64,000 bases of DNA from Fidelibacterota bacterium. GTDB taxonomy: Bacteria > Fidelibacterota > Marinisomatia > Marinisomatales > UBA1611. The notes beneath the pieces are model-generated. The model did not search any database and had not been told where the DNA came from. It saw only the letters and a list, made by a program, of their open reading frames with translations. Positions 1 to 64,000 of this stretch are shown here, one piece after another (within the stretch, counting starts at the first letter, position 1; each line of letters opens with the position of its first letter). The stretch covers positions 1 to 64,000 of the forward strand of contig JABHUQ010000084.1 of the NCBI GenBank assembly GCA_018658715.1, in the 5' to 3' direction. The translations under genes and the position numbers were made by a program.

Positions 1-1
1 A

Positions 2-67
2 ATGTATATCTATATGATCCAGGCTGGAGAATTCAGGCAGACTAAGAAGATGGTACTACTTAAGTAA
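2..67 (+). CDS. C-terminal end of a T9SS-sorted secreted protein (partial)
   Basis: An open frame enters from the left edge and stops at TAA 65-67. Its 21 residues (YIYMIQAGEFRQTKKMVLLK preceded by Met) match the last strand of the type A type IX secretion sorting domain: aromatic-rich strand, AG turn, then KKMVLLK at the extreme end. The complete domain of the 16169-19381 gene ends almost the same way (YIYQL, AGNH, TRKMVLIK). The protein is inferred to be exported through the Sec and T9SS pathways. A strong terminator follows 24 bases later. The body of the gene lies outside the window. Confidence 0.75.
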   Translation: MYIYMIQAGEFRQTKKMVLLK

Positions 68-90
68 GAAATATAAAATCTTATAAGAAA

Positions 91-115
91 GCCTCGATTA
101 GTCGGGGCTTTTTTG
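91..115 (+). terminator. Rho-independent terminator after the T9SS protein gene
   Basis: The hairpin GCCTCGA-TTAG-TCGGGGC (one G-T pair) is followed directly by TTTTTTG. It lies 24 bases after the stop of the partial T9SS gene. Confidence 0.85.
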
Positions 116-135
116 TTTCTGATTGAAGTCCCCCT

Positions 136-472
136 ATAGGTGTATGTCTTTTATGAAGTTTTGTTTGACTGTCTCTCCCCACAAAGAAATCGGTTACCCC
201 AAAACCTTAGTCACCCAAGCTTAGCTGCATCCTAAATGCCGGGCAAGATTAGTTCTAGTAAAGTTATGTTTGTTAACCAAATGAAGGAATCGTAGCTTTC
301 TCTCTTCTCCGGTTTCCATTTCTTGCTTCTTTTTCAATCTTAAAATGGCAAAATATTCATCATCTAATATTAGGTTTCTTCCGTGTTTATAGGCATTTAC
401 GGGGAATGTAAAATAGTTCGTGTTACCAAACGTTCTGTGGAGCCATGTGATAAACGGACATGTAAAAACCAT
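136..472 (-). pseudogene. Decayed helix-turn-helix DNA-binding protein
   Basis: Reading leftward from an ATG at 470-472, the frame encodes a basic, helical stretch (ILRLKKKQEMETGEERK) and then what looks like a helix-turn-helix, NLARHLGCS. There the frame meets TAA, but the same frame continues with AWVTKVLG, another stop, and PISLWGETVKQN. Read through the first stop, the two pieces form LARHLGCS-x-AWVTKVLG, a typical HTH of recombinase-associated or phage-type regulators. Two in-frame stops across one recognisable motif suggest a gene in decay. A short real gene of 83 residues remains possible. Function unknown. Confidence 0.35.
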
Positions 473-585
473 ATCCGTTTTTTGTTTCTATTTGCTAAAC
501 CCACAGGTTAACATCAAATAAATAATAATTTTGACTACAAATTATCTGTTTTTAGTAATTGACTGCGAAATGCAAGGTATGTAAT

Positions 586-616
586 AAAAAAGGGCATAAA
601 TAACATGCCCTTTTTA
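586..616 (-). terminator. Terminator of the DEAD-box helicase gene
   Basis: AAAAAGGGCAT, a seven-base loop, then ATGCCCTTTTTAT forms a symmetric stem with A/T runs on both sides. It sits 5 bases beyond the helicase stop codon at 621. The symmetry would allow it to stop transcription from either direction. Confidence 0.75.
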
Positions 617-620
617 TATT

Positions 621-2363
621 TTAACTTTTATTCCTTCGAGGTTTCCCTTTATTAGAATCGCTTCGACGCTTTTTCCGAGACCTTTTCCATCCATCTCGAC
701 TTCCTCTGTTTTTTTTCTTATAGGATTTATTTTTTGATGATGATTTAAATGCAGGTTTCTCTTTAGAAACTTCTACTAAAATAGGCACCCCATCAAACTT
801 TAAATTTTTCATTCCCTTGATAAGATTAGCGGTCTCTCTGCCATCCAGTTCAAAAAAAGAAAACTTTTTCATTATTTCAATTTGACCAATTTCAACGGAA
901 CTAGATTTTAAAGCTTGATTGATAAGACCAATTAATTTAACTGGCTCAAGGCTATTTTTACTACCAAGGTTTATAAAGAAATTAGTATAAGAAATTCTGC
1001 GGCCTTTATTTTTCTTTTTTCTATCTGATTTTCTATCAGACACATTAATATCTCGTGCATTTTTATAATAAGCTAAAAAACGATTGAATTCAGCTGATAC
1101 AAAATGTTTGATTAATTCTTCTCGATCTAGCCAAGCAAGTTTTTCATAAATAGCAGGTAAAAATGGTTCAATTTGCCCCTCATCCACATTGACTTTTTCA
1201 ATTTTATCAATCAACGCATACAATTGTTTTTGACAAATATCTTTTCCACTTGGAACAAGTTCCTTTGAAAAGGAAATACTTGATATACGTTCAATCTCTT
1301 TTATTTTCCTCATATCGCGAGTATGAATAATGGCAATCGAAATACCGCTTTTTCCTGCACGACCTGTTCGGCCACTTCGGTGAACATATATTTCTGAATC
1401 ATCTGGTAAATTATAATTAATAACATGGGTCAAATCATCAACATCCAAACCACGAGCGGCTACATCTGTAGCAACCAGCATATGAAGCTGACCTTTACGA
1501 AACCGTCCCATAACTTCATCTCTTTGTGCTTGAGATAAATCTCCATGAATTGCATCAGCATTATATCCATCATGCATTAATTTATTTGCAACTTCTTTTG
1601 TTTCTCTCCGGGTGCGACAAAATGTGATACCATATATATTTGGATTCATATCTGCAATGCGTTTTAAGACAGCATAACGATCCTTTGCATGAACCATATA
1701 ATAAATATGCTTAACATTGTCTGCTCCCATATTAACACGTGCAGCTGCAATTTGAACAGGATCATGCATATACTGTTTCGTGATTGAAATAATTCGCTTA
1801 GACATGGTAGCTGAAAAAAGTAATGTTTTTCTTTCGGTGGGAGTGTTAGACAAAATAGCATCTAAATCATCTTTGAATCCCATGGAAAGCATTTCATCAG
1901 CCTCATCAAGAATTATCCTACGAACACTACCGATTTTTAATACTTTTCTCTTAATCAGATCTTTGGTACGACCTGGTGTTCCAACAACAATATGAGCCCC
2001 TTTTTTTATGGCTCTTATTTGAGTCTCAATACTTGCGCCCCCATAAACGGCTACAGTATTTAACCCTTTAATATATTTTGCATATTTAGTTAAATCTTTT
2101 GTGATTTGGACACATAATTCACGAGTTGGACATAAAACTAAACTTTGAGTTTCTTTTTGGTCCAATCGTGTTAATTGTATCGAAGGTAAACCAAATGCAG
2201 CTGTTTTCCCAGTTCCAGTTTGCGCCGTAGCAATTAAATCCCCTTTCTCTGATAAAAGATGGGGGATAGTTTGTGCCTGAATAGGAGTTGGGGTTTCAAA
2301 ACCCAATTCTGTTATGGCTCTAAGTATGGGATCTGATAAAGTTGCTTCTTTGAATGAATTCAT
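621..2363 (-). CDS. DEAD-box ATP-dependent RNA helicase with DbpA-type RNA-binding domain
   Basis: 580 residues. The two RecA-like domains carry the family motifs: Q motif near residues 20-30 (GFETPTPIQ), Walker A AQTGTGKT at 47-54, PTREL near 79, DEAD at 153-156, SAT near 184-186 and HRSGRTGRAG late in domain 2. After about residue 430 comes a DbpA/CsdA-like RNA-binding fold (YTNFFINLGSKNSLEP through VPILVEVS). The last 35 residues are a Lys/Arg/Ser-rich tail. The family unwinds short RNA duplexes in ribosome assembly and cold-stress RNA remodelling, in the cytoplasm. It is a stand-alone gene closed by a terminator at 586-616. The exact orthologue (DeaD/CsdA or RhlE type) cannot be fixed from sequence alone. 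Confidence 0.95.
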   Translation of the reverse strand: MNSFKEATLSDPILRAITELGFETPTPIQAQTIPHLLSEKGDLIATAQTGTGKTAAFGLPSIQLTRLDQKETQSLVLCPTRELCVQITKDLTKYAKYIKGLNTVAVYGGASIETQIRAIKKGAHIVVGTPGRTKDLIKRKVLKIGSVRRIILDEADEMLSMGFKDDLDAILSNTPTERKTLLFSATMSKRIISITKQYMHDPVQIAAARVNMGADNVKHIYYMVHAKDRYAVLKRIADMNPNIYGITFCRTRRETKEVANKLMHDGYNADAIHGDLSQAQRDEVMGRFRKGQLHMLVATDVAARGLDVDDLTHVINYNLPDDSEIYVHRSGRTGRAGKSGISIAIIHTRDMRKIKEIERISSISFSKELVPSGKDICQKQLYALIDKIEKVNVDEGQIEPFLPAIYEKLAWLDREELIKHFVSAEFNRFLAYYKNARDINVSDRKSDRKKKNKGRRISYTNFFINLGSKNSLEPVKLIGLINQALKSSSVEIGQIEIMKKFSFFELDGRETANLIKGMKNLKFDGVPILVEVSKEKPAFKSSSKNKSYKKKNRGSRDGWKRSRKKRRSDSNKGKPRRNKS

Positions 2364-2495
2364 TTCTTTTCGTATTAATTAAGGGCGAGAAGGTAGTATT
2401 GATAAAAGTAAGGAAAGAGTGGAATAAAAATTATTTTTATAGTAATAAAATAACTACAGAACTAAGATTTCGAAAATAATTAAAATTAAATATTT

Positions 2496-3269
2496 TTAAT
2501 TTATTGTTTCAGGATTTAACATGGTTGGAAAATCCAATGAAATATCATCACTACCAATACCATCAAAAGGATCTTCCAGGTCATCTTGAATATTATCGAG
2601 TGAGGTTAATACAAGGCCATACATTATGGATAGTCCAAAACCGAATATTGCAGAGTTTGAGTCTGCAATAAATGCAAAAAAAGGTGCAAAGACAATTGGA
2701 AAAACATTCAAAAAAACTTTCGAATATGCGCGTAGTGAATTGGGCGTTCGATAGTTTTTTATATTAATTATATTTTCAACTTGAACAATCATGATGCGTA
2801 AATATTGATTTAGCCTTGATGTCTCATTTACAGATAATCCAATTTCTCTTAAGTCTTCGTGCCTTAATGATATTTCTTTAAACACATCAATAATATCATT
2901 ATATGATTTTTCATTTGGTTTATCAGCCATTAAATATGAAGAAATCAAATCGAAAAATGATGTGTATAATGAATCTAATTTATTTATTAAGGGCGAAGTA
3001 TCTTTTTCAACCCAGTGCAAATGGGCTATTCTAATAGCTAGAGCACTTCCTTTGATTTCAGAAAAGTGAGTTAAGGCTTTTTCCCTACGCGCATAAGCAG
3101 CATTGATTGAAAAAACAATTGGAAAAACAATTGCAATACCGATTAAATCGGTAGGCATATCAAATATAAATCCCATTTCTAAACATATATAAGTGAATAA
3201 ACAGGATAGGGCGATTACAAGGATGGATTTAAAATCAATAACATCAAAAAAATGTTTTAATTTAATCAT
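2496..3269 (-). CDS. Bestrophin-like membrane protein (putative anion channel)
   Basis: 257 residues with two hydrophobic helices near the N-terminus (about 15-55) and a hydrophobic pair near 190-225. The order of motifs fits bacterial bestrophins: a positively charged segment after TM2 (NAAYARREKAL, as in the N-x-x-x-D/A-R-W region), a long helical cytoplasmic core, YRTPNSLRAYSKVF before TM3, and an acidic clasp just after TM4 (NIQDDLEDPFDGIGSDD). The family forms pentameric anion channels in the inner membrane. This copy is divergent and somewhat shorter than the usual 280-300 residues. The call rests on motif order by eye. It stands alone, with AT-rich spacers on both sides. Confidence 0.6.
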   Translation of the reverse strand: MIKLKHFFDVIDFKSILVIALSCLFTYICLEMGFIFDMPTDLIGIAIVFPIVFSINAAYARREKALTHFSEIKGSALAIRIAHLHWVEKDTSPLINKLDSLYTSFFDLISSYLMADKPNEKSYNDIIDVFKEISLRHEDLREIGLSVNETSRLNQYLRIMIVQVENIINIKNYRTPNSLRAYSKVFLNVFPIVFAPFFAFIADSNSAIFGFGLSIMYGLVLTSLDNIQDDLEDPFDGIGSDDISLDFPTMLNPETIN

Positions 3270-3342
3270 TAGGTTATTCTCCGGCTAAATAATTGGCAGA
3301 AATATTTCTGAATCAATTTGAAATTCCAAGAGAAATAAATAA

Positions 3343-3942
3343 TTAAAATATTTTTCTAAATTCGTGAAGAGCAAGACGGGCACACATATCTGCTGTTTGT
3401 GCTAAATCGAGTCCGCTATACCAATAATGATGAGACCAAACAAGTTTCCCGGTGTATGGTTCGTGCAATTTTAACATTAGGCCAACACGTGCTCGAATAT
3501 ATTCTAAACGACTACCTTTTTGAACATTTCCACCGTGAGTGGTGGATGTGGATACTTGTGATTGAGATGATTCTTCAGAGTTTTCACTTGATTGAGATAC
3601 AGTTGTTTCAGTAAATCCCCTATCTTCTGAGTAATATGGAATTACCATAATTTCCTTATCCGTATAATCTGAAATTATACAAGTGAAATGTAATGCGCTT
3701 AAACCTTCTCCCACCACAATTTCTGTTTCATCATTTTTATTTTCTATTACATCATAACCTAATTTCATAAAAGAATGCGTCATACTATTCTTAATAATTT
3801 CTCCAGAACCTGAGAAATGTTTATAATCATGGATGGGTTGTAAATGAATAGAGCCAACATTTACAAATCGGTAAGATTCATCTAATGCAGGTGCTTGCCA
3901 GCATCCCAAAAATAATGGGATTAAGAGAAGAAGTTTCTTCAT
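3343..3942 (-). CDS. Hypothetical lipoprotein with Ser/Gln-rich linker
   Basis: 199 residues. The N-terminus is a lipoprotein signal, MKKLLLLIPLFLGC, with Cys14 as the predicted lipidated residue. Residues about 25-100 and 145-199 look like an alpha/beta periplasmic fold, split by a low-complexity stretch around 115-140 rich in Ser, Glu, Gln and Thr. I do not recognise the family. The general pattern resembles small outer-membrane lipoproteins of the DUF4136/LpoB sort, but no diagnostic motif is present. It overlaps the upstream TPR-like gene by 4 bases (ATGA), so the two are co-translated. Confidence 0.7.
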   Translation of the reverse strand: MKKLLLLIPLFLGCWQAPALDESYRFVNVGSIHLQPIHDYKHFSGSGEIIKNSMTHSFMKLGYDVIENKNDETEIVVGEGLSALHFTCIISDYTDKEIMVIPYYSEDRGFTETTVSQSSENSEESSQSQVSTSTTHGGNVQKGSRLEYIRARVGLMLKLHEPYTGKLVWSHHYWYSGLDLAQTADMCARLALHEFRKIF

Positions 3943-4244
3943 TTTAATTGTTTAAGCAACTGAATATGATTATTTGCTTCTAAAATTAGGGAATTATTAT
4001 TTGATAATCGTTTGCATTCTTTCCAAGCTTGAAGTGCATTATTTTCGTCATTTAAAGATTCATATAACATACCTTTTAACTGAAAAAGTTCTGGGTTTTT
4101 CGAGTCATTATTTATCACAATCTCTAGATAGGAAAGTGCATTTTTGAAGTCACCTTTATTCATGGATGCAAAAGTCTTATCTAAAGAAGAATCTTGAGCA
4201 GAAATCCATGTAGATAGTATGCCCAATAGAAGCAATTTTTTCAT
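3939..4244 (-). CDS. Small exported TPR-like protein
   Basis: 101 residues. A short signal peptide (MKKLLLLGILSTWISAQ) is followed by about two tetratricopeptide-like helical hairpins: ASMNKGDFKNALSYLE, NDSKNPELFQLKGMLYESL and NDENNALQAWKECKRL. TPR proteins are scaffolds for protein contacts. With the downstream lipoprotein (4-base overlap) it probably works at the periplasmic face of the envelope. No specific partner can be named. Confidence 0.65.
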   Translation of the reverse strand: MKKLLLLGILSTWISAQDSSLDKTFASMNKGDFKNALSYLEIVINNDSKNPELFQLKGMLYESLNDENNALQAWKECKRLSNNNSLILEANNHIQLLKQLK

Positions 4245-4253
4245 GAGATATTC

Positions 4254-4658
4254 TTAAACTTGTTTGAGTTGTTGATTGATGGCTCTTAATATATCTCTAC
4301 GACTAATTTGGCCAACAAGTTTTCCATCTTGAATAACAGGGTAACGTCTAAATCGTGTTTCCATGAACTTCTTTGCTACATCTGCTAAACTCATATCACA
4401 ATCAACAGTTATGAGCTCAGTCGTCATATAATCAGATACATGTCCACTCGGGTTGTTATAATAAGTAGATTCGAATAAAGTGCTTAAACAATCTTTTTCA
4501 GATAACATCCCTACAAGGGCTCCCGAATTATCTACAACAGGTGCACCTGAAATTTTATTCTCAAGTAGATTAGAAATTGCGAATTCCATTTGAGTGTCTG
4601 GTTGGAATGAAATCAATTCCTTTGACATAAAATCTTTTACCGTAAATTTTGTTTCCAT
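4254..4658 (-). CDS. Stand-alone CBS-pair domain protein
   Basis: 134 residues made of two CBS motifs: first half with ISFQPDTQMEFAISNLLENKISGAPVVD, second with ELITVDCDMSLADVAKKFME and RRYPVIQDGKLVGQISRRDIL. CBS pairs bind adenosine nucleotides (AMP, ATP, SAM) and act as energy sensors. No catalytic domain is attached, so it is probably a regulatory module or a partner for another protein. It lies 9 bases upstream of the small TPR gene on the same strand and may be co-transcribed with it. Confidence 0.88.
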   Translation of the reverse strand: METKFTVKDFMSKELISFQPDTQMEFAISNLLENKISGAPVVDNSGALVGMLSEKDCLSTLFESTYYNNPSGHVSDYMTTELITVDCDMSLADVAKKFMETRFRRYPVIQDGKLVGQISRRDILRAINQQLKQV

Positions 4659-4734
4659 GTTATACTCTCCGACCTTTTGTTAAACTTACTAATTAATATT
4701 ACGGGTGGTTAGCTATTTTGTTTCATTCCAGAGA

Positions 4735-5625
4735 TTATTCAAATAAAATATTTTCTTGTTCTAATAATGACTTAGCTCTGGATTGGTAATATATATTTTC
4801 AGGAATTATCTCTGGAAGGATTGAAGTATCAAATTGAATCACTTTTTGAAGCACATCATGAAATTGTTCACGATTTCCTGATTTTTGATGATAAAACTCA
4901 GCTAAATAAACTTGAGACCCAAGGTAATTGGGAAAGGCAGAAATAGCCTGATCAAAATAGGATTTAGATTGAGATAACTCAATACCAGGAATCCGTGTAT
5001 AGAATGCACCAAAAAATCGATAAGGTCCGCCATAGAAATAACTTGGTTCCAAAGAAATGATCCGATGCATAATAACTTCGAGCAACTCCCGTTTATTTAA
5101 GCGTTCCATAATGGGTTTGTTATTTAAATATTTAGCTTCATTTACGGCCCACCAAAACATACCTGGGACCCATTCAATGGGTGCTTCAGATAATAAAGAC
5201 AGCCATTTAATGGCACTATCTCCTGGAGATTCATTAAAGTGAGTTTGGAAATTGGGTTGGTTTTTTATGGCAGTAATGGCTACATGATAGCCCTGATAAA
5301 ATAAACTATCTTTTACAGAAGGGTCTTCTTCAATGAACATAGCTTGGAAATATAATGCTTGGCTTACACGGGCTGATAAAGCGGGATCAGATGGGTTTGC
5401 ATTCCAGGCTAGTGTAAGAAAATAGCAAGCTTTTTCTGCATTAAAAGGAATATGCCTCTTCTCCCAAAATTCATTTCCTTTTTGAACTAGAAATTCGACA
5501 TTTTGTATTTTTGCTTCTTCTCTTATGGATTGCGATGAAAAACATCCATTTAGGATAAAAAGAAGAAATCCTGCTGAAAAAATGAATATAAGTAGAATAA
5601 ATTTTTGTTTGCGCACGTGAATCAT
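4735..5625 (-). CDS. TatT-like lipoprotein (TPR-type, TRAP-associated family)
   Basis: 296 residues with a lipoprotein signal (hydrophobic segment ending LLFILNGC, Cys28). The mature part is all-helical with tetratricopeptide-like spacing. The motifs AEKACYFLTLAWNANPSDP, SYFYGGPYRFFGAFYTRIPG, SKSYFDQAISAFPNYLGSQ and a C-terminal ENIYYQSRAKSLLEQE follow the layout of the TatT family (periplasmic partners of some TRAP transporters in Treponema and others). No TRAP permease lies nearby, so a transport role is not supported by context. It is divergent from the phoH gene with only about 50 bases between the starts. Confidence 0.6.
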   Translation of the reverse strand: MIHVRKQKFILLIFIFSAGFLLFILNGCFSSQSIREEAKIQNVEFLVQKGNEFWEKRHIPFNAEKACYFLTLAWNANPSDPALSARVSQALYFQAMFIEEDPSVKDSLFYQGYHVAITAIKNQPNFQTHFNESPGDSAIKWLSLLSEAPIEWVPGMFWWAVNEAKYLNNKPIMERLNKRELLEVIMHRIISLEPSYFYGGPYRFFGAFYTRIPGIELSQSKSYFDQAISAFPNYLGSQVYLAEFYHQKSGNREQFHDVLQKVIQFDTSILPEIIPENIYYQSRAKSLLEQENILFE

Positions 5626-5675
5626 GAATGGTATTGTGTAAATTAAGTGGCTGGAAATTACCGCGTAACTATACT

Positions 5676-6614
5676 ATGGAAAAAGTAATTGATCTAAAAA
5701 CAATCGACCTTACATCTTTATTAGGTGTTGGGGATGCTCATTTAAAATTGGTCGAAAAAGCAACACCAGCAACTATAATATCCCGTGGGGATGAATTAAA
5801 AATACTAGGTGATGGCAAAGATGTGGAATTGGCTCACGAAGTTATTCATGAAATGATCCAAACATTAACGGGTCAAGGCAGTTTAACCATAAAAAATGTT
5901 AAACAACTTATTACGTTAGTTAAAGCAGAAAATGGTCATGAGAAATCTCATAAGGAAGATGTAGTCTTTTATGGCAAAAAAGGTGTTGTTTCTGCACGCA
6001 CTGACGGGCAAGGTATTTATAAGGAATTAGTAGAAAAAAATGATATTGTTTTTTCTATAGGCCCTGCAGGAACAGGTAAAACATTTATGGCCGTTGCATT
6101 TGCGGTTGCAGCATTAGAGAACAATGAAGTGGATAGAATTGTACTATCACGCCCTGCAGTAGAAGCTGGGGAAAGTTTGGGATTCCTTCCTGGTGATTTG
6201 AAAGAAAAAGTAGACCCATATTTAACACCGCTTTATGATGCGCTCGGATTTATGTTTTCACGATCAAAACTTAGACCATTGCTAGAAAAAAAGGTGATTG
6301 AAATTGTTCCTTTAGCTTACATGCGCGGTCGAACACTAGATAATGCTTATATGATTTTGGATGAAGCACAAAATGCAACTGCAATGCAGATGAAAATGTT
6401 CCTTACACGAATTGGGATTAATTCGCGTGCAATTGTGACAGGAGATGTAACTCAAGTTGATTTACCAAAACAATCCACATCAGGATTAATTCAGGTTGCT
6501 GAAATATTGAAAGATGTTGAAGGAATCGGTTTTGTACAGCTAAATGATTCAGATGTTGTTCGTCATCCCCTTGTTCGTAAAATTATTAAAGCTTATGATA
6601 AGAAAAAGTATTAA
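5676..6614 (+). CDS. PhoH family ATPase (PhoL/YbeZ type)
   Basis: 312 residues from the ATG at 5676. The frame is open upstream to 5628, but that would overlap the divergent promoter and add a non-conserved peptide. An N-terminal KH-like segment (LLGVGDAHLKLVEKATPA) is followed by a P-loop NTPase: Walker A GPAGTGKT at 129-136, the SRPAVEAGESLGFLPGDLKEKVDPY signature, and Walker B ILDEAQN followed by RIGINSRAIVTGDVTQVDLP. The family is linked to RNA processing and 16S rRNA maturation together with YbeY. No ybeY lies next to it here. The following oxidoreductase starts 15 bases later on the same strand. Confidence 0.93.
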   Translation: MEKVIDLKTIDLTSLLGVGDAHLKLVEKATPATIISRGDELKILGDGKDVELAHEVIHEMIQTLTGQGSLTIKNVKQLITLVKAENGHEKSHKEDVVFYGKKGVVSARTDGQGIYKELVEKNDIVFSIGPAGTGKTFMAVAFAVAALENNEVDRIVLSRPAVEAGESLGFLPGDLKEKVDPYLTPLYDALGFMFSRSKLRPLLEKKVIEIVPLAYMRGRTLDNAYMILDEAQNATAMQMKMFLTRIGINSRAIVTGDVTQVDLPKQSTSGLIQVAEILKDVEGIGFVQLNDSDVVRHPLVRKIIKAYDKKKY

Positions 6615-6629
6615 TCACTTTTATAAGCC

Positions 6630-7844
6630 ATGATTTCTAAACCCTTTTGGTTATCCGAAGATTCTCTTGGTTTCGACCAATTACAACAATATCCAACATT
6701 AGCATCAAAAGAAACAGCAGACGTTTGTATTGTGGGTGGTGGTATTGTTGGTACTTTTATTGCTTACTGGCTTTCAGAACATAATATTTCTGTTATTTTA
6801 TTGGAGAAAGATGTAATTGCTGGAGCCGCTTCTGGTAGAAATACTGGATTTATTCTTCCGGGAACTGTTGAACATTTTAATAGAGCTGTGTTCTTGTATG
6901 GAAAAGATAAGGCACTCTCAATATGGAGATTTACAGAGAAAAATTATAAGCAAATATTAGATATTTCTCAGGAAGAAAAGATTGATTACGATATTCAAGA
7001 AAATGGGAGTCTAATACTTGCGGGAAGTGAACAAGAGCATAAAGAATTAAAAGAATCTATTGCGTTATTATCTCAAGCACAGGTACAAGCAGAATGGATG
7101 CCAAAATCATTTGTAGAAGAGCAAATGGGGACACCGCAATTATTTGGAGCGATAAAAACCAAAATTGGAGCAGGGATTCAGCCAGTTAAACTTGTTAATG
7201 CACTTTCGAGTGTAAACCAAAAACGGGGTATTTCCATTTTTGAAAAATCTTCAGTCATTGATATAAAAGAATATGAATCCAATTCGATACAAATAATAAC
7301 AGAGCAAGGGTCTGTAGATTGCTCTATGGCAATTGTGTCTGCAAATGCATATACAAGTCAAATATTAAATTCTTTTTCAGAATTAATTTTCCCTTTCCAA
7401 GGGCAAGCATTTGTTACTGATCCCATTCCAACTCGATTATTTAATGAAGTTATTTATGCAAATTTTGGTTTTGAATATTGGCGACAATTAAAAGATGGCA
7501 GATTAATGGTTGGAGGATTTCGTGAAAAAGATCCTAAAAAGGGAGAGGGTTTTTCTACCGAAATAAATATTGAATTGATTCATGGGTTATACGATTATTT
7601 CAACCAGCTTTTTCCTCAAGCAGGGCAGCCATCTATTTCTCATTATTGGGCGGGAACAATGGGCTTTAGTCAAGATGGACTTCCTATTGTGGGCAATACA
7701 CATATGCCTCATTGTTTTGTTTGTGGAGGCTTTACAGGGCATGGATTAGGATTTGCTTCCGCCATTGGTGAATTGACTGCAAATTTGATTGTAAATGGAA
7801 AAGCTGACGATTCTAATTTATTTCATATATCCCGTTTCAATTAA
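6630..7844 (+). CDS. FAD-dependent oxidoreductase of the DAO (glycine/D-amino acid oxidase) family
   Basis: 404 residues. It opens with a Rossmann FAD motif (VCIVGGGIVGTFIAYWLSE, about 33-51), an acidic ribose-binding residue (LLEKDVIAGAASGRNTGF), and ends with the family's second FAD-contact region (GTMGFSQDGLPIVGN and CGGFTGHGLGFASAIGELTANLI). Members oxidise secondary or primary amines such as glycine, sarcosine or D-amino acids. The substrate is not evident. It is cytoplasmic with no signal peptide. It follows phoH closely but is functionally nearer to the amino acid/acyl-CoA genes downstream. Confidence 0.88.
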   Translation: MISKPFWLSEDSLGFDQLQQYPTLASKETADVCIVGGGIVGTFIAYWLSEHNISVILLEKDVIAGAASGRNTGFILPGTVEHFNRAVFLYGKDKALSIWRFTEKNYKQILDISQEEKIDYDIQENGSLILAGSEQEHKELKESIALLSQAQVQAEWMPKSFVEEQMGTPQLFGAIKTKIGAGIQPVKLVNALSSVNQKRGISIFEKSSVIDIKEYESNSIQIITEQGSVDCSMAIVSANAYTSQILNSFSELIFPFQGQAFVTDPIPTRLFNEVIYANFGFEYWRQLKDGRLMVGGFREKDPKKGEGFSTEINIELIHGLYDYFNQLFPQAGQPSISHYWAGTMGFSQDGLPIVGNTHMPHCFVCGGFTGHGLGFASAIGELTANLIVNGKADDSNLFHISRFN

Positions 7845-7926
7845 ACATTATGGACGTATTAAAAAATCGCAAAAATATTTAGTGATAAGAAGTAATTTCA
7901 AGTCCTATATATAAGGATAATTCATT

Positions 7927-9108
7927 GTGATTAATGCTGTAATTGTAAATGCCAAAAGAACTCCCGTAGGCTCATTTCAAGGCGAACTTTCATCTCTAAG
8001 TGCGCCAGAATTGGGTGCTAGAGTTATTCAAAATATTCTTTCAACAACATCCATTTCCCACGACATAATAGATGAAGTGATTTTGGGAAATGTATTATCA
8101 TCCGGAATTGGTCAAGCCCCAGCCCGTCAAGCTGCTATTAATGGTGGACTTTTAAATACGGTTGAATGTTTAACTATCAATAAAATGTGCGGATCAGGGT
8201 TAAAAGCAGTTATGCTTGGTGAACAAGCCATAAAAACAGGTGATGCCCATGTGGTTCTTGCTGGTGGAATGGAAAGTATGACAAATGCTCCTTATTTGCT
8301 TCCAAAGGCTAGAGCTGGTTTTCGATTAGGTCATGCAAAAATGATTGATAGTATTATTCATGATGGACTTTGGGACGCTTATAACAATATGCATATGGGT
8401 AATTGTGCAGAATTATGTGCAAGAGATAGGAACTATTCTCGGGAAGGACAAGATGCATTTGCTATTGAATCTTATGAACGAGCTCAAAAGGCTACAGAGA
8501 ATGGTTGGTTTAATGATGAAATAGTTCCAATAAATATTTCGATGCGAAGAGGGGATGATTTAACCATATCCAGAGATGAAGAACCAACCAGAGCGAAATT
8601 CGAAAAAATTCCAAATCTTAGACCTGCTTTTGAGAAAGAAGGTACTATCACAGCAGCAAATGCATCTAAAATAAATGATGGTGCTGCGACTGTACTTATG
8701 ATGTCAGAAACAAGAGCGCATGAACTCGGATTAAAACCGCTGGTTACAATTATTGGTCACGCTTCTGCCGCCCATGAGCCGGAATGGTTTACAACAGCCC
8801 CAGGAAAAGCAATTAATAAAGTATTAGATAAAACAGGCTTAAGTGCTAATGATATAGATTTATGGGAAATAAATGAAGCATTTGCCCCTGTGACCATGGC
8901 GGCAATGGATGATTTTAATTTGCCTAAAGATAAAGTGAATATTCATGGTGGCGCCATAGCTATCGGGCATCCGATTGGTGCATCTGGCGCGCGTATATTA
9001 ACAACATTGATTCACGCTATGCGGCGCATTGACGCACGAAAAGGATTAGCCACTTTATGTATCGGTGGTGGAGAGGCATCTGCAATTATTGTGGAGGCAT
9101 TATGGTAA
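7927..9108 (+). CDS. Acetyl-CoA C-acetyltransferase (thiolase)
   Basis: 393 residues, starting at GTG 7927 with an AAGGA ribosome site about 10 bases upstream. All thiolase landmarks are present: nucleophilic Cys in NKMCGSGLKAVMLG (about 88), NEAFAPV, the GGAIAIGHPIGASGARI catalytic His motif, and the C-terminal CIGGGEASA catalytic Cys. It forms or cleaves acetoacetyl-CoA and related 3-ketoacyl-CoAs in the cytoplasm. The stop overlaps the start of the acyl-CoA dehydrogenase gene, and a leucine dehydrogenase follows, so degradation of branched-chain amino or fatty acids is a reasonable pathway inference. Confidence 0.95.
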   Translation: MINAVIVNAKRTPVGSFQGELSSLSAPELGARVIQNILSTTSISHDIIDEVILGNVLSSGIGQAPARQAAINGGLLNTVECLTINKMCGSGLKAVMLGEQAIKTGDAHVVLAGGMESMTNAPYLLPKARAGFRLGHAKMIDSIIHDGLWDAYNNMHMGNCAELCARDRNYSREGQDAFAIESYERAQKATENGWFNDEIVPINISMRRGDDLTISRDEEPTRAKFEKIPNLRPAFEKEGTITAANASKINDGAATVLMMSETRAHELGLKPLVTIIGHASAAHEPEWFTTAPGKAINKVLDKTGLSANDIDLWEINEAFAPVTMAAMDDFNLPKDKVNIHGGAIAIGHPIGASGARILTTLIHAMRRIDARKGLATLCIGGGEASAIIVEALW

Positions 9109-10247
9109 ATTTTAGTTTAAATGAAGAACAAGCGTTAGTACAAAAAACAGCGCGAGGATTTGCAATAGAACATTTAGCTCCAGGTGTTATAAAACGAGAT
9201 GAAACAGAAACATTTCCAGGCGAACAAATCAAAATGATGGGCGAACTTGGATTTATGGGAATGATGATACCTGAAGAGTGGGGTGGCTCGGGTATGGATA
9301 CAATTTCATATGTTTTAGCCTTGGAAGAAATCGCAGCTGTAGATGCTTCAGCAGCTGTGGTTATGTCTGTAAACAATTCACTTGTTTGTCAACTTATGCT
9401 TGATTGTGCAACGGATGCTCAAAAAGAAAAATTCTTAAAACCTTTAGCAACTGGAAAATTATTAGGCGCCTATAGTTTAAGTGAACCACAGTCAGGCTCT
9501 GATGCTAGTAATATGTGTACAACTGCCCAAAAAGATGGCAACCATTATATCTTAAATGGGACAAAAAACTGGGTAACAAATGGTATAAGTAGTGACGTAG
9601 TTCTCGTTTTTTGTATTACAGAAAAGGGTGTTGGATATAAAGGAATTTCCGCATTTATTGTTGAAAAGGGAACACTAGGATTTTCGACAGGGAAAAAGGA
9701 AGATAAACTTGGTATTCGTGGCTCAGATACATGTGAGCTTTATTTTGAAAATTGCCGAATTCCAGCTGAAAACCTTCTGGGTGAAGAAGGTGTTGGGTTC
9801 AAAATTGCATTAAATACATTAGGTGGCGGTAGAATCGGGATTGCATCTCAAGCGTTGGGAATTGCACGTGCATCTCTGGAAAAGTCCATTGAATATGCCA
9901 AAGAAAGAGAACAATTTGGTAAGCCGATTGGTACATTTGGCGCTATTCAGCAAAAATTGGCTAATATGGCAACAGAAGTAGATGCAGCTCGATTATTAAT
10001 CTGGCGTGCAGCAAAATTAAAAGATAAAAATAGGCCTTACGTTAAAGAAGCATCAATGGCGAAATTGTATGCATCTGGCGTTGCTATGAAAAATAGTACT
10101 GAAGCAGTACAAATTTATGGAGGCGTAGGCTACATGCAAGAATATGGAATTGAACGACTTATGCGGGATGCAAAAATTACTCAAATCTATGAGGGGACTT
10201 CTGAGATTCAGCAATTAGTCATTGCGAGAGATTTATTAAAGAAATAA
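9102..10247 (+). CDS. Acyl-CoA dehydrogenase (short/branched-chain type)
   Basis: 381 residues from the ATG at 9102, which overlaps the thiolase TAA and is preceded by GTGGAGGC. The frame is open further upstream but that part is inside the thiolase gene. Family motifs: GAYSLSEPQSGSDASNM (FAD/substrate loop), WVTNG, GIRGSDTCELYFENCRIP, REQFGKPIGTFGAIQ, and the catalytic-base region near the end (IYEGTSEIQQLVIARDLL). It introduces the alpha-beta double bond into acyl-CoAs and passes electrons to ETF. Translational coupling to thiolase points to a common beta-oxidation-like route. Confidence 0.94.
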   Translation: MVNFSLNEEQALVQKTARGFAIEHLAPGVIKRDETETFPGEQIKMMGELGFMGMMIPEEWGGSGMDTISYVLALEEIAAVDASAAVVMSVNNSLVCQLMLDCATDAQKEKFLKPLATGKLLGAYSLSEPQSGSDASNMCTTAQKDGNHYILNGTKNWVTNGISSDVVLVFCITEKGVGYKGISAFIVEKGTLGFSTGKKEDKLGIRGSDTCELYFENCRIPAENLLGEEGVGFKIALNTLGGGRIGIASQALGIARASLEKSIEYAKEREQFGKPIGTFGAIQQKLANMATEVDAARLLIWRAAKLKDKNRPYVKEASMAKLYASGVAMKNSTEAVQIYGGVGYMQEYGIERLMRDAKITQIYEGTSEIQQLVIARDLLKK

Positions 10248-10258
10248 AGGAGAATTCT

Positions 10259-11362
10259 ATGTCAGTTTTCACATCAATGGAATCTAAAGATCACGAACAA
10301 TTAGCCTTTTTTCAGGATTCTGATACAGGTCTGAAAGCTATTGTGGCTATTCACGATACAACTATTGGGCCTGCTTTAGGTGGGTGTCGGATGTGGCCAT
10401 ACGAATCTGAAGGTGATGCATTGAAAGATGTATTAAGATTGTCGAGAGGTATGAGCTATAAAGCAGCCATTGCCAATTTGAATTTGGGTGGAGGAAAATC
10501 TGTCATAATTGGAAATTCTAAAACAGATAAAAGTGAAACTCTATTTCGGTCATTTGGTAGATTTGTTGAAGGGCTCAATGGACGATACATTACTGCAGAA
10601 GATGTGGGTACAAGTGTAAAAGATATGGAATGGGTTCGAATGGAAACACAATATGTTACTGGTATTTCTCGTGCATTAGGAGGATCTGGTGACCCATCAC
10701 CTGTGACAGCTCAAGGTGTTTTTGTTGGCATTAAAGCATCTGTAAAAAAACAACTTGGGAAAAATAGCATTGCTGGATTAAAAGTGGGTGTACAAGGTCT
10801 AGGTCATGTGGGCTATTATTTATGTAAATATCTCCATGATGCTGGTGCTAAACTTGTAGTTGCCGATTTATATGAACCATCAATCAAACGAGTTGTAGAT
10901 GAATTTAATGCAGATGTTGTAGGTGTGGATGATATTTACGATGCAGATGTGGATATTTATGCTCCGTGTGCATTAGGAGCTACGCTCAATGATGAAACAA
11001 TCCCTCGGTTAAAGGCTTCTATTGTAGCTGGAGCTGCAAATAACCAATTAGAGAATGAATTAGTCCATGATAAAATGGTTTGTGAAAAAGGCATTTTATA
11101 TGCACCAGATTATGCTATTAATGCAGGTGGATTAATAAATGTTGCCAATGAAATAGATGGATACAATCGTGAACGCGCCTTCTCTCAAGCAGAAGGGATT
11201 TATGATACATTATTAACTATTTTTAATTTAGCAGAAAAAGAAAATATTGGTAATCAAGCAGCAGCTGCTAAAGTAGCAGAACAGCGGATGACTGAAGTGG
11301 CTAAATTGAAAAATATTTACCTCACACGTAAAAACGTGATGGGGAAAAGGGATCAAACTTAG
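10259..11362 (+). CDS. Leucine dehydrogenase (Glu/Leu/Phe/Val dehydrogenase family)
   Basis: 367 residues, with AAAGGAGAA 5 bases before ATG 10259. The dimerisation/substrate domain has GPALGGCRMWPY and the catalytic-lysine loop NLNLGGGKSVIIGN. The NAD domain has GVQGLGHVGYYLCKYL. It deaminates leucine, valine or isoleucine to the 2-keto acid with NAD+. The length and the GGCRMW and GGGKSVI motifs fit leucine rather than glutamate dehydrogenase. It lies 11 bases after the acyl-CoA dehydrogenase, supporting a branched-chain amino acid catabolic operon that then runs into nusB and secA. Confidence 0.93.
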   Translation: MSVFTSMESKDHEQLAFFQDSDTGLKAIVAIHDTTIGPALGGCRMWPYESEGDALKDVLRLSRGMSYKAAIANLNLGGGKSVIIGNSKTDKSETLFRSFGRFVEGLNGRYITAEDVGTSVKDMEWVRMETQYVTGISRALGGSGDPSPVTAQGVFVGIKASVKKQLGKNSIAGLKVGVQGLGHVGYYLCKYLHDAGAKLVVADLYEPSIKRVVDEFNADVVGVDDIYDADVDIYAPCALGATLNDETIPRLKASIVAGAANNQLENELVHDKMVCEKGILYAPDYAINAGGLINVANEIDGYNRERAFSQAEGIYDTLLTIFNLAEKENIGNQAAAAKVAEQRMTEVAKLKNIYLTRKNVMGKRDQT

Positions 11363-11803
11363 GTGCACCCAAATAGACTCGCACGTGAATGCGTGCTAAA
11401 AGCATTATATGCCTGTGAAATTTCAAAGGATTCACCCGAACATGTTTTAATGTCCACATTAAAATCATTTTCAGATCAAAAGGATTTGAATATTGATTTT
11501 ATAAAAGAGTTATTTACACGTGTATATGAGAATAAAAATTGGGCAGATAAACATATTGAAAAATACCTTCAAAACTGGGAATTTGACCGGGTCGCAATGG
11601 TGGATAGACTTCTATTACGTATGGGAGTTTGTGAAATTGTATTTTTAGAAGAAGTTCCGCCAAAAGTATCCATAAGTGAAGCGGTAGAAATTGCAAAAGT
11701 ATATAGTACTGGGGATAGCTCTGGCTTTGTGAATGGAATTTTAGACGCTGTTTATAAAGAATATCTTAAGAACGAAGATAAAAAAAAGAAAGACGACGAA
11801 TAA
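11363..11803 (+). CDS. nusB: Transcription antitermination/ribosome biogenesis factor NusB
   Basis: 146 residues, GTG start directly after the leucine dehydrogenase stop (TAG|GTG). The all-helical NusB fold is recognisable from NRLARECVLKALYACE at the N-terminus, NWEFDRVAMVDRLLLRMGVCEI in the middle, and PPKVSISEAVEIAKVYSTGDSSGFVNGILDAV at the end. NusB binds boxA RNA with S10 (NusE) in rRNA antitermination. The Lys/Asp-rich C-terminal tail is a short extension. secA starts immediately after its stop codon. Confidence 0.93.
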   Translation: MHPNRLARECVLKALYACEISKDSPEHVLMSTLKSFSDQKDLNIDFIKELFTRVYENKNWADKHIEKYLQNWEFDRVAMVDRLLLRMGVCEIVFLEEVPPKVSISEAVEIAKVYSTGDSSGFVNGILDAVYKEYLKNEDKKKKDDE

Positions 11804-14800
11804 ATGCTCAAGAAGTTTTTTGGGACAAAATCTGATCGAGAAATAAAAAAATTATATCCTTTGGTTGATGACATCAATCAAATATTCTCTACATTAGAAA
11901 ATAAATCCGACGAAGACCTTATTGTGAGGGTCGCTGAATTACGTGAAAGCGTCATTCAAAAGAGACAATCAAAAAAAGACGAACTTCCTGAATCCATGGA
12001 TAAGGAAGAACGGGCTAAAGCCATTTTAGCTGCTGAACAAGTCCAGCTAAATGCAATTATGCCTGAAGCATTTGCAATTGTAAAAGAAACATGCCGTAGA
12101 ATGGTTGGCCATTCCTGGCGAATGTTGGGAAATGAAGTCATATGGGATATGGTCCCATATGATGTGCAATTGGTGGGCGCCATTATTTTACATAATGGAA
12201 AAGTAGCCGAAATGAAAACAGGTGAAGGAAAAACACTTGTTGCTACGATGCCTATTTTCCTAAATGCACTAACTGGACGTGGTGTTCATGTTGTTACTGT
12301 AAACGATTATTTAGCCCAGCGTGATTCTGAATGGATGGGCGAAGTATATAAACGATTAGGTTTATCTGTTGGTGCAATTCTTAATACCATGAATAACGAA
12401 AAGCGTCGAGAAATGTACCAATGTGATATCACATATGGCACAAATAATGAATTTGGATTTGATTATCTAAGAGACAATATGGCTCATTCTCCAGAGAATC
12501 AAGTGCAGCGTGGCCATGCATTTGCTGTTGTGGATGAAGTTGATAGTGTATTAATTGACGAAGCACGGACACCTCTTATTATTTCTGGACAAATTGATGC
12601 ACCTGTAGATACAACTTTTAAGGAACTACGACCCGATGTGCAAAAATTAGTCAAAAGGCAATCTGTATTGGTTACGGACTTGGTAAGAGAAGCGCAAAAA
12701 TTATTAGGTGAAGACAATGAAGATGATGCGGGGTTAAAATTATTACAAGCACAACGTGGTATGCCAAAACACCCCAAAGTCATGAAAATATTCCAAGAGT
12801 CTGGAATGATAAAATTAGCTCATGATATTGAATCTAATTTTATACGTGATAAAAAAATGCATGAGGTTGATGAAGATTTATATTTCTCGATTGATGAAAA
12901 ATCTCACATTATTGATTTAACCGATAAAGGTAGAATTTTCCTTGCTCCAGATAATCCAGAAACATTCATTATTCCAGATTTAGGGGGAATGTTAACCGAC
13001 ATCGAGCAAAATGATACATTGTCCCATATGGAAGTTGAACAAAAAAAGGAAGAAGCACACCAACTACATGCAAGTCGAAGTGGTACCATTCATAATTTTA
13101 ATCAACTTTTACGTGCATATACTATGTATGAAAAAGATGTTGAATATGTAGTTGATCATGGAAAGGTACTTATTGTCGATGAATTTACAGGACGTGTTTT
13201 GCCTGGTCGTCGGTATAGTGATGGATTACACCAAGCCCTTGAATCTAAAGAAAATGTTTCGATCGAAAGAGAAACTCAAACATTAGCAACAATTACAATT
13301 CAGAATTATTTCCGGTTATACGATAAACTTTCAGGTATGACCGGAACGGCTGAAACGGAATCAGAAGAATTTGGCTCCATTTATAAATTAGATGTTACAG
13401 TCATTCCAACTCATCGACCAATAGCTAGGGATGATAGAGATGATTTGGTCTACAAAACACGTCGAGAAAAATACAATGCTGTCATTGATGAATTATCAGA
13501 GTGTTACCAAAGTGGACAGCCTGTATTGGTTGGAACAATTACTGTTGAAGTATCAGAATTATTGTCGAGAATGCTTAAACGGAAAAAAATCCCACATAAT
13601 GTTTTAAATGCAAAACAACATCAACATGAAGCAGATATTGTTTCTCGTGCAGGCCAACCGGGAGCGATAACGATTGCTACAAATATGGCAGGTCGTGGGA
13701 CAGATATTAAACTAGGTGAAGGTGTTAAAGAATCGGGTGGATTACATATTATTGGTACTGAACGACATGAATCAAGACGAATTGATTTACAGTTACGGGG
13801 GCGTGCCGGTCGTCAAGGTGATCCTGGATCATCCCGATTTTATTTATCGCTAGAAGATGATTTAATGCGGTTATTTGGCTCTGATCGTGTTGCTGCCATT
13901 ATGGATCGAATGGGTGTAGAAGAAGGTGAAGTTATATCAGCAAAAATGGTAACTCGTGCCATATCCAATGCACAGAAAAAAGTCGAAACTCGAAATTATG
14001 GCGTACGTAAACATTTGTTGGAATATGATGATGTAATGAACCAGCAGCGTCAAGTTGTGTATGACATTAGAAATATGGCTCTCGGTGGCGAAGATATGAG
14101 AGAAACTGTTCGGCAAAATATAGAAGAATATGTGTTGGACGAATTAGAGTCACAACCAGGAACAACGGACACATGGGATTGGGACCGTATTAAGCAAAAT
14201 TTTGCTTCACATTTAATGATAAATGCAGCTCCTGAAATTATTAAAGAAAATACTGGAAAAGATTTTCTAACGATTGATGATGTAACAGATTATATTTTGA
14301 GTGAGGCAGATGGCGTTTATACAGCTCGAGAATCTTTGCTCCCAGAAGATGTAATCCGCGGTTTTGAACGTTGGGTTATATTGAGAACTATTGATGAAAA
14401 ATGGAAAGATCACCTATATGCTATGGATCAACTTAGAGAAGGGATTAACTTGAGGGCTTATGGCCAAAAAGACCCATTATTAGAATATAAATCTGAAGGG
14501 TTTAAACTTTTCCAAGAAATTATGGCTGACTTAAATAGTGAAACAGTTATGCGTTTATTCCGGACTCAAATTCAAGGAATGGAGCAACCCCAAATGGCTC
14601 CACAACAGCAAGTAAGAAATATGCAGACGCAACACAAAGATACAACGGGTATGGGCTTTATAGGGCAACCTGAATCTGCGAGACAACAACCAAATGTGCC
14701 TCAGCAATCTAAAAATGCCCCTATTGTAGCAGATAATAAAATTGGACGAAATGAAAAAATAAAAATGAAAGGTCCAAATGGGGATATTGTGGAAATAAAA

Positions 14801-14851
14801 CATAAAAAATTATCTCAATATATGAACCGTGGATATACACAAGTCTCCTAA
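11804..14851 (+). CDS. secA: Preprotein translocase ATPase SecA
   Basis: 1015 residues. Motor motifs: Walker A MKTGEGKT at 137-144, VNDYLAQRDSEWMG, Walker B region VDEVDSVLIDEARTPLI, SGMTGTAETE, NMAGRGTDIKLG and LRGRAGRQGDPGSSRF. A long insertion between the first motor part and the preprotein domain (KKMHEVDEDLYFSIDEKSH and neighbours) is typical of FCB-group SecA. The C-terminus keeps the IGRNEK lead-in but lacks the CxCxxxxxC(H/C) zinc motif that usually follows; it ends in a basic peptide instead. SecA drives export through SecYEG and would serve the many secreted T9SS proteins. The trans-sulfuration gene overlaps its end. Confidence 0.97.
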   Translation: MLKKFFGTKSDREIKKLYPLVDDINQIFSTLENKSDEDLIVRVAELRESVIQKRQSKKDELPESMDKEERAKAILAAEQVQLNAIMPEAFAIVKETCRRMVGHSWRMLGNEVIWDMVPYDVQLVGAIILHNGKVAEMKTGEGKTLVATMPIFLNALTGRGVHVVTVNDYLAQRDSEWMGEVYKRLGLSVGAILNTMNNEKRREMYQCDITYGTNNEFGFDYLRDNMAHSPENQVQRGHAFAVVDEVDSVLIDEARTPLIISGQIDAPVDTTFKELRPDVQKLVKRQSVLVTDLVREAQKLLGEDNEDDAGLKLLQAQRGMPKHPKVMKIFQESGMIKLAHDIESNFIRDKKMHEVDEDLYFSIDEKSHIIDLTDKGRIFLAPDNPETFIIPDLGGMLTDIEQNDTLSHMEVEQKKEEAHQLHASRSGTIHNFNQLLRAYTMYEKDVEYVVDHGKVLIVDEFTGRVLPGRRYSDGLHQALESKENVSIERETQTLATITIQNYFRLYDKLSGMTGTAETESEEFGSIYKLDVTVIPTHRPIARDDRDDLVYKTRREKYNAVIDELSECYQSGQPVLVGTITVEVSELLSRMLKRKKIPHNVLNAKQHQHEADIVSRAGQPGAITIATNMAGRGTDIKLGEGVKESGGLHIIGTERHESRRIDLQLRGRAGRQGDPGSSRFYLSLEDDLMRLFGSDRVAAIMDRMGVEEGEVISAKMVTRAISNAQKKVETRNYGVRKHLLEYDDVMNQQRQVVYDIRNMALGGEDMRETVRQNIEEYVLDELESQPGTTDTWDWDRIKQNFASHLMINAAPEIIKENTGKDFLTIDDVTDYILSEADGVYTARESLLPEDVIRGFERWVILRTIDEKWKDHLYAMDQLREGINLRAYGQKDPLLEYKSEGFKLFQEIMADLNSETVMRLFRTQIQGMEQPQMAPQQQVRNMQTQHKDTTGMGFIGQPESARQQPNVPQQSKNAPIVADNKIGRNEKIKMKGPNGDIVEIKHKKLSQYMNRGYTQVS

Positions 14852-16025
14852 ATTTGTGGAAAAAAAATTAAAACAAGAATTTGAAACGCGTGCAATTCAC
14901 GTTGGGAATCATTCCAATGAACGGACTGGATCTGTTTCTCCTGCTATTCATTTAACGTCTACATATGAACAAGATAGTTTAGGCCAAGACCGAGGATTTG
15001 ATTATTCTCGAGCTATTAATCCAACTCGACAGCGCCTAGAAACTAATATTGCTACTTTAGAAGAAGGGGAGTATGCTATATCTTTTTCGAGTGGAATGGC
15101 TGCAACAACTGCATTATTTCAAACATTGAAGCAAGGGAACCATGTTATTGTTTCAAGAAATGTCTATGGCGGAACCTATAGAGTAATAGACCAAGTTCTA
15201 TCGAATCACGGGTTAATATTTGACTTTGTAGATACACGAGATTTGAAAGAGATAGAATCTCATATTCGTCCCGAAACAAAATTATTATTTCTAGAAACGC
15301 CCACAAATCCTTTACTTGAAATATCTGATATTTCCGCGATTTCTCACTTATGTAAAATACATAAAATCATAATAGCTGTAGATAATACATTTATGAGTCC
15401 TTTTGGACAAAGACCGTTATCACTTGGAGCCGATGTGGTTATGCATAGTGGAACAAAACATATAGGTGGCCACAGTGATATTATTAGCGGTTTATTAATT
15501 ACGTCAAATAAAATTTTAGCTGATCAGCTTTATTTTATTCAAAAAGCAGTTGGAGCAATTCCAGCACCTTTTGATTGTTGGCTATTGTTAAGATCAACAA
15601 AAACACTAAGTCTTCGTGTCCAGCAATCAGCACTGAATGCTATAGAAATCGCAAAATGGTTATCAAAACAATCTATGATAACAGAGGTTATTTATCCTGG
15701 TTTAGCTTCTCATCCTCAACATGAATTAGCCAAGGCTCAACAAGTGATGCCTAATGGGGACTCTATATTTGGGAGTATAATTTCAATTCGGTTAAAAGAC
15801 GAAAAATCCCGTGACCAATTTATTGAAAAATTAAAAATATTTACTTTTGCAGAAAGTTTAGGTGGTGTAGAAAGTCTCTCTTGTGTCCCATATGATATGA
15901 CACATGGGGCTGTGCCAGTAGATATGAAGTTAAAAATGGGAATTACCCCCACTCTTATTCGATTATCTATTGGAATTGAAAATGTGAATGATTTAATACA
16001 AGATTTAAAGTTTGCACTTACATAA
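14829..16025 (+). CDS. PLP-dependent trans-sulfuration enzyme (cystathionine gamma-synthase/lyase family)
   Basis: 398 residues from GTG 14829, overlapping the end of secA by 23 bases. A second GTG at 14856, 5 bases after the secA stop, gives 389 residues and is an equally plausible start. Cys/Met-metabolism PLP motifs are clear: HLTSTYEQDS, YSRAINPTR, FSSGMAATTA, LLFLETPTNPLLEI, the Schiff-base lysine in MHSGTKHIGGHSD, and AESLGGVESL. The family covers cystathionine gamma-synthase, cystathionine beta- or gamma-lyase, O-acetylhomoserine sulfhydrylase and methionine gamma-lyase. Motifs seen by eye do not separate these. Confidence 0.92.
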   Translation: MDIHKSPKFVEKKLKQEFETRAIHVGNHSNERTGSVSPAIHLTSTYEQDSLGQDRGFDYSRAINPTRQRLETNIATLEEGEYAISFSSGMAATTALFQTLKQGNHVIVSRNVYGGTYRVIDQVLSNHGLIFDFVDTRDLKEIESHIRPETKLLFLETPTNPLLEISDISAISHLCKIHKIIIAVDNTFMSPFGQRPLSLGADVVMHSGTKHIGGHSDIISGLLITSNKILADQLYFIQKAVGAIPAPFDCWLLLRSTKTLSLRVQQSALNAIEIAKWLSKQSMITEVIYPGLASHPQHELAKAQQVMPNGDSIFGSIISIRLKDEKSRDQFIEKLKIFTFAESLGGVESLSCVPYDMTHGAVPVDMKLKMGITPTLIRLSIGIENVNDLIQDLKFALT

Positions 16026-16168
16026 TTAATTGTGAGTGATTAATCGGTATAAAATCGTTATTTTTAGTAGAAACCAAAATAATAATTACACTGATCTTAA
16101 ATAGTATTTGGTTTATGAACATGTTTAGTGAAAAAATTAACTGTTGTACTCTGGATTTTGGAGGAATT

Positions 16169-19100
16169 ATGAGTTTAATGAAAATATTCAAAAATTTTAT
16201 TTATTTACCCATTTTATTTATGCCATTAATGGCACAAGATGTAACGTTAGATTTGGGTGAAGTTGATGTCGCCGGCTATACTGCAGATATTGTTGTGCCT
16301 GTTTCTATGCAGAATGCAAATCATGCTATTGGGGGCATCCAATTTGATTTGAATGTTTCGCCATCTATGATAAGTATTTCAGGAGCATCACCCGCTGATG
16401 GGTTGGATGGTTTTGCTGCAGATTATACTAATTTCACCGATGGGTCCAGTCGCGTAGTTATGTATAATCAATCAGCTCCAGATGGTATCCCAGCTGGAGG
16501 GGCAGGTACTATATTAAACCTTCATTTTGATGGGACAGATGTATTATCAGCTGTTATAGATTTGGGAATAAACAGTATTATTGTAAGTGGCGTTGGGGGG
16601 GAAGTGCTTTCATCATCAGGAATCAGTGGTTCTATTACAATTGGAGATGTAGTTTATTTAAGTATGTCTGAAGCCACGGGTGATGTGGGAGAAATGGTTG
16701 AATTATCATTTAATTTAACAAATAGTGGGAATGTGGGTGGAGTCCAATTTGATTTATTTGATTCTCCTAATTATGTAGATGGAATTAATTTTAGTTCTAC
16801 TGATAGAACTGAAGGATTTAATATTGCTTTTTCTGAAATTGAATCAGGCATTCGCGTACTAGTCTTTAGCGAATCCAATGAAGAAATATTACCAGGTGAT
16901 GGTGCAATTTTAACAGGGCAATTTCAAATTCATGATGATGCATATGCTGACGAAGTTGGCCTTCATTATTCAAATGTTATAGTAACGGATGGTATTGGTG
17001 GGAACTATTGGGTTGCCACTGCCGATTCTGGTTCCATTACAGTTTATCCAGGATATATTGAAGAGCCTCACAATCTAGTGGCACAATCTGGAATGGATCA
17101 ACAAGTTGAATTGACTTGGGATCCGCCAATTGGCCCGATATTTTCACGTCCAGTTTCTATTGTAATTCTTACGGATACTTGGGCAGAAGAAACAACTTGG
17201 CAAATCACAGATAACGAAACAGGTGATATTATTGAAGCCTATACAGATGCTTTATTGGAAGATTTAACAGAATACACGTGGGATTTAGAGTTACTCTATG
17301 GATCATATACATTTACAATTTTTGATTCTTATGGTGATGGTATCTATTCACCTGGTGGATATGCGATCTTTATTGATGAAGAAGAAGTATATTCAAACAT
17401 TGGTACCGGATGGAGTGGTTCTGAGGAGTCTGTATTATTTGATGTGACGGCAGGACGCTTCAGCGTCACAAATCGTTCTTTTGAACAACCATTACCTAAT
17501 AAATCAATGGTCAATGGGGAAACGATGAGCGCCATGAATATGACATTGGGAGAACCAACTTTTGTTACTTCTGGCTTCTTTAGTCCTTGGGAAATTGATG
17601 AAGGAGAGAATCATCTATCAACAACTAATATGGAAAGGACTCCAGAGATTGATCAATATCGTGTGTTCAGATCAACTGGGGATGACCAGAACTTTTCTAT
17701 GCTAGATATGGTTGATGGAGATATTACGACCTACACAGATAATGATGTTAATAATGGAGTAACATATTATTACTACATTACTGCTATTTACCCATCTGGT
17801 TCAGAATCATTACCAACAAATACTGTTTTCGCTACTCCAGTTGAGTGGGTGGAACTAGCTATTAGTAGTGGATCTGCATTATCAGGGCAAACAGATACAT
17901 TGGATATATTTGTTAATAATGAATCAGATATTAGTTTATTATATTTCGAGATTCAGGATTCCCCAGATGTCATTAATTCGTATACCATATTACCAACTGA
18001 CAGAACAAATGGTTGGAGTTTAGATATTGTTGATTTGCCGAGTGGTGCTATGGCGATTACAGGTATTAGTTTAGGCGAACCATTGTCAGCAGGAAGTGAA
18101 TCTGTATGTCAAGTAGTGGTTTACCCTGTTGCTGATGAAGAATTAACTTCAAATCTAACATTCGTAAATGCAAGTATTCAGGATGTGAATTTTGTTGAAA
18201 TGAATTGGACATCTGAGCCTGGCACATTCGATGTGACCATTGAAACCCAATATTTAACTATTACAAATGGACAAGGATTGCCAGGTGGCAATACAGAAAT
18301 TTCTGTCATCATGGGAAATACACAAGATGTATATGGTATCCAATTTGACTTAATCAATACACCTCCATTTTTAACAGGTGTATCATTTGAAAGTTCAAAT
18401 ACATTTGATTTTAGTTCATGGTCAATTAGTGGCGATCAAATTGGGAATTATTTCAGGGTTCTTATGTATGATAATACACTACAGAATCCGATTGAAGCAG
18501 GGATTTATCATTTAGGTGAAGTGGCTTATAGCATTGATAGTGCTACACCACTCGATCAAGTACTCGATATATCTGTGAATAATATTACTATTTCTGATGT
18601 GAATAATATTCCAATGCATACAGAATCAAATACATCGAATATTTATGTAGGTCAGCCACCTGCACTATATAGTATTGAAAATGTATCGGGTGAATTGGCA
18701 CCTGGAGGAACTGGGACATTTGAAATTCATTTGATGAATCTTGAACCTGTTTATGTGACGGAATTCACCTTAATGGATATTCCAGATTATTTGAATATTA
18801 CTAATATCACTCCAATAGAGCGTTTTGATAATGGTGTTGCTGATGGTAGTTCAGGTGAAACTGAAAATGGGGATTACTATTTCTTAGGATATGAGTTTGG
18901 AAGTGGAATTGTTGCTGGTCTAGGACCAATTTTATCATTTGATGTGACATTTCCACAAAATATACATACAAATTCATTAATGTTTATGATTGAAAATGCT
19001 TTTTCTGCAGATGCTGAACTAAATGGTATTGTGTCTCATGCTACTGGATTTGGGCAGTTTAGTGGAAATAATCTATCAAATGATGAGGTAACTTCTACAC

Positions 19101-19381
19101 CAGGTATTTTTGCGCTTCACGCTAATTATCCAAACCCATTTAATCCAACTACAATGATAGCCTATGATTTAGCCGAACAAACAAATGTTAGTTTAGTTAT
19201 TTTTGATCTTATGGGACGCGAAGTAAGAACACTTGTCCAAATGAATCAATCAAGTGGTAAACAAATTGTCATGTGGGATGCTCAAGATAATATGGGATAT
19301 CCTGTAAGTGCTGGTTTATATATATATCAATTAAGAGCAGGGAATCATTTATTTACTCGTAAAATGGTATTGATAAAATAG
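16169..19381 (+). CDS. Large secreted protein with cohesin-like repeats, FN3 and T9SS sorting domain
   Basis: 1070 residues from ATG 16169, chosen because TTTTGGAGGAATT precedes it and the protein then begins with a clean signal peptide (MSLMKIFKNFIYLPILFMPLMAQ). Four or five beta-rich cohesin-like units recur (GGIQFDL, GGVQFDLFDSP, LLYFEIQDSP, YGIQFDLINTP, VTEFTLMDIP), each about 130 residues. In the middle are an FN3-type strand set (NLVAQSGMDQQVELTWDPP) and a DSYGDGIYSPGGYAIF module common in FCB secreted proteins. The last 90 residues are a type A T9SS sorting domain with NYPNPFNPTT. Likely surface-anchored and involved in adhesion or carbohydrate binding. Substrate unknown. Ends with a terminator. 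Confidence 0.9.
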   Translation: MSLMKIFKNFIYLPILFMPLMAQDVTLDLGEVDVAGYTADIVVPVSMQNANHAIGGIQFDLNVSPSMISISGASPADGLDGFAADYTNFTDGSSRVVMYNQSAPDGIPAGGAGTILNLHFDGTDVLSAVIDLGINSIIVSGVGGEVLSSSGISGSITIGDVVYLSMSEATGDVGEMVELSFNLTNSGNVGGVQFDLFDSPNYVDGINFSSTDRTEGFNIAFSEIESGIRVLVFSESNEEILPGDGAILTGQFQIHDDAYADEVGLHYSNVIVTDGIGGNYWVATADSGSITVYPGYIEEPHNLVAQSGMDQQVELTWDPPIGPIFSRPVSIVILTDTWAEETTWQITDNETGDIIEAYTDALLEDLTEYTWDLELLYGSYTFTIFDSYGDGIYSPGGYAIFIDEEEVYSNIGTGWSGSEESVLFDVTAGRFSVTNRSFEQPLPNKSMVNGETMSAMNMTLGEPTFVTSGFFSPWEIDEGENHLSTTNMERTPEIDQYRVFRSTGDDQNFSMLDMVDGDITTYTDNDVNNGVTYYYYITAIYPSGSESLPTNTVFATPVEWVELAISSGSALSGQTDTLDIFVNNESDISLLYFEIQDSPDVINSYTILPTDRTNGWSLDIVDLPSGAMAITGISLGEPLSAGSESVCQVVVYPVADEELTSNLTFVNASIQDVNFVEMNWTSEPGTFDVTIETQYLTITNGQGLPGGNTEISVIMGNTQDVYGIQFDLINTPPFLTGVSFESSNTFDFSSWSISGDQIGNYFRVLMYDNTLQNPIEAGIYHLGEVAYSIDSATPLDQVLDISVNNITISDVNNIPMHTESNTSNIYVGQPPALYSIENVSGELAPGGTGTFEIHLMNLEPVYVTEFTLMDIPDYLNITNITPIERFDNGVADGSSGETENGDYYFLGYEFGSGIVAGLGPILSFDVTFPQNIHTNSLMFMIENAFSADAELNGIVSHATGFGQFSGNNLSNDEVTSTPGIFALHANYPNPFNPTTMIAYDLAEQTNVSLVIFDLMGREVRTLVQMNQSSGKQIVMWDAQDNMGYPVSAGLYIYQLRAGNHLFTRKMVLIK

Positions 19382-19403
19382 TTTAGATAAATAATACACA
19401 ATG

Positions 19404-19434
19404 AAAAAGGGCAGGGAAACCTGTCCTTTTTTTG
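19404..19434 (+). terminator. Terminator after the T9SS protein gene
   Basis: AAAAAGGGCAGG-GAAA-CCTGTCCTTTTTTT: eight-pair stem (one G-T) with a GAAA tetraloop and a run of seven T, 22 bases after the stop codon. Confidence 0.87.
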
Positions 19435-19456
19435 TAATTTCTAATATGATATTTAT

Positions 19457-19539
19457 GCCGCGGTGGTGGAATTGGTAGACACGCCAGATTTAGGATCTGG
19501 TGCACATTGTGCGTGAAGGTTCGAGCCCTTTCCGCGGTA
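19457..19539 (+). tRNA. tRNA-Leu (anticodon UAG)
   Basis: 83-base cloverleaf with a long variable arm. Acceptor stem GCCGCGG pairs with CCGCGGT at 19532-19538, with A19539 as discriminator. D-arm region GGTGGAATTGGTAGACACGC. Anticodon stem CCAGA/TCTGG (19484-19488 and 19496-19500) with loop TTTAGGA gives anticodon TAG at 19491-19493. The T arm contains GGTTCGAGCCC. CCA is not encoded. The class II length and UAG anticodon identify leucine. Confidence 0.96.
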
Positions 19540-19540
19540 C

Positions 19541-19572
19541 AAATAAAGGCTATAATTATAGCCTTTATTATT
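19541..19572. terminator. Bidirectional terminator between tRNA-Leu and oxidase operon 1
   Basis: AATAAAGGCTATAATTATAGCCTTTATTATTTT forms a near-perfect inverted repeat with A and T runs on both sides. It can end the tRNA transcript from the left and the oxidase operon transcript (last stop at 19591) from the right. Confidence 0.7.
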
Positions 19573-19590
19573 TTATCCAAAATGCTATTT

Positions 19591-20175
19591 TTATGAAATA
19601 CGAATCAAACCATGTACATCATTGACAAGACGTATAATATCTTTTTGGTTTGAAGCAGTATAATACCCTCTAATTTGTCCATTATTATCAACGAGTATAA
19701 ATCGATTAGGCTCTTTTATTGAATCCAAAGAGATATGGAAGCCATTTTGAATTAAATTGGAGACATCTTGGTGAGATCCTGATATAATATTCCATCTTTT
19801 TTCAGAAATTTTATTTTGTTTAGTGAAAGAGAGAAGATCTTTATTGTTAGATTGATTAGCAATGGTAAGAAAGTTAATATCTTGTTTGTATCCCCAATCT
19901 TGGACAAACTTATGAATTTGGTTTGCCATTAAAGATGATTCAGTTGATTGAATCTTATTCACATAATTTATAACCCATGTTTCACCTCTGAGATCCAACA
20001 GCGTAAAGGACGAATCATCTGGTTGTTCTAGATTAAAACCTGGTACCGCCCCATAGTAAATAGAGCCTACATTTGTACCATTATCACGAGTTACAATATG
20101 AATCCCCAATAAAAAAAGAAGAAATGTAATTAAAATAGTCCACATACCTTCTCGTCGAAATGTTACTTTATTCAT
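19591..20175 (-). CDS. SCO1/SenC-like protein lacking the copper-binding residues
   Basis: 194 residues with one N-terminal membrane anchor (about 11-30). The thioredoxin-like fold aligns with the canonical SCO of this window (42541-43140): GETWVINYVN corresponds to KITIVDFMF, and NRFILVDNNGQIRGYY to KFVLVDDKGYIRQYY. The CTGPC copper pair is replaced by I-Q-S-T-E, and the copper-ligand His (in VGH) is replaced by Glu. It therefore cannot bind copper in the known SCO manner. It is the last gene of oxidase operon 1, overlapping the CPFC gene by 8 bases. A structural or chaperone role in oxidase assembly is inferred. Confidence 0.7.
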   Translation of the reverse strand: MNKVTFRREGMWTILITFLLFLLGIHIVTRDNGTNVGSIYYGAVPGFNLEQPDDSSFTLLDLRGETWVINYVNKIQSTESSLMANQIHKFVQDWGYKQDINFLTIANQSNNKDLLSFTKQNKISEKRWNIISGSHQDVSNLIQNGFHISLDSIKEPNRFILVDNNGQIRGYYTASNQKDIIRLVNDVHGLIRIS

Positions 20176-20392
20176 TTTCTGATTGTTCTTCCATTTTATT
20201 CTGTTTTCTTACAATTGTTACAAAAATCCCTACTACTAAAAATGGAGATCCGAGTAAAAGTCCAACTGGAATTAAGATATCGGAAAATTGATTATCCTGT
20301 CCAGCGCAAAAGGGACAAGCACCTACATAGCTAAAAGCTATCATGAACAAAATGATGCTTAGTCTATTATACCTTCTCCAATTGCTTAACAT
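20168..20392 (-). CDS. Small CPFC-motif membrane protein of oxidase operon 1
   Basis: 74 residues. An N-terminal hydrophobic segment ends in YVGACPFCAGQDN, then a second TM helix (about 40-62) and a charged Glu/Lys C-terminus. The layout matches the 74-residue protein at 26709-26933 of oxidase operon 2, which has ACATCYG at the same place. A Cys-x-x-Cys just outside the first helix, next to SCO and Cox genes, suggests a copper or disulfide role in assembly. That is inference from context. The family has no name that I know. Confidence 0.75.
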   Translation of the reverse strand: MLSNWRRYNRLSIILFMIAFSYVGACPFCAGQDNQFSDILIPVGLLLGSPFLVVGIFVTIVRKQNKMEEQSENE

Positions 20393-20399
20393 ATTGTTA

Positions 20400-20681
20400 T
20401 TACCCTACCCAGCGAAATGGTATATCATACATGACACCAAATGCAAAATAGAGAGCTAAAGGAATGGGGATTAATAGTGCTCTTCGTAAAAATTTAGTTT
20501 CATATCTTAAATGCATGTATACAAGAGCGACGAGCATAATTTTTGTAATTGCAAATGCAAATAATAATATTACTTGTCCAGATTTTGGAATTGGTAACTC
20601 AACAACACCTACTTCTATGACGGTTAATACTGCCAACCAAATGGCATTTATTATATATGTTTTTTTATGATTATTTTCCAT
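20400..20681 (-). CDS. Cytochrome c oxidase subunit IV (prokaryotic, Cox4/CyoD-like)
   Basis: 93 residues with three hydrophobic helices. The pattern of the short prokaryotic subunit IV is present: an early TM with VLTVIEVGVVEL, a central helix beginning FAITKIMLVALVYMHLRYETKF, and a last helix ALYFAFGVMYDI. KxxxVxxxYMHLRxE is a family hallmark. It packs against subunits I and III. It lies 12 bases downstream of the subunit III gene in oxidase operon 1. A paralogue is at 27130-27432. Confidence 0.88.
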   Translation of the reverse strand: MENNHKKTYIINAIWLAVLTVIEVGVVELPIPKSGQVILLFAFAITKIMLVALVYMHLRYETKFLRRALLIPIPLALYFAFGVMYDIPFRWVG

Positions 20682-20693
20682 TGTGTGCTCCTT

Positions 20694-21326
20694 TTAAATC
20701 AAGTAAATAACGGTGAAAACAAAAATCCAGATTAAATCAATAAAATGCCAGAATAATCCAAGAATTTCAACTTTATCTGATTGTGCAGATGTGTAATTCC
20801 ATTTATTTGCAGCATAAAGAATACAAGCAATATAGATAACACCTGATAATACATGAAGTCCATGAAAGGCGGTAGTTGCATAAAAAACAGCAGCATATGT
20901 TCCTGTACTTGGAACGAAATTTGAAGCCCCTACAAACCCGGCTTCAGCTAAATGTTGTGTTAAAGTTTCATTCCCTAAGAAAAAATGAGAATATTCATAT
21001 ACTTGGATTCCAAGAAAGGCAATTCCACCTGCCATTGTGAATGCCAAGTAGTTTTTTAATCCTTTTTGATCTCCCTTTTGGATAGCGTTTAATGCCATAA
21101 CCATCGTAAAACTTGTACAAATCAATAGAAATGTATTGAATGCAGTTAATGGTATATTTAGCACTAATCCGGGTTCAGGCCAATTAGACATTGATAATCT
21201 TAAGGCTGCGCCTCCAATCAATAATCCCCCAAACGATAATCCATCCATGATGATAAATAGCCACATAGCAAGTTTGCCTGTTGTTGCCTTTCCCCAAGGA
21301 TCTCTTATTGCAATTACTTCACTCAT
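20694..21326 (-). CDS. Cytochrome c oxidase subunit III (first of two in operon 1 by position)
   Basis: 210 residues, five to six TM helices of the heme-copper oxidase subunit III family: LAMWLFIIMDGLSFGGLLIGG, LTAFNTFLLICTSFTMVMAL, FYATTAFHGLHVLSGVIYI and LFWHFIDLIWIFVFTVIYL. The HGLHVxxG and WHFxDxxWIxxF motifs are diagnostic. In place of the usual acidic residue of the SEVMLFGG motif it has MDGLSFGG. It follows another subunit III gene with 16 bases between them, so the operon carries two different CoxC-type subunits. Confidence 0.92.
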   Translation of the reverse strand: MSEVIAIRDPWGKATTGKLAMWLFIIMDGLSFGGLLIGGAALRLSMSNWPEPGLVLNIPLTAFNTFLLICTSFTMVMALNAIQKGDQKGLKNYLAFTMAGGIAFLGIQVYEYSHFFLGNETLTQHLAEAGFVGASNFVPSTGTYAAVFYATTAFHGLHVLSGVIYIACILYAANKWNYTSAQSDKVEILGLFWHFIDLIWIFVFTVIYLI

Positions 21327-21342
21327 AATGTTAACTCCTTTA

Positions 21343-21924
21343 CTAAATTATAAAAATGGCTACAAACAAGCAGACCCAAAGCACATCTAAAAAATGCCAT
21401 AACATGCCTACCTGTTTAAATAAATTTGATCGTTCACCATCTGAATAAGATTTATTTAATTTAAGGTATACCAATGCTAAAGCTCCTACACCTGCAACAA
21501 TATGAAGACCATGCATTCCTGTGAGAAGATAGAAAACAGAGCCAATAATATTCGATTTTGGTGTAAAACCTGCATTTACCAGAACATCCCAAAGAATCAA
21601 TTGAGCCAATAGAAAAACGATGCCTAAACCAAGAGTTACTCCCAGCCATTTTTTGGCTAAATCAATATGTGTCTTTGAATAAATTGCAGATTTATGATAT
21701 GTATAGCTACTTGCCAATAGGACAATGGTATTTCCAATTGCAATTGTAATTGGAATCAATCCTGTCCCAGGTCTACTCCACATTCCAAATTGAATTCGGA
21801 GTATAGAATAACTCACAAAAAATGTCACAAATAGCATGGTAATACATCCCAATGCGACAATTGTGCCTAATGTAGAAGTGAACTCATCTACCTTAATTTT
21901 TTTTGATAATATTTGCGTCGTCAT
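21343..21924 (-). CDS. Cytochrome c oxidase subunit III paralogue
   Basis: 193 residues from ATG 21924; the frame is open to 22041 but that part lies inside coxA. Five TM helices with the subunit III motifs VFYLLTGMHGLHIVAGVGAL and VGMLWHFLDVLWVCLFVAIF. It is shorter than the neighbouring subunit III and lacks the conserved acidic residue in helix 1 (TLGTIVALGCITMLFVTFF). It begins 7 bases after the coxA stop. Duplicate subunit III genes are known in several FCB and Planctomycetes oxidase operons. Whether both enter one complex is unknown. Confidence 0.9.
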   Translation of the reverse strand: MTTQILSKKIKVDEFTSTLGTIVALGCITMLFVTFFVSYSILRIQFGMWSRPGTGLIPITIAIGNTIVLLASSYTYHKSAIYSKTHIDLAKKWLGVTLGLGIVFLLAQLILWDVLVNAGFTPKSNIIGSVFYLLTGMHGLHIVAGVGALALVYLKLNKSYSDGERSNLFKQVGMLWHFLDVLWVCLFVAIFII

Positions 21925-21931
21925 AAAATTC

Positions 21932-23647
21932 CTATGATGATATGGGTTCGGATTGAGAAATCCAGTCACGATCTTTGACTTTTGGGTTACTATATTCGTG
22001 TGGCCCATTATAAATAGTTGGAACTGTTTCAAAATTACCATGAGGTATGGGTGCTTCTAATGTCCATTCTAATGTTGCAGCACCCCAAGGATTTGCTTCA
22101 GCCTTTTCACCTTTGAGCATAGAGTGAATAAAGTTATACACAAAGATAAGTTGAGCCAAACCAAGAGCAATAGCGAACCATGTAATATATTCATTCAACC
22201 ACATCATGGGTTTTAAGAAATCATAATTACTTGGATCATAAATCCGTCTGTGGTGCCCACCATATCCCAAAACCATCATATTAAAAAACACATAGTTTAA
22301 TGGAATAAAGGATACCCAAAAATGGAGTTTTCCAAGGAATGGATTCATTTTCCGGTCAAACATTTTTGGGAACCAAAAGTAAATTGCCGCAAAACTACCA
22401 AAAAGAACAGATGCTGCCATTGTGTAATGGAAATGGCCCACAACAAACATAGTATCATGCAAATAAATATCTGCTGTAATGGTTGCATTATAGAGACCTG
22501 TTAATCCCCCAATTCCAAATACCCACATCACAGACATAGCAAATAACATTGGTGGATCAAATTTGATAGATCCTTTCCATAATGTTCCTAGCCAATTGAA
22601 GAAAAACATAGCGGATGGGATACTAATGAGTAATGTTAAAAACATAAAAGATTTTCCTAAGAGCGGACTCATACCTGTCGTATACATATGGTGTCCCCAA
22701 ACAAGCATACTTAAAGAAGCGACGGTGGTCATTGCTATGGCTGTTACTTTATAACCAAAAGCAGGTTTCCGGGAAAATACAGATAATAAATCTGAAACAA
22801 TTCCCCAAGCAGGAAGAATTAAGATATATACTTCAGGATGGCCGAAAATCCAAAAGACATGTTGATAAAGAAGTGGATCACCGCCATCAACAGTTGCCAG
22901 GCCGCCAGAAATGAAAAATTGTGTTCCAATGGTTCTGTCCATGAGAAGTAAGATTAATCCAGCTGCAATAACAGGAACAAAAATTGCGTTTAAAATGGAT
23001 GTAAGCCAAAGGCCCCAGACAGTTAGTGGCATTTTAAAATATGTCATTCCTGGCGCACGTAACCGAACAACGGTAATAATATAATTAATGGCGCCCATCA
23101 TGGACGAGGTTCCTGCCAATGTGAGTGCTAATGTCCATAAAGTTTGACCTTCTCCTGCAATACCGCCCACAGGTGAGCTCAATGGAGGATAAGACGTCCA
23201 GCCACCTGCTGCAGTTCCTTCAGGTAAAAAGTACGATCCCAGTAAAACAATTGATGCTAGAACCATTGTCCAAAAAGAAATCATATTTAATTTTGGGAAA
23301 GCCATATCAGGAGCACCAATTTGTAATGGGATTACAAAATTACCAAATGCACCAATGAGGAGGGGTGTAATCGCCCAAAAGATCATAATGGTGCCATGCA
23401 TTGTAAAGAGCGCATTATACTTGTCTGGGTCAATGATTCCACCGGTATCGGAGAATAGTATATCTCCAAGTAGCCACCAAGGTACAGGTTGTTCAGGATA
23501 TGCTAATTGCCAACGAATAAGTAATGCTTGGAATCCTCCGAATAATACAAAAAAGAGACCCAACCATAGAAATTGCTTCCCGATAACTTTATGGTCTAAT
23601 GAAAAAATATATTTAGACCAAAAAGATTGTTCGTGATGTTCTGACAT
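21932..23647 (-). CDS. coxA: Cytochrome c oxidase subunit I (A-type heme-copper oxidase), operon 1
   Basis: 571 residues from ATG 23645-23647, with AAGGAGATAAAATA ahead of it; the ATG overlaps the coxB TAA. Twelve TM helices. Heme a ligand in MHGTIMIFW, D-channel IGAPDMAFPKLN, CuB ligands in GHPEVYILILP (with the A1-type Glu and the cross-linked Tyr) and GHHMYTTGM, heme a3/a ligands in GHFHYTM. The helix VIII site that normally reads PTGIKxFxW is PSAMFFFNW, so the K-channel lysine is Phe. The enzyme reduces O2 to water and pumps protons at the inner membrane. Ends with an EWTLEAPIPHGNFE tail shared by the family. Confidence 0.96.
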   Translation of the reverse strand: MSEHHEQSFWSKYIFSLDHKVIGKQFLWLGLFFVLFGGFQALLIRWQLAYPEQPVPWWLLGDILFSDTGGIIDPDKYNALFTMHGTIMIFWAITPLLIGAFGNFVIPLQIGAPDMAFPKLNMISFWTMVLASIVLLGSYFLPEGTAAGGWTSYPPLSSPVGGIAGEGQTLWTLALTLAGTSSMMGAINYIITVVRLRAPGMTYFKMPLTVWGLWLTSILNAIFVPVIAAGLILLLMDRTIGTQFFISGGLATVDGGDPLLYQHVFWIFGHPEVYILILPAWGIVSDLLSVFSRKPAFGYKVTAIAMTTVASLSMLVWGHHMYTTGMSPLLGKSFMFLTLLISIPSAMFFFNWLGTLWKGSIKFDPPMLFAMSVMWVFGIGGLTGLYNATITADIYLHDTMFVVGHFHYTMAASVLFGSFAAIYFWFPKMFDRKMNPFLGKLHFWVSFIPLNYVFFNMMVLGYGGHHRRIYDPSNYDFLKPMMWLNEYITWFAIALGLAQLIFVYNFIHSMLKGEKAEANPWGAATLEWTLEAPIPHGNFETVPTIYNGPHEYSNPKVKDRDWISQSEPISS

Positions 23648-24498
23648 TATTTTATCTCCTTCCAGGCCCAACCCCAATTAGAAGGTGGACCATCAGATGC
23701 TGCGGTTTCTTCATCGTCTCCCCAATCATCCCATTCATCTTCTTCGTCATCTTCGGGAGCTAAGGAGAGCAACCAGTTTTCATAATCTTCTTGTGAATCA
23801 ACAGTCAAATAGCCCTTCATTTTATAATGGCTATTTCCACATAATTCTGCACAAGCTATTTCAAATTCACCTGTCTCAGTGGCTTGGAACCACATTGCAT
23901 TTATCATACCAGGTGTTGCGTCTTGTTTGACCCGAAAATTGGGTATATAAAAGGAATGAATGACGTCCCAAGGTGCAATCTGAATTACAACTGGCTTACC
24001 AACAGGAATATGCATTTGATTTTGAGTAGGGACAAGGTCATCATCCGTATTGAATTTTCCATCCGGACCAGCATACCGAAAATTCCAGGCGAATTGTTGA
24101 GGCATTACTTCAATCCGAACAACATCATCTCCTTTTGGAAAATTCCAAAAGGCTTCTTTTAAATCTCTGAAAGACATGGTTTCAATTACTGTATCAACTG
24201 AAAAGAACACAAGGAGCCCAACACCAAGAGTAGCCATAACATGTTTTTTTGAATTACCATGATCATAATCAGCCTTATGTCCTGGTCTTGACCTATATTT
24301 AACAATAAAATAAAGCAATGTTAAAATAACGATACTAAAATATATTGTTATTACAAGATCTGTATATTGTATGACTTTATCAATACGATATCCATCAAGG
24401 GAGACATCTTTTGGTGGGTCAATAAACCATAATCCCCAAGATGCATTCTTGAAATTATCCTTTTGTATTTTTAGCCATTGTATGAGTTGGTTCATCAT
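23647..24498 (-). CDS. coxB: Cytochrome c oxidase subunit II (CuA), operon 1
   Basis: 283 residues. Two TM helices (about 48-67 and 92-108), then a cupredoxin domain with all CuA ligands: His in WDVIHSFYIP, and Cys-Ala-Glu-Leu-Cys-Gly-x-x-His-x-x-Met in CAELCGNSHYKM. It accepts electrons from cytochrome c or cupredoxin. No fused cytochrome c domain. The second TM lacks the usual LExxWTxxP and reads VMATLGVGLLVFFSVD, so the subunit II Glu at the K-channel mouth is missing too. After the cupredoxin domain comes an acidic Asp/Glu/Trp linker (EDEWDDWGDDEE) and a Trp-rich end. It begins 22 bases after the rrf2 gene. Confidence 0.95.
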   Translation of the reverse strand: MMNQLIQWLKIQKDNFKNASWGLWFIDPPKDVSLDGYRIDKVIQYTDLVITIYFSIVILTLLYFIVKYRSRPGHKADYDHGNSKKHVMATLGVGLLVFFSVDTVIETMSFRDLKEAFWNFPKGDDVVRIEVMPQQFAWNFRYAGPDGKFNTDDDLVPTQNQMHIPVGKPVVIQIAPWDVIHSFYIPNFRVKQDATPGMINAMWFQATETGEFEIACAELCGNSHYKMKGYLTVDSQEDYENWLLSLAPEDDEEDEWDDWGDDEETAASDGPPSNWGWAWKEIK

Positions 24499-24520
24499 CG
24501 TATCATATCCTCCGATATTT

Positions 24521-24970
24521 TTAGTTTAATACCAATTTATTTTGTGAGAATTCAAGATAATTTTTAGTGGATTCATTTGCTAAGTCATGAATCGATTTCT
24601 CTTTCAGAATAGATGTCATTTGATCTTGGGCTTGTTGCCAAACCTTTCTTACAGCACAATAGGGTGTTTGAGTACAGTGTTTATCATCAATCAAACATTG
24701 GTTAAGGTTTATTTGCCCTTCAATTCCTTGGATAACATCTAATAAGGAAATAGTATCCCCTGGTTTAGCAAGCATCACTCCGCCACCTTTTCCTCGTGAT
24801 GACCAAACAAATCCAAGTTTAACCAGTTGCCCCATGATTTTACGAAGTAATGTTTCGGGAATATCTTGCTCTTTTGAAATGTCAGAAATATGTGTCACTT
24901 TTCTAGGTTGAACTGTTGATAAATATATCAAAGCCCTTACAGCATATTCACTTGTCATTGAGAATTTCAT
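24521..24970 (-). CDS. Rrf2-family iron-sulfur transcriptional regulator
   Basis: 149 residues from ATG 24970 (GAGGA about 10 bases upstream; the longer frame would need a TTG inside that site). Winged helix: MTSEYAVRALIYLST, HISDISKEQDIPETLLRKIMGQLVKLGFV, and the wing SSRGKGGGVMLAKP. Three cysteines, C-x6-C-x5-C in NQCLIDDKHCTQTPYCAVR, match the [Fe-S] site of IscR/NsrR-type members. Such proteins sense iron-sulfur status, NO or redox. It is the first gene of the oxidase operon 1 transcript, so it probably controls its own operon. It is divergent from the Crp/Fnr gene. Confidence 0.93.
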   Translation of the reverse strand: MKFSMTSEYAVRALIYLSTVQPRKVTHISDISKEQDIPETLLRKIMGQLVKLGFVWSSRGKGGGVMLAKPGDTISLLDVIQGIEGQINLNQCLIDDKHCTQTPYCAVRKVWQQAQDQMTSILKEKSIHDLANESTKNYLEFSQNKLVLN

Positions 24971-25078
24971 AGTAGGGTTTTCCTCGTGCTGCAATCAAAT
25001 GAGAGTAATTGTGTCATATTAAGGTGTAAAAGTGATAAATAAATGGAAATCCCCCAATGATATACCCCAATTAATAAA

Positions 25079-25092
25079 TTGATTTTTATCAA
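25079..25092. promoter_or_regulatory. FNR-type operator palindrome between rrf2-cox and the crp/fnr gene
   Basis: TTGAT-TTTT-ATCAA is a perfect match to the FNR consensus (TTGAT-N4-ATCAA), and the symmetry extends to AATTGAT-N4-ATCAATT (25077-25094). It lies 45 bases before the start of the Crp/Fnr gene. A TAATAT hexamer at 25117-25122 is about where a -10 box should be if this operator sat near -41.5, a class II activator position. The same site is 109 bases from the rrf2 start. The protein made next door is the obvious candidate to bind it. Confidence 0.75.
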
Positions 25093-25136
25093 TTATTATA
25101 TGCTTTATAGATCTAGTAATATTTTAAATTATATAC

Positions 25137-25850
25137 ATGGTTTTTCCAAAAACATCTGTATCATGCAAATTATGTCCATCTAGACATATTAGTATTTTTC
25201 AAGAGCTTGAGCCCAATAGTGTAGAAAAATTAGACCGATCTAAAACGGTTCATTTTTATAAAAAAGGGCAAATCATTTTTCTCGAAGGTCATCCTGCATA
25301 TGGATTATACTGTATCAGTCAAGGGAAAGTAAAAATATATTGTACAACGCCAGATGGTAAACGGCATATATTACGAATTGCAGATAAAGGTGATCCTGTG
25401 GGGCACCTTGCTGTTTTTTCCGATCAATCTTATGCAGCTACTGCTGAGGCACTTGAAGATACAACCATTTGTTTTATTGATCGAAATTTGATTTTTCCAG
25501 CCTTATCGAATGAACGAGATATCAGTTGGGAAATTGTAAGAAAATTATCAAGAGATCTAATATTTGCACATCAAGAAACAACACGTATGGCACATCATTC
25601 GGTCACGGAGCGTGTAGCTGGATTATTATTATTACTCAAGGAAAAGTATGGGAAATCCCTAGCAAATGAAATATGGATCGATATTCAATTATCTAGGGAT
25701 GATTTAGCTGATTTAGCTGGAACTTCTGTAGAAACACTTGTTAGAACTTTAACAAGCTTTCGAGATGATGGATTAATAAAGACTCAAAAACGTCAAACAA
25801 TAATATTAGATGCCGCTCGTTTGTCTGAAATTGCTGGCCTAACAGACTAG
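25137..25850 (+). CDS. Crp/Fnr-family transcriptional regulator
   Basis: 237 residues. N-terminal cysteine pair SCKLCPSR (Cys10, Cys13), a cyclic-nucleotide-binding-type beta barrel (IIFLEGHPAYGLYCISQGKVKIY), dimerisation helix, and a C-terminal winged helix LSRDDLADLAGTSVETLVRTLTSFRDDGLI. The recognition helix has E-T-L-V-R, which keeps the Glu and Arg of the FNR E-T-I-S-R and replaces Ser with Val. Further cysteines are at about 59, 69 and 112, so an Fe-S cluster is possible but not proved. The FNR palindrome at 25079-25092 implies autoregulation and oxygen- or NO-linked control of the flanking oxidase operons. Confidence 0.92.
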   Translation: MVFPKTSVSCKLCPSRHISIFQELEPNSVEKLDRSKTVHFYKKGQIIFLEGHPAYGLYCISQGKVKIYCTTPDGKRHILRIADKGDPVGHLAVFSDQSYAATAEALEDTTICFIDRNLIFPALSNERDISWEIVRKLSRDLIFAHQETTRMAHHSVTERVAGLLLLLKEKYGKSLANEIWIDIQLSRDDLADLAGTSVETLVRTLTSFRDDGLIKTQKRQTIILDAARLSEIAGLTD

Positions 25851-25860
25851 CAACAGAAAT

Positions 25861-26697
25861 TTACCAGTCGTCATCTCCCCATTCATCATCATCTTCTTCT
25901 AAAAGAATTTGAGCTTGTTTATCTTGCCATGCAACATACGATTCTTCACTATGGACAGTCATGAACCCTTGCATACGATAATGGCCTAATCCACATAATT
26001 GAGCACAGGCTATTTCAAATCCACGGCCTTCACGTTCAGTTCCTTTTATAGATTTTAGATATGAATCAGAAGTCATGGTTGCTTCAAATGAAATTGGAAT
26101 AGACATACCTGGGATGGCATCTTGTTTTACACGGAATTCAGGCAAGAAAAAGCTATGAATAACATCTTTAGATGAAAGATCAATTCGGATAGGTTTATCT
26201 ACAGGTATATGTAATTGATTAATTGTAATGATATCGTCGGCAGAATTTGGATCATTTTTATCTAGGCCGACTGGATTAGATTCTTCGTCTACTAAATTCA
26301 CATCTACATTTCCGAAAAGGCCATCCGCTCCTGGATAATGAATATTCCATGCAAATTGCTGGGCAACTACCCGAATCACTTCAGCACCATCAGCTTGATT
26401 GGGAACATCATTAACACGATTAGCCCAAATTGGTAATGCAAATCCAATTAATATTACAAATTCTATAAGCGCTACCGCAACTTCTAGTCCAGATGAAAGG
26501 TGAGATTTTACCCCATCATAATCAGCTTTAGGATTTTTAGATGCACTAAAACGATAGAGTGTATACAAAAAAAATAAACCCCAGCCTATGAAAAGAAACA
26601 GCATAAGCCAATGAAACATACTTAGAACTTCATCCACAGCACCGCCATGGACAGATGCATTAATGGGTAGTCCTAATTTTTGTAAAATGTCTAACAC
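25861..26697 (-). CDS. coxB: Cytochrome c oxidase subunit II (CuA), operon 2
   Basis: 278 residues. Two TM helices (about 28-50 and 75-95) with the conserved GLEVAVALIEFVILIGFALPIW, so the subunit II Glu is kept. Cupredoxin domain with His in KDVIHSFFLPEF and CuA motif CAQLCGLGHYRM; the middle residue is Gln instead of Glu, but only its backbone carbonyl binds copper. A 25-residue insertion (VDEESNPVGLDKNDPNSADD) lies before the QLHIPVDKP strand. The extreme C-terminus is acidic with Trp (EEDDDEWGDDDW). It is the last gene of oxidase operon 2, unlike operon 1 where coxB precedes coxA. It ends 11 bases from the convergent crp/fnr stop. Confidence 0.94.
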   Translation of the reverse strand: MLDILQKLGLPINASVHGGAVDEVLSMFHWLMLFLFIGWGLFFLYTLYRFSASKNPKADYDGVKSHLSSGLEVAVALIEFVILIGFALPIWANRVNDVPNQADGAEVIRVVAQQFAWNIHYPGADGLFGNVDVNLVDEESNPVGLDKNDPNSADDIITINQLHIPVDKPIRIDLSSKDVIHSFFLPEFRVKQDAIPGMSIPISFEATMTSDSYLKSIKGTEREGRGFEIACAQLCGLGHYRMQGFMTVHSEESYVAWQDKQAQILLEEDDDEWGDDDW

Positions 26698-26708
26698 AGA
26701 TATTCCTC

Positions 26709-26933
26709 CTAGATTTCTTTTTGGTTGGATGAAAGGTATTTTGCTCGGTTTTTAAGGCGAACCATTATGGCGCCTATGCCCCCAAGCATTCCTCCCGTCA
26801 CACCCAATAATGTAATAATGGCCCAATTCATCCCTTCGGTAGCTGGTGCATCAGATGCACCATAACAAGTAGCGCAAGCTTGTGAAACACTTGGCAAAAG
26901 ATAAATACCGATAGCAATGATATATTGGATCAT
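26709..26933 (-). CDS. Small CATC-motif membrane protein of oxidase operon 2
   Basis: 74 residues. A signal-like first helix ends in SQACATCYGASDAPATEGMN, followed by a second TM (WAIITLLGVTGGMLGGIGAIMV) and a basic tail. It has the same design as the CPFC protein of operon 1: a CxxC directly after helix 1, then one TM. It overlaps the upstream 65-residue gene by 4 bases and lies 11 bases before coxB, so it is co-translated with them. A metal or disulfide function in CuA assembly is an inference from position. Confidence 0.75.
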   Translation of the reverse strand: MIQYIIAIGIYLLPSVSQACATCYGASDAPATEGMNWAIITLLGVTGGMLGGIGAIMVRLKNRAKYLSSNQKEI

Positions 26934-27127
26934 ATTGTTTTGAATTTTTGAATAACTTTTTGTAAATAAATAGCTAAGCTAATTCCCATGACAATTCCAA
27001 TAGCACCCAACAGATTAGATAAACCAGAGTTTATAGAAGGGTTTTGTAATTGCCATATTCCATATCCACCTGTTACTAGAATGGATAATGAAATAAAGAA
27101 AATATGAAATGACTTAAGACTTAACAT
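26930..27127 (-). CDS. Small two-TM membrane protein in oxidase operon 2
   Basis: 65 residues with two hydrophobic helices (about 7-26 and 35-57) and a basic end, KVIQKFKTI. No cofactor ligand stands out beyond one His near residue 8. It is locked into the operon: it starts 2 bases after the Cox4 stop and overlaps the CATC gene by 4 bases. An accessory subunit or assembly factor of the oxidase is likely from context. The family is not recognised. Confidence 0.75.
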   Translation of the reverse strand: MLSLKSFHIFFISLSILVTGGYGIWQLQNPSINSGLSNLLGAIGIVMGISLAIYLQKVIQKFKTI

Positions 27128-27129
27128 AT

Positions 27130-27432
27130 TTAGACTCCTGCCTGATCTGTAAAAGCGATATAGGGTAAAAACATAATGGTTAATAAAAAGAAAAATGTTA
27201 ACCCTAATACAGCTAATATTGTTGTTCTTTCAGTAAAAAGATGCATGAAATATCCAGCAACGAGCGTTCCCTTTACAGATGCAATAATCATTGCGAGGAA
27301 AAATGCTTCACCCGAACCTAAGTCCAGATATGAAGCAGCAACTGTTACAACAGTTAATACCGCTAAGGATGCAAATACACCTATATAAACTTTTACGCTT
27401 TTTTTAATGTCTTCTACACTGTGTCCACTCAT
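27130..27432 (-). CDS. Cytochrome c oxidase subunit IV (prokaryotic), operon 2
   Basis: 100 residues, three TM helices. First helix VYIGVFASLAVLTVVTVAASYL, second FLAMIIASVKGTLVAGYFMHLFTERT (the family K-x-x-x-V-x-x-x-FMHL motif), third LTFFFLLTIMFLPYIAF. It is a paralogue of the gene at 20400-20681. It follows subunit III by 9 bases. Confidence 0.88.
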   Translation of the reverse strand: MSGHSVEDIKKSVKVYIGVFASLAVLTVVTVAASYLDLGSGEAFFLAMIIASVKGTLVAGYFMHLFTERTTILAVLGLTFFFLLTIMFLPYIAFTDQAGV

Positions 27433-27441
27433 AATAATCTC

Positions 27442-28038
27442 CTATAAAAGGTAAAGTACTGGAAAAAGAAAAATCCACACTAAATCGACAAAATGCCAAT
27501 ATAATCCAACCGTTTCAATTCTATTGGTAAATCTTTCAGGTTCAGTTTTCATCATTTTTGATCCAGGAACTAAGAAATAGAAAATGACAACCATTCCACC
27601 AAGAATATGAATCATGTGAAGTCCTGTTAGAGTAAAATAGATTGAGAAAAAGGTGGATGTATCTGGATAAATTCCATGATGAAATTTGGCTGAGTATTCA
27701 AAATATTTTACCACAAGGAATACGCCCGCTAGTAGGAGGGTAGACCCTAAATGCATTTTAAACTTTTTCATATCACCTAATTTTAATGAAACCCAAGACA
27801 TAATCATGGTAACACTTGATGTTATTAATACAAGTGTATTAAATGTAGCCAATGGGACATTCAATTCTTGCGAACCACTTGCAAATGTTCCTGTAATATC
27901 TCCCATTCTCAAAAATACATAGGCAGAAAACAATCCACCAAATAACATGACTTCTGAGGCAAGAAATAACCAAATACCTAACTTGGCATTATACATACCT
28001 GTATCCTGTCTCTCTTCTACATTATATGGAATTTCCAT
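27442..28038 (-). CDS. coxC: Cytochrome c oxidase subunit III, operon 2
   Basis: 198 residues with five TM helices. Diagnostic motifs: KLGIWLFLASEVMLFGGLFSAYVFLR (conserved Glu present), NTLVLITSSVTMIMSWVSLK, FYFTLTGLHMIHILGGMVVI and YWHFVDLVWIFLFPVLYLL. This copy keeps the SEVMLFGG Glu that the two operon 1 subunits lack. It begins 12 bases after coxA. Confidence 0.94.
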   Translation of the reverse strand: MEIPYNVEERQDTGMYNAKLGIWLFLASEVMLFGGLFSAYVFLRMGDITGTFASGSQELNVPLATFNTLVLITSSVTMIMSWVSLKLGDMKKFKMHLGSTLLLAGVFLVVKYFEYSAKFHHGIYPDTSTFFSIYFTLTGLHMIHILGGMVVIFYFLVPGSKMMKTEPERFTNRIETVGLYWHFVDLVWIFLFPVLYLL

Positions 28039-28050
28039 AAATATCCTTTC

Positions 28051-29772
28051 TTACGCTTCTGATTGTGGGATAAAACCTTTGTCGGATCCTGGAACGCTAT
28101 ATTCATAAGGGCCACGATGAACTTCAGGTATAATTTCAAAATTTCGGTGAGGTAATGGCGGGGAAGGAGCATCTGTCCATTCTAATGTTGTGGCCTCCCA
28201 GTGATTATCATTTGCCTTTTCACCAGATTTAAGACTCATAATTAAATTAATAATGAATGGTATTTGTGCTAACCCAAGTAACCAAGCAGATGTTGACATC
28301 ATTTCATTAAGGTAAAAAGTATCTGTGGCGTGAGCATAGGATATTCCGCCATCCCATAATCGTCTAGAAACTCCAGCAAGTCCTTGAATAAACATGGGCA
28401 TAAAAATGCCATTAATAAATATCATGGATGTCCAAAAGTGAATTTTCCCTAATCGCTCATTTAACACTTTGCCTGTCATTTTTGGAAACCAATAATAAAT
28501 ACCTGCAAATAAAGCAAAAATAGTTCCTGGAGCAACCACATAGTGGAAGTGACCAATAACATAATAAGTATCATGAAGATGAATATCAGATGCAGCTATA
28601 CCTAAAGGTAAACCTGTTAATCCTCCTATGCCAAACATGGGAAGGAAACCTAGTGCAAATAGCATGGCTGTATTATACCGAATGGATCCACCCCAAAGAG
28701 AAATAAACATAGCAGTTAATATCACCACGGATGGAATAGAAATGATCATGGTTGTTGTTTGAAAAAAGGCACTAATGGTTGAGCCCATTCCTGTCATAAA
28801 CATATGGTGAGCCCAAACAACAAAGGACATAAAACCTAAGAAGGAAGATGCATATACAATTGATTTGTATCCCCATAGTGGTTTTCGAGTATTGTTAGCA
28901 AGAATTTCTCCCACAATTCCCATAGCGGGAAGAATCAGAACATACACTTCAGGATGTGCTAAGAACCAAAAAAGATGTTGCCATAATAGCGGGCTCCCGC
29001 CACCACTTACATCTAATAGTTCTCCAGATACAACTAACCCTGATGGTAGAAAAAAACTTGTTCCAGCTAAACGATCCATTAATTGAAGGACACCAGCCGC
29101 TTCTAAAGGGGGAAAAGCTAATAGAAGTAAAAATCCTGTTATAAACTGTGTCCAAACAAAGAAGGGGAGTCTCATCCATGTAAGACCTTTTGCCCTGAGT
29201 TGAACAATGGTTGTAATGGTATTTACTGACCCAAGTAAAGATGATGTAATCAGTAATACCATTCCGAAAAGCCAAACAGTTTGACCTGTAGTGGCAATGT
29301 CAGATAAAGGAGGATAAGACGTCCAACCAGAGTTAGCAGCACCACCTGGCACGAAAAAACCAACCATCATCACGATTCCACCTGCTAAATAACACCAATA
29401 ACTAGACATATTTAATTTTGGAAATGCCATATCAGGTGCACCAATTTGCAGAGGTACAAAATAATTACCAAAAGCACCTACCGCTAGGGGAACCACACCT
29501 AAGAAAATCATAATAGTTCCATGCATGGCACCTAATGAATTATAAACCTCAGGTAACATAACACCTTCTTCACCAAATAACCACCCAAACCAAGGCATCG
29601 GTTGTTCTGGATAAGCTAATTGCCATCTCATTAACATCATAAGGGTAAAGCCAAATAGTAGGAATACCAATGCTGTTATTCCGTATTGTATACCAATGAC
29701 CTTATGATCAATTGAGAAAATATATTTTCTCCAAAATGGTTCTTCGTGATAAGTATCAGTATGTCCGCTCAT
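28051..29772 (-). CDS. coxA: Cytochrome c oxidase subunit I (A-type heme-copper oxidase), operon 2
   Basis: 573 residues from ATG 29770-29772 (AAGGACA about 6 bases upstream; the longer frame to 29850 is non-conserved). Heme and CuB ligands are complete: MHGTIMIF, AHPEVYVLILP, AHHMFMTGM, GHFHYVVAPG. D-channel IGAPDMAFPKLN is intact. Helix VIII reads SIPSVVILTAMFISLW where canonical A-type enzymes have PTGIKxFxW, so the K-channel lysine is Ile here. It is more hydrophobic in this helix than the operon 1 paralogue. It catalyses O2 reduction with electrons from CuA. First gene of an operon followed by subunits III, IV, two small proteins and II. Confidence 0.96.
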   Translation of the reverse strand: MSGHTDTYHEEPFWRKYIFSIDHKVIGIQYGITALVFLLFGFTLMMLMRWQLAYPEQPMPWFGWLFGEEGVMLPEVYNSLGAMHGTIMIFLGVVPLAVGAFGNYFVPLQIGAPDMAFPKLNMSSYWCYLAGGIVMMVGFFVPGGAANSGWTSYPPLSDIATTGQTVWLFGMVLLITSSLLGSVNTITTIVQLRAKGLTWMRLPFFVWTQFITGFLLLLAFPPLEAAGVLQLMDRLAGTSFFLPSGLVVSGELLDVSGGGSPLLWQHLFWFLAHPEVYVLILPAMGIVGEILANNTRKPLWGYKSIVYASSFLGFMSFVVWAHHMFMTGMGSTISAFFQTTTMIISIPSVVILTAMFISLWGGSIRYNTAMLFALGFLPMFGIGGLTGLPLGIAASDIHLHDTYYVIGHFHYVVAPGTIFALFAGIYYWFPKMTGKVLNERLGKIHFWTSMIFINGIFMPMFIQGLAGVSRRLWDGGISYAHATDTFYLNEMMSTSAWLLGLAQIPFIINLIMSLKSGEKANDNHWEATTLEWTDAPSPPLPHRNFEIIPEVHRGPYEYSVPGSDKGFIPQSEA

Positions 29773-29902
29773 AGATGTCCTTTTTCGTGTAAGGTAATAT
29801 TCATAATAAGACCATATTAGTCTTATTAAAAGTTTTAAAAATAGGGGCAACCATTACAAAATTAAATTTGTAGTACTTGACCCTAAATAAGTATTATTGT
29901 TG

Positions 29903-30598
29903 TTATTTTTTCTTTGGTTTTGTAAAAGTGAAATCAGCAGAAGTTGACCCATCACCTACTGTGACTGTCATAGATTTTGTTTTTAATTTTTCATGCCATG
30001 CTGTAATAGTATATTGTCCTGGTTTCAAGCCTGAAATCGAAAAAGAACCATCATCCCCAGATACGGCAAAGTATGAATGATCAAAAACGCCAACGAAAGC
30101 ACCCATCCATGGGTGTACATCACACTTAATTTTAAAGGGAGCTTCTGGTTTGTCAAATTGAGTCATCATTTTCTTTTTAAATTTTGGCATTGCTTTATTG
30201 AATTCACGATTTATTTTTGGTAAAGCGTGAATATTGTGCAATGTTCCATCGCTATTTAGTATTTCTAAAGATTGTCCAGTTTGAATCCCGAATACGTGCG
30301 GTGTATATACACATCCTTTTTGGTCAACTACAACATTTGTAGATGGCGTAGCGGTTGAGGATGCCCCTTCGGAAACATAGACAAGTACATTTTTCAAACC
30401 GCCATTTCCATCAACAATAAGCCATTCTTTTTTAGGTGGCATTGTATTATTGGCAACGCAAACTGGATCAGCTGCAATTTTCAGCGGTTTCATTTTTGGC
30501 ACTTTTCCTTTAAACGTAATTTTACCTGAAACATTGCCACCTAGTAGCATAGATGCGTTCAATAAAAGGACAAGACTAATTAGTAATGATTTTTTCAA
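29903..30598 (-). CDS. Exported cupredoxin-like protein with carboxypeptidase-regulatory-like domain
   Basis: 231 residues from TTG 30596-30598, chosen because GGAGGAAA lies 5 bases upstream and the peptide then starts as a clean signal (KKSLLISLVLLLNASMLLGG). The N-terminal half has a plastocyanin-like layout with candidate type I copper ligands: His in LHNIHALP, then Cys-x-x-His-x-x-Met in KCDVHPWMGAF. The C-terminal 70 residues (GDDGSFSISGLKPGQYTITAWHEK) are a beta-sandwich of the carboxypeptidase regulatory type. It lies just upstream of oxidase operon 2 with the same orientation. A periplasmic electron carrier to CuA is plausible, though not shown. Confidence 0.8.
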   Translation of the reverse strand: MKKSLLISLVLLLNASMLLGGNVSGKITFKGKVPKMKPLKIAADPVCVANNTMPPKKEWLIVDGNGGLKNVLVYVSEGASSTATPSTNVVVDQKGCVYTPHVFGIQTGQSLEILNSDGTLHNIHALPKINREFNKAMPKFKKKMMTQFDKPEAPFKIKCDVHPWMGAFVGVFDHSYFAVSGDDGSFSISGLKPGQYTITAWHEKLKTKSMTVTVGDGSTSADFTFTKPKKK

Positions 30599-30660
30599 AA
30601 TTTCCTCCAAGATTTGTACAGATTTAGTGACAGAAGTTAATAAATGATTAGGAAAAAGTG

Positions 30661-30700
30661 AAATAAAAGAGCAAGGTTTTTTAACTTTGCTCTTTTATTT
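30661..30700. terminator. Long A/T-flanked hairpin, probable bidirectional terminator
   Basis: AAATAAAAGAGCAA, an 11-base loop, then TTTGCTCTTTTATTT. The stem is 13-14 pairs with A and T runs on its flanks. It sits 10 bases beyond the stop of the cytochrome remnant at 30710-30935, as if it once ended that gene. Confidence 0.6.
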
Positions 30701-30709
30701 CATACTTGA

Positions 30710-30935
30710 TTAGTGAGGAGCTCCAGCGCTTAACCAGCGACCAATAAGGTCAACAGCTGTCGTCATTTCACCATCAACGGCGTCCCAAACATCTGGACCA
30801 TCTCTATTTTCTTCACTTAACAGAAAAGGAGAATTGGGAGGCATAGGATTGTCACGAAGACAATGTATCTTCAAATATTCCTTTGTTTCTTAAATTAGAC
30901 AAAATGAGTCCACATTCGTTAAGATAATATAGAGA
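30710..30935 (-). pseudogene. Frameshifted C-terminal remnant of a c-type cytochrome
   Basis: On the minus strand one frame reads SLYYLNECGLILSNLRNKG, then IFEDTLSS, and stops at TGA (30851-30853). The +1 frame continues at the same point with RDNPMPPNSPFLLSEENRDG and ends WLSAGAPH-stop at 30710. Dropping one T near 30851-30855 joins both into SS-DNPMPPNSPF. The MPP heme-ligand-like motif and the closing W-x-x-x-GAP are typical ends of FCB/Planctomycetes cytochrome c domains. An upstream in-frame TAG cuts off the rest and no CxxCH remains. A sequencing error cannot explain the missing N-terminal part. Confidence 0.5.
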
Positions 30936-31036
30936 CTAAAGATTATGGAAAGATTAGAGAATTCTAATTTTTGTAGTAAAATAAAAATTATAAGATATAC
31001 TTTATTGAAGGAAAAGTACGGAAAATAGTAAATCAG

Positions 31037-31360
31037 TTAAACAATTTTTATTTGATATAATTCTTCAAATAAATCTGTTTTCATTATCCGTATGGCATCC
31101 CAAGTCAATTTTGTGCATACACGAGCGCACACCTGACAACCAATACATTCATCAAATCGAACTTGTACAGGTGGGATTGGTGATCCATATTTTTCTTTAG
31201 GTACAGGCTCAATACAATCCACAGGACAAAAAGGGACACACGCCTGACAGCCTGTGCAATTATCTTCATCCACAATCGCCATAACTTTAGGACGTTTTTT
31301 CTTTAGATTAGGTAACTCCGGTAATTCCGGAATTCCTTTAAAATGATTATAAACTGCCAT
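31037..31360 (-). CDS. Dicluster 4Fe-4S ferredoxin
   Basis: 107 residues. Cluster motif 1: CTGCQACVPFCPVDCI (C-x2-C-x2-C-x3-CP). Cluster motif 2: CIGCQVCARVCTKLTW, in which the residue after the last Cys is Thr rather than Pro. Each cluster would be completed by the fourth Cys of the other motif, as in bacterial 2[4Fe-4S] ferredoxins. There is a 25-residue Lys/Pro-rich N-terminus. It is a cytoplasmic one-electron carrier; the partner is not evident. It stands alone between two gene remnants. Confidence 0.9.
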   Translation of the reverse strand: MAVYNHFKGIPELPELPNLKKKRPKVMAIVDEDNCTGCQACVPFCPVDCIEPVPKEKYGSPIPPVQVRFDECIGCQVCARVCTKLTWDAIRIMKTDLFEELYQIKIV

Positions 31361-31433
31361 AAATATTCTCTTCCAAGAGAGAGAAATTTACACAGCTATA
31401 TAATTTTTCCATCTACTTTTTTTAAGATGAATG

Positions 31434-31689
31434 CTAAAAACGATATATTAATCCAAAATGCAAAAAAGATCGTGCAAATTCTGCATTTTTAGATATATCA
31501 AAACTCATATATGTATCCCAATTGTTTTCCTATCTTTTTTGAAATGCTGGCCGAAAATGTCTGCTGTGTATAGTCATTCCAATTTTTACCGAAACAAAAA
31601 ATATAAAGTTCAAGGTCAGCATGAACGTATCCATGACCCATAAAAGGAAGGGATAAACCTAAATTATTTTGTACTCCATTTAATAATTT
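31434..31689 (-). pseudogene. Frameshifted C-terminal remnant of an outer-membrane beta-barrel protein
   Basis: On the minus strand, the frame entering near 31689 reads NNLGLSLPFMGHGYVHADLE and later DYTQQTFSASISKKIGKQLG, and stops at TGA 31498-31500 after YIYEF. The next frame picks up at once with DISKNAEFARSFLHFGLIYRF and a TAG at 31434-31436. Removing one T from the GAGTTTTGAT run fuses them. Alternating hydrophobic strands and a terminal Phe are the outer-membrane beta-barrel signature. A TAA closes the frame just upstream, so only about 80 residues survive. Confidence 0.45.
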
Positions 31690-31846
31690 ATTTTAGTAAA
31701 TAAGTTTCTATAACCCACCCAGAACCAAAAATAATACCACCAGCTAATAGTAATTTGGGGTCCATTAAAGCTGGGAATTTGATTATAAATCCAATACCAA
31801 TAACAGTTATACCTAAAATTTCCAATGCTTTCGCTAAATAATACAT
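31688..31846 (-). CDS. Small membrane protein (52 residues)
   Basis: ATG 31844-31846 to TAA 31688-31690. The ATG overlaps the stop of the upstream 157-residue gene (TAATG), indicating coupled translation. It begins MYYLAKALEILGITVIGIGF and has two short hydrophobic helices separated by KFPALMDPKLL, ending VIETYLLK. The KFP-x-x-MDPKLL turn between two helices looks like a defined small-protein family, although I cannot name it. It is coded in a different frame from the longer antisense-like frame over the same bases and has better codon and overlap evidence. Confidence 0.7.
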   Translation of the reverse strand: MYYLAKALEILGITVIGIGFIIKFPALMDPKLLLAGGIIFGSGWVIETYLLK

Positions 31847-32319
31847 TATAAAGTGTCATCCATTTCATTAATAAGGGAAATTTGATCCTTGAAGGCTGTA
31901 TTCTTTATTTTTAATGCGTAAAAGTAATACACAATACCTACAAGAAATAATTGTCCATGAAGCCATCCAATGGAAAAACCATTATCAGCTGCTCCACCTA
32001 AAATAAAAATGATTCCAAATATTAGGATCGTCAAACTAACATGTTTATAGATTGGCCCTTTAATTTTAGCCATACTGATTTGAAACGATTGAGCATTATC
32101 TAAATGAGAAATAAGTGGCCTATATGCTTTAGATGTTGCAATAAAAAAATACATAATCAATGTTTCAGCGAATGATAAAATTATCATAGTTACTGTGGCT
32201 ATTCGCGGGTGATTAATACCAAAAATGGGCTGGTGCGTGACTCCAGCATATCCTGTCATTAAGAGTAAAATTGTGGTTATACCCATTAAGGCATAACATG
32301 AAATTAAAAATATCCACAT
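31846..32319 (-). CDS. Four-TM membrane protein of unknown function
   Basis: 157 residues with four hydrophobic helices (about 3-22, 40-62, 93-110, 117-136). Histidines lie near helix ends (VTHQPIFGINHPR, YKHVSL, WLHGQLFL), a distribution seen in small heme or quinone proteins, but no classical binding motif is present. It is divergent from the CusF-SCO gene and overlaps the 52-residue gene by one base. Location in the respiratory cluster suggests a role in oxidase maturation or electron transfer. The family is not recognised. Confidence 0.75.
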   Translation of the reverse strand: MWIFLISCYALMGITTILLLMTGYAGVTHQPIFGINHPRIATVTMIILSFAETLIMYFFIATSKAYRPLISHLDNAQSFQISMAKIKGPIYKHVSLTILIFGIIFILGGAADNGFSIGWLHGQLFLVGIVYYFYALKIKNTAFKDQISLINEMDDTL

Positions 32320-32426
32320 TTTTTATTTATCCTTTGAATAAGAAGGCGAGAATTTCGAATAAAATGAACTTAAAATGTAATGAAAAGATCATAGGCTCTA
32401 TTCAAAATGTCGTTTTAATATTCTGC

Positions 32427-33290
32427 GTGAAAAAGAAGTTGCAATTAAACCGATGGCTAGGATTCCTATTATTAATAAGTATTTTTGGATGTACGGAAAA
32501 AACAACCTATTCAGTAGTTGGCACAATAACCGATATTCAAATTAAGGAAAAAACAGTCATTGTTCGACACGATTCCATACCTGGGCTCATGATGGCTATG
32601 ACTATGCCATTTCAAGTAAAGAACCTCAAAGAAATAGAACACCTTTCTAATGGTGATAGTATTCATTTTGATTTTATTTGGATGGATGGTTCTACCTATA
32701 TTGAAAAAATTAATGTTGTGGGTAAAGGAAATGGATTTGAAGAAGACAATGAAGATAACTTTTGGGAAGAAGAGTCATTCCAAAAAAGTTTAGGTGATAT
32801 CATTGATAATGGATCATTTCTTAATGATAGTGGGGGATTGGTACAATTATCTGAATCAGATGGAAAATTTAGAATTATTTCTTTTATATTTTCTCGATGT
32901 CCAATGCCAAATTTATGTCCAGCAATTGTATTCAAGAACCAATATCTGGCCAGTGTTTTCAAGGATAATAATCAAGTTGAACTCATTATGATTAGTTTTG
33001 ATTATGAATATGATTCGCCTAAAATATTGATGGAAAAGTATGGACCTGCCATTTCTCAGTTTCCACAATGGCATATATGGTCAAGTCAGAATCATTCATC
33101 AGATATAACATGGTTAGCCAAACAAACAGGATTTGAATTTTGGGGTGTTGAGCAGAATCAAATAGGACATAATCTGCGAACCATAATATTAGACCCTAAA
33201 CGACGTTGGATTAAAACGTATGTTGGGGATCAATGGCGTGGAAAAGATATTAAAAATGATTTAAATCAAATAATGAGAATCTATAAATAA
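32427..33290 (+). CDS. SCO1/SenC-type lipoprotein fused to a CusF-like copper-binding domain
   Basis: 288 residues from GTG 32427, which gives a clean lipoprotein signal (LGFLLLISIFGC); ATG 32364 is an alternative start, and the frame is open to 32271 inside the divergent gene. Residues about 25-100 form a CusF/efflux-type copper-binding domain with DSIPGLMMAMTMPFQVK. Then comes an acidic linker (FEEDNEDNFWEEE) and a thioredoxin-like SCO domain with CPMPNLCP as the copper/thiol pair and His in QNQIGHNLRTIILD. It probably delivers copper to CuA from the outer face of the inner membrane. It ends in a strong terminator. Confidence 0.88.
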   Translation: MKKKLQLNRWLGFLLLISIFGCTEKTTYSVVGTITDIQIKEKTVIVRHDSIPGLMMAMTMPFQVKNLKEIEHLSNGDSIHFDFIWMDGSTYIEKINVVGKGNGFEEDNEDNFWEEESFQKSLGDIIDNGSFLNDSGGLVQLSESDGKFRIISFIFSRCPMPNLCPAIVFKNQYLASVFKDNNQVELIMISFDYEYDSPKILMEKYGPAISQFPQWHIWSSQNHSSDITWLAKQTGFEFWGVEQNQIGHNLRTIILDPKRRWIKTYVGDQWRGKDIKNDLNQIMRIYK

Positions 33291-33321
33291 AAAAGCCCCA
33301 GCAGATGCTGAGGCTTTTTTC
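33290..33321. terminator. Bidirectional terminator between CusF-SCO and the bc operon
   Basis: AAAAAAGCCCCAGCA-GAT-GCTGAGGCTTTTTT: stem with A6 and T6 flanks between the convergent genes that stop at 33290 and 33343. It should serve both. Confidence 0.87.
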
Positions 33322-33342
33322 ATCAATTAATTTGTTTAAGAT

Positions 33343-36333
33343 TTACCATTCATCATCATCCCATTCATCCTCCTCATCACTTTCTTCTTCGCCAAAATTA
33401 TATCCATTTTCGTCGAAATATTGTTTCACAATATTAGATATATCTTTTTGACCTTTCATAGCCCAAATAAAATCACGTATACCTTCTAACATGGCAGTTG
33501 TATCCCCATCCAAGGCTATCAAATGTTCTCCATAAATATTGGAAGCATCATCATCCTCAAATAAATCAGTTGTAGGTAGGAAGGGAGCTGGCATTTTTGT
33601 TCCAGGCATAATAACCATCGGATCTTTTAACCAGTCTACAATCCAATCAGCACGAAGGCGATCTTTTGCCATGGCTAAATTCGGCGCCCAAGCTTGAGCA
33701 CCTTGAATTGGGAATGTTGAACCATAGAAATGGCAATTGTCACATGCACCGAAATCTGTACTTGCTAACTTTTCACCGGCTTTTATTTTCCTTCCCCAAG
33801 AAATGGAATGATCTGTTTCATAAGCTAATAACTGATCATCGGCGAATTGGAATGAACGTATGATAGAATTCCATTGATCATCTGTCATATTAAAAGAAGG
33901 CATCCTTACTTGTAAATTCGGTCTAATGGTTGTTGGACCATTAAAGAATTTGAATAACCAATCAGGTTGTGTTTTACGTCCTTGGGTGTTCAAGCTAGGT
34001 GGAGAAAATTCTGCAGAACCTATTACATCAACAATTTGACCACCAAAATTGTCAATAATATGGCATCCTTGACAATTAAACTCTTTAATAAGCTTACGAC
34101 CTTCATACACTAGTTCATCGCTGACATATTGGTCAGCGTGCATTTTTAGACTGACTTCATCTTCCGAAAGACTTAATATTGCTGTAACCAGTGCTTCAAT
34201 TTCTAAATCACTAAATCCGAAATTGGGCATTCGCAATTTATCTTCAGCAGGAGATTCTTTCCCATGGTCAAAGATTCGAGGGTTTTCCAGTTTACGTCTA
34301 AACCAAGCATGATTCACGTGTTCTATATCATGGATATAGCCAAAATCAAGTTTATCAACTGGTTTGGAACCTTCAAATGTTAATTCTGTTCCAATGGGTT
34401 TTGCATCTTCATACCCTGGAATATTGTGACAACCAAAGCAACCATAATACCTGAAACTTTTATCAGCGACAAAATCCATTTTTTCATCATGAGACATATT
34501 TGCTAAAGTAGATTTTGCGAATGCTTCTGTATTCATTTTAGATAGCCAACCAAAAGCAATATTTTCTAATTGTTTTTTATCCAATTCAATATCATCCATT
34601 GCTTCAAAATCAGGGTTTGTGAAGGATCTTAAGTAGGCAGTGATATCCTTAGCTTCTTGGTCAGATAATCTCAAATCAGGCATGCGGGTTTCGGGCCAAT
34701 ATTCACTCGGATTTTTAATCCAATTATACACCCATTTAGCAGATCCTTTTGATCCAAGTCCAATCAAATTTGGTCCATGGTCCTTAAGGATGGATTCAAT
34801 TGAAATACCATCTGACATATTTGCTTCATCCGGTTCGACAATATGGCAACCACGACAACCTACAGCATTAAAAAGTTCTTCCCCTTTAACCGCATCACCC
34901 ATAAATCTATGATCGTTTTCAGTTGATACTTCTTTCCCATTTGGGAATAAATAATTAACCATAGTCATAATTTCAGTATCATTACGTTTTATCATATCTG
35001 GGCTAGAATTATTGTCCTGCCCAAAGAAGTGTGGCATCCGAGTATTATGTCTGAATTCTTTTGGAGATTTTATCCACTTTGCTGTCCAGCTTTTATTTAA
35101 TTTTTCAGAAACTTTTGCTAAATCTGGTCCTGCTTTCCGTCGCTCTTGATATCGTTGAATTAAGTGACATCCATTACATCCACTTTTTTCGATTAGAGAA
35201 AGGCCAAGTGTGAGTTGGTCTGCATCATTTATATAAGCTTCTTTTTGATGACATTTAAAACAGCTAGCTTCTGTATAATTAGATGGAAGCATTGGTTGCA
35301 ACCAATGATGCATTTGTTCCCAATCATACTCTTCTTCCCACCGTGCTTTTTCCTCATCCGAATCGGGCATATGGACTGCCGAGACAAACGATGTTCCGCG
35401 TGCTCTCCCAGAGTGACATCCTGTACAACCAAATTCCGTCATTGGATGTGGAGATGCTGAACTTAAGTATGTTTCCAAATTAGGATGAGATCTAAAAGGT
35501 TGTTCTGCTTCAGCAAAATCTGGATTTGTAATGCCTAAATGACAACTGGTGCATCTATCCACCGATGGAACTTGTGTGAAATTCACATTATACTTAATGT
35601 CTGGTACAACAATTTGTTTAACCTTGTAATATGGATTCATAAAATCAAGAATAGGCAAATCACGAACTAAATCACCTACTTTATTCATGAATGACATATG
35701 CTTTCTATCGATTTTCTCTAACTTATTTTGAACAAGTTGTACATCAGCCAAAATACGATTTAATTCTTCTGTAGAAGCTTTAACATCACGATTCATTTCT
35801 TTTATAAAAAGTTCAGTATTAGCAATGTCCGTTTCAGTTGCTTCTTTTTTTAATTTGTAATTATGAAGTAAAACATTTGCATCATCAAACGTTTGTCTAT
35901 TTTCAGCAGAATGATCTTCGCCATGATCTAATCCATGTGTATTATCTTTTTCCACCAAATATTTTAAAGCATCAATTTCTGATTTTTGACCTTGGTAATT
36001 CATATTATGTCTATAGAAAATACCTTTTAAAGTCACTAATCGAAACTCTAGAGAATCTGCCAAACTTTTTTTAGAGTTTAAAATATTTTGTGCTTCTTGA
36101 GCCTTTTCTTCATAAGAGACACGTTCATTTTTTACCGTTTCAAGCTCTTCGGCTAATTCAACTTCTGCCATTTGAATTTCAAGTTGTCTGAAATTGCGTT
36201 GATAAACTTTGTATTCGTCGTCATTATCATCGATAAACATCCAAACAAATGAAATCATAAATAGAATGCTTGAAATGGCGAACCATTTATTAAGTTGATG
36301 AATATTCCAATATCTTTCGTCGTTTTTAAACAT
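33343..36333 (-). CDS. Membrane-anchored octaheme cytochrome c with coiled-coil stem
   Basis: 996 residues. N-terminal TM helix at about 16-33, a long helical coiled-coil stem (about 38-210), then eight CxxCH heme sites beginning at Cys261, 303, 358, 386, 493, 632, 754 and 864. Several Met-Pro ligands follow (TRMPHFF, TRMPDLR, RMPNFGF, VRMPSFN, GTKMPAPF), as in repeated cytochrome c domains. The C-terminus is acidic with Trp (EEDEWDDDEW). It is the last gene of the bc operon, where cytochrome c1 or f would be, so it probably accepts electrons from the Rieske protein on the periplasmic side and hands them to the oxidases. Confidence 0.92.
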   Translation of the reverse strand: MFKNDERYWNIHQLNKWFAISSILFMISFVWMFIDDNDDEYKVYQRNFRQLEIQMAEVELAEELETVKNERVSYEEKAQEAQNILNSKKSLADSLEFRLVTLKGIFYRHNMNYQGQKSEIDALKYLVEKDNTHGLDHGEDHSAENRQTFDDANVLLHNYKLKKEATETDIANTELFIKEMNRDVKASTEELNRILADVQLVQNKLEKIDRKHMSFMNKVGDLVRDLPILDFMNPYYKVKQIVVPDIKYNVNFTQVPSVDRCTSCHLGITNPDFAEAEQPFRSHPNLETYLSSASPHPMTEFGCTGCHSGRARGTSFVSAVHMPDSDEEKARWEEEYDWEQMHHWLQPMLPSNYTEASCFKCHQKEAYINDADQLTLGLSLIEKSGCNGCHLIQRYQERRKAGPDLAKVSEKLNKSWTAKWIKSPKEFRHNTRMPHFFGQDNNSSPDMIKRNDTEIMTMVNYLFPNGKEVSTENDHRFMGDAVKGEELFNAVGCRGCHIVEPDEANMSDGISIESILKDHGPNLIGLGSKGSAKWVYNWIKNPSEYWPETRMPDLRLSDQEAKDITAYLRSFTNPDFEAMDDIELDKKQLENIAFGWLSKMNTEAFAKSTLANMSHDEKMDFVADKSFRYYGCFGCHNIPGYEDAKPIGTELTFEGSKPVDKLDFGYIHDIEHVNHAWFRRKLENPRIFDHGKESPAEDKLRMPNFGFSDLEIEALVTAILSLSEDEVSLKMHADQYVSDELVYEGRKLIKEFNCQGCHIIDNFGGQIVDVIGSAEFSPPSLNTQGRKTQPDWLFKFFNGPTTIRPNLQVRMPSFNMTDDQWNSIIRSFQFADDQLLAYETDHSISWGRKIKAGEKLASTDFGACDNCHFYGSTFPIQGAQAWAPNLAMAKDRLRADWIVDWLKDPMVIMPGTKMPAPFLPTTDLFEDDDASNIYGEHLIALDGDTTAMLEGIRDFIWAMKGQKDISNIVKQYFDENGYNFGEEESDEEDEWDDDEW

Positions 36334-36341
36334 ATGTCACT

Positions 36342-37466
36342 CTAAATGTTGAAGAACCATTCGGGAATGGCTATGATGTATTTAAGATTAAATAACCAAC
36401 GCATATACATTTTGATTGGCAAAGATAACATGGATAAACCAAACAACATTAAAAACGTATATCGCACTGGACCGATTTCCTGAAAATAATTTTTTAGCCA
36501 TGATTTGGCTAATATAATAGGGAGAATTCCCATATATCCAATTAAGACGATGAAACCAATAATTTCTCGAAGAAGAATATTTGTGGGCATTCCTGTACCT
36601 AACATTTTTACCCAAATATATTCGGATAAATTCACATTGTTCAATGGAACAACTTTATGAGCATCCCAATATTCGAATGGACCAAAGAAATTCCAGTTAG
36701 GCCCACGGAAAAAAGTACCAATTACAATCAAAAACAACCACAATACTACCCATCCATACATAAAAATAAACATTCCAATACGACGTTCTTTGAAAGAATA
36801 GTAGCCATCACCTTTTTTGTTAATATCCATATAAGGGATTGCCATCATTCCAATAATGATAAATATGGGGAAAATGATACCAGCAATCCATGGATCGAAA
36901 TACACAAGCATTTCTTGTAAGCCTAAGAAATACCATGGCGCTTTCGATGGATTTGGTGTTGCTGCAGGGTTAGCAGGTTCTTCTAATGGAGCAGCCACTA
37001 AAATGGACCAAACAATCAGAAAAACCATAAATAAAATGAGAGCAATAAATTCAATGTATACCAAATCAGGCCAAACCAATACTTTATCATCTGGATCATT
37101 GTATTCCATTGGTTTAAGGCCATTTTCTAATCGATCATCATTTTGATATGCTTGGTACATACTCCACCAAATAGCGATAAACATAGAATATATCATTAAA
37201 ATAATTGGAAAATTATCTGCTTTGGTAAGGGTAATATTGAAATTAGGATCAAAATACCCGACGACAAAAAAGAATGTAATGGCAATCATTCCACCATAAA
37301 ATCCAGGTTTAGTCCACAGACGACAAATTCCAAATTTTCGATGTATTTTTTCAAACCAATCTGTGGGTGGAAATACAAATGGAAAGGCAATAGTCAACAA
37401 TGTAAAGCTAACCGTTGGCGCTGAAAGAATATCAATTATATCTTTAAATGTTTGAAGCACAAGCAA
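36342..37466 (-). CDS. Cytochrome b C-terminal subunit of a bc-type complex (subunit IV-like)
   Basis: 374 residues with about eight to nine TM helices. The quinol-oxidation-site region reads NPSKAPWYFLGLQEMLVYFDPWIAG, so the usual PEWY motif is APWY, a variant common in bacterial bc complexes of this split type. It is much longer than plant subunit IV (about 160), with extra helices at both ends. It is translated 15 bases after the b6-like subunit and 8 bases before the octaheme cytochrome. Together with the b6-like gene it makes up the quinol:cytochrome c reductase membrane core. Confidence 0.9.
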   Translation of the reverse strand: MLVLQTFKDIIDILSAPTVSFTLLTIAFPFVFPPTDWFEKIHRKFGICRLWTKPGFYGGMIAITFFFVVGYFDPNFNITLTKADNFPIILMIYSMFIAIWWSMYQAYQNDDRLENGLKPMEYNDPDDKVLVWPDLVYIEFIALILFMVFLIVWSILVAAPLEEPANPAATPNPSKAPWYFLGLQEMLVYFDPWIAGIIFPIFIIIGMMAIPYMDINKKGDGYYSFKERRIGMFIFMYGWVVLWLFLIVIGTFFRGPNWNFFGPFEYWDAHKVVPLNNVNLSEYIWVKMLGTGMPTNILLREIIGFIVLIGYMGILPIILAKSWLKNYFQEIGPVRYTFLMLFGLSMLSLPIKMYMRWLFNLKYIIAIPEWFFNI

Positions 37467-37481
37467 CCTCGTAATTTGAGT

Positions 37482-38273
37482 TTAGAGTGGACCTGAAATG
37501 CCGCCATCTTTCCGGATTCTCCAGAAGTGAACAGCCATCAAAATCATCACAATGAATGGAACACCAATACAGTGTAATACATAGAAGCGTAATAAAGATG
37601 CTTCCCCAACAAATCGTCCACCTAATAAGGCAAAACGAACATCCGAACCTGCATGGACTAAATTAATATCTCCAATCGCTAATAAAGATGCACCTGGTCC
37701 TTCATGCCCAATAAATGGATGAGCACGTGCCATATTTGTTCCAACTGTAATGGCCCAAATAGCTAATTGATCCCAAGGAAGTAAATATCCAGTAAAGGAT
37801 AAAAACAAGGTTAAAGTCATGAGTAATACACCCACTCCCCAATTGAATTCTCGTGGTGGCTTATAGGATCCAGTCATGAATACACGGAGCATATGCAACC
37901 AAACCGTTAGAACCATTGCATGGGCACCCCAACGATGTAATTCACGCATAATACCAAGTGGGACCTGTTCTGTCATATCGATTATATCAGTATATGCATA
38001 TTCGACTGTTGGCCTATAATAAAACATGAGAAGAATTCCTGTTATGGTGAGAACGATGAATAGGAAGAAGGATAATCCACCCATACACCATGTATACCCA
38101 ATTTTAACCGCATGTTTTGGTATGCGAGCAGGATGAAGGTGGAGGAAGACACTCCCCAAAATCGCTTGCATGCGTTGACGTCTTGAACGAGGGACACCAG
38201 ATCGAATAATTGATTTCCAAACCTGAGATTCTCCCATTCTTTCTAAGAATGATTTTTTATTTTTATTTTCCAT
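37482..38273 (-). CDS. Cytochrome b6-like subunit of a bc-type complex
   Basis: 263 residues with four core TM helices. Heme b ligands: His113 (ELHRWGAH) and His127 (WLHMLRVF), 14 apart, and His234 (YVLHCIG) and His249 (MAVHFWRI), 15 apart, the spacing of cytochrome b6. Cys63 in YTWCMGGLSFF aligns without gaps to Cys35 of b6 (YCLGG, 22 residues before YYRPTV), the covalent heme c(i) site. The N-terminal 50 residues are basic and cytoplasmic. It oxidises or reduces quinone with the C-terminal subunit and Rieske. Gene order: HEAT, Rieske, this, C-terminal subunit, octaheme cytochrome. Confidence 0.94.
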   Translation of the reverse strand: MENKNKKSFLERMGESQVWKSIIRSGVPRSRRQRMQAILGSVFLHLHPARIPKHAVKIGYTWCMGGLSFFLFIVLTITGILLMFYYRPTVEYAYTDIIDMTEQVPLGIMRELHRWGAHAMVLTVWLHMLRVFMTGSYKPPREFNWGVGVLLMTLTLFLSFTGYLLPWDQLAIWAITVGTNMARAHPFIGHEGPGASLLAIGDINLVHAGSDVRFALLGGRFVGEASLLRFYVLHCIGVPFIVMILMAVHFWRIRKDGGISGPL

Positions 38274-38291
38274 ATTAGTTTAGAATTCCTA

Positions 38292-38840
38292 TTATACTTT
38301 TAAGAAGGATTCGGCATTTTCCCATTCGCCTTTTTCCCATTTGAAACTTTTTGTTTTATCTACAAGAATTTGTCCATCTGTTGCAACAGAAATTTTATAT
38401 CGTTCCAAGGGCCGAGGGGCAGGCCCCTCAAAGTTGATACCAGTCATACGAAATCCACTACCATGGCATGGACATTTAAATTTATTTTCAGTCCCAAGCC
38501 AATTAGGTGTGCACCCTAAGTGTGTACAAACGGTTGAAAGGGCAAAAATAGATTCTTCATCTCTTACCATCCATACATTAAATTTCTTTTTGTATCGAGT
38601 ATCCACAAAATTAGATGCATAATCATTTGGAAATCCTGCTTTGAATGTTTGAGGTGGTTCGAATAATACGTTTGGAAATAGAAATCGAACAATTACGGTA
38701 AAAAATCCACCAGTCGCAACAGAAAATGCAATCCAACCCACTGTCATCCATCGGAAAAAACCGCGGCGCCCAAGCGCATTATCATCTTTTTCTGCTGGAG
38801 ATACAGAAGCAGGCGGTGTTGTTTTTATGTCTTCAGTCAT
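38292..38840 (-). CDS. Rieske 2Fe-2S protein of the bc-type complex
   Basis: 182 residues. A Tat-like twin-arginine segment (GRRGFFRWM) precedes a single TM anchor (about 33-55). The cluster box CTHLGCTPNW and CPCHGSGF supplies the two Cys and two His ligands plus the disulfide pair. It carries electrons from quinol at the Qo site to the cytochrome c partner on the periplasmic side. It lies 3 bases downstream of the HEAT gene and 18 bases before the b6-like gene. Confidence 0.95.
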   Translation of the reverse strand: MTEDIKTTPPASVSPAEKDDNALGRRGFFRWMTVGWIAFSVATGGFFTVIVRFLFPNVLFEPPQTFKAGFPNDYASNFVDTRYKKKFNVWMVRDEESIFALSTVCTHLGCTPNWLGTENKFKCPCHGSGFRMTGINFEGPAPRPLERYKISVATDGQILVDKTKSFKWEKGEWENAESFLKV

Positions 38841-38843
38841 AAT

Positions 38844-39719
38844 TTAAATAACCCTATTGTATGCTGATTTTAATGATTTTATTGCTGCATCACGAATTGT
38901 CAAATTAGGCTCGGATGTAGCAACTATTGCTAATTGATCTTCAAATTGGTTGTCGGGGTATTGTGCTGCAATATGAATAGCCACAAGCATAGCTTGGTTT
39001 TTTTCACTTTCATCAACTTCAGGAAAAGATTCAAAGTAGGATCTATTCATTAAATTGGTAATAATGTGATTCCCAGAATGGTCACCCATTTTTGCTAGGG
39101 CTATTGCAGAATCCCAACGAATATTTGGTTCTTCATCTTCTAATAATATTTTTAATGTAGGAATAGATTCTAAATGTCCAATTTTACCTAATGCAATTGT
39201 GGCAGCTAAACGTTCTTCCACAATTTTAGAATTCAGAGATAATTGATTTAATGATTGTGCTGCATCATGATATTGAATCATTCCAATGGCTTGAATAGCC
39301 GCCAACCGAGAAAATCGATCTTCATCAGATAGCCCACTTAATAATGTTGGACCAAAAACATTTCTTCCTGTTTGCCCCATTGCTAATGCTAAATATGTTC
39401 GAACTTTGGCATTGTCATGAATCGATTTATTATAAGCGGATATCATTTGATTATTGAAATCCATCTCTTCAGGAATTAAATCTGGTTGTGATAAAATTTT
39501 AGATAATTCATAAGCAGATTGCCACCGTTTAGATGCAGACCCTGCTCGGACATCATTTAAATAGTCATAAGCATTGTTGGATTCAAATGTAATAAATTTG
39601 AATAGAAGAAAAAATACAGCACCAAATATCGCAATCATAAAAGGAACTAGGAAAAAGGAATAAAACAGGACATATACCCGGCTATTTTCTTTTGCGTTTA
39701 ATTTATCTTTTAGGCTCAT
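38844..39719 (-). CDS. Membrane-anchored HEAT-repeat protein in the bc operon
   Basis: 291 residues. An N-terminal TM (about 17-40) is followed by about five HEAT/armadillo-type helical pairs: DEDRFSRLAAIQAIGMIQYHD, SKIVEERLAATIALGKIGH, EEPNIRWDSAIALAKMGDH and EPNLTIRDAAIKSLKSAY. HEAT scaffolds bind other proteins. Its place directly before Rieske, with adjoining start and stop codons on both sides, suggests a periplasmic scaffold that is a subunit or assembly factor of the bc complex or holds it to the oxidases. That role is inference. Confidence 0.85.
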   Translation of the reverse strand: MSLKDKLNAKENSRVYVLFYSFFLVPFMIAIFGAVFFLLFKFITFESNNAYDYLNDVRAGSASKRWQSAYELSKILSQPDLIPEEMDFNNQMISAYNKSIHDNAKVRTYLALAMGQTGRNVFGPTLLSGLSDEDRFSRLAAIQAIGMIQYHDAAQSLNQLSLNSKIVEERLAATIALGKIGHLESIPTLKILLEDEEPNIRWDSAIALAKMGDHSGNHIITNLMNRSYFESFPEVDESEKNQAMLVAIHIAAQYPDNQFEDQLAIVATSEPNLTIRDAAIKSLKSAYNRVI

Positions 39720-39872
39720 TTAATTATTTTTTGATTTTAGTTCAACTTTGTTCCATATAATATTAACACGTTTTTCCAATTTTCTGACTTTTCGTTTCAT
39801 AGAAAAAATCTCACTAACTAAAAGTAAAGCAAAAATAAATGTTAATACTGTAATTAAGGGAAAAATATTCAT
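39720..39872 (-). CDS. Small single-TM protein with basic amphipathic tail (50 residues)
   Basis: ATG 39870-39872 overlaps the stop of the upstream small gene (TAATG), and its TAA (39720-39722) abuts the HEAT ATG at 39719. One TM (LITVLTFIFALLLVSEIF) is followed by a Lys/Arg-rich helix (MKRKVRKLEKRV) that would lie in the cytoplasm. It is below common length cutoffs, but the gap-free fit between neighbours makes it a real gene. It is probably a minor subunit of the bc complex. Confidence 0.75.
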   Translation of the reverse strand: MNIFPLITVLTFIFALLLVSEIFSMKRKVRKLEKRVNIIWNKVELKSKNN

Positions 39873-40024
39873 TATTCGCCTGTAACTTGATTTGAGTCAT
39901 TTTTTAATTGTAATCCGAGTAATATTGGGAAAAAGAATAATATAACCAAGCCTACAACAAGGATACCAACTGCCCAATGCAAGTGATTCATTAACCATGA
40001 GAGTGTTAACCATTCAAAATTCAT
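39872..40024 (-). CDS. Small single-TM protein (50 residues) in the bc operon
   Basis: ATG 40022-40024 starts 1 base beyond the preceding small gene's stop; the frame is open to 40081 but that part is the coding region of the other small gene in another frame. Sequence features: MNFEWLTLSWLMNHLHWAVG, one TM helix (VGILVVGLVILFFFPILLGL), and a polar tail. The aromatic/His N-terminus would lie in the periplasm. The TAA overlaps the next ATG by one base. No known family. Confidence 0.72.
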   Translation of the reverse strand: MNFEWLTLSWLMNHLHWAVGILVVGLVILFFFPILLGLQLKNDSNQVTGE

Positions 40025-40025
40025 T

Positions 40026-40136
40026 TTACAAAATCCAATATACCATTGTGATATAAATAAGAAGTAATAGAGTTGTAACAACCATAGATATCCATTGCGA
40101 TCGACTTATTTTAGGTGTTGAACTACTGGGTGTCAT
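40026..40136 (-). CDS. Small single-TM protein (36 residues) in the bc operon
   Basis: ATG 40134-40136 begins 1 base after the stop of the SRPBCC-repeat gene; TAA at 40026-40028 is 1 base before the next ATG. The N-terminus is polar (MTPSSSTPKISRSQW) and then one TM helix runs to the end (VVTTLLLLIYITMVYWIL). Size and design resemble the tiny single-helix subunits (PetL, PetM or PetN type) of cytochrome b6f, though no sequence relation can be claimed. Confidence 0.65.
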   Translation of the reverse strand: MTPSSSTPKISRSQWISMVVTTLLLLIYITMVYWIL

Positions 40137-40137
40137 A

Positions 40138-41439
40138 TTATGATTTTGCTCTTTTGGCTTTTACAACAGCTGATTTAATTTTGCCACGAAGAACTTTATT
40201 CTCAAGCGCATTAATTTCATCCATATTTCCCGCAACACCATCCCCAATTAATCGATTTATTAATTTTTCTTCTGTTTCTTGGGGAACAGCATCCGTAATT
40301 GGTTGAGCTTTTTGTATTTCAGGCATGGGAGGCCTTTCTGATTTCCCTCGATTAATTTTCACAACCAATGCTTTTGCCTTACCGCGTGTTGCCTTGTTCT
40401 CAATACCATTAATGTATTCTTTATCCCCATCTAATGCTTTATTAACAGCGATGGCAATCAAATCGTCAGAACTTAATTCAACAGGTGAATCAAATAATTG
40501 CGTGGCGCCACCTTCCGGTTTTTTCGGTTTTGGAGGAGTCACACCTGTTCTTTTAGCTTTTACAACTCCAGCTTTTGCCATGCCACGAATAGGTTTTTCA
40601 AGAATATTATTGATAAAATCCATATTCCCTTCCATACCCATATTGATGGCGTATGCAATATAATCTTCACGAGATTCGAAGCCATCAAATTGAGATGCAG
40701 CAGATTGTCCGCTTTCATCTCCTTCATCAGACTGATTATAATCAACTTTGGGCACAATAGACTCTAAAGTTGTAAGTGTGTGTGCCTCTCTGTTATAAAA
40801 TCTGAAAAGTGATAGAAACGAAAAGAACCCTTTACTCTGTTTCTTGTAATTAACTAAAACACCATTGTCATGAGAATCTAGTGAAATAGTCATTTGTTCT
40901 GTGTATAATGGGCTAAACCGCATTTCTAGAACTAATTCTTTTTCTTTTTCAATGGAAACAATTTTACAATTGAAATAATGTGATAAAGAAAAGGGTCTGA
41001 TTTTAAAAAGTGTTCCTGCATTTAATTCAATACGATCAAATGAATATTGAGTTACATAACGATCTGTTTCAACAACGGGTAATGCGCGTTGGACTCTTGG
41101 CATCCATACATTCAGTAATTCAAAAGATGTGATTGTTCTCCACAGAATATTTGGTGTCGTTGAGAAAAATCGTTGTATATGACATTCTGCTATAAAAGGA
41201 GTATAGGACGCATTGGCAAAATAGGTTTCAGGAGTTGGGAATTCTGGAGATTGATAATTAGGAGATCTTCGAGTCACACCAGATAATTTAATTTCATGTG
41301 ATGTATAATGATTCACTCGCCCATCAGCAGTTTCAACTTCATACCGCGTTGGATAGTAAAATATTTTTTTTAATGTCCCGTCTTCCCCTGTTGAAAGAAC
41401 TTTACAGGTTGTCCCTAAATCGACCTGATGTAAACTCAT
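40138..41439 (-). CDS. SRPBCC (START-like) protein with three C-terminal RGKxKAxVVK repeats
   Basis: 433 residues, cytoplasmic. Residues about 75-235 look like a SRPBCC/polyketide-cyclase ligand-binding fold (AECHIQRFFSTTPNILWRTI, ELLNVWMPRVQRALPV, LVLEMRFSPLYTEQMTISLD). The C-terminal half has three related units of about 38 residues: YAINMGMEGNMDFINNILEK-PIRGMAKAGVVKAKR; IAVNKALDGDKEYINGIENK-ATRGKAKALVVKINR; LIGDGVAGNMDEINALENK-VLRGKIKSAVVKAKR. Linkers are Pro/Lys-rich. Unknown role. As first gene of the bc operon it may bind quinone, heme or lipid, or guide assembly. No homologous family is known to me. Confidence 0.75.
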   Translation of the reverse strand: MSLHQVDLGTTCKVLSTGEDGTLKKIFYYPTRYEVETADGRVNHYTSHEIKLSGVTRRSPNYQSPEFPTPETYFANASYTPFIAECHIQRFFSTTPNILWRTITSFELLNVWMPRVQRALPVVETDRYVTQYSFDRIELNAGTLFKIRPFSLSHYFNCKIVSIEKEKELVLEMRFSPLYTEQMTISLDSHDNGVLVNYKKQSKGFFSFLSLFRFYNREAHTLTTLESIVPKVDYNQSDEGDESGQSAASQFDGFESREDYIAYAINMGMEGNMDFINNILEKPIRGMAKAGVVKAKRTGVTPPKPKKPEGGATQLFDSPVELSSDDLIAIAVNKALDGDKEYINGIENKATRGKAKALVVKINRGKSERPPMPEIQKAQPITDAVPQETEEKLINRLIGDGVAGNMDEINALENKVLRGKIKSAVVKAKRAKS

Positions 41440-41611
41440 ACTCTCTTCATTTAAATATATTGTTTCTTGATATTAACGTTGATAAATCCAATTTTGGTAT
41501 CAAATACAGACGCAGAAGGTATTATGATAATACTTTAAATGAAAAAAAATATTTCATTTTTTATGCATATGGTTTTAAGATCAATTAAATGATTAAATTA
41601 TTTATCTATTT

Positions 41612-42544
41612 ATGAAATATTTTTCAAGATTTACAATCATAACCACTCTATTAACCTACATCTTGATATTTGTTGGCGGCTTAGTTCGTGTTTCAGGTGC
41701 AGGAATGGGTTGTCCCGATTGGCCAAAATGTTTTGGTCGATGGATTCCACCAACGCACCTTGACCAACTACCCGCTCATATTGATCCAGCTCAATTTAAT
41801 ATTGTATTAGCATGGATTGAATATTCTAATCGATTAGTGGGTGTTATCATTGGACTCATGGTTACAGCCACATTAATTCTAGCGTATAGATATTATAAAA
41901 ATGAAAAAAAAGTATTAACCCCCATATTTCTTTCTTTCATTTTAGTGGGCCTTGTTGGATGGCAAGGAAGTCAAGTTGTTGGGACAGTTCTTAATCCTGT
42001 GACTGTTTCATTACATATGGTACTCGCTTTATTTGCAATATCCTTTTTAATAATTGGGACACAAAATGCGTATTACTTAACATATCCTACTGATGAAAAA
42101 GATAGTTATTATCCATGTAAAATGAAATACGGATTCTGGGCTATGGGAATTGTATTATTTTTAGAAATTATTTTGGGGACAGAATTAAGAGCTGGATTGG
42201 AAATGGTTCGGAAAGATAATCCGCTTGTAGAGAGTGTATTATTACTTAAAATGTTAGGACCTTTTAAATATATCCATACAGTCTTGGGTGTAACGCTTGC
42301 AGGTGTATCTTGGTGGATTTGGTATTATTTTACGCAGAAAAGTGAAAATGCATCAATTACAACAAAACGAGCAAGTTTAGCCATAATGGGATTAGTAATG
42401 ATTCAAATTGTCGTGGGCGAATTAATGGTATTTTCTAGCGTAAATCCAATTTACCAATTATTTCATATGTGGAGTGCAACTTGGATATTGGGCCTTCTTA
42501 TAGTTGAATACGGAGCGTGGAAACGGTCGGGAGATTTAAATTGA
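41612..42544 (+). CDS. ctaA: Heme A synthase (COX15/CtaA)
   Basis: 310 residues with eight TM helices. Family motifs: GGLVRVSGAGMGCPDWPKCFG near the N-terminus, EYSNRLVGVIIGL (heme-ligand region), SLHMVLALF, KYIHTVLGV and LFHMWSATWILG. It oxidises the C8 methyl of heme O to the formyl group of heme A for the aa3-type oxidases here. The start of the downstream SCO gene overlaps its stop. It is divergent from the bc operon. Confidence 0.94.
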   Translation: MKYFSRFTIITTLLTYILIFVGGLVRVSGAGMGCPDWPKCFGRWIPPTHLDQLPAHIDPAQFNIVLAWIEYSNRLVGVIIGLMVTATLILAYRYYKNEKKVLTPIFLSFILVGLVGWQGSQVVGTVLNPVTVSLHMVLALFAISFLIIGTQNAYYLTYPTDEKDSYYPCKMKYGFWAMGIVLFLEIILGTELRAGLEMVRKDNPLVESVLLLKMLGPFKYIHTVLGVTLAGVSWWIWYYFTQKSENASITTKRASLAIMGLVMIQIVVGELMVFSSVNPIYQLFHMWSATWILGLLIVEYGAWKRSGDLN

Positions 42545-43140
42545 AAAAAGAATCTATCCTATTATCTATAATCATGGTGCTTGGTCTAATGGTCATTGGG
42601 GCAACGTGGGTTGTTAAACAAGCATCTAAAGCACAATTATCATCTATTCCTGTATTAAATAAAGTGCCATCTTTTGTAGCAACATCTCACTTAGGTAAAC
42701 CATTTACTGAAAATGACCTTTTAGCAAAAATCACTATAGTTGACTTTATGTTTACACAATGTACAGGTCCGTGTCCCATTATGTCCTCAAATATGAAAAA
42801 CCTATATGATCAATATTTGAATGTGGACCAAGTTCAATTTGTTTCCATTACAGTAGATCCAACAAATGATAATATTGAAACATTGGCAGCTTATGCTGAT
42901 GTCCATCAAGTTACGGATCATCGGTGGCAATTTTTACGAGCTGATAGTCCTAAGGTAGAAGAATTAAGTCAAAATGGATTTAAGTTATACGCAAAGGAGC
43001 TTCCTGTCGGTCATGCCATCAAATTCGTATTGGTTGATGATAAGGGATATATTCGCCAATATTATGATGGTTTAGAAGAAGCCAGTATTGCTATCTTGCG
43101 TACTCATATTAATGAATTAGTGAAAGATTTGAACTCTTAA
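42541..43140 (+). CDS. SCO1/SenC copper chaperone for CuA
   Basis: 199 residues from TTG 42541, which overlaps the ctaA stop (TTGA) and has GGGAG about 7 bases upstream; the frame is open to 42517 within ctaA. N-terminal TM anchor (ILLSIIMVLGLMVIGATWVV), then a thioredoxin-like domain with the copper pair in TQCTGPCPIMS and the distal ligand His in PVGHAIKFVLVDD. It inserts copper into CuA of subunit II. It is the canonical member of three SCO-type proteins in this window and is coupled to ctaB (TAATG). Confidence 0.92.
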   Translation: MKKESILLSIIMVLGLMVIGATWVVKQASKAQLSSIPVLNKVPSFVATSHLGKPFTENDLLAKITIVDFMFTQCTGPCPIMSSNMKNLYDQYLNVDQVQFVSITVDPTNDNIETLAAYADVHQVTDHRWQFLRADSPKVEELSQNGFKLYAKELPVGHAIKFVLVDDKGYIRQYYDGLEEASIAILRTHINELVKDLNS

Positions 43141-44021
43141 TGGAAAAAGAATACAAACCAGCACCAACGCGATTTAGCGCATATGTGGAATTAACAAAAC
43201 CTCGTATAACTCTATTAGTTGTTATTACAACTGCATTAGGTTTTTATTTGGGCGGACGTGGATTTAATGCTTTATTTCCACTTATATCTGTTTTATTTGG
43301 AACAGGTCTTGTTTCTTCTGGGGCAGGAGCAATAAATCATTATATGGAGCGAGAAACTGATTGTCTTATGATTCGCACTCGTAATCGTCCTATTCCTGCA
43401 GGAATCCTACAAGCTGAAAAAGTATTTTGGTTTGGGTTTATATTAATATTTTCTGGTGTATTTGTTCTTCTGTCTTTTGTCAATTTATTAACTTCCTTTA
43501 TGGCTTTATTAACAGCTTTTCTTTACATATTTGTTTACACACCATTAAAAAAGGTAACTTGGTTGAATACATCAATTGGAGCTATACCAGGTTCGATTCC
43601 ACCTTTGGGAGGATGGGTCGCCGCCACAGGACAATTAGATCAGGCGGCTTGGGCTTTATTTGCCATTATGTATTTATGGCAACATCCCCATTTTTATGCC
43701 ATTGCACAATTATGTAAACAAGATTATGCTCGAGCCGGTTTACAAATGTTGCCTGTATTAGAAGATTCCCTAAAAAGAACAAATCGACAAATATTATGGC
43801 ATTCCGCATTATTGATACCCATTTCGGTTTTGCCATCCTTATTGGGTATCTCAGGGTCTGTCTACTTTTTAGGTGCTGGTATAATGAGTATTGGATATAT
43901 GATGGCCGGCTTACCTCTATTTCAAAGAGATCAACTAAAGCGGGCTAAATTTTTATTAAAAGCATCTGTCATTTATTTACCCGCACTTTTTGCACTTATC
44001 ATTATTGATTTAGCTTACTAA
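43140..44021 (+). CDS. ctaB: Protoheme IX farnesyltransferase (heme O synthase, CtaB)
   Basis: 293 residues, nine TM helices of the UbiA prenyltransferase family. The first Asp-rich motif lies in NHYMERETDCLMIRTRNRPIP, and the second region in LWQHPHFYAIAQLCKQDYARAGLQMLP. It starts ELTKPRITLLVVITTALGFYLGG as usual. It adds farnesyl to heme B to make heme O, the substrate of CtaA. It overlaps the SCO stop by one base and is followed by the DUF420 gene after 12 bases. Confidence 0.95.
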   Translation: MEKEYKPAPTRFSAYVELTKPRITLLVVITTALGFYLGGRGFNALFPLISVLFGTGLVSSGAGAINHYMERETDCLMIRTRNRPIPAGILQAEKVFWFGFILIFSGVFVLLSFVNLLTSFMALLTAFLYIFVYTPLKKVTWLNTSIGAIPGSIPPLGGWVAATGQLDQAAWALFAIMYLWQHPHFYAIAQLCKQDYARAGLQMLPVLEDSLKRTNRQILWHSALLIPISVLPSLLGISGSVYFLGAGIMSIGYMMAGLPLFQRDQLKRAKFLLKASVIYLPALFALIIIDLAY

Positions 44022-44033
44022 CACTATACTCAA

Positions 44034-44552
44034 ATGGGAAAAAATGATCAATTCTGGCTAAGGATTATTTATATCCTGTCGGCTATTCTAACCTTTGCAG
44101 TTGCTTTTTTAATCTTAGGCCCTAGGCCCGAAGGATTAGAAGGAGATGTTGATGTTTCTGGTTTACCAAAAGTGAATGCCATGTTAAATGGGTTTACAAC
44201 ACTTTTACTCATTGTAGCTTATGTGTTAATTCAGAAACAAAAAATTGAGTGGCATAAAAAAGTCATGTTATTATCCTTTGGAACATCGTCGGCTTTTTTA
44301 GTTTCTTACGTGATTTACCATTGGTTTAAAAGTGGCCCTAAATTGTATACAGGAGATTATACAGGGTATTACTACTTTATATTATTTAGTCATATTGTTT
44401 TAGCTACAGTTATTATTCCCATGGCATTAATTACATTATATCGTGGATGGAATAATCAATTAAGCAAACATAAAACGATTGCTAGAATAACACTCCCACT
44501 ATGGTTATATGTTTCAGTAACTGGCGTTATAATTTATCAGATGTTGTACTAA
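44034..44552 (+). CDS. DUF420 membrane protein (CtaM-like oxidase assembly factor)
   Basis: 172 residues with five TM helices and conserved His residues at helix ends (KIEWHKKVML, YVIYHWFKSG, FSHIVLATVIIPM, LSKHKTIARITLPLWLYVSVTGVIIY). This is the DUF420 pattern, whose members (YozB/CtaM in Firmicutes) are needed for aa3/caa3 oxidase assembly. It is last in the ctaA-SCO-ctaB operon, the usual context for the family. Confidence 0.85.
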   Translation: MGKNDQFWLRIIYILSAILTFAVAFLILGPRPEGLEGDVDVSGLPKVNAMLNGFTTLLLIVAYVLIQKQKIEWHKKVMLLSFGTSSAFLVSYVIYHWFKSGPKLYTGDYTGYYYFILFSHIVLATVIIPMALITLYRGWNNQLSKHKTIARITLPLWLYVSVTGVIIYQMLY

Positions 44553-44553
44553 C

Positions 44554-44584
44554 GGCTTCACTTGCAAGCGCATTCGGTGAAGCC
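44554..44584. repeat. GC-rich inverted repeat downstream of the DUF420 gene
   Basis: GGCTTCAC (44554-44561), a 15-base loop, GTGAAGCC (44577-44584): a perfect 8-base inverted repeat starting 2 bases after the stop codon. A weaker dyad, GGCGCGAT...ATATCGCC, follows. There is no T run, so it is not a classical terminator. It may be a transcript-end or Rho-linked structure. Its GC content is well above that of its surroundings. Confidence 0.5.
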
Positions 44585-44672
44585 AATTTGGCGCGATCGA
44601 AATATCGCCATTCTCAGAAACATGCATCAAGTCAGTAAACCCAAACTTTTATTCAAATAGTCGTCTCAGTTA

Positions 44673-47600
44673 TTATTGGATGTATTTAACCAATCCACCA
44701 TATTCTGGATCAATTTGAAATCCCATTTTATAAAAGAATTTTTCATGGAAAAATCCGACTGTTGCATGAGTAATACCTCGGGCATTTAGGCGATTAAAAC
44801 ATTCGTCCATTAATTTCTTACTTAGGTTATTCCCTTGGAAAGCTTTTTTGAGAACAACCCATTCAATATGTACATGTGTTGATGATAAGTTTTTCCAGAA
44901 TACGCCTCCAGCTAATTGATTTTTCTTATCAAAAATAAATAAAAATTCATGATTAGCTTGGAAAATTGCATTCAAATCTGCTTCCATTAATACAGAATGA
45001 TATTTAGCAATTTCCTTAGGTTTAAATGGAGGTCGAACTCGATATAATTGATGATTCGTATCTTCAACTTGTACTACAAGATCCAATTTTTCCGTTTCAC
45101 CCATTTCTAATGATACTAATTCAATATAATCTCCAGATTTAAGGTTTTTATAGAGCATTTTAGCCAGAAAATATTCTTCATCTTCTGAAAGTTTAATTTC
45201 ATTTTTAATATATTGAATGCGTTGAGCAATTGACATGGGGTCCATTTTTTTATTACGAAGATTTTGAATGATTTCTTTAAAGGCTTCTATTAATTCTTTA
45301 GAAGATTGTTTAAAACAGGTCATCATAAAAAAGCGTACGCGTGTTTCAGGATAATCTTCAATAAGTGTATCTAAATGGTAGTCTTGATATAATTCTTCCA
45401 ATATAGACGAACGGGCACTTCGAGTTGCGTTTGTATTGAGCTCAAGCCAACGTTCATATCGAAGGGATGCAAACACAACTGGTTTTGTTAAAACACCCAT
45501 TTCTTTGGTTTCTGTAATAAATTGCTGAATACGATCTGCGGTACAATCTAATTTTTCAAAAGATTTTCGTGTGGATTTATTATCCAAAGCAAGAATCAAT
45601 TCTTCAAGCATTGGAATTCCGTGATTAACAGAGGCTACTCGTAGAGTACATGTGAAAATAATTTCCCAATCAGCCATTCTCTTTAAACCTGGAAATTGTT
45701 TTTCTGTCTCTAAAATAAATTGCTGGAAAAGCGTTAAATAAAGATTGGAAATTGATTGCTCAGGTTCACGATCTGAGATGGAAATTAATCGTCGTCCGCG
45801 AGAATAATCATGTTCGGGAATGATTAAATTTCGTGGTGATGGATTTTTAATATTTAGCGTATAATGTGATCGGCTCCAGAATTCTAAATATGTGTAAATA
45901 CCATTCCACATAAAATGTAGCCAACGCATTTGCCATCGATCTTCAGCACGTTTGTTTTGAATCTCAAGGCAGTTTCTTTCTAAATATTGATAAAGAGTTT
46001 CACCCGAAATATATTCTTCAGTATACACATCAAATTCAGGCCAATATCCACCAAAATCTTCCACCAGTTTATCATCTTTGTATGCAGACCCCATAAGAAT
46101 CAGCCATCGTGTTTCATCTTCTAGAAAGGATCGATCCAATTGCTCATTCACATTGATGACAAAATTATGAATTCCCAATGTGCGAGTTCGCACTAAGATT
46201 CTAAAAACACTTTTTCCATGCCTAGATCCTAAATGGGTAACCCAAATGCCTTTTAACGGAATATCATCTAATTGAATTAAACAATGGTTCGAAAAGATAA
46301 ATAAAGCCTCTCGTAATAGAGTCGTTCCCATAAAGGCATGTAAAATATGTTCTTTATGTTTTTGGCGTACATTATTATCAAAATCTAATACCTGTCCCCA
46401 TGAATATTCCTGTCCTGATTCTCTATCTACAGATAAAGTAGACACCGGTCCGAGCCACCGTCTAAATCCATTAATTAATGCAAAATGTGATTTTAGTGCT
46501 GTGGATCGTATTCTGTTTGGCACATTTGCGATTTGCCACCATGATAATTCTGCACGAGCCCAAGAAAAACCGGTTGGATGTTTACTACCAAAATCTGATA
46601 CCATGAGTAATAATGTTTGGAGAAAACCAAGTCCAATAGAATCTAAATCATTTAATTGATTCCGATATTCATATAAAGCCCGAATGATACTTTTATAATG
46701 GGGTTCATTCATACGTTTAGACTGTATAGAAAATCCTGTAGATACATTATGTATCCGGAAAGCATAAAAAGCATCTTTCAATAATTCGAAAAACATATCA
46801 CCAGATAATAATGGCAAAAGAATTTCAATCATTTCAATTTTAAAACGAGGATTTGGATGATTAAAATATTGGATACATGTTTCCCGAATTAATTGTTTCC
46901 ATTGAGTATTTGCATGGTCTATTAACTCCCTTAGTGGTTTGAAACATGTTTTATCTCCACGAATGTAGGCTTGAATCAAATAATGGAATTCTTTTAATTG
47001 CGTGAGCCCTTTATCTAATTCTTTTTGCAGAAATTCATCACGTTCAAATAAAGGTTGATTAGCAATAACATGGATGCCATGATAATTATCAAATTCTCTT
47101 AATCTAAATAATAAATCGCCACAAAAAGATACGAATGATTCATTCCCTAGCCATAAATGTGGACTTTTGATAAAAGGTTGAAAATCGAAGAAGGAATCTT
47201 CAATTTCATATTGAAATTCACCAATTTGAATATTGTTTTCATCCCAAGTAAAAGATAAGTCTCCATGTTTGGATTGAGTCTTTAGATAACCACCATCCCA
47301 AGATATCGTGGTCCTTGGAATACCAAGTTCTCTTAATAGCCAAATAGGGATTCTTATTTCATTCTTTCCATGATAAACATTGATATAATTTTTTTGATAC
47401 ATGGGTACAATGACATCATCAAAATTTTCTAACACTTTTTTCCGGTTAAAGGAATTCTTATTTGTTAATTCTCCATAATCTTTACTGAAATCTCTTTGAA
47501 TGACTGCAAAATTGACGATGCGTTCAAAAGATGATAGAAAACTATTTACAGATAAAATTAAAGAACTGAAATAATGTCGTATATCGTCAGGTGAAGCTTG

Positions 47601-49253
47601 ATCAAATTTAAAAAATGTATTTTTAGTATCTGGGAAAATGAGAACGGTATTGAATTCTTGACCATCACCAACGACAAAAATTGATTTTATTGATTCAAAA
47701 TCTTGGAATAGATTCTCAATTTTTTGTGGCGCAATTGTCTGTCCACGGCTATTCTTATAAATATCCTTTTTCCTATCGACAATGAAAAAGTGACCATTAT
47801 TTTCTTCAAAAATATCTCCAGTGTGAAAGTATCCATTCTTTAATAATGGTGTTTCATTTTTTCCGAAATATCCAATTGAAATGTATTCACCACGTAACAG
47901 AAGTTCATTGTCTTCTGCTAATGTCATTTCAATGCCAGGTAAAGATTTTCCCACAGAGTCTGGTGCATAATCATTGGGAGGTGTCATAGATATTCCTCCC
48001 GAAGCTTCTGTCATACCATACCCACTCATTAAATGAATACCACGATCTTGGAAAAATGTGAAAATATCTGGATCTAAATATCCGGCTCCAGCAAGCCCCC
48101 ATTTTAGATGCCCACCAGTTATATCTTTCAGTATACCTAAAATTTGGTCGTCATTTAATTGGTTTGCATCCATCTTAGACTCAATCATATCATACAATTG
48201 AACCCATCGTTTTGGAATACTTATAAAGACGGAAGGTTTTGCTAGTCGAAATCCCTGAAGAATTGAATTAAAAGCTGGTGATTCAGAAAATGTATATGTG
48301 GCGCCCCAATAGATAGATCCCATTAATTCAAAAAATCTCCCAAATGTATGAAATAAAGGGAGATAGCATAAAAATACATCTGTATTACCTACTTCTGGTA
48401 GTGCCAAAGCTCGCGCAAATCGTTTTGAAACCATATTCATATTAGAAAATGAAATTCCTTTTGGAAAGTCTGTGGTGCCGGACGTATACAATACTGTTAC
48501 GGGCTCATCCACATTTATATCATTGAATTGATCAAATGTTCGAATGGGTTCTGATGCATGCACTAAATCAAGAAAAGATTCCCAGTGATATTTAGTGTTT
48601 ATAAATTGTTCTTTTCCAGATACTGCAATTATTTGAACGGATGGATGATCAGGGTAAATAGCATTCCACTTTTGTGCTGCACTTTCACTGCTAATAAATA
48701 AGTGTGTAATGCTAGAATGATTCAATGTATAGGATAAATGCTCTTGAGTAAAGTTTATGGGGATAGGAACAACTGTTATACCAGAAATAATACAAGCTAA
48801 ATCCACCATAGACGTTTTCACTTGGTTTGGAGAAAAAATGCCAATAATAATGGGATTATATGAAAGTGCATCAATAGAATCACTTATATGGCATATTTGA
48901 TTCCAAACCTGAGAATAAGAGAAAGAGTAAAGCTCATCTTTTTCAATAAACTGTAGTAAAGGTTTATCACCATATAAAAGCACTCGTTGTAGAAATAATT
49001 TTCCAAAGTGGAACTGACTTTTGCGAATCAACTTTACAATGATGTTGAACCATTCATTATAATCATTTTGATCCGAAAAAAGGAGAGCAATGGCTGAATG
49101 GTGACATTTGTCTAGGAAAAAATAAATATCTTCAGATCGAACATCTTTATCTAGAAGTTCATGAGCCAATTCAATTATAGATGACTTACTTTCGGTATTC
49201 AAATCTCTTGGACCAAATGCATTTGAAATTTGATCTTTCATGAGTATTCCCAT
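44673..49253 (-). CDS. Giant fusion: AMP-dependent acyl-CoA ligase, long unknown region, GNAT acetyltransferase
   Basis: 1526 residues (or 1522 from the second Met at 49241). Residues about 85-620 are an ANL-superfamily adenylation domain: YTSGTTDFPKG at 256-266, YLPLFHTFGRF, SGYGMTEASGGIS, GYFHTGDIFEENNGHFFIVDRKKD and the C-terminal lysine region NSRGQTIAPQKIEN. The last 90 residues are a GNAT N-acetyltransferase (HVHIEWVVLKKAFQGNNLSKKLMD, FFYKMGFQIDPEYGG). About 800 residues between are helical and unrecognised; one part (FDVYTEEYISGETLYQYLER, then NIKNPSPRNLIIPEHD and RLISISDRE) resembles a degenerate kinase/phosphotransferase fold. Cytoplasmic, single gene. The substrate is unknown; ligation of an acyl group coupled to acetyl transfer is a guess. 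Confidence 0.85.
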   Translation of the reverse strand: MGILMKDQISNAFGPRDLNTESKSSIIELAHELLDKDVRSEDIYFFLDKCHHSAIALLFSDQNDYNEWFNIIVKLIRKSQFHFGKLFLQRVLLYGDKPLLQFIEKDELYSFSYSQVWNQICHISDSIDALSYNPIIIGIFSPNQVKTSMVDLACIISGITVVPIPINFTQEHLSYTLNHSSITHLFISSESAAQKWNAIYPDHPSVQIIAVSGKEQFINTKYHWESFLDLVHASEPIRTFDQFNDINVDEPVTVLYTSGTTDFPKGISFSNMNMVSKRFARALALPEVGNTDVFLCYLPLFHTFGRFFELMGSIYWGATYTFSESPAFNSILQGFRLAKPSVFISIPKRWVQLYDMIESKMDANQLNDDQILGILKDITGGHLKWGLAGAGYLDPDIFTFFQDRGIHLMSGYGMTEASGGISMTPPNDYAPDSVGKSLPGIEMTLAEDNELLLRGEYISIGYFGKNETPLLKNGYFHTGDIFEENNGHFFIVDRKKDIYKNSRGQTIAPQKIENLFQDFESIKSIFVVGDGQEFNTVLIFPDTKNTFFKFDQASPDDIRHYFSSLILSVNSFLSSFERIVNFAVIQRDFSKDYGELTNKNSFNRKKVLENFDDVIVPMYQKNYINVYHGKNEIRIPIWLLRELGIPRTTISWDGGYLKTQSKHGDLSFTWDENNIQIGEFQYEIEDSFFDFQPFIKSPHLWLGNESFVSFCGDLLFRLREFDNYHGIHVIANQPLFERDEFLQKELDKGLTQLKEFHYLIQAYIRGDKTCFKPLRELIDHANTQWKQLIRETCIQYFNHPNPRFKIEMIEILLPLLSGDMFFELLKDAFYAFRIHNVSTGFSIQSKRMNEPHYKSIIRALYEYRNQLNDLDSIGLGFLQTLLLMVSDFGSKHPTGFSWARAELSWWQIANVPNRIRSTALKSHFALINGFRRWLGPVSTLSVDRESGQEYSWGQVLDFDNNVRQKHKEHILHAFMGTTLLREALFIFSNHCLIQLDDIPLKGIWVTHLGSRHGKSVFRILVRTRTLGIHNFVINVNEQLDRSFLEDETRWLILMGSAYKDDKLVEDFGGYWPEFDVYTEEYISGETLYQYLERNCLEIQNKRAEDRWQMRWLHFMWNGIYTYLEFWSRSHYTLNIKNPSPRNLIIPEHDYSRGRRLISISDREPEQSISNLYLTLFQQFILETEKQFPGLKRMADWEIIFTCTLRVASVNHGIPMLEELILALDNKSTRKSFEKLDCTADRIQQFITETKEMGVLTKPVVFASLRYERWLELNTNATRSARSSILEELYQDYHLDTLIEDYPETRVRFFMMTCFKQSSKELIEAFKEIIQNLRNKKMDPMSIAQRIQYIKNEIKLSEDEEYFLAKMLYKNLKSGDYIELVSLEMGETEKLDLVVQVEDTNHQLYRVRPPFKPKEIAKYHSVLMEADLNAIFQANHEFLFIFDKKNQLAGGVFWKNLSSTHVHIEWVVLKKAFQGNNLSKKLMDECFNRLNARGITHATVGFFHEKFFYKMGFQIDPEYGGLVKYIQ

Positions 49254-49434
49254 CTAATAAAGTTAGATAAAAGTATGTTCCAATCTTAATGAAACATGCG
49301 CCATCAAATTAATAAATTATATTTATGATTATACACCGCTATAAAAAATGCGATTGTCCCACCAATGAACTGCACTTAATTTCTCCCTGATACATACCAT
49401 ATGAATCAACAGAATAACATTCATCGATATAAAT

Positions 49435-51066
49435 ATGTCTGAGATCAGCCAACTCAAACAACGTATTTCCCAATTACAGGGAAGAATAGCCCATTTAAAT
49501 GAAATTGGCGTAGCACTTTCATCTGAAAAAAATACAGATAAACTTTTTGAAATGATTTTAGATGCAGGCCAAAAAATTACAAATGCAGATGGTCGTACTT
49601 TGTATATGAAGAATCAAGATGGAAATCTAGATTTCAAAATATTATTAAATGAATCTATGAAGACGCACTCAGGAGGCACATCAGGTGTGAAAATACCGTT
49701 TTATCCGGTCAAATTATGGTTAGATGAAGGTTCACCCAATCATGCTAATGTTTCAGCATATGTTGCATTAACAGGGAAAACGGTCCATATTGATGACGCT
49801 TATGAGGAAGATGGATTTGATTTTTCTGGTACAAAAGGGTTTGATCAAAAAACTGGTTTTAGATCAAAATCCTTTTTAACGGTTCCATTGAAAAACCATG
49901 AAGATGACATTATTGGTGTAATGCAACTCATTAATGCACGAGATAAAGATGGTAACGTCATTAACTTTTCGGATGAAATGCAGGCCCAGGTAGAATCCAT
50001 TGCTTCACAAGGAGCTGTTGCTTTAACCAATAAAAAACTTGTTGAAGAATTAAAAACTTTATTTGAAGCCTTCATAAAACTGATTGCTGTAGCTATTGAT
50101 AAAAAATCACCTTATACGGGTGGCCATTGTGAAAGAGTACCTATTATTACAATGATGCTTGCGGATGCTGTTGAAAAAACAGACTATGGAAAATATAAAG
50201 ATTTTTCAATGAATGATGATGAACGTTACGAATTATACATAGCCTCCTGGTTGCACGATTGCGGCAAAGTAGCCACCCCACCCCACATAGTAGATAAAGG
50301 TACAAAACTTGAAACAATTTATGATCGAATTGGGCTTATTAACACACGATTTGAAGTATTACGTCGCAATGCAAAAATCAAATACCTGGAACAAAAGGTA
50401 GGGTTATACGAAGCATCGGAACAAACAATTCAAAAAATTAAGGATGATTACGATTCACAATTAAAACAGATTGATGATGATCAAGCTTTTATTGAGCATG
50501 TGAATCATGGAGGCGAATTCATGGAAAAAAATCTTCAAGACAGAGTTTTAGATATTGCTAAATATCCCTATTCTGAGAATGGAATTGAAAAACCATTTCT
50601 AAGTGACGAAGAAGTTAATAATCTGAATATTCCTAAAGGAACCTTAACAGATGAAGAACGTACTATCATAAATGATCATATTGTTATTACTATCGATATG
50701 CTTCAAAAACTACCATACCCTAAACAATTAAAAAATGTACCTGAATTTGCGGGTGGACATCATGAAAAAATTGATGGAACAGGCTACCCAAAGGGACTTA
50801 AAGGTGACCAAATGTCAGTCCAGGCAAAAATGATGGCAATAGCCGATATTTATGAAGCATTAACAGCGGCGGATAGACCTTATAAAGATGGAAAAAAATT
50901 ATCTCAAGCTATGCGCATCATGGGGTATATGAAAAATGATTATCATATTGATCCTGATTTATTCGAAATTTTTGTGAAAGAAGGTATCTATAAAAAATAT
51001 GCAGGAGAATATGTAGATTCCGTTCAAATTGACCGAGTTCAAGAAGACGATTTCATCCTTTCTTAA
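49435..51066 (+). CDS. GAF - HD-GYP domain protein (putative cyclic di-GMP phosphodiesterase)
   Basis: 543 residues. A short N-terminal coiled coil (SQLKQRISQLQGRIAHL), GAF sensor domain (about 20-195, LTVPLKNHEDDIIGVMQLIN), then HD-GYP: His-Asp at 274-275 (WLHDCGKVATP), GGHHEKIDGTGYPKGLKG from about 440, and MMAIADIYEALTAADRPYK. An insert of roughly 120 residues, partly coiled-coil, splits the HD box from the DEERTIINDHI helix, so the domain is longer than usual. The family hydrolyses c-di-GMP or related dinucleotides. No membrane segment, so it is a cytosolic sensor. It abuts the 88-residue gene. Confidence 0.9.
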   Translation: MSEISQLKQRISQLQGRIAHLNEIGVALSSEKNTDKLFEMILDAGQKITNADGRTLYMKNQDGNLDFKILLNESMKTHSGGTSGVKIPFYPVKLWLDEGSPNHANVSAYVALTGKTVHIDDAYEEDGFDFSGTKGFDQKTGFRSKSFLTVPLKNHEDDIIGVMQLINARDKDGNVINFSDEMQAQVESIASQGAVALTNKKLVEELKTLFEAFIKLIAVAIDKKSPYTGGHCERVPIITMMLADAVEKTDYGKYKDFSMNDDERYELYIASWLHDCGKVATPPHIVDKGTKLETIYDRIGLINTRFEVLRRNAKIKYLEQKVGLYEASEQTIQKIKDDYDSQLKQIDDDQAFIEHVNHGGEFMEKNLQDRVLDIAKYPYSENGIEKPFLSDEEVNNLNIPKGTLTDEERTIINDHIVITIDMLQKLPYPKQLKNVPEFAGGHHEKIDGTGYPKGLKGDQMSVQAKMMAIADIYEALTAADRPYKDGKKLSQAMRIMGYMKNDYHIDPDLFEIFVKEGIYKKYAGEYVDSVQIDRVQEDDFILS

Positions 51067-51333
51067 ATGAAAAAACAGTCTATCATTTCAATGACTCGAA
51101 ATGAGGTAAAGGTGTACATTGAAGAAATCCAAAATGAATTACAAAGCCAACTTTCAAAAGGGAAAAATATAGATGAATTTCTGGATTCAACAGATTTATT
51201 GGATGAATTTGAAACAATCCTTCCAGATGGAGAATTCAGTATATTTGTTATTACCATTTTACATAATATTAAAAGAGAAGGAGTGTTGAATTCTATCCTT
51301 GATATGATAGAATTATCTCCCAACAAATCATGA
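51067..51333 (+). CDS. Small hypothetical helical protein
   Basis: 88 residues, beginning directly after the HD-GYP stop (TAA|ATG) and overlapping the next permease gene by 4 bases. Mostly helical and acidic (NEVKVYIEEIQNELQSQL, NIDEFLDSTDLLDEFETI), without TM or cofactor motif. Tight coupling on both sides suggests a partner of the HD-GYP protein, perhaps a small regulatory subunit. The family is not recognised. Confidence 0.7.
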   Translation: MKKQSIISMTRNEVKVYIEEIQNELQSQLSKGKNIDEFLDSTDLLDEFETILPDGEFSIFVITILHNIKREGVLNSILDMIELSPNKS

Positions 51334-53132
51334 CTGTTGAAATAGGTATTGTATTATTCTTACTTGTGGGGACGTTTACTTTATTCGTCACAGAAGTGTT
51401 CCAAATTGAAGTCACAGCTTTATTGACTTTATCGGTAATTCTTATATTGGGATATATTTCTCCGGCTGAAGCGATTGAAGGATTCTCAAATCCTGCTGTT
51501 ATTGTTATTGGATGTTTATTCATTTTAAGCCATGCATTACAAAAGTCAGGCGTATTAGAATATTTTGTCGTAAAAATAAATAAGTTGGTTTCCAAATCAC
51601 TTTCATTGGGGCTGATGGTTTACCTTTTTTCAATTGCATTAGCATCAGCTGTTGTCAATAATACAGCCATTGTTGCTATTTTTATGCCAGTAACAATTCG
51701 TATTGCGGGTCGATACAAATTGAGTCCATCCAAAGTATTGATTCCTTTGAGTTATGCAGCCATATTCGGAGGAACACTTACCTTAGTCGGGACATCGACC
51801 AATTTATTAGTAAATGCAATATATATGGCTTCTGGAGATTATGAGCCAATGGGTATGTTTGAATTTGCGCGATTTGGATGGATAAATCTCGTGGTTGGTT
51901 TAGCTTATTTAGCCTGGATTGCTCCCAAATTACTTCCATCAAGAACGGTTACTTCAAGTTTAACAAAAAATTATCACTTGGGTGGATATTTAACTGAAAT
52001 GATGGTTATTGATGGATCTCCCATGATTGGAAAATCGTGCTTACAACGTGGAATAAACCAAAATTATGATGTTATGGTTTTAGATATTCAAAGGGATAAG
52101 AAACTGATAACAACTAATATTCGAAATACAGAACTTCAATCAGGTGACATTCTATTTGTGCGAGGATCATTGAACGATTTTCTACGTATGAAAGAAGTGG
52201 AAAAAATCAATTTATTAACTGATGAAAAGTTGACGCAAAATGAACTCGAACAAGATGATAATATTTTGATCGAATGTATTTTAACAGATAGATCTGACAT
52301 GGTAGGCAGAAGCTTAATGGAACTGAACTTTCGACGAAAATTTGGAACTTTTGTTCTTGCCATTCGTCGAGAAGGATCATTAATTCGGAAGAAAATAGCT
52401 CATCTTGTTCTACGGTCGTTTGATGCATTATTAATATATGGACCTAAAGATAAAATCCAAGAAATGGGGCACACTGGTGACTTTATAGTACTAGAAGAAT
52501 ATGATACATCCTTGAAGAAAAAGAAAAATTGGTGGGTGGCTACTGTAGTTATTTTAATGATTGTTTCTTTAGCTGCGTTTGGGATTGTTCCAATTCTAAA
52601 AGGAGCAATTTTAGGAGTCGTTTTATTATTCGCATTTAGAGTCATAACCCCCAACGAAGCTTATCAGGCGATTCATTGGCAAGTAATTGTAATGATAGCT
52701 GCTCTCATTCCACTGGGAAAAGTTATTCAATCTACTGGCACAGCAGATTGGATTGGAAAATCAATCATTTCATTTGTCTACAATGCACCGCCTGATTATC
52801 AGCCTGTATTGCTACTTGCAATGGTTTACTTAATTACAGTTATTTTAACAGAAGTATCATCTAATGCTGCGACCGCCATCATTATGGCTCCAATTGCAAT
52901 TGCAATTACTGCGCAGTTAGGGCTGGATGCTAGGCCATATATTTTTGCAGTGTCTTTTGCTGCTTCAGCTTCTTTTATTACACCTGTGGGATATCAGACG
53001 AATTTGATGGTATATGGTCCCGGAGGATATAAATTTTCTGATTATATGCGAGTCGGTTTCCCGTTAGCTATAACTTTTTGGCTTTTGGCTACATGGATTA
53101 TTCCAAAACTCTGGCCACTTGTTGCTCCATAA
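51330..53132 (+). CDS. SLC13/DASS-type permease with TrkA-C (RCK) domains
   Basis: 600 residues. About eleven TM helices in two halves flank a soluble middle (about 205-380) with two TrkA_C units (MMVIDGSPMIGKSCLQRG, DILFVRGSLNDFLRMKE; then LTDRSDMVGRSLMELNFRRKFG). TM motifs: SNPAVIVIGCLFILSHAL, NNTAIVAIFMPVTIRIA, GTLTLVGTSTNLLVNAI and SSNAATAIIMAPIAIAI with SFAASASFITPVGYQTNLMVYGPGG. The paired SNT/NTA-like motifs are those of sodium-coupled anion or sulfate/dicarboxylate carriers (SAC1/YfbS group). Substrate not determinable. Coupled to the 88-residue gene. Confidence 0.9.
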   Translation: MTVEIGIVLFLLVGTFTLFVTEVFQIEVTALLTLSVILILGYISPAEAIEGFSNPAVIVIGCLFILSHALQKSGVLEYFVVKINKLVSKSLSLGLMVYLFSIALASAVVNNTAIVAIFMPVTIRIAGRYKLSPSKVLIPLSYAAIFGGTLTLVGTSTNLLVNAIYMASGDYEPMGMFEFARFGWINLVVGLAYLAWIAPKLLPSRTVTSSLTKNYHLGGYLTEMMVIDGSPMIGKSCLQRGINQNYDVMVLDIQRDKKLITTNIRNTELQSGDILFVRGSLNDFLRMKEVEKINLLTDEKLTQNELEQDDNILIECILTDRSDMVGRSLMELNFRRKFGTFVLAIRREGSLIRKKIAHLVLRSFDALLIYGPKDKIQEMGHTGDFIVLEEYDTSLKKKKNWWVATVVILMIVSLAAFGIVPILKGAILGVVLLFAFRVITPNEAYQAIHWQVIVMIAALIPLGKVIQSTGTADWIGKSIISFVYNAPPDYQPVLLLAMVYLITVILTEVSSNAATAIIMAPIAIAITAQLGLDARPYIFAVSFAASASFITPVGYQTNLMVYGPGGYKFSDYMRVGFPLAITFWLLATWIIPKLWPLVAP

Positions 53133-53166
53133 TTAATATGTAACCTTTTTATAATAATAGTATCTA

Positions 53167-53763
53167 ATGAGTAATCAATTGGACGAAAAAATACTGATTA
53201 AAAATGCTGTAAATGGCGATCAAAATGCCATGGCCATATTAGTAGAATCTCATTCAGCTCCAATTTATAGTTTAGCAATTAAAATGCTTCAAAACGAAGA
53301 AGATGCTGAAGATATTCTTCAAGAAACATTTATTATTATGATAAAAAAATTGAATACATTTTCTGGAAAATCAAGCCTATATACATGGCTATATAGGATT
53401 GCAACAAATCTTACTTTAGGCAAATTGCGAAGCAAAACGATTGTTAACCAAGATAGTGATATAAATAATTTGAGTGAATCTAGTTACCTTGGAAAAGATA
53501 TTCGGAAATGGATTAACCCGATAGAAGAAGAACAAGATCAATCTTTAATGAAGTCGTGTCTAGAACAAGCTATTTCAAAGTTACCTGAATCATATAGGTC
53601 AGTATTTATTATGAGAGATGTGGAAAAAAATTCAACGAGACAAACAGCAGAAATATTGGGACTTTCAGAAGCGAATGTGAAAGTAAGATTAATGAGAGCT
53701 CGACTTTATATGAGAGATAGATTGGCTGAAAATATGAAATGTGTGGATGTAATACCATCCTAA
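53167..53763 (+). CDS. ECF-type RNA polymerase sigma factor
   Basis: 198 residues. Region 2: LIKNAVNGDQNAMAILVESH and NEEDAEDILQETFIIMIKKL, with YTWLYRIATNLTLGKLR. Region 4: ISKLPESYRSVFIMRDVEKN and TAEILGLSEANVKVRLMRAR. No region 1 or 3, so group 4 (ECF). Its last base overlaps the start of a zinc-finger anti-sigma gene, the standard arrangement for such pairs. It probably drives this operon and a wider stress regulon. Confidence 0.94.
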   Translation: MSNQLDEKILIKNAVNGDQNAMAILVESHSAPIYSLAIKMLQNEEDAEDILQETFIIMIKKLNTFSGKSSLYTWLYRIATNLTLGKLRSKTIVNQDSDINNLSESSYLGKDIRKWINPIEEEQDQSLMKSCLEQAISKLPESYRSVFIMRDVEKNSTRQTAEILGLSEANVKVRLMRARLYMRDRLAENMKCVDVIPS

Positions 53764-54014
53764 TGAATTCTCATCAACATAATCATAATGATCACATCAT
53801 TGACCTAGTTCAAAAACACTTAGGCAGAGATTTGGGTGCTAAGGCAAAGGGCGAATTAAAACACCATATTGAGAAATGCCCAGATTGTAAGGTGTATGTT
53901 GACAGCGTTGAAGAAACAGTTAAATTATATAAAAGTATTGATAATGAAACAGACATCCCTATGGATGTATCTAAAAGATTATTTAAAGTTCTAAATTTAA
54001 AGAAGGATTCATAA
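53763..54014 (+). CDS. Zinc-finger (zf-HC2-like) anti-sigma factor
   Basis: 83 residues from ATG 53763, overlapping the sigma stop by one base (the frame runs back to 53739 inside sigma). It has the ZAS-type metal motif His-x3-Cys-x2-Cys in HHIEKCPDCKVYV, plus a His-rich N-terminus (SHQHNHNDH). No TM helix, so a soluble, redox- or zinc-sensing anti-sigma factor is likely. Its stop overlaps the next small gene by one base. Confidence 0.85.
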   Translation: MNSHQHNHNDHIIDLVQKHLGRDLGAKAKGELKHHIEKCPDCKVYVDSVEETVKLYKSIDNETDIPMDVSKRLFKVLNLKKDS

Positions 54015-54190
54015 TGGCAAGACTTATATTAATTTCATCTGAATACACAGATTCTTCCCAAGTAGGAGAAAGCCATTTTGGGCGCGAAAAATGGTACGTT
54101 TTAATGAATGAAAGTGGTGATGTAGAATTGGCAATCTCCAGTGACCCATTCACTAGCGAATTTGAAGAAGGTAAAGGAATATCATTATGA
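54014..54190 (+). CDS. Small hypothetical protein in the sigma operon (58 residues)
   Basis: ATG 54014 overlaps the anti-sigma stop (TAATG); TGA at 54188-54190. Starts MARLILISSEYTDSSQVGES, continues with HFGREKWYVLMNESGDVELA and an acidic end. Soluble, predicted beta-rich, no Cys. Below common length limits but translationally coupled on the left and with good coding composition. Function unknown. Confidence 0.7.
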   Translation: MARLILISSEYTDSSQVGESHFGREKWYVLMNESGDVELAISSDPFTSEFEEGKGISL

Positions 54191-54231
54191 AAGAATTGAA
54201 TTCAATTATTTTAAAAAAGGGGAATTAGTTC

Positions 54232-54648
54232 ATGATTAAATCAATATTTTTACTTGTTACATTGGTGGGAACCGGACTTTGGATATATAGCGCCCAAAAT
54301 ACTAACATTTCTAGTGGATTTAAATACTCTATAGAAAATATACCAAATATTTCTGTCGATGATGTTGTTTCTAAAATCAATAATAAAGAAAATATTCTTA
54401 TATTAGATGTTCGAACAAAAGGCGAATATACTGGATCTCTTGGGCATATTGAAAATTCAATATTGATACCAGTACAAGAATTAGGGTCTAGAATTTCCGA
54501 AATGAAGCCATACAATGAAAAAGAAATAATAGTTGTATGTCGCAGTGGAAACAGAAGCCGTACGGGAACAATGATTCTCATGAATGCGGGATATCGTGCT
54601 ATTAATATGCTTGGGGGAATGAAAGCGTGGAACAAAAACAAAAATTAA
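54232..54648 (+). CDS. Membrane-anchored rhodanese-like sulfurtransferase
   Basis: 138 residues with an N-terminal TM anchor or signal (KSIFLLVTLVGTGLWIYS) and a single rhodanese domain: ILILDVRTKGEYTGSLGHI, NSILIPVQEL and the active-site loop VVCRSGNRSRTG with the catalytic Cys. It carries sulfane sulfur as a persulfide, here on the periplasmic side. AAAAGGGGA lies about 10 bases before ATG. The next gene starts within its end. Confidence 0.92.
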   Translation: MIKSIFLLVTLVGTGLWIYSAQNTNISSGFKYSIENIPNISVDDVVSKINNKENILILDVRTKGEYTGSLGHIENSILIPVQELGSRISEMKPYNEKEIIVVCRSGNRSRTGTMILMNAGYRAINMLGGMKAWNKNKN

Positions 54649-54854
54649 ACAATCTAAAACAGCGACTTCCTAAATTACTCTTGGGAGGCTTTGCCGGGGC
54701 AATTATAGGTTATATTTATTATTATTATATTGGATGTAATTCAGGGCATTGTGCCATTACAGGAAACCCTATTAATAGTACAGCTTATGGCGCATTTGCA
54801 GGTTTTTTATGGATGTACCCTTTAAAGAAGAAAAATGGAGACACTAATTTGTGA
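54627..54854 (+). CDS. DUF6132-type small membrane protein
   Basis: 75 residues, GTG start overlapping the rhodanese gene by 22 bases. Two hydrophobic segments flank YIGCNSGHCAITGNPINSTAYGA, the conserved core of the DUF6132 family (YxGCxxGxCxITSNP-type motif). The Cys-x-x-x-x-Cys pair between the helices suggests sulfur or redox handling. The family often occurs beside rhodaneses and SoxR-type or thioredoxin genes, which fits this setting. Function is not established. Confidence 0.82.
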   Translation: MEQKQKLNNLKQRLPKLLLGGFAGAIIGYIYYYYIGCNSGHCAITGNPINSTAYGAFAGFLWMYPLKKKNGDTNL

Positions 54855-55237
54855 AATATGGTTATTCAAAAAAAGTAAATTTGTCTATGGAAGTAACAGA
54901 ATTGAATATTCGAAAATCATTAATGGATGTTGGATTTGGAGTATTAACAGAAATAGATGTTCAGCAAGCAATGAAGGAAAAGCTGGGGGAATCATTCAGA
55001 CCATATAAAATTTTGGGAGCATGTAATCCTCCCATTGCATTTAAAGCATTATCGGAAGAAATCGAAATTGGATTATTGTTGCCATGCAATATTGTTTTAT
55101 GGGAAAATGATGATGAAACAGTGACGGTTTCTGCAATTAATGCAAAATCTATGTTATCAGTAACAGGTAGAAATGATATGGGAGAAATTGCAGATCATAT
55201 TAACGGCTTATTACAGACAGCCATTGATGCCGTATGA
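54851..55237 (+). CDS. DUF302 domain protein
   Basis: 128 residues, GTG start overlapping the DUF6132 stop (GTGA). One alpha/beta domain of the DUF302 type: NIRKSLMDVGFGVLTEIDV, MKEKLGESFRPYKILGACNP, GLLLPCNIVLWE and LQTAIDAV. The ILGACNP and LLPCN cysteines are conserved in the family. DUF302 genes often accompany heavy-metal, sulfur or redox functions; the biochemical role is unknown. Coupled to the next small gene (ATGA). Confidence 0.9.
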   Translation: MKYGYSKKVNLSMEVTELNIRKSLMDVGFGVLTEIDVQQAMKEKLGESFRPYKILGACNPPIAFKALSEEIEIGLLLPCNIVLWENDDETVTVSAINAKSMLSVTGRNDMGEIADHINGLLQTAIDAV

Positions 55238-55323
55238 CGGATGCATTATCCATCATCCTTATTTTTGGTGCATGGTATTTAGTCAATAAAGTTATTTTGC
55301 CAAAGCTTGGGGTTCCTACATGA
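55234..55323 (+). CDS. Tiny single-TM protein (29 residues) with possible TGA read-through to 47 codons
   Basis: ATG 55234 overlaps the DUF302 stop (ATGA). One TM helix (ALSIILIFGAWYLVNKVI) followed by LPKLGVPT, then TGA at 55321-55323. Beyond the TGA the frame stays open for 17 codons (QVPYIPCEEENLKKILQ) to TAG at 55375-55377, ending 15 bases before the next start. The basic-to-PKLGVPT ending is a recognisable pattern of small redox-operon proteins. Whether the TGA is a stop or is recoded (selenocysteine) cannot be told from the window. Confidence 0.6.
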   Translation: MTDALSIILIFGAWYLVNKVILPKLGVPT

Positions 55324-55392
55324 CAAGTGCCATATATTCCGTGTGAAGAAGAAAATTTAAAAAAAATATTACAATAGAAAGAGATAACTCAC

Positions 55393-55602
55393 ATGCCGAT
55401 GTTTGATTATAAATGTGAAAATTGTGATACAGTTTTTGACGAATTAATTCCATCAAGTGATACACCTGACACTGATATCCTTTGTCCGAATTGTAAAGAA
55501 AATAAAGCAAAAAAATTATTGTCTGCCCCTGCTATAAATGTGGGTGGCACATCAGTAGTTTCATCGGGTAGAGGATGTAATCCATCATCTGGATTTTCCT
55601 GA
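55393..55602 (+). CDS. FmdB-family zinc ribbon protein
   Basis: 69 residues. MPMFDYKCENCDTVFDELIP starts the FmdB zinc ribbon: Cys-x2-Cys in KCENCD and Cys-x2-Cys in LCPNCK, followed by KAKKLLSAP and a Gly/Ser-rich tail ending in a further Cys. Such proteins are small regulators or metal carriers. ACTCAC precedes the ATG with a weak AAAGAGA ribosome site. It is the last gene of the sigma-rhodanese-DUF302 run. Confidence 0.88.
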   Translation: MPMFDYKCENCDTVFDELIPSSDTPDTDILCPNCKENKAKKLLSAPAINVGGTSVVSSGRGCNPSSGFS

Positions 55603-55612
55603 GCCAGCTAAT

Positions 55613-55628
55613 ATCTGCAGTTGCAGAT
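55613..55628. promoter_or_regulatory. Perfect inverted repeat before the MATE gene
   Basis: ATCTGCA-GT-TGCAGAT: 7-base arms around a 2-base centre, 11 bases after the FmdB stop and 76 bases before the MATE start. A dyad of this size fits a dimeric repressor operator. No T run follows, so it is not a terminator. Confidence 0.35.
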
Positions 55629-55703
55629 TCCCCAATAGCAATTCATTAACTGAATACAATTATTCCTTAAGGATTAATATGTTTTCGGTTAAATTTATTG
55701 CTT

Positions 55704-57065
55704 GTGAAAGAACTTAAAAAATCTCGTTTAGATTCCTTTCTTATTAATCCTCCGAAAGCGCTTTGGACCTTAGCAATTCCTGTCATGGCTGGAATGGGTA
55801 TCCAAACACTTTATTCTATTGTTGATATGATTTTTATTGGACGCCTCGGTGGTGATTCCATTGCTGCTGTTGCATTTAATATGCCATTATTTTTCCTAGT
55901 GCTTGGCCTAACAATGGGACTTGGTTCTGGAGTAACAGCTTCGGTTGCACGTTATATCGGTGCTAAAGATAAAAAAAATGCAGACAACAGTGCTGAGCAT
56001 GCCATTTTAATTGGATTAGCCATTAGCGTCGTTTTGACAACTTTTGGATTTTTGTATGGTCAGGAAATGCTCATTCTGTTGGGAGCCACAGAATCTATTG
56101 TAGATTTATCTTGGTCCTATTTAAAGATCATTTGTTTTGGATTACCATTTATGGTTTTTTCTGCCTTCTTTAGATCGATATTAGCTGGTGAAGGAGATAT
56201 GAAATTTCCAATGATGGTTGCAGGGTTAGGCACTGTATTAAATATTATATTTGACCCAATATTTATTTTTACATTAAACCTTGGAGTTGCAGGTGCTGCT
56301 GTGGCAACGGTTATTAGTCAACTTATCGTATTCGCAGTTTTTGTTTATATGCTCTTTTTTAAAGATCATGCTTATATCACATTTAATCTAAAAGATTTTA
56401 CATTTTCAAAATCGTTGTTGGGTGAAATTATCAAAATTGGGTTACCAGCATCTATGTCTATGGTAATTATGGCAACAGGGCAAGCTGTATTTAATAAAAT
56501 ATTGATCTATTATAATGCTGAATCTGTTGCAGCTTACCAAGTGGCAGGGCGATTGGATATGTTAGTCTTTTTACCCATTATGGCCATTGCCCATGGACTA
56601 ACAACATTAATAGGTATGTTTTTTGGTGCAAAAGAGACTGATAAATTGAAAGAAATTGTAAAATATGGAATAACACGTTCTGTATTAATAACAATTATAA
56701 CATCAACATTAGTTTATATTTTTGCACCAATATTAATTCGAACTTTTACACCAGAACCGATTATTCAAAGTATAGCTATTCAATACTTAAGGATAATGGC
56801 TTTTGCCTATCCATTTGTTGCAGTTGGCATGACAAGTGGACGCATTATGCAGGGATTAGGGAAAGGGTTACCTATGTTAGTTATAACCGTAATTCGTGTA
56901 TTATTAGTATCATCCCTTTTATCATTATATTTTGCAATTGAACTAAATAAACCTGTTGAATATGTATGGTATGCTATGGTGATTGCAACTTTTATTTCGG
57001 CATCTATCAGTCTCACTTGGGTGCGATCTGTATTTATAAAAATAGTAAATCCATTAGAGAATTAA
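55704..57065 (+). CDS. MATE-family multidrug/metabolite exporter
   Basis: 453 residues from GTG 55704 (TTG 55698 is also in frame). Twelve TM helices in two homologous halves: LAIPVMAGMGIQTLYSIVDMIFIGRLGGDSIAAVAF opens the first half; GLPASMSMVIMATGQAVFNKILIYY opens the second. Sodium- or proton-driven export of cationic compounds at the inner membrane. The substrate is not inferable. phhB starts directly after its stop. Confidence 0.93.
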   Translation: MKELKKSRLDSFLINPPKALWTLAIPVMAGMGIQTLYSIVDMIFIGRLGGDSIAAVAFNMPLFFLVLGLTMGLGSGVTASVARYIGAKDKKNADNSAEHAILIGLAISVVLTTFGFLYGQEMLILLGATESIVDLSWSYLKIICFGLPFMVFSAFFRSILAGEGDMKFPMMVAGLGTVLNIIFDPIFIFTLNLGVAGAAVATVISQLIVFAVFVYMLFFKDHAYITFNLKDFTFSKSLLGEIIKIGLPASMSMVIMATGQAVFNKILIYYNAESVAAYQVAGRLDMLVFLPIMAIAHGLTTLIGMFFGAKETDKLKEIVKYGITRSVLITIITSTLVYIFAPILIRTFTPEPIIQSIAIQYLRIMAFAYPFVAVGMTSGRIMQGLGKGLPMLVITVIRVLLVSSLLSLYFAIELNKPVEYVWYAMVIATFISASISLTWVRSVFIKIVNPLEN

Positions 57066-57350
57066 TTGTCACTCGCATCCAAACAAGAAATTCAATCAGC
57101 ATTAACCATATTAGATGGTTGGGAATATCATGATGGAAAAATATCGAAAGAATTAACGTTTAACTCCTATATGGAGGGGATAGAATTTGTAAATATTCTT
57201 GCAGTAAAGGCAGAAGAAGTCAATCATCACCCCGACTTAGAAATTAGTTGGTGTAGAGTAAAAGTAACATACACATCTCACGATCAAGGTGGTGTGACAC
57301 AACAATGTATTTCAATGGCAAAAATGGTAGAAGACTTTTTATTAATTTGA
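57066..57350 (+). CDS. phhB: Pterin-4a-carbinolamine dehydratase
   Basis: 94 residues, TTG start right after the MATE stop. Family motifs: WEYHDGKISKELTF, EEVNHHPDLEISW (the catalytic His pair) and VKVTYTSHDQGGVT (third His). It recycles 4a-hydroxytetrahydropterin, classically for phenylalanine hydroxylase; no hydroxylase is in the window. Cytoplasmic. Confidence 0.92.
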   Translation: MSLASKQEIQSALTILDGWEYHDGKISKELTFNSYMEGIEFVNILAVKAEEVNHHPDLEISWCRVKVTYTSHDQGGVTQQCISMAKMVEDFLLI

Positions 57351-57365
57351 TACAAAGATTTTAAG

Positions 57366-58292
57366 ATGGAAATATTTATTGGACTCATTCAGGAAAGTAT
57401 TAGCGGGATAGCGCTTGGTTCAATTTATGCACTTATAGCATTAGGATTTACTCTTATATATAAAGCTACGGAAGTAGTCAATTTTGCCCAAGGTGAGTTA
57501 ATGATGGTTGGCGCCTATATCAATTTTTATTTTGTAACTACTTTTTTGGCACAATCTGGAGAACCAACAATAGGTGTATTTTTTTTAGCATTTGCAGGTA
57601 GCATTATTTTTTCATTTGTATTTGGTTGGGTTTTAGACTGGGTCATTAACCGCCCTCTAAAAGATGAACCTATCTTTTCAGTGATTATGGCAACAATTAG
57701 TTTATCAATTATTCTCCGGGCTCTCGTTGCAATAATTGCGGGCCCCATGAGCTTAATTCCATATTCACCATTTGGAAATAGAGTTTTATCTTTGAATGGA
57801 ATTATTATTTCTGCATTGGATTTATCAATCATATTTAGTGCCATCGTTCTTGTTACCATTTTTTATTATTTTTTCAATAAAACGAAGTGGGGCATCGCAA
57901 TGCAGGCAACATCAGAAGATCCTGTGGCAGCACAACTCATGGGAATACCAGTTAAGCGTGTTTACGGTCTCGTTTGGATTTTTTCTGCACTTGTTGCCAC
58001 CATAAGTGGAATCTTATTAGCACCTCGCATGTCTCTATTGGACACATCCATGGGGTTTCTAGGTTTAAAAGCATTTCCAGCTGCTGTTTTGGGTGGGTTT
58101 GGTTCTATTGCTGGTGCCATTGTTGGTGGTATTATTATGGGAGTCATAGAAACGATAAGTATGGGTACATTATCTTTCCATTTTAAATGGATAAAAGAAA
58201 TGAATGATATTATTGTATGGATTGTATTGATTGCAGTTTTAATGGTTAAACCGGATGGTTTATTTGGTGAAGAAAAGGTAAAAAAGGTCTAA
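57366..58292 (+). CDS. livH: Branched-chain amino acid-type ABC transporter permease LivH
   Basis: 308 residues, eight TM helices. Family signatures: GIALGSIYALIALGFTLIYKATEVVNFAQGELMM, and the EAA-like loop region MQATSEDPVAAQLMGIPVKRVYGLVWIFSA with KAFPAAVLGGFGSIAGAIVGG. One of two permeases of a liv-type importer; its gene overlaps livM by one base. Confidence 0.95.
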   Translation: MEIFIGLIQESISGIALGSIYALIALGFTLIYKATEVVNFAQGELMMVGAYINFYFVTTFLAQSGEPTIGVFFLAFAGSIIFSFVFGWVLDWVINRPLKDEPIFSVIMATISLSIILRALVAIIAGPMSLIPYSPFGNRVLSLNGIIISALDLSIIFSAIVLVTIFYYFFNKTKWGIAMQATSEDPVAAQLMGIPVKRVYGLVWIFSALVATISGILLAPRMSLLDTSMGFLGLKAFPAAVLGGFGSIAGAIVGGIIMGVIETISMGTLSFHFKWIKEMNDIIVWIVLIAVLMVKPDGLFGEEKVKKV

Positions 58293-59323
58293 TGAAGGGA
58301 CGCTACGAAGACGAAAATCTATCCTGGATTCCACTATTAATTATTGGCATTTTTCTCATCCCGTTCATGCTGAAGGAAATTACCTTTAGTTATAAGTATT
58401 ATTTATTCGTATTAAATATGGCTGGGGTTTATATCATTTTAACAGTCGGACTTGATTTATTAAGTGGCTATACAGGACTTATATCATTGGGCCATTCATC
58501 CTTTTTAGCTATTGGAGCTTATACATCTGCAATTCTAGTTGACCAAATAGGGGTCCCTTTTATTTTGTCTCTAGTCATTTCTCCACTCGTCGTAGGTGTT
58601 TTTGGTTTTTTAATTGGGTTCCCTGCATTAAGAATTACAGGAATGTATCTTGGGTTAACCACTATGGGTTTTGGATTTATTGTTAAGCGACTTATTATTG
58701 CTTTAAGAGTATGGACACAAGGTGCGGGAGGATTAGAAGTATCACCACCAATGATCTTTGGTTATACATTTAATTCAGATTGGGATAATTATTTCCTCAT
58801 ATTCACTTTTGCTATTATTGCTGTAATAGTTGGTAGGCGAATTGGGAAGTCTAAAATTGGTCGTGCTTTTATGGCAATACGCGATTCTGAACAGGCCGCA
58901 GAAGCTACAGGTGTTCATTTAGCAAAATATAAAATGTTAGCTTTTTTCATTTCTGGATTATTTGCAGGATTTGCGGGAGCATTATTTGCCCATACAAGCC
59001 ATTTTATATCTACAGATCATTTTGATATATTGTTATCCATATATTTTATAATTATGATTCTTGTTGGTGGTGTTAGTTCAATCTATGGAGCTGTTTTAGG
59101 TACACTCTTTATCGTTTTATTAGATTTTTTATTTGTACCTGAATTAAAAGATTTAATACATAGGGTTTTGAATATAGAAGGGGGTGATATTCAATCCCTC
59201 CTATTTGGATTAATTATGTTTTTATTTATCATATTTCAGCCTACTGGATTATATGGAATGTGGATAAAAATTAAAATATATTGGAAGCTGTTTCCTTTCA
59301 ACCCAAAGAAAAGACTTATTTAA
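58292..59323 (+). CDS. livM: Branched-chain amino acid-type ABC transporter permease LivM
   Basis: 343 residues, about ten TM helices. Motifs: GLDLLSGYTGLISLGHSSFLAIGAY, AFMAIRDSEQAAEATGVHLAKYKMLAFFISG and ILVGGVSSIYGAVLG, all typical of LivM. It pairs with LivH. Its last 14 codons run across the start region of the binding-protein reading frame, with the true binding-protein start 21 bases downstream. Confidence 0.95.
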   Translation: MKGRYEDENLSWIPLLIIGIFLIPFMLKEITFSYKYYLFVLNMAGVYIILTVGLDLLSGYTGLISLGHSSFLAIGAYTSAILVDQIGVPFILSLVISPLVVGVFGFLIGFPALRITGMYLGLTTMGFGFIVKRLIIALRVWTQGAGGLEVSPPMIFGYTFNSDWDNYFLIFTFAIIAVIVGRRIGKSKIGRAFMAIRDSEQAAEATGVHLAKYKMLAFFISGLFAGFAGALFAHTSHFISTDHFDILLSIYFIIMILVGGVSSIYGAVLGTLFIVLLDFLFVPELKDLIHRVLNIEGGDIQSLLFGLIMFLFIIFQPTGLYGMWIKIKIYWKLFPFNPKKRLI

Positions 59324-59343
59324 TGAATAACCAAGGAGGTATC

Positions 59344-60510
59344 ATGAAAAAAGCAACTGGATTATTTATCCTTATGGGACTTCTGGTCATGGGGTGCGGA
59401 AATCGCGCATCAGCACCAGGCGTTTCTGAAGATAAAATATTAATTGGAAATGTCCAGGATTTAAGTGGACCAATGAAAGAGCTAGGTGCGGTATTACCTG
59501 CCGGATCGAATCTTTATTTTCGTTATGTAAACGAAAATGGAGGAGTTCATGGTCGTCAAATAGAAATGAAAGTGGAAGATCATCAATACAATCCACAAAA
59601 AGCAGTTGCAGCTGCAAAAAAATTGATTGAAAAAGATCAAGTATTTTGTCTGTATCAAGTGATTGGGACTTCACCGTGTGAAGCAATTCGTCCCATTTTA
59701 GCTGAATCAGGCACGCCTCTTGTAGCGCCAGCAACTCAATCTGGATCAATGTCTGATATGTCTCGCGAGGCAGCAGATCTGATTTTCCATACGGATACGG
59801 GTTACGATATACAGACCCGAATCCTTGTAGACAATATTCTTTCTGATAATGTGAATGCAAAAATCGGCCTTATTTATCAAGATGATGATTATGGTGAAAA
59901 TGTCTTGAAAGGTGCTGCTGTTGCAGAAGCTAATACAGGCATACCTATACAAAAAGAAGCTTACCAACGTGGAGCTACAGATTTTGCTGGTCAAGTAGCA
60001 AACTTAATGAAGGGTGGAGCGACTCATGTAATTATTGCTGGCGTTGTGAAAGAACCAATCATTGTTATGAAGACTGCAGCAGCTATGGGTTTTGGCCCTA
60101 AATTTTATGGGACTAGCCCAACAATGGATCACCGTATATCTTTGGCAGCAGGCCCAGCGGGAGAAGGATTTACTTCTGCTAATTTTGCTAGCTTGTGGAA
60201 TTCAGATGCAGAATCTGCCGTCCTCTACCGTGACCTTTGTACAAAATATGAAGTACCTAAAGCTTATATGGGCATGTACCATTTTTATGGATTTATCACT
60301 GCTCAAGTTTTAGTAGAAGGATTAAAACGTGCTGGACAATATCCAACAAGAGAACGTCTTGTTAATGGATTGGAAACATTAAAAGATTGGGATGGTGGCG
60401 CATATCCACCTATTACTTATAGCCAAAATGATCATGCTGGGACAAAATCTGTGATTCTTGTCCAGGTAAAAGAAGGTGTGCAAACCGTTATAACAGATTG
60501 GGTTGAATAG
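59344..60510 (+). CDS. Liv-type periplasmic substrate-binding lipoprotein
   Basis: 388 residues from ATG 59344, preceded by AAGGAGGTATC; the longer frame (59281) lies in livM. Signal KKATGLFILMGLLVMGCGN gives Cys17 as lipidated residue. Type I periplasmic-binding fold: ILIGNVQDLSGPMKELGA, NGGVHGRQIEMKVEDHQYNP, KIGLIYQDDDYGENVL. It delivers substrate to LivHMGF. Sequence places it in the Leu/Ile/Val-amide-aromatic acid-binding group, so the ligand could be an amino acid or a carboxylate. A stable hairpin follows 19 bases after the stop. Confidence 0.92.
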   Translation: MKKATGLFILMGLLVMGCGNRASAPGVSEDKILIGNVQDLSGPMKELGAVLPAGSNLYFRYVNENGGVHGRQIEMKVEDHQYNPQKAVAAAKKLIEKDQVFCLYQVIGTSPCEAIRPILAESGTPLVAPATQSGSMSDMSREAADLIFHTDTGYDIQTRILVDNILSDNVNAKIGLIYQDDDYGENVLKGAAVAEANTGIPIQKEAYQRGATDFAGQVANLMKGGATHVIIAGVVKEPIIVMKTAAAMGFGPKFYGTSPTMDHRISLAAGPAGEGFTSANFASLWNSDAESAVLYRDLCTKYEVPKAYMGMYHFYGFITAQVLVEGLKRAGQYPTRERLVNGLETLKDWDGGAYPPITYSQNDHAGTKSVILVQVKEGVQTVITDWVE

Positions 60511-60528
60511 GGAAATATTATATTGAAT

Positions 60529-60554
60529 GAAGGCCTCGGGTAACTGGGGCCTTC
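60529..60554 (+). other. Intra-operon hairpin after the binding-protein gene
   Basis: GAAGGCCTC, an eight-base loop, GGGGCCTTC: nine pairs (one G-T), starting 19 bases after the binding-protein stop and ending 9 bases before the LivG start. The T run is poor (TTAACCTT). It looks like a partial terminator or 3'-end stabiliser that would raise binding-protein mRNA above the rest of the operon. Confidence 0.5.
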
Positions 60555-60562
60555 TTAACCTT

Positions 60563-61324
60563 ATGGCTAATCTTCATATTAATAATCTTCAAATGCAATT
60601 TTCAGGTGTTGTGGCACTAGATGATGTTTCCTTTAGCGTAAAACACGGGGAAATATTCTCTCTTATAGGATCAAACGGCTCAGGAAAATCTACGCTTTTT
60701 AATTGTATCAATGGATTCAATCGTCCTCAAAAAGGGACCATTGAATTTGATAATATTAATTTATTAACAAAGCAACCTCATGAAATTATTCAAAGTGGAA
60801 TTGCTCGAACGTTTCAGAATATTCAAAATATCCCCTTTATGACAGTATTGGATAATATTTTACTTGGTGCGCATCATCGCATTGATTCTAAAGCAACTGT
60901 AAAAAGATGGTTGAGTCGAAACCAAAGAAAAGCTGAAGAAGCAATGGGATTGGAGATTTTAGACTTTTTAGGCATTGTGAATTATGAACAAAAATATATG
61001 ACGGGTCAGCCTTATGGTATTCAAAAATTAACCGAAATAGCACGAGCGTTGGTAGGCAAACCAAAATTAATACTCATGGATGAACCCGCGGCTGGTATGA
61101 ATGATCAGGAAACTCATGAAATAGCCAAAATAATTTCTGAAATAAGAGATGAATTGGGCATTACTGTTCTTGTTGTAGAACATGATATGAGTCTCGTCAT
61201 GAGTATTTCAGATAGAGTTTGCGCCCTCGATTCTGGAAAAATATTAGCCATGGGTAAACCAGAAGATGTGAAAAAACATCCAGATGTAATTAAGGCATTC
61301 TTAGGAGATTCTGACGATGCTTAA
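60563..61324 (+). CDS. livG: Liv-type ABC transporter ATPase LivG
   Basis: 253 residues from ATG 60563 (the frame extends to 60527 through the hairpin). Walker A GSNGSGKST, Q-loop FQNIQNIP, ABC signature region TGQPYGIQKLTEIARALVGKP (signature reads YGIQK rather than LSGGQ/SYGEQ), Walker B LILMDEPAAGMN, switch His in VVEHDMSLVM. Drives the LivHM permease. Its end overlaps livF by 8 bases. Confidence 0.94.
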   Translation: MANLHINNLQMQFSGVVALDDVSFSVKHGEIFSLIGSNGSGKSTLFNCINGFNRPQKGTIEFDNINLLTKQPHEIIQSGIARTFQNIQNIPFMTVLDNILLGAHHRIDSKATVKRWLSRNQRKAEEAMGLEILDFLGIVNYEQKYMTGQPYGIQKLTEIARALVGKPKLILMDEPAAGMNDQETHEIAKIISEIRDELGITVLVVEHDMSLVMSISDRVCALDSGKILAMGKPEDVKKHPDVIKAFLGDSDDA

Positions 61325-62060
61325 ACTAGTCGGTGTAGAAACATATTATGGAAAAGTAAAAGCTCTTCATGGCGTTTCTTTAGAAGTGAAGGAAGGTCAA
61401 CTAGTGACTATTTTAGGTGCAAATGGAGCGGGAAAAACAACTATTTTAAAATCTATCAGTGGATTAGTCGAGCCTGAACAAGGTACGATTCATTTTGAAG
61501 GAAAACGTATCGATAGGCTTGATCCTGAAAAGATTGTTTCTATGGGGGTTGGACATGTTCCTGAATGGAGACGAATATTTCCAGAATTAACGGTTAAAGA
61601 AAATTTATTAATGGGCGGATTCCTCATAGAAGAAAAAGACCTATTACACAATCGTATGAAGGAAGCATTTCATCATTTCCCAATTTTAAAAAAACGAAAA
61701 GAACAAAAAGCAGGAACGATGAGTGGGGGAGAGCAACAAATGTTGGCCATTTCCCGTGCCCTCATGATTAAGCCCAAACTATTATTGTTAGATGAACCAT
61801 CTTTGGGGTTATCTCCATTATTGGTTCAAGATATATTTGCTACCATAAAAGAATTACATAAATCTGGGGTTACCATATTACTTGTGGAACAAAATGTGAA
61901 TCGTGCATTATCGATTGCAGATTATGGATATGTTTTAACAACAGGAAAAATTTTCTTAAGTGGAACGTATGAAGAATTATTAGATGAAGAAAAAGTACGT
62001 GAACAATATTTGGGAGAAGGTAAATATGTGAGACGATCTAAGTTATGGAGTGGCAGTTAA
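61317..62060 (+). CDS. livF: Liv-type ABC transporter ATPase LivF
   Basis: 247 residues. Walker A GANGAGKTT, signature MSGGEQQMLAISRALM, Walker B LLLLDEPSLGLSP, His in LLVEQNVNRAL, plus the LivF-type GVGHVPEWRRIFPELTVKENL stretch. Partner of LivG. The start of the acyl-CoA synthetase gene overlaps its stop (TAATG). Confidence 0.95.
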   Translation: MLKLVGVETYYGKVKALHGVSLEVKEGQLVTILGANGAGKTTILKSISGLVEPEQGTIHFEGKRIDRLDPEKIVSMGVGHVPEWRRIFPELTVKENLLMGGFLIEEKDLLHNRMKEAFHHFPILKKRKEQKAGTMSGGEQQMLAISRALMIKPKLLLLDEPSLGLSPLLVQDIFATIKELHKSGVTILLVEQNVNRALSIADYGYVLTTGKIFLSGTYEELLDEEKVREQYLGEGKYVRRSKLWSGS

Positions 62061-63892
62061 TGGTTGATCTTACTACCTATAATACAGTCCCAAAATTATT
62101 TTGGTACCACGTAGAAAATAATGGGAAGAAAATATCCATATGGAGAAAAGAGAAAGGGTTGTGGGAATCCAAAACTTGGGCAGAATATGGTGATTATGTA
62201 AAAGATATAGCAAATGCACTACTCGATGCAGGAGTTCAACGTGGTGATAAAGTATCCATTATTAGTTTAACTCGATATGAGTGGGTTGTTGTTGATTTAG
62301 CTATCATGTCTATTGGTGCAGTTACTGCCCCAGTTTATCCATCAAATACAGAAGAACAAGTACAATACATTGTTGATCACAGCCAATCCAAATTTGTTTT
62401 TGGGGAAGACCAAGAACAATTAGATAAAATGACAGACATTTGGTCAAATTTACCAGACGTAGCACAAATGGTTGTTTTTGATAAATATTTACCAATAAAT
62501 ATAGATCGTGTAATGACCTTGGATTCTTTTCGGGAAAAAGGAAAAGCCTACGGAGAAAAAAATCCAAATGAATTGAAAAAAAGAATTCAAAATGGCGATC
62601 CGGAAGGCCTCATTAGTTTTATTTATACGTCTGGAACAACCGGTCATCCCAAAGCGGGTATGATTAATAGTCGAAATGTTCTAGCTGTTGTTAAACATTT
62701 ACCTACGATTTATGGCATTTCAGAGAATGATACATCTATAGCTTATTTACCTTTGTCCCATATTGCAGAACGTGACCTAGGTCATTTTATGAAATTATGC
62801 TCTGGAAATATTACAATATTTGCAGAATCAATAGAAGATATGGCAGCCAATTTACGTCAGACAGGTCCCACAATTATGTTTGGAACACCACGCGTATTTG
62901 AAAAGTTTTATGCTCGAATTATTTCGGGTGTAAAGGATGCGACATGGTTACAAAAAACTATTTTTAATTGGGCAATAGAAATTGGGAAACAATACACTTA
63001 TAAAAAAGATGACGGAGAATCACCTTCTCTATATTTAAAAGGGAAATATGCAATTGCCCATTTTCTTATTTTCCAAAAAATACACGATATTTTCGGGGGT
63101 AATATCCGATTCATGATTTCTGGCGCCGCACCTATTTCACCGAATATTATTCATTTTTTTCATTGGATTGGACTTGATATCTACGAAGTATATGGTATGA
63201 CAGAAACAACTGGATTGATTTCAGCCAATCAAATGGGGAAGGCAAAAATTGGATCTGTTGGGCAAATTTATTTAGACACAGAAGTCAAGATTACTGAAGA
63301 TGGTGAAATCTGTTCTCGGGGTCCACAAAATATATCTGGCTATTATCAAAATGAAGATGCTTCTAATGAATTATTGAAAAAAGATGATGAAGGAAACGAA
63401 TGGCTTCATACTGGTGATGTGGGTCATATTGATGAAGATGGCTATTTATTCATCACTGATCGGAAAAAAGATTTAATTATAACAGCAGGGGGAAAAAATG
63501 TAGCTCCCCAAAATATAGAAAATTTGATGAAAACAAGTTCATATGTTTCTCAAGCAATGGTGTATGGAGATCGGAAGCCATACCTAACAATGCTCCTTAC
63601 TTTGGATGAAGATGAAATTGTGAAATTTGCTCGAGATCGAAAAATATTATATCAAGATTTATCTGACTTATCCAAGAAACAGGAAGTAATAGAATTGCTT
63701 CATCATGAAATTTCTACTTTAAACAAAGAATTAGCTAGTTATGAGTCCATTAAGAAATTCCATATTCTTGAAGAAGAGTTAGATCAGGATAAAGATGAAG
63801 TAACACCCACAATGAAAGTAAAAAGAAAAGTTGTTATCGCCAATTATCAATCATGTATTGACCAAATGTATGCTGGTAAAAAAGTAGATTAA
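62060..63892 (+). CDS. Long-chain acyl-CoA synthetase (AMP-forming)
   Basis: 610 residues from ATG 62060, overlapping the livF stop by one base, with GGAGTGGCAG ahead; ATG 62045 is also in frame. ANL motifs: FIYTSGTTGHPKAG, AYLPLSHIAERDLGHF, GTPRVFEKFYARI, YEVYGMTETTGLIS, HTGDVGHIDEDGYLFITDRKKDLIITAGGKNVAPQNIE, and a C-terminal TPTMKVKRKVV. It activates fatty or aryl carboxylates to CoA thioesters. Being in the liv operon, it may activate the imported carboxylate, or act on lipids. It is FadD-like by motifs. Confidence 0.93.
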   Translation: MVDLTTYNTVPKLFWYHVENNGKKISIWRKEKGLWESKTWAEYGDYVKDIANALLDAGVQRGDKVSIISLTRYEWVVVDLAIMSIGAVTAPVYPSNTEEQVQYIVDHSQSKFVFGEDQEQLDKMTDIWSNLPDVAQMVVFDKYLPINIDRVMTLDSFREKGKAYGEKNPNELKKRIQNGDPEGLISFIYTSGTTGHPKAGMINSRNVLAVVKHLPTIYGISENDTSIAYLPLSHIAERDLGHFMKLCSGNITIFAESIEDMAANLRQTGPTIMFGTPRVFEKFYARIISGVKDATWLQKTIFNWAIEIGKQYTYKKDDGESPSLYLKGKYAIAHFLIFQKIHDIFGGNIRFMISGAAPISPNIIHFFHWIGLDIYEVYGMTETTGLISANQMGKAKIGSVGQIYLDTEVKITEDGEICSRGPQNISGYYQNEDASNELLKKDDEGNEWLHTGDVGHIDEDGYLFITDRKKDLIITAGGKNVAPQNIENLMKTSSYVSQAMVYGDRKPYLTMLLTLDEDEIVKFARDRKILYQDLSDLSKKQEVIELLHHEISTLNKELASYESIKKFHILEEELDQDKDEVTPTMKVKRKVVIANYQSCIDQMYAGKKVD

Positions 63893-63898
63893 TCAATT

Positions 63899-64000
63899 TT
63901 ACCCTAGAGAAATACCTAATTTATTTTCTAATTCGATAAATGACTGTTTAAAATTATAAATCATACCCATTTTTGCGTCAATAGGTTGTAAACTGGATTG
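63899..64000 (-). CDS. C-terminal part of an unknown protein (partial)
   Basis: A frame enters from the right edge on the minus strand and stops at TAA (63899-63901). The 33 visible residues end IELENKLGISLG and include SSLQPIDAKMGMIYNFKQSF. It is convergent with the acyl-CoA synthetase, 6 bases apart. Open reading frame and codon use are coding-like, but the stretch is too short for identification. Confidence 0.5.
   Translation of the reverse strand, partial: QSSLQPIDAKMGMIYNFKQSFIELENKLGISLG

Follow-up and report, generated by a model that had tools for sequence, protein, structure and literature searches.

What are three tiny membrane proteins doing at the head of an operon for a bacterial bc complex? 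The question is raised by the window, a stretch of 64,000 nucleotides of contig JABHUQ010000084.1 from a Fidelibacterota bacterium. In a preliminary description of this DNA, three consecutive minus-strand frames, here called sA, sB and sC, were placed between a SRPBCC-repeat gene and the genes for HEAT, Rieske and cytochrome b proteins, and this location agrees with the window. Re-reading reproduced the frames, coordinates and strand exactly, and a single hydrophobic stretch, corresponding to the one transmembrane (TM) helix claimed for each frame, was found in all three. The genes are the following.

40138 to 41439, minus strand: SRPBCC-repeat gene, upstream of sA
40136 to 40026 (40026..40136), minus strand: sA, ATG start, single-TM protein of 36 aa, MTPSSSTPKISRSQWISMVVTTLLLLIYITMVYWIL
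40024 to 39872 (39872..40024), minus strand: sB, ATG start, single-TM protein of 50 aa, MNFEWLTLSWLMNHLHWAVGILVVGLVILFFFPILLGLQLKNDSNQVTGE
39872 to 39720 (39720..39872), minus strand: sC, ATG start, single-TM protein of 50 aa, MNIFPLITVLTFIFALLLVSEIFSMKRKVRKLEKRVNIIWNKVELKSKNN
38844 to 39719, minus strand: HEAT-repeat protein of 291 aa with a TM helix at its N-terminus (Pfam HEAT_2, 5.6e-18); the conserved bc core starts with this gene
38292 to 38840, minus strand: Rieske [2Fe-2S] protein (Pfam Rieske, 2.1e-10; NCBIfam b6f PetC-like, 3.8e-21)
37482 to 38273, minus strand: N-terminal half of cytochrome b, b6-like, 263 aa (Pfam Cytochrome_B, 1.7e-39; NCBIfam cytochrome b6, 1.8e-53; ExtP, 7.4e-80, below its cut-off)
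36342 to 37466, minus strand: C-terminal half of cytochrome b, subunit-IV/PetD-like, 374 aa (Pfam Cytochrom_B_C, 2.5e-05; NCBIfam b6f subunit IV, 2.6e-06)
33343 to 36333, minus strand: membrane-anchored multihaem cytochrome c, 996 aa, 8 CxxCH (Pfam cytochrome c domains; CxxCH motif count)

The tight junctions described earlier are also present. One base (+1) follows the stop codon of the SRPBCC gene before sA and one base (+1) follows the stop of sA before sB, sB and sC overlap by one base (-1, TAATG), and the stop of sC abuts the HEAT ATG at 39719 with 0 bases between them. The three genes are closely spaced as if translationally coupled. In a promoter and terminator scan of the region, the minus strand had nothing resembling a terminator from 36.6 to 41.8 kb, and promoter-like sites occurred at shuffle level.

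The enzyme of the operon is predicted to be a b6-type split-cytochrome b/Rieske/octahaem cytochrome c quinol reductase. Its cytochrome b halves score with the ExtP/ExtQ-type split b cytochromes of the selenite/tellurite operon (ExtP 7e-80, ExtQ 5e-18) and also as b6 and subunit IV (PetB/PetD). However, the ExtP and ExtQ scores are below the curated equivalog cut-offs, and this operon additionally encodes a Rieske protein, a HEAT protein and three microproteins. The HEAT gene was found in every examined bc locus with enough upstream sequence, with or without sA, sB and sC. The SRPBCC gene is present in the window's family and absent from the operons of the other order described below, therefore it is not part of the conserved unit. 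The SRPBCC-like protein has C-terminal repeats of the form GNMDEINALENKxLRGKIKSAVVKAKRAK and evolves quickly, with 63% identity within a genus compared with 98% for cytochrome b.

Whether the three frames are genes at all was decided by comparing the bc locus of 38 relatives, together with a second family from a different order (f16, loci L104-L121) that was located with the sB profile. The genomes compared are draft MAGs or single-cell assemblies in which an absence can reflect an assembly gap; the absences relied upon here come from several genomes each and from operons that were read through. A conserved position ahead of HEAT and Rieske and a Ka/Ks below 1 had been proposed as checks on the frames, and both were found. 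In one bc lineage sA and sB lie upstream of HEAT-Rieske-cytochrome b in 42 of 42 operons and sC in 41 of 42; these operons come from about 24 species of the window's family (f1) and its neighbour (f14) and from 18 species of the other order. Values of dN/dS are 0.07 for sA, 0.09 for sB and 0.11 for sC (nine close species pairs for sA and sB, eight for sC), with synonymous sites near saturation in some of the pairs. Pooled pN/pS is 0.150 for sA (95% bootstrap 0.112-0.193), 0.163 for sB (0.126-0.209) and 0.233 for sC (0.186-0.284), and differences at codon positions 1/2/3 number 52/15/132, 76/21/153 and 94/33/181, respectively. The idea that the three frames are spurious, or are decaying within an intergenic spacer, has their short length in its favor and nothing else; it is refuted by the strong purifying selection and the conservation across two orders, and virtually no weight is left to it. 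sA, sB and sC are genuine coding genes under purifying selection.

Within the window's family, all members with a contig that extends sufficiently far show the order SRPBCC-sA-sB-sC-HEAT. Among 18 loci of this family the spacing between the frames is about -8 to +11 bases, and sC is separated from HEAT by 0-77 bases. The upstream neighbors vary, being the SRPBCC gene in the window's family and ctaB-ctaA, a gene of about 130 aa or MORN-like lipoprotein genes in f16, while the block sA-sB-sC-HEAT-Rieske-cytochrome b is kept. In part of f16, in many loci (L104-L110), a gene of about 117-133 aa (...HPRLYL...) lies between sA and sB. In the f16 loci with this insert gene of about 130 aa, the Rieske protein is also extended at its N-terminus by about 45 residues (MxLTxEEKxxLIxAKxES...).

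Three new protein families are represented by sA, sB and sC. Their kind, one-helix subunits of bc complexes, is already known, and the bc variant is an unusual one. They have been seen so far only in the phylum Marinimicrobia (Neomarinimicrobiota), and no paper describing them was found in the literature on Marinimicrobia, which was covered in part. Lengths of 36-50 aa exceed the minimum of some gene callers, so some of the three may already be annotated as hypothetical proteins. A search of phage DNA gave no match. One contig filed as Alphaproteobacteria (L144, JAAXKA010000121.1) carries SRPBCC-sA-sB-sC-HEAT-Rieske of the Marinimicrobial type and is probably misbinned.

The three families differ in sequence and share a simple plan. 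One hydrophobic helix is kept as a rule across the relatives, the best 19-residue Kyte-Doolittle mean having a median of 2.4-2.9 and a minimum that is never below 1.9; the exception is some sA proteins with a second hydrophobic stretch. Most sA relatives have 26-37 aa and a few have 54 aa with two hydrophobic stretches, the second stretch being present in genus g47. The length ranges are 43-64 aa for sB and 45-57 aa for sC. The family core of sA is (I/A)SMxxCTxLLxxYxxLVxWVL (alignment of 32 species), that of sB is WLTxxWLMxNLxW...ILFFFPxLLGxxLK (36 species), and sC has a basic cytoplasmic helix, KLKKEVRKLxK (34 loci). sA mostly terminates directly behind its helix, with LVxWVL-stop in the window's family. 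AlphaFold2 models sB as one long helix (pLDDT 86) and sC as one continuous helix over residues 4-49 (pLDDT 95).

The distribution of charge suggests that the three proteins do not all face the same way. The mean number of Lys and Arg residues among the relatives is 2.1 on the N-side of the sA helix and 0.03 on the C-side, 0.28 and 3.6 for sB, and 0.06 and 9.8 for sC. By the positive-inside rule sA is predicted to be N-in with its C-terminus at the periplasmic face of the membrane, sB is predicted to be N-out/C-in, and sC is predicted to be N-out/C-in with its basic tail in the cytoplasm. One genome encodes a 128-aa protein that has the sA helix as its C-terminal anchor (L112:4475-4861, on the minus strand in the oriented coordinates of the locus), a fusion that suggests a cytoplasmic partner domain for sA.

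Do the microproteins belong to a family that is already known? Profile searches of Pfam, NCBIfam and PDB gave no match for sA and sB, and for sC they gave only generic TM and coiled-coil noise (LapA_dom, DivIC, FtsL) below the curated cut-offs. The preliminary description compared the frames with PetG, PetL, PetM and PetN of cytochrome b6f. All three have the single TM helix of the small b6f subunits, and sA alone falls within their length of about 29-40 aa. The Pfam families PetG, PetL, PetM and PetN had no match at E <= 1 for sA, sB or sC of the window, are absent from the family lists of 36 sB and 32 sA relatives, and are not among the 25 best-hit families for 34 sC relatives. Positive controls were recognized by their own Pfam families (PetG at 1.6e-20, PetN at 2.8e-16). 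With no profile match although the controls were recognized, homology to PetG, PetL, PetM and PetN was rejected.

A second known family that was considered is CcmD of the cytochrome c maturation system, which would make sC a CcmD protein misplaced in the bc operon. sC has the same plan as CcmD and CcmD_alt, with a short N-terminus, a TM helix and a basic cytoplasmic tail, and there are faint matches of the window's sC to Pfam CcmD (E 0.19) and of 2 of 34 relatives to NCBIfam CcmD_alt (E 0.0026). However, all scores are under the curated cut-offs (12.3 bits for PF04995, where 25.6 are required), and the ccmA-ccmB-ccmC cluster on contig 18 has its own 43-aa single-TM frame behind ccmC, a candidate ccmD. 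Since sC is encoded away from ccmABC and a separate candidate ccmD exists in the genome, this identity was rejected; it is largely refuted and scarcely credible.

The history of the operon is the main evidence for what the triplet belongs to. In a tree of Rieske, cytochrome b and subunit IV all 42 operons with the microproteins (f1, f14 and f16) fall in one clade with an SH-aLRT of 100, and the presence of sA, sB and sC is one change of state on this tree. The bc operons of f3, f5, f7, f8, f9, f17, f18, f20 and f25 are without all three; no small frames were found hidden inside the bc operons of the triplet-lacking families, and no copies of sA or sB were found elsewhere in their genomes. Profile searches detected sA and sB nowhere beyond these bc operons. 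The four f16 genomes without a bc operon (G163, G169, G170 and G171) are also without sA, sB and sC (4 of 4). Taxonomy places f1 and f14 in one order with f3-f9, whereas their bc genes cluster with those of f16, f17, f18 and f20, and constraining that order as monophyletic costs the bc tree 143 log-likelihood units (AU p = 1e-50). Both a SecA tree and the position of the main f1 COX1 agree with taxonomy. It follows that the bc operon and the microproteins moved as a unit and the terminal oxidase did not, and, because the older bc operons of the phylum are without all three, that the triplet was added once to an existing enzyme. The simplest history would be one gain of the triplet on an older bc operon in the neighborhood of f16, f17 and f18, followed by entry of the whole unit into the ancestor of the window's family, which would have kept its own oxidase. 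In f14 (G045) COX1 clusters with that of f18, and more than the bc unit may have been transferred there. The whole HEAT-Rieske-cytochrome b-subunit IV operon of the window's family (33343-39719; L031-L066, L104-L121, L192-L199) appears to have been acquired horizontally from relatives in another order.

The same trees bear on a role in the aa3-type oxidase or in the delivery of haem a or copper. ctaA, a SCO-like gene and ctaB are close to the triplet in the window and two cox clusters with one COX1 each lie farther downstream on the same contig, and in part of f16 ctaB-ctaA is upstream, so an oxidase role has its neighborhood to recommend it. However, the window has ctaA and ctaB on the other strand, some families have both bc and cox genes but no triplet, and in the window's family the main COX1 clusters with its own order, bc and the triplet with the other one. 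Co-inheritance with COX1, as would be expected of oxidase-associated small proteins, was not found in the COX1 tree, and this assignment was rejected as highly improbable. Genomes with and without the triplet could not be told apart by the presence of COX1 alone. G163 and G170, which are without the triplet, have oxidases, that of G163 being very divergent, so their missing triplet counts only mildly against an oxidase role. The window itself has two different COX1 genes (22184-23584 and 28309-29697), and the second type (22184) lies on a separate branch common to a few f7 and f16 genomes.

The comparison of genomes gives strong support to a link of the triplet with the bc complex and not with the oxidase or haem genes in the vicinity, because the triplet moved together with the bc operon and neither COX1 nor SecA went along. 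Linkage to and co-inheritance with the bc genes, as expected of supernumerary bc subunits, are found for sA, sB and sC. Of the earlier proposal, minor subunits or assembly factors of a bc reductase, the link to the bc complex has gained in strength by co-inheritance, and the comparison with PetG, PetL, PetM and PetN stands as an analogy without a relationship in sequence. Co-transfer would also be expected of mere neighbors, but the long retention and strict order make that less likely. We favor the reading that sA, sB and sC are supernumerary single-helix subunits of the bc complex, some of them perhaps associated transiently, and put its probability at roughly two in three, membership of the complex being deduced from genomics.

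How might such subunits work? The triplet would be co-translated with the Rieske/split-cytochrome b/octahaem cytochrome c quinol reductase and inserted into the membrane with the C-terminus of sA at the periplasmic face and those of sB and sC in the cytoplasm. As peripheral helices they may pack on the cytochrome b/subunit IV core at the membrane rim of the dimer, or on the anchors of the Rieske protein and cytochrome c. Packing of this kind could stabilize the dimer or a cofactor-loaded assembly state, much as PetG, PetL, PetM and PetN do in b6f or P6, P8 and P12 in Corynebacterium, and the basic cytoplasmic helix of sC may serve as a docking surface. In b6f, several single-helix proteins of about 29-38 aa are attached to a complex of split cytochrome b (b6 plus subunit IV) and Rieske protein, as is putatively the case for the triplet. 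Differences from the Pet proteins are the clustering of the triplet genes within the bc operon, the greater length of sB and sC, and an octahaem cytochrome c as partner in place of cytochrome f. PetG and PetN have been reported to be essential and PetL not to be, in a study cited by PMC5126843. In the bcc-aa3 supercomplex of Corynebacterium (C. glutamicum), P12, P8 and P6 are small lineage-specific extra subunits that were overlooked until cryo-EM (PMC8795186). These are likewise small lineage-specific proteins with a bacterial bc complex, but they belong to a different phylum, searches of PDB detected no homology, and the triplet genes track bc and not the oxidase phylogenetically.

An alternative is that the three proteins are dedicated assembly, maturation or stability factors, for example for the cytochrome b halves, the Rieske protein or the octahaem cytochrome, that leave the finished bc enzyme. 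The evidence from the operon and from co-transfer applies equally to such factors, the triplet precedes the structural genes, the SRPBCC and HEAT proteins, likewise no redox carriers, share the operon, and in the model the basic cytoplasmic helix of sC would be free. Similarity to any known assembly factor was not found in Pfam and NCBIfam profile searches, however, and in sA and sB the membrane-facing and aromatic residues are equally strongly conserved, which suggests stable packing. We regard a purely assisting role as unlikely, and prefer that of stable subunits.

A narrower proposal for sB is that it arose from the membrane anchor of the Rieske protein by duplication and reduction, and that it sits in the membrane the other way round and occupies or mimics the site of the Rieske helix. 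The sB profile aligned with the Rieske TM segment (WLTxxW...FxFPxxL; 38660-38770) with an hhalign score of 26.5, which no other of about 90 windows across the TM segments of six proteins reached; the next best, unrelated, was 22.3 and the maximum of 200 column shuffles was 22.0. However, the probability of the alignment is just 74-77%, the match is short and hydrophobic and requires a 3-residue gap, and the predicted topologies are opposite, Rieske being N-in (RR/RK motif) and sB C-in. Convergence is the more likely cause of the similarity, and an origin of sB from the Rieske anchor is improbable.

The subunit reading has a counterpoint in the triplet-free bc operons of at least eight other families, which mean that sA, sB and sC are not needed by the core enzyme. 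The case of sC is also less strict than that of sA and sB. Two other families (f9 and f14) have solitary sC-like proteins encoded at a distance from bc genes, and the bc operon of G045 (f14) has no sC in place while a solitary sC-like protein is found in f14. These two observations mean that the role of sC may be looser or wider than the bc complex alone. The solitary proteins (TM helix plus SEIFKLKKEVRKL) are at L122:554-703, L123:1417-1569 and L124:6989-7147, and the solitary gene of f9 adjoins an isochorismatase-like gene.

The purpose of the tiny one-helix subunits of bc complexes is an open question that has usually been studied in organisms in which no member lacks them. Here a single phylum contains closely related operons that carry the triplet and others that do not, the gain is placed on a tree, and the unit has changed lineage without the oxidase, so the question can be tested by expression of matched operons. 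It is possible, at a little under even odds, that a non-photosynthetic bacterial quinol reductase independently gained three one-helix subunits in the structural role of PetG, PetL, PetM and PetN, which were added in one step to an older and simpler enzyme before the operon as a whole spread horizontally. If so, the operons would amount to a natural before-and-after experiment on the accumulation of tiny supernumerary subunits by bc complexes. Three undescribed protein families would also join the respiratory chain of an ocean phylum that is abundant and largely uncultured.
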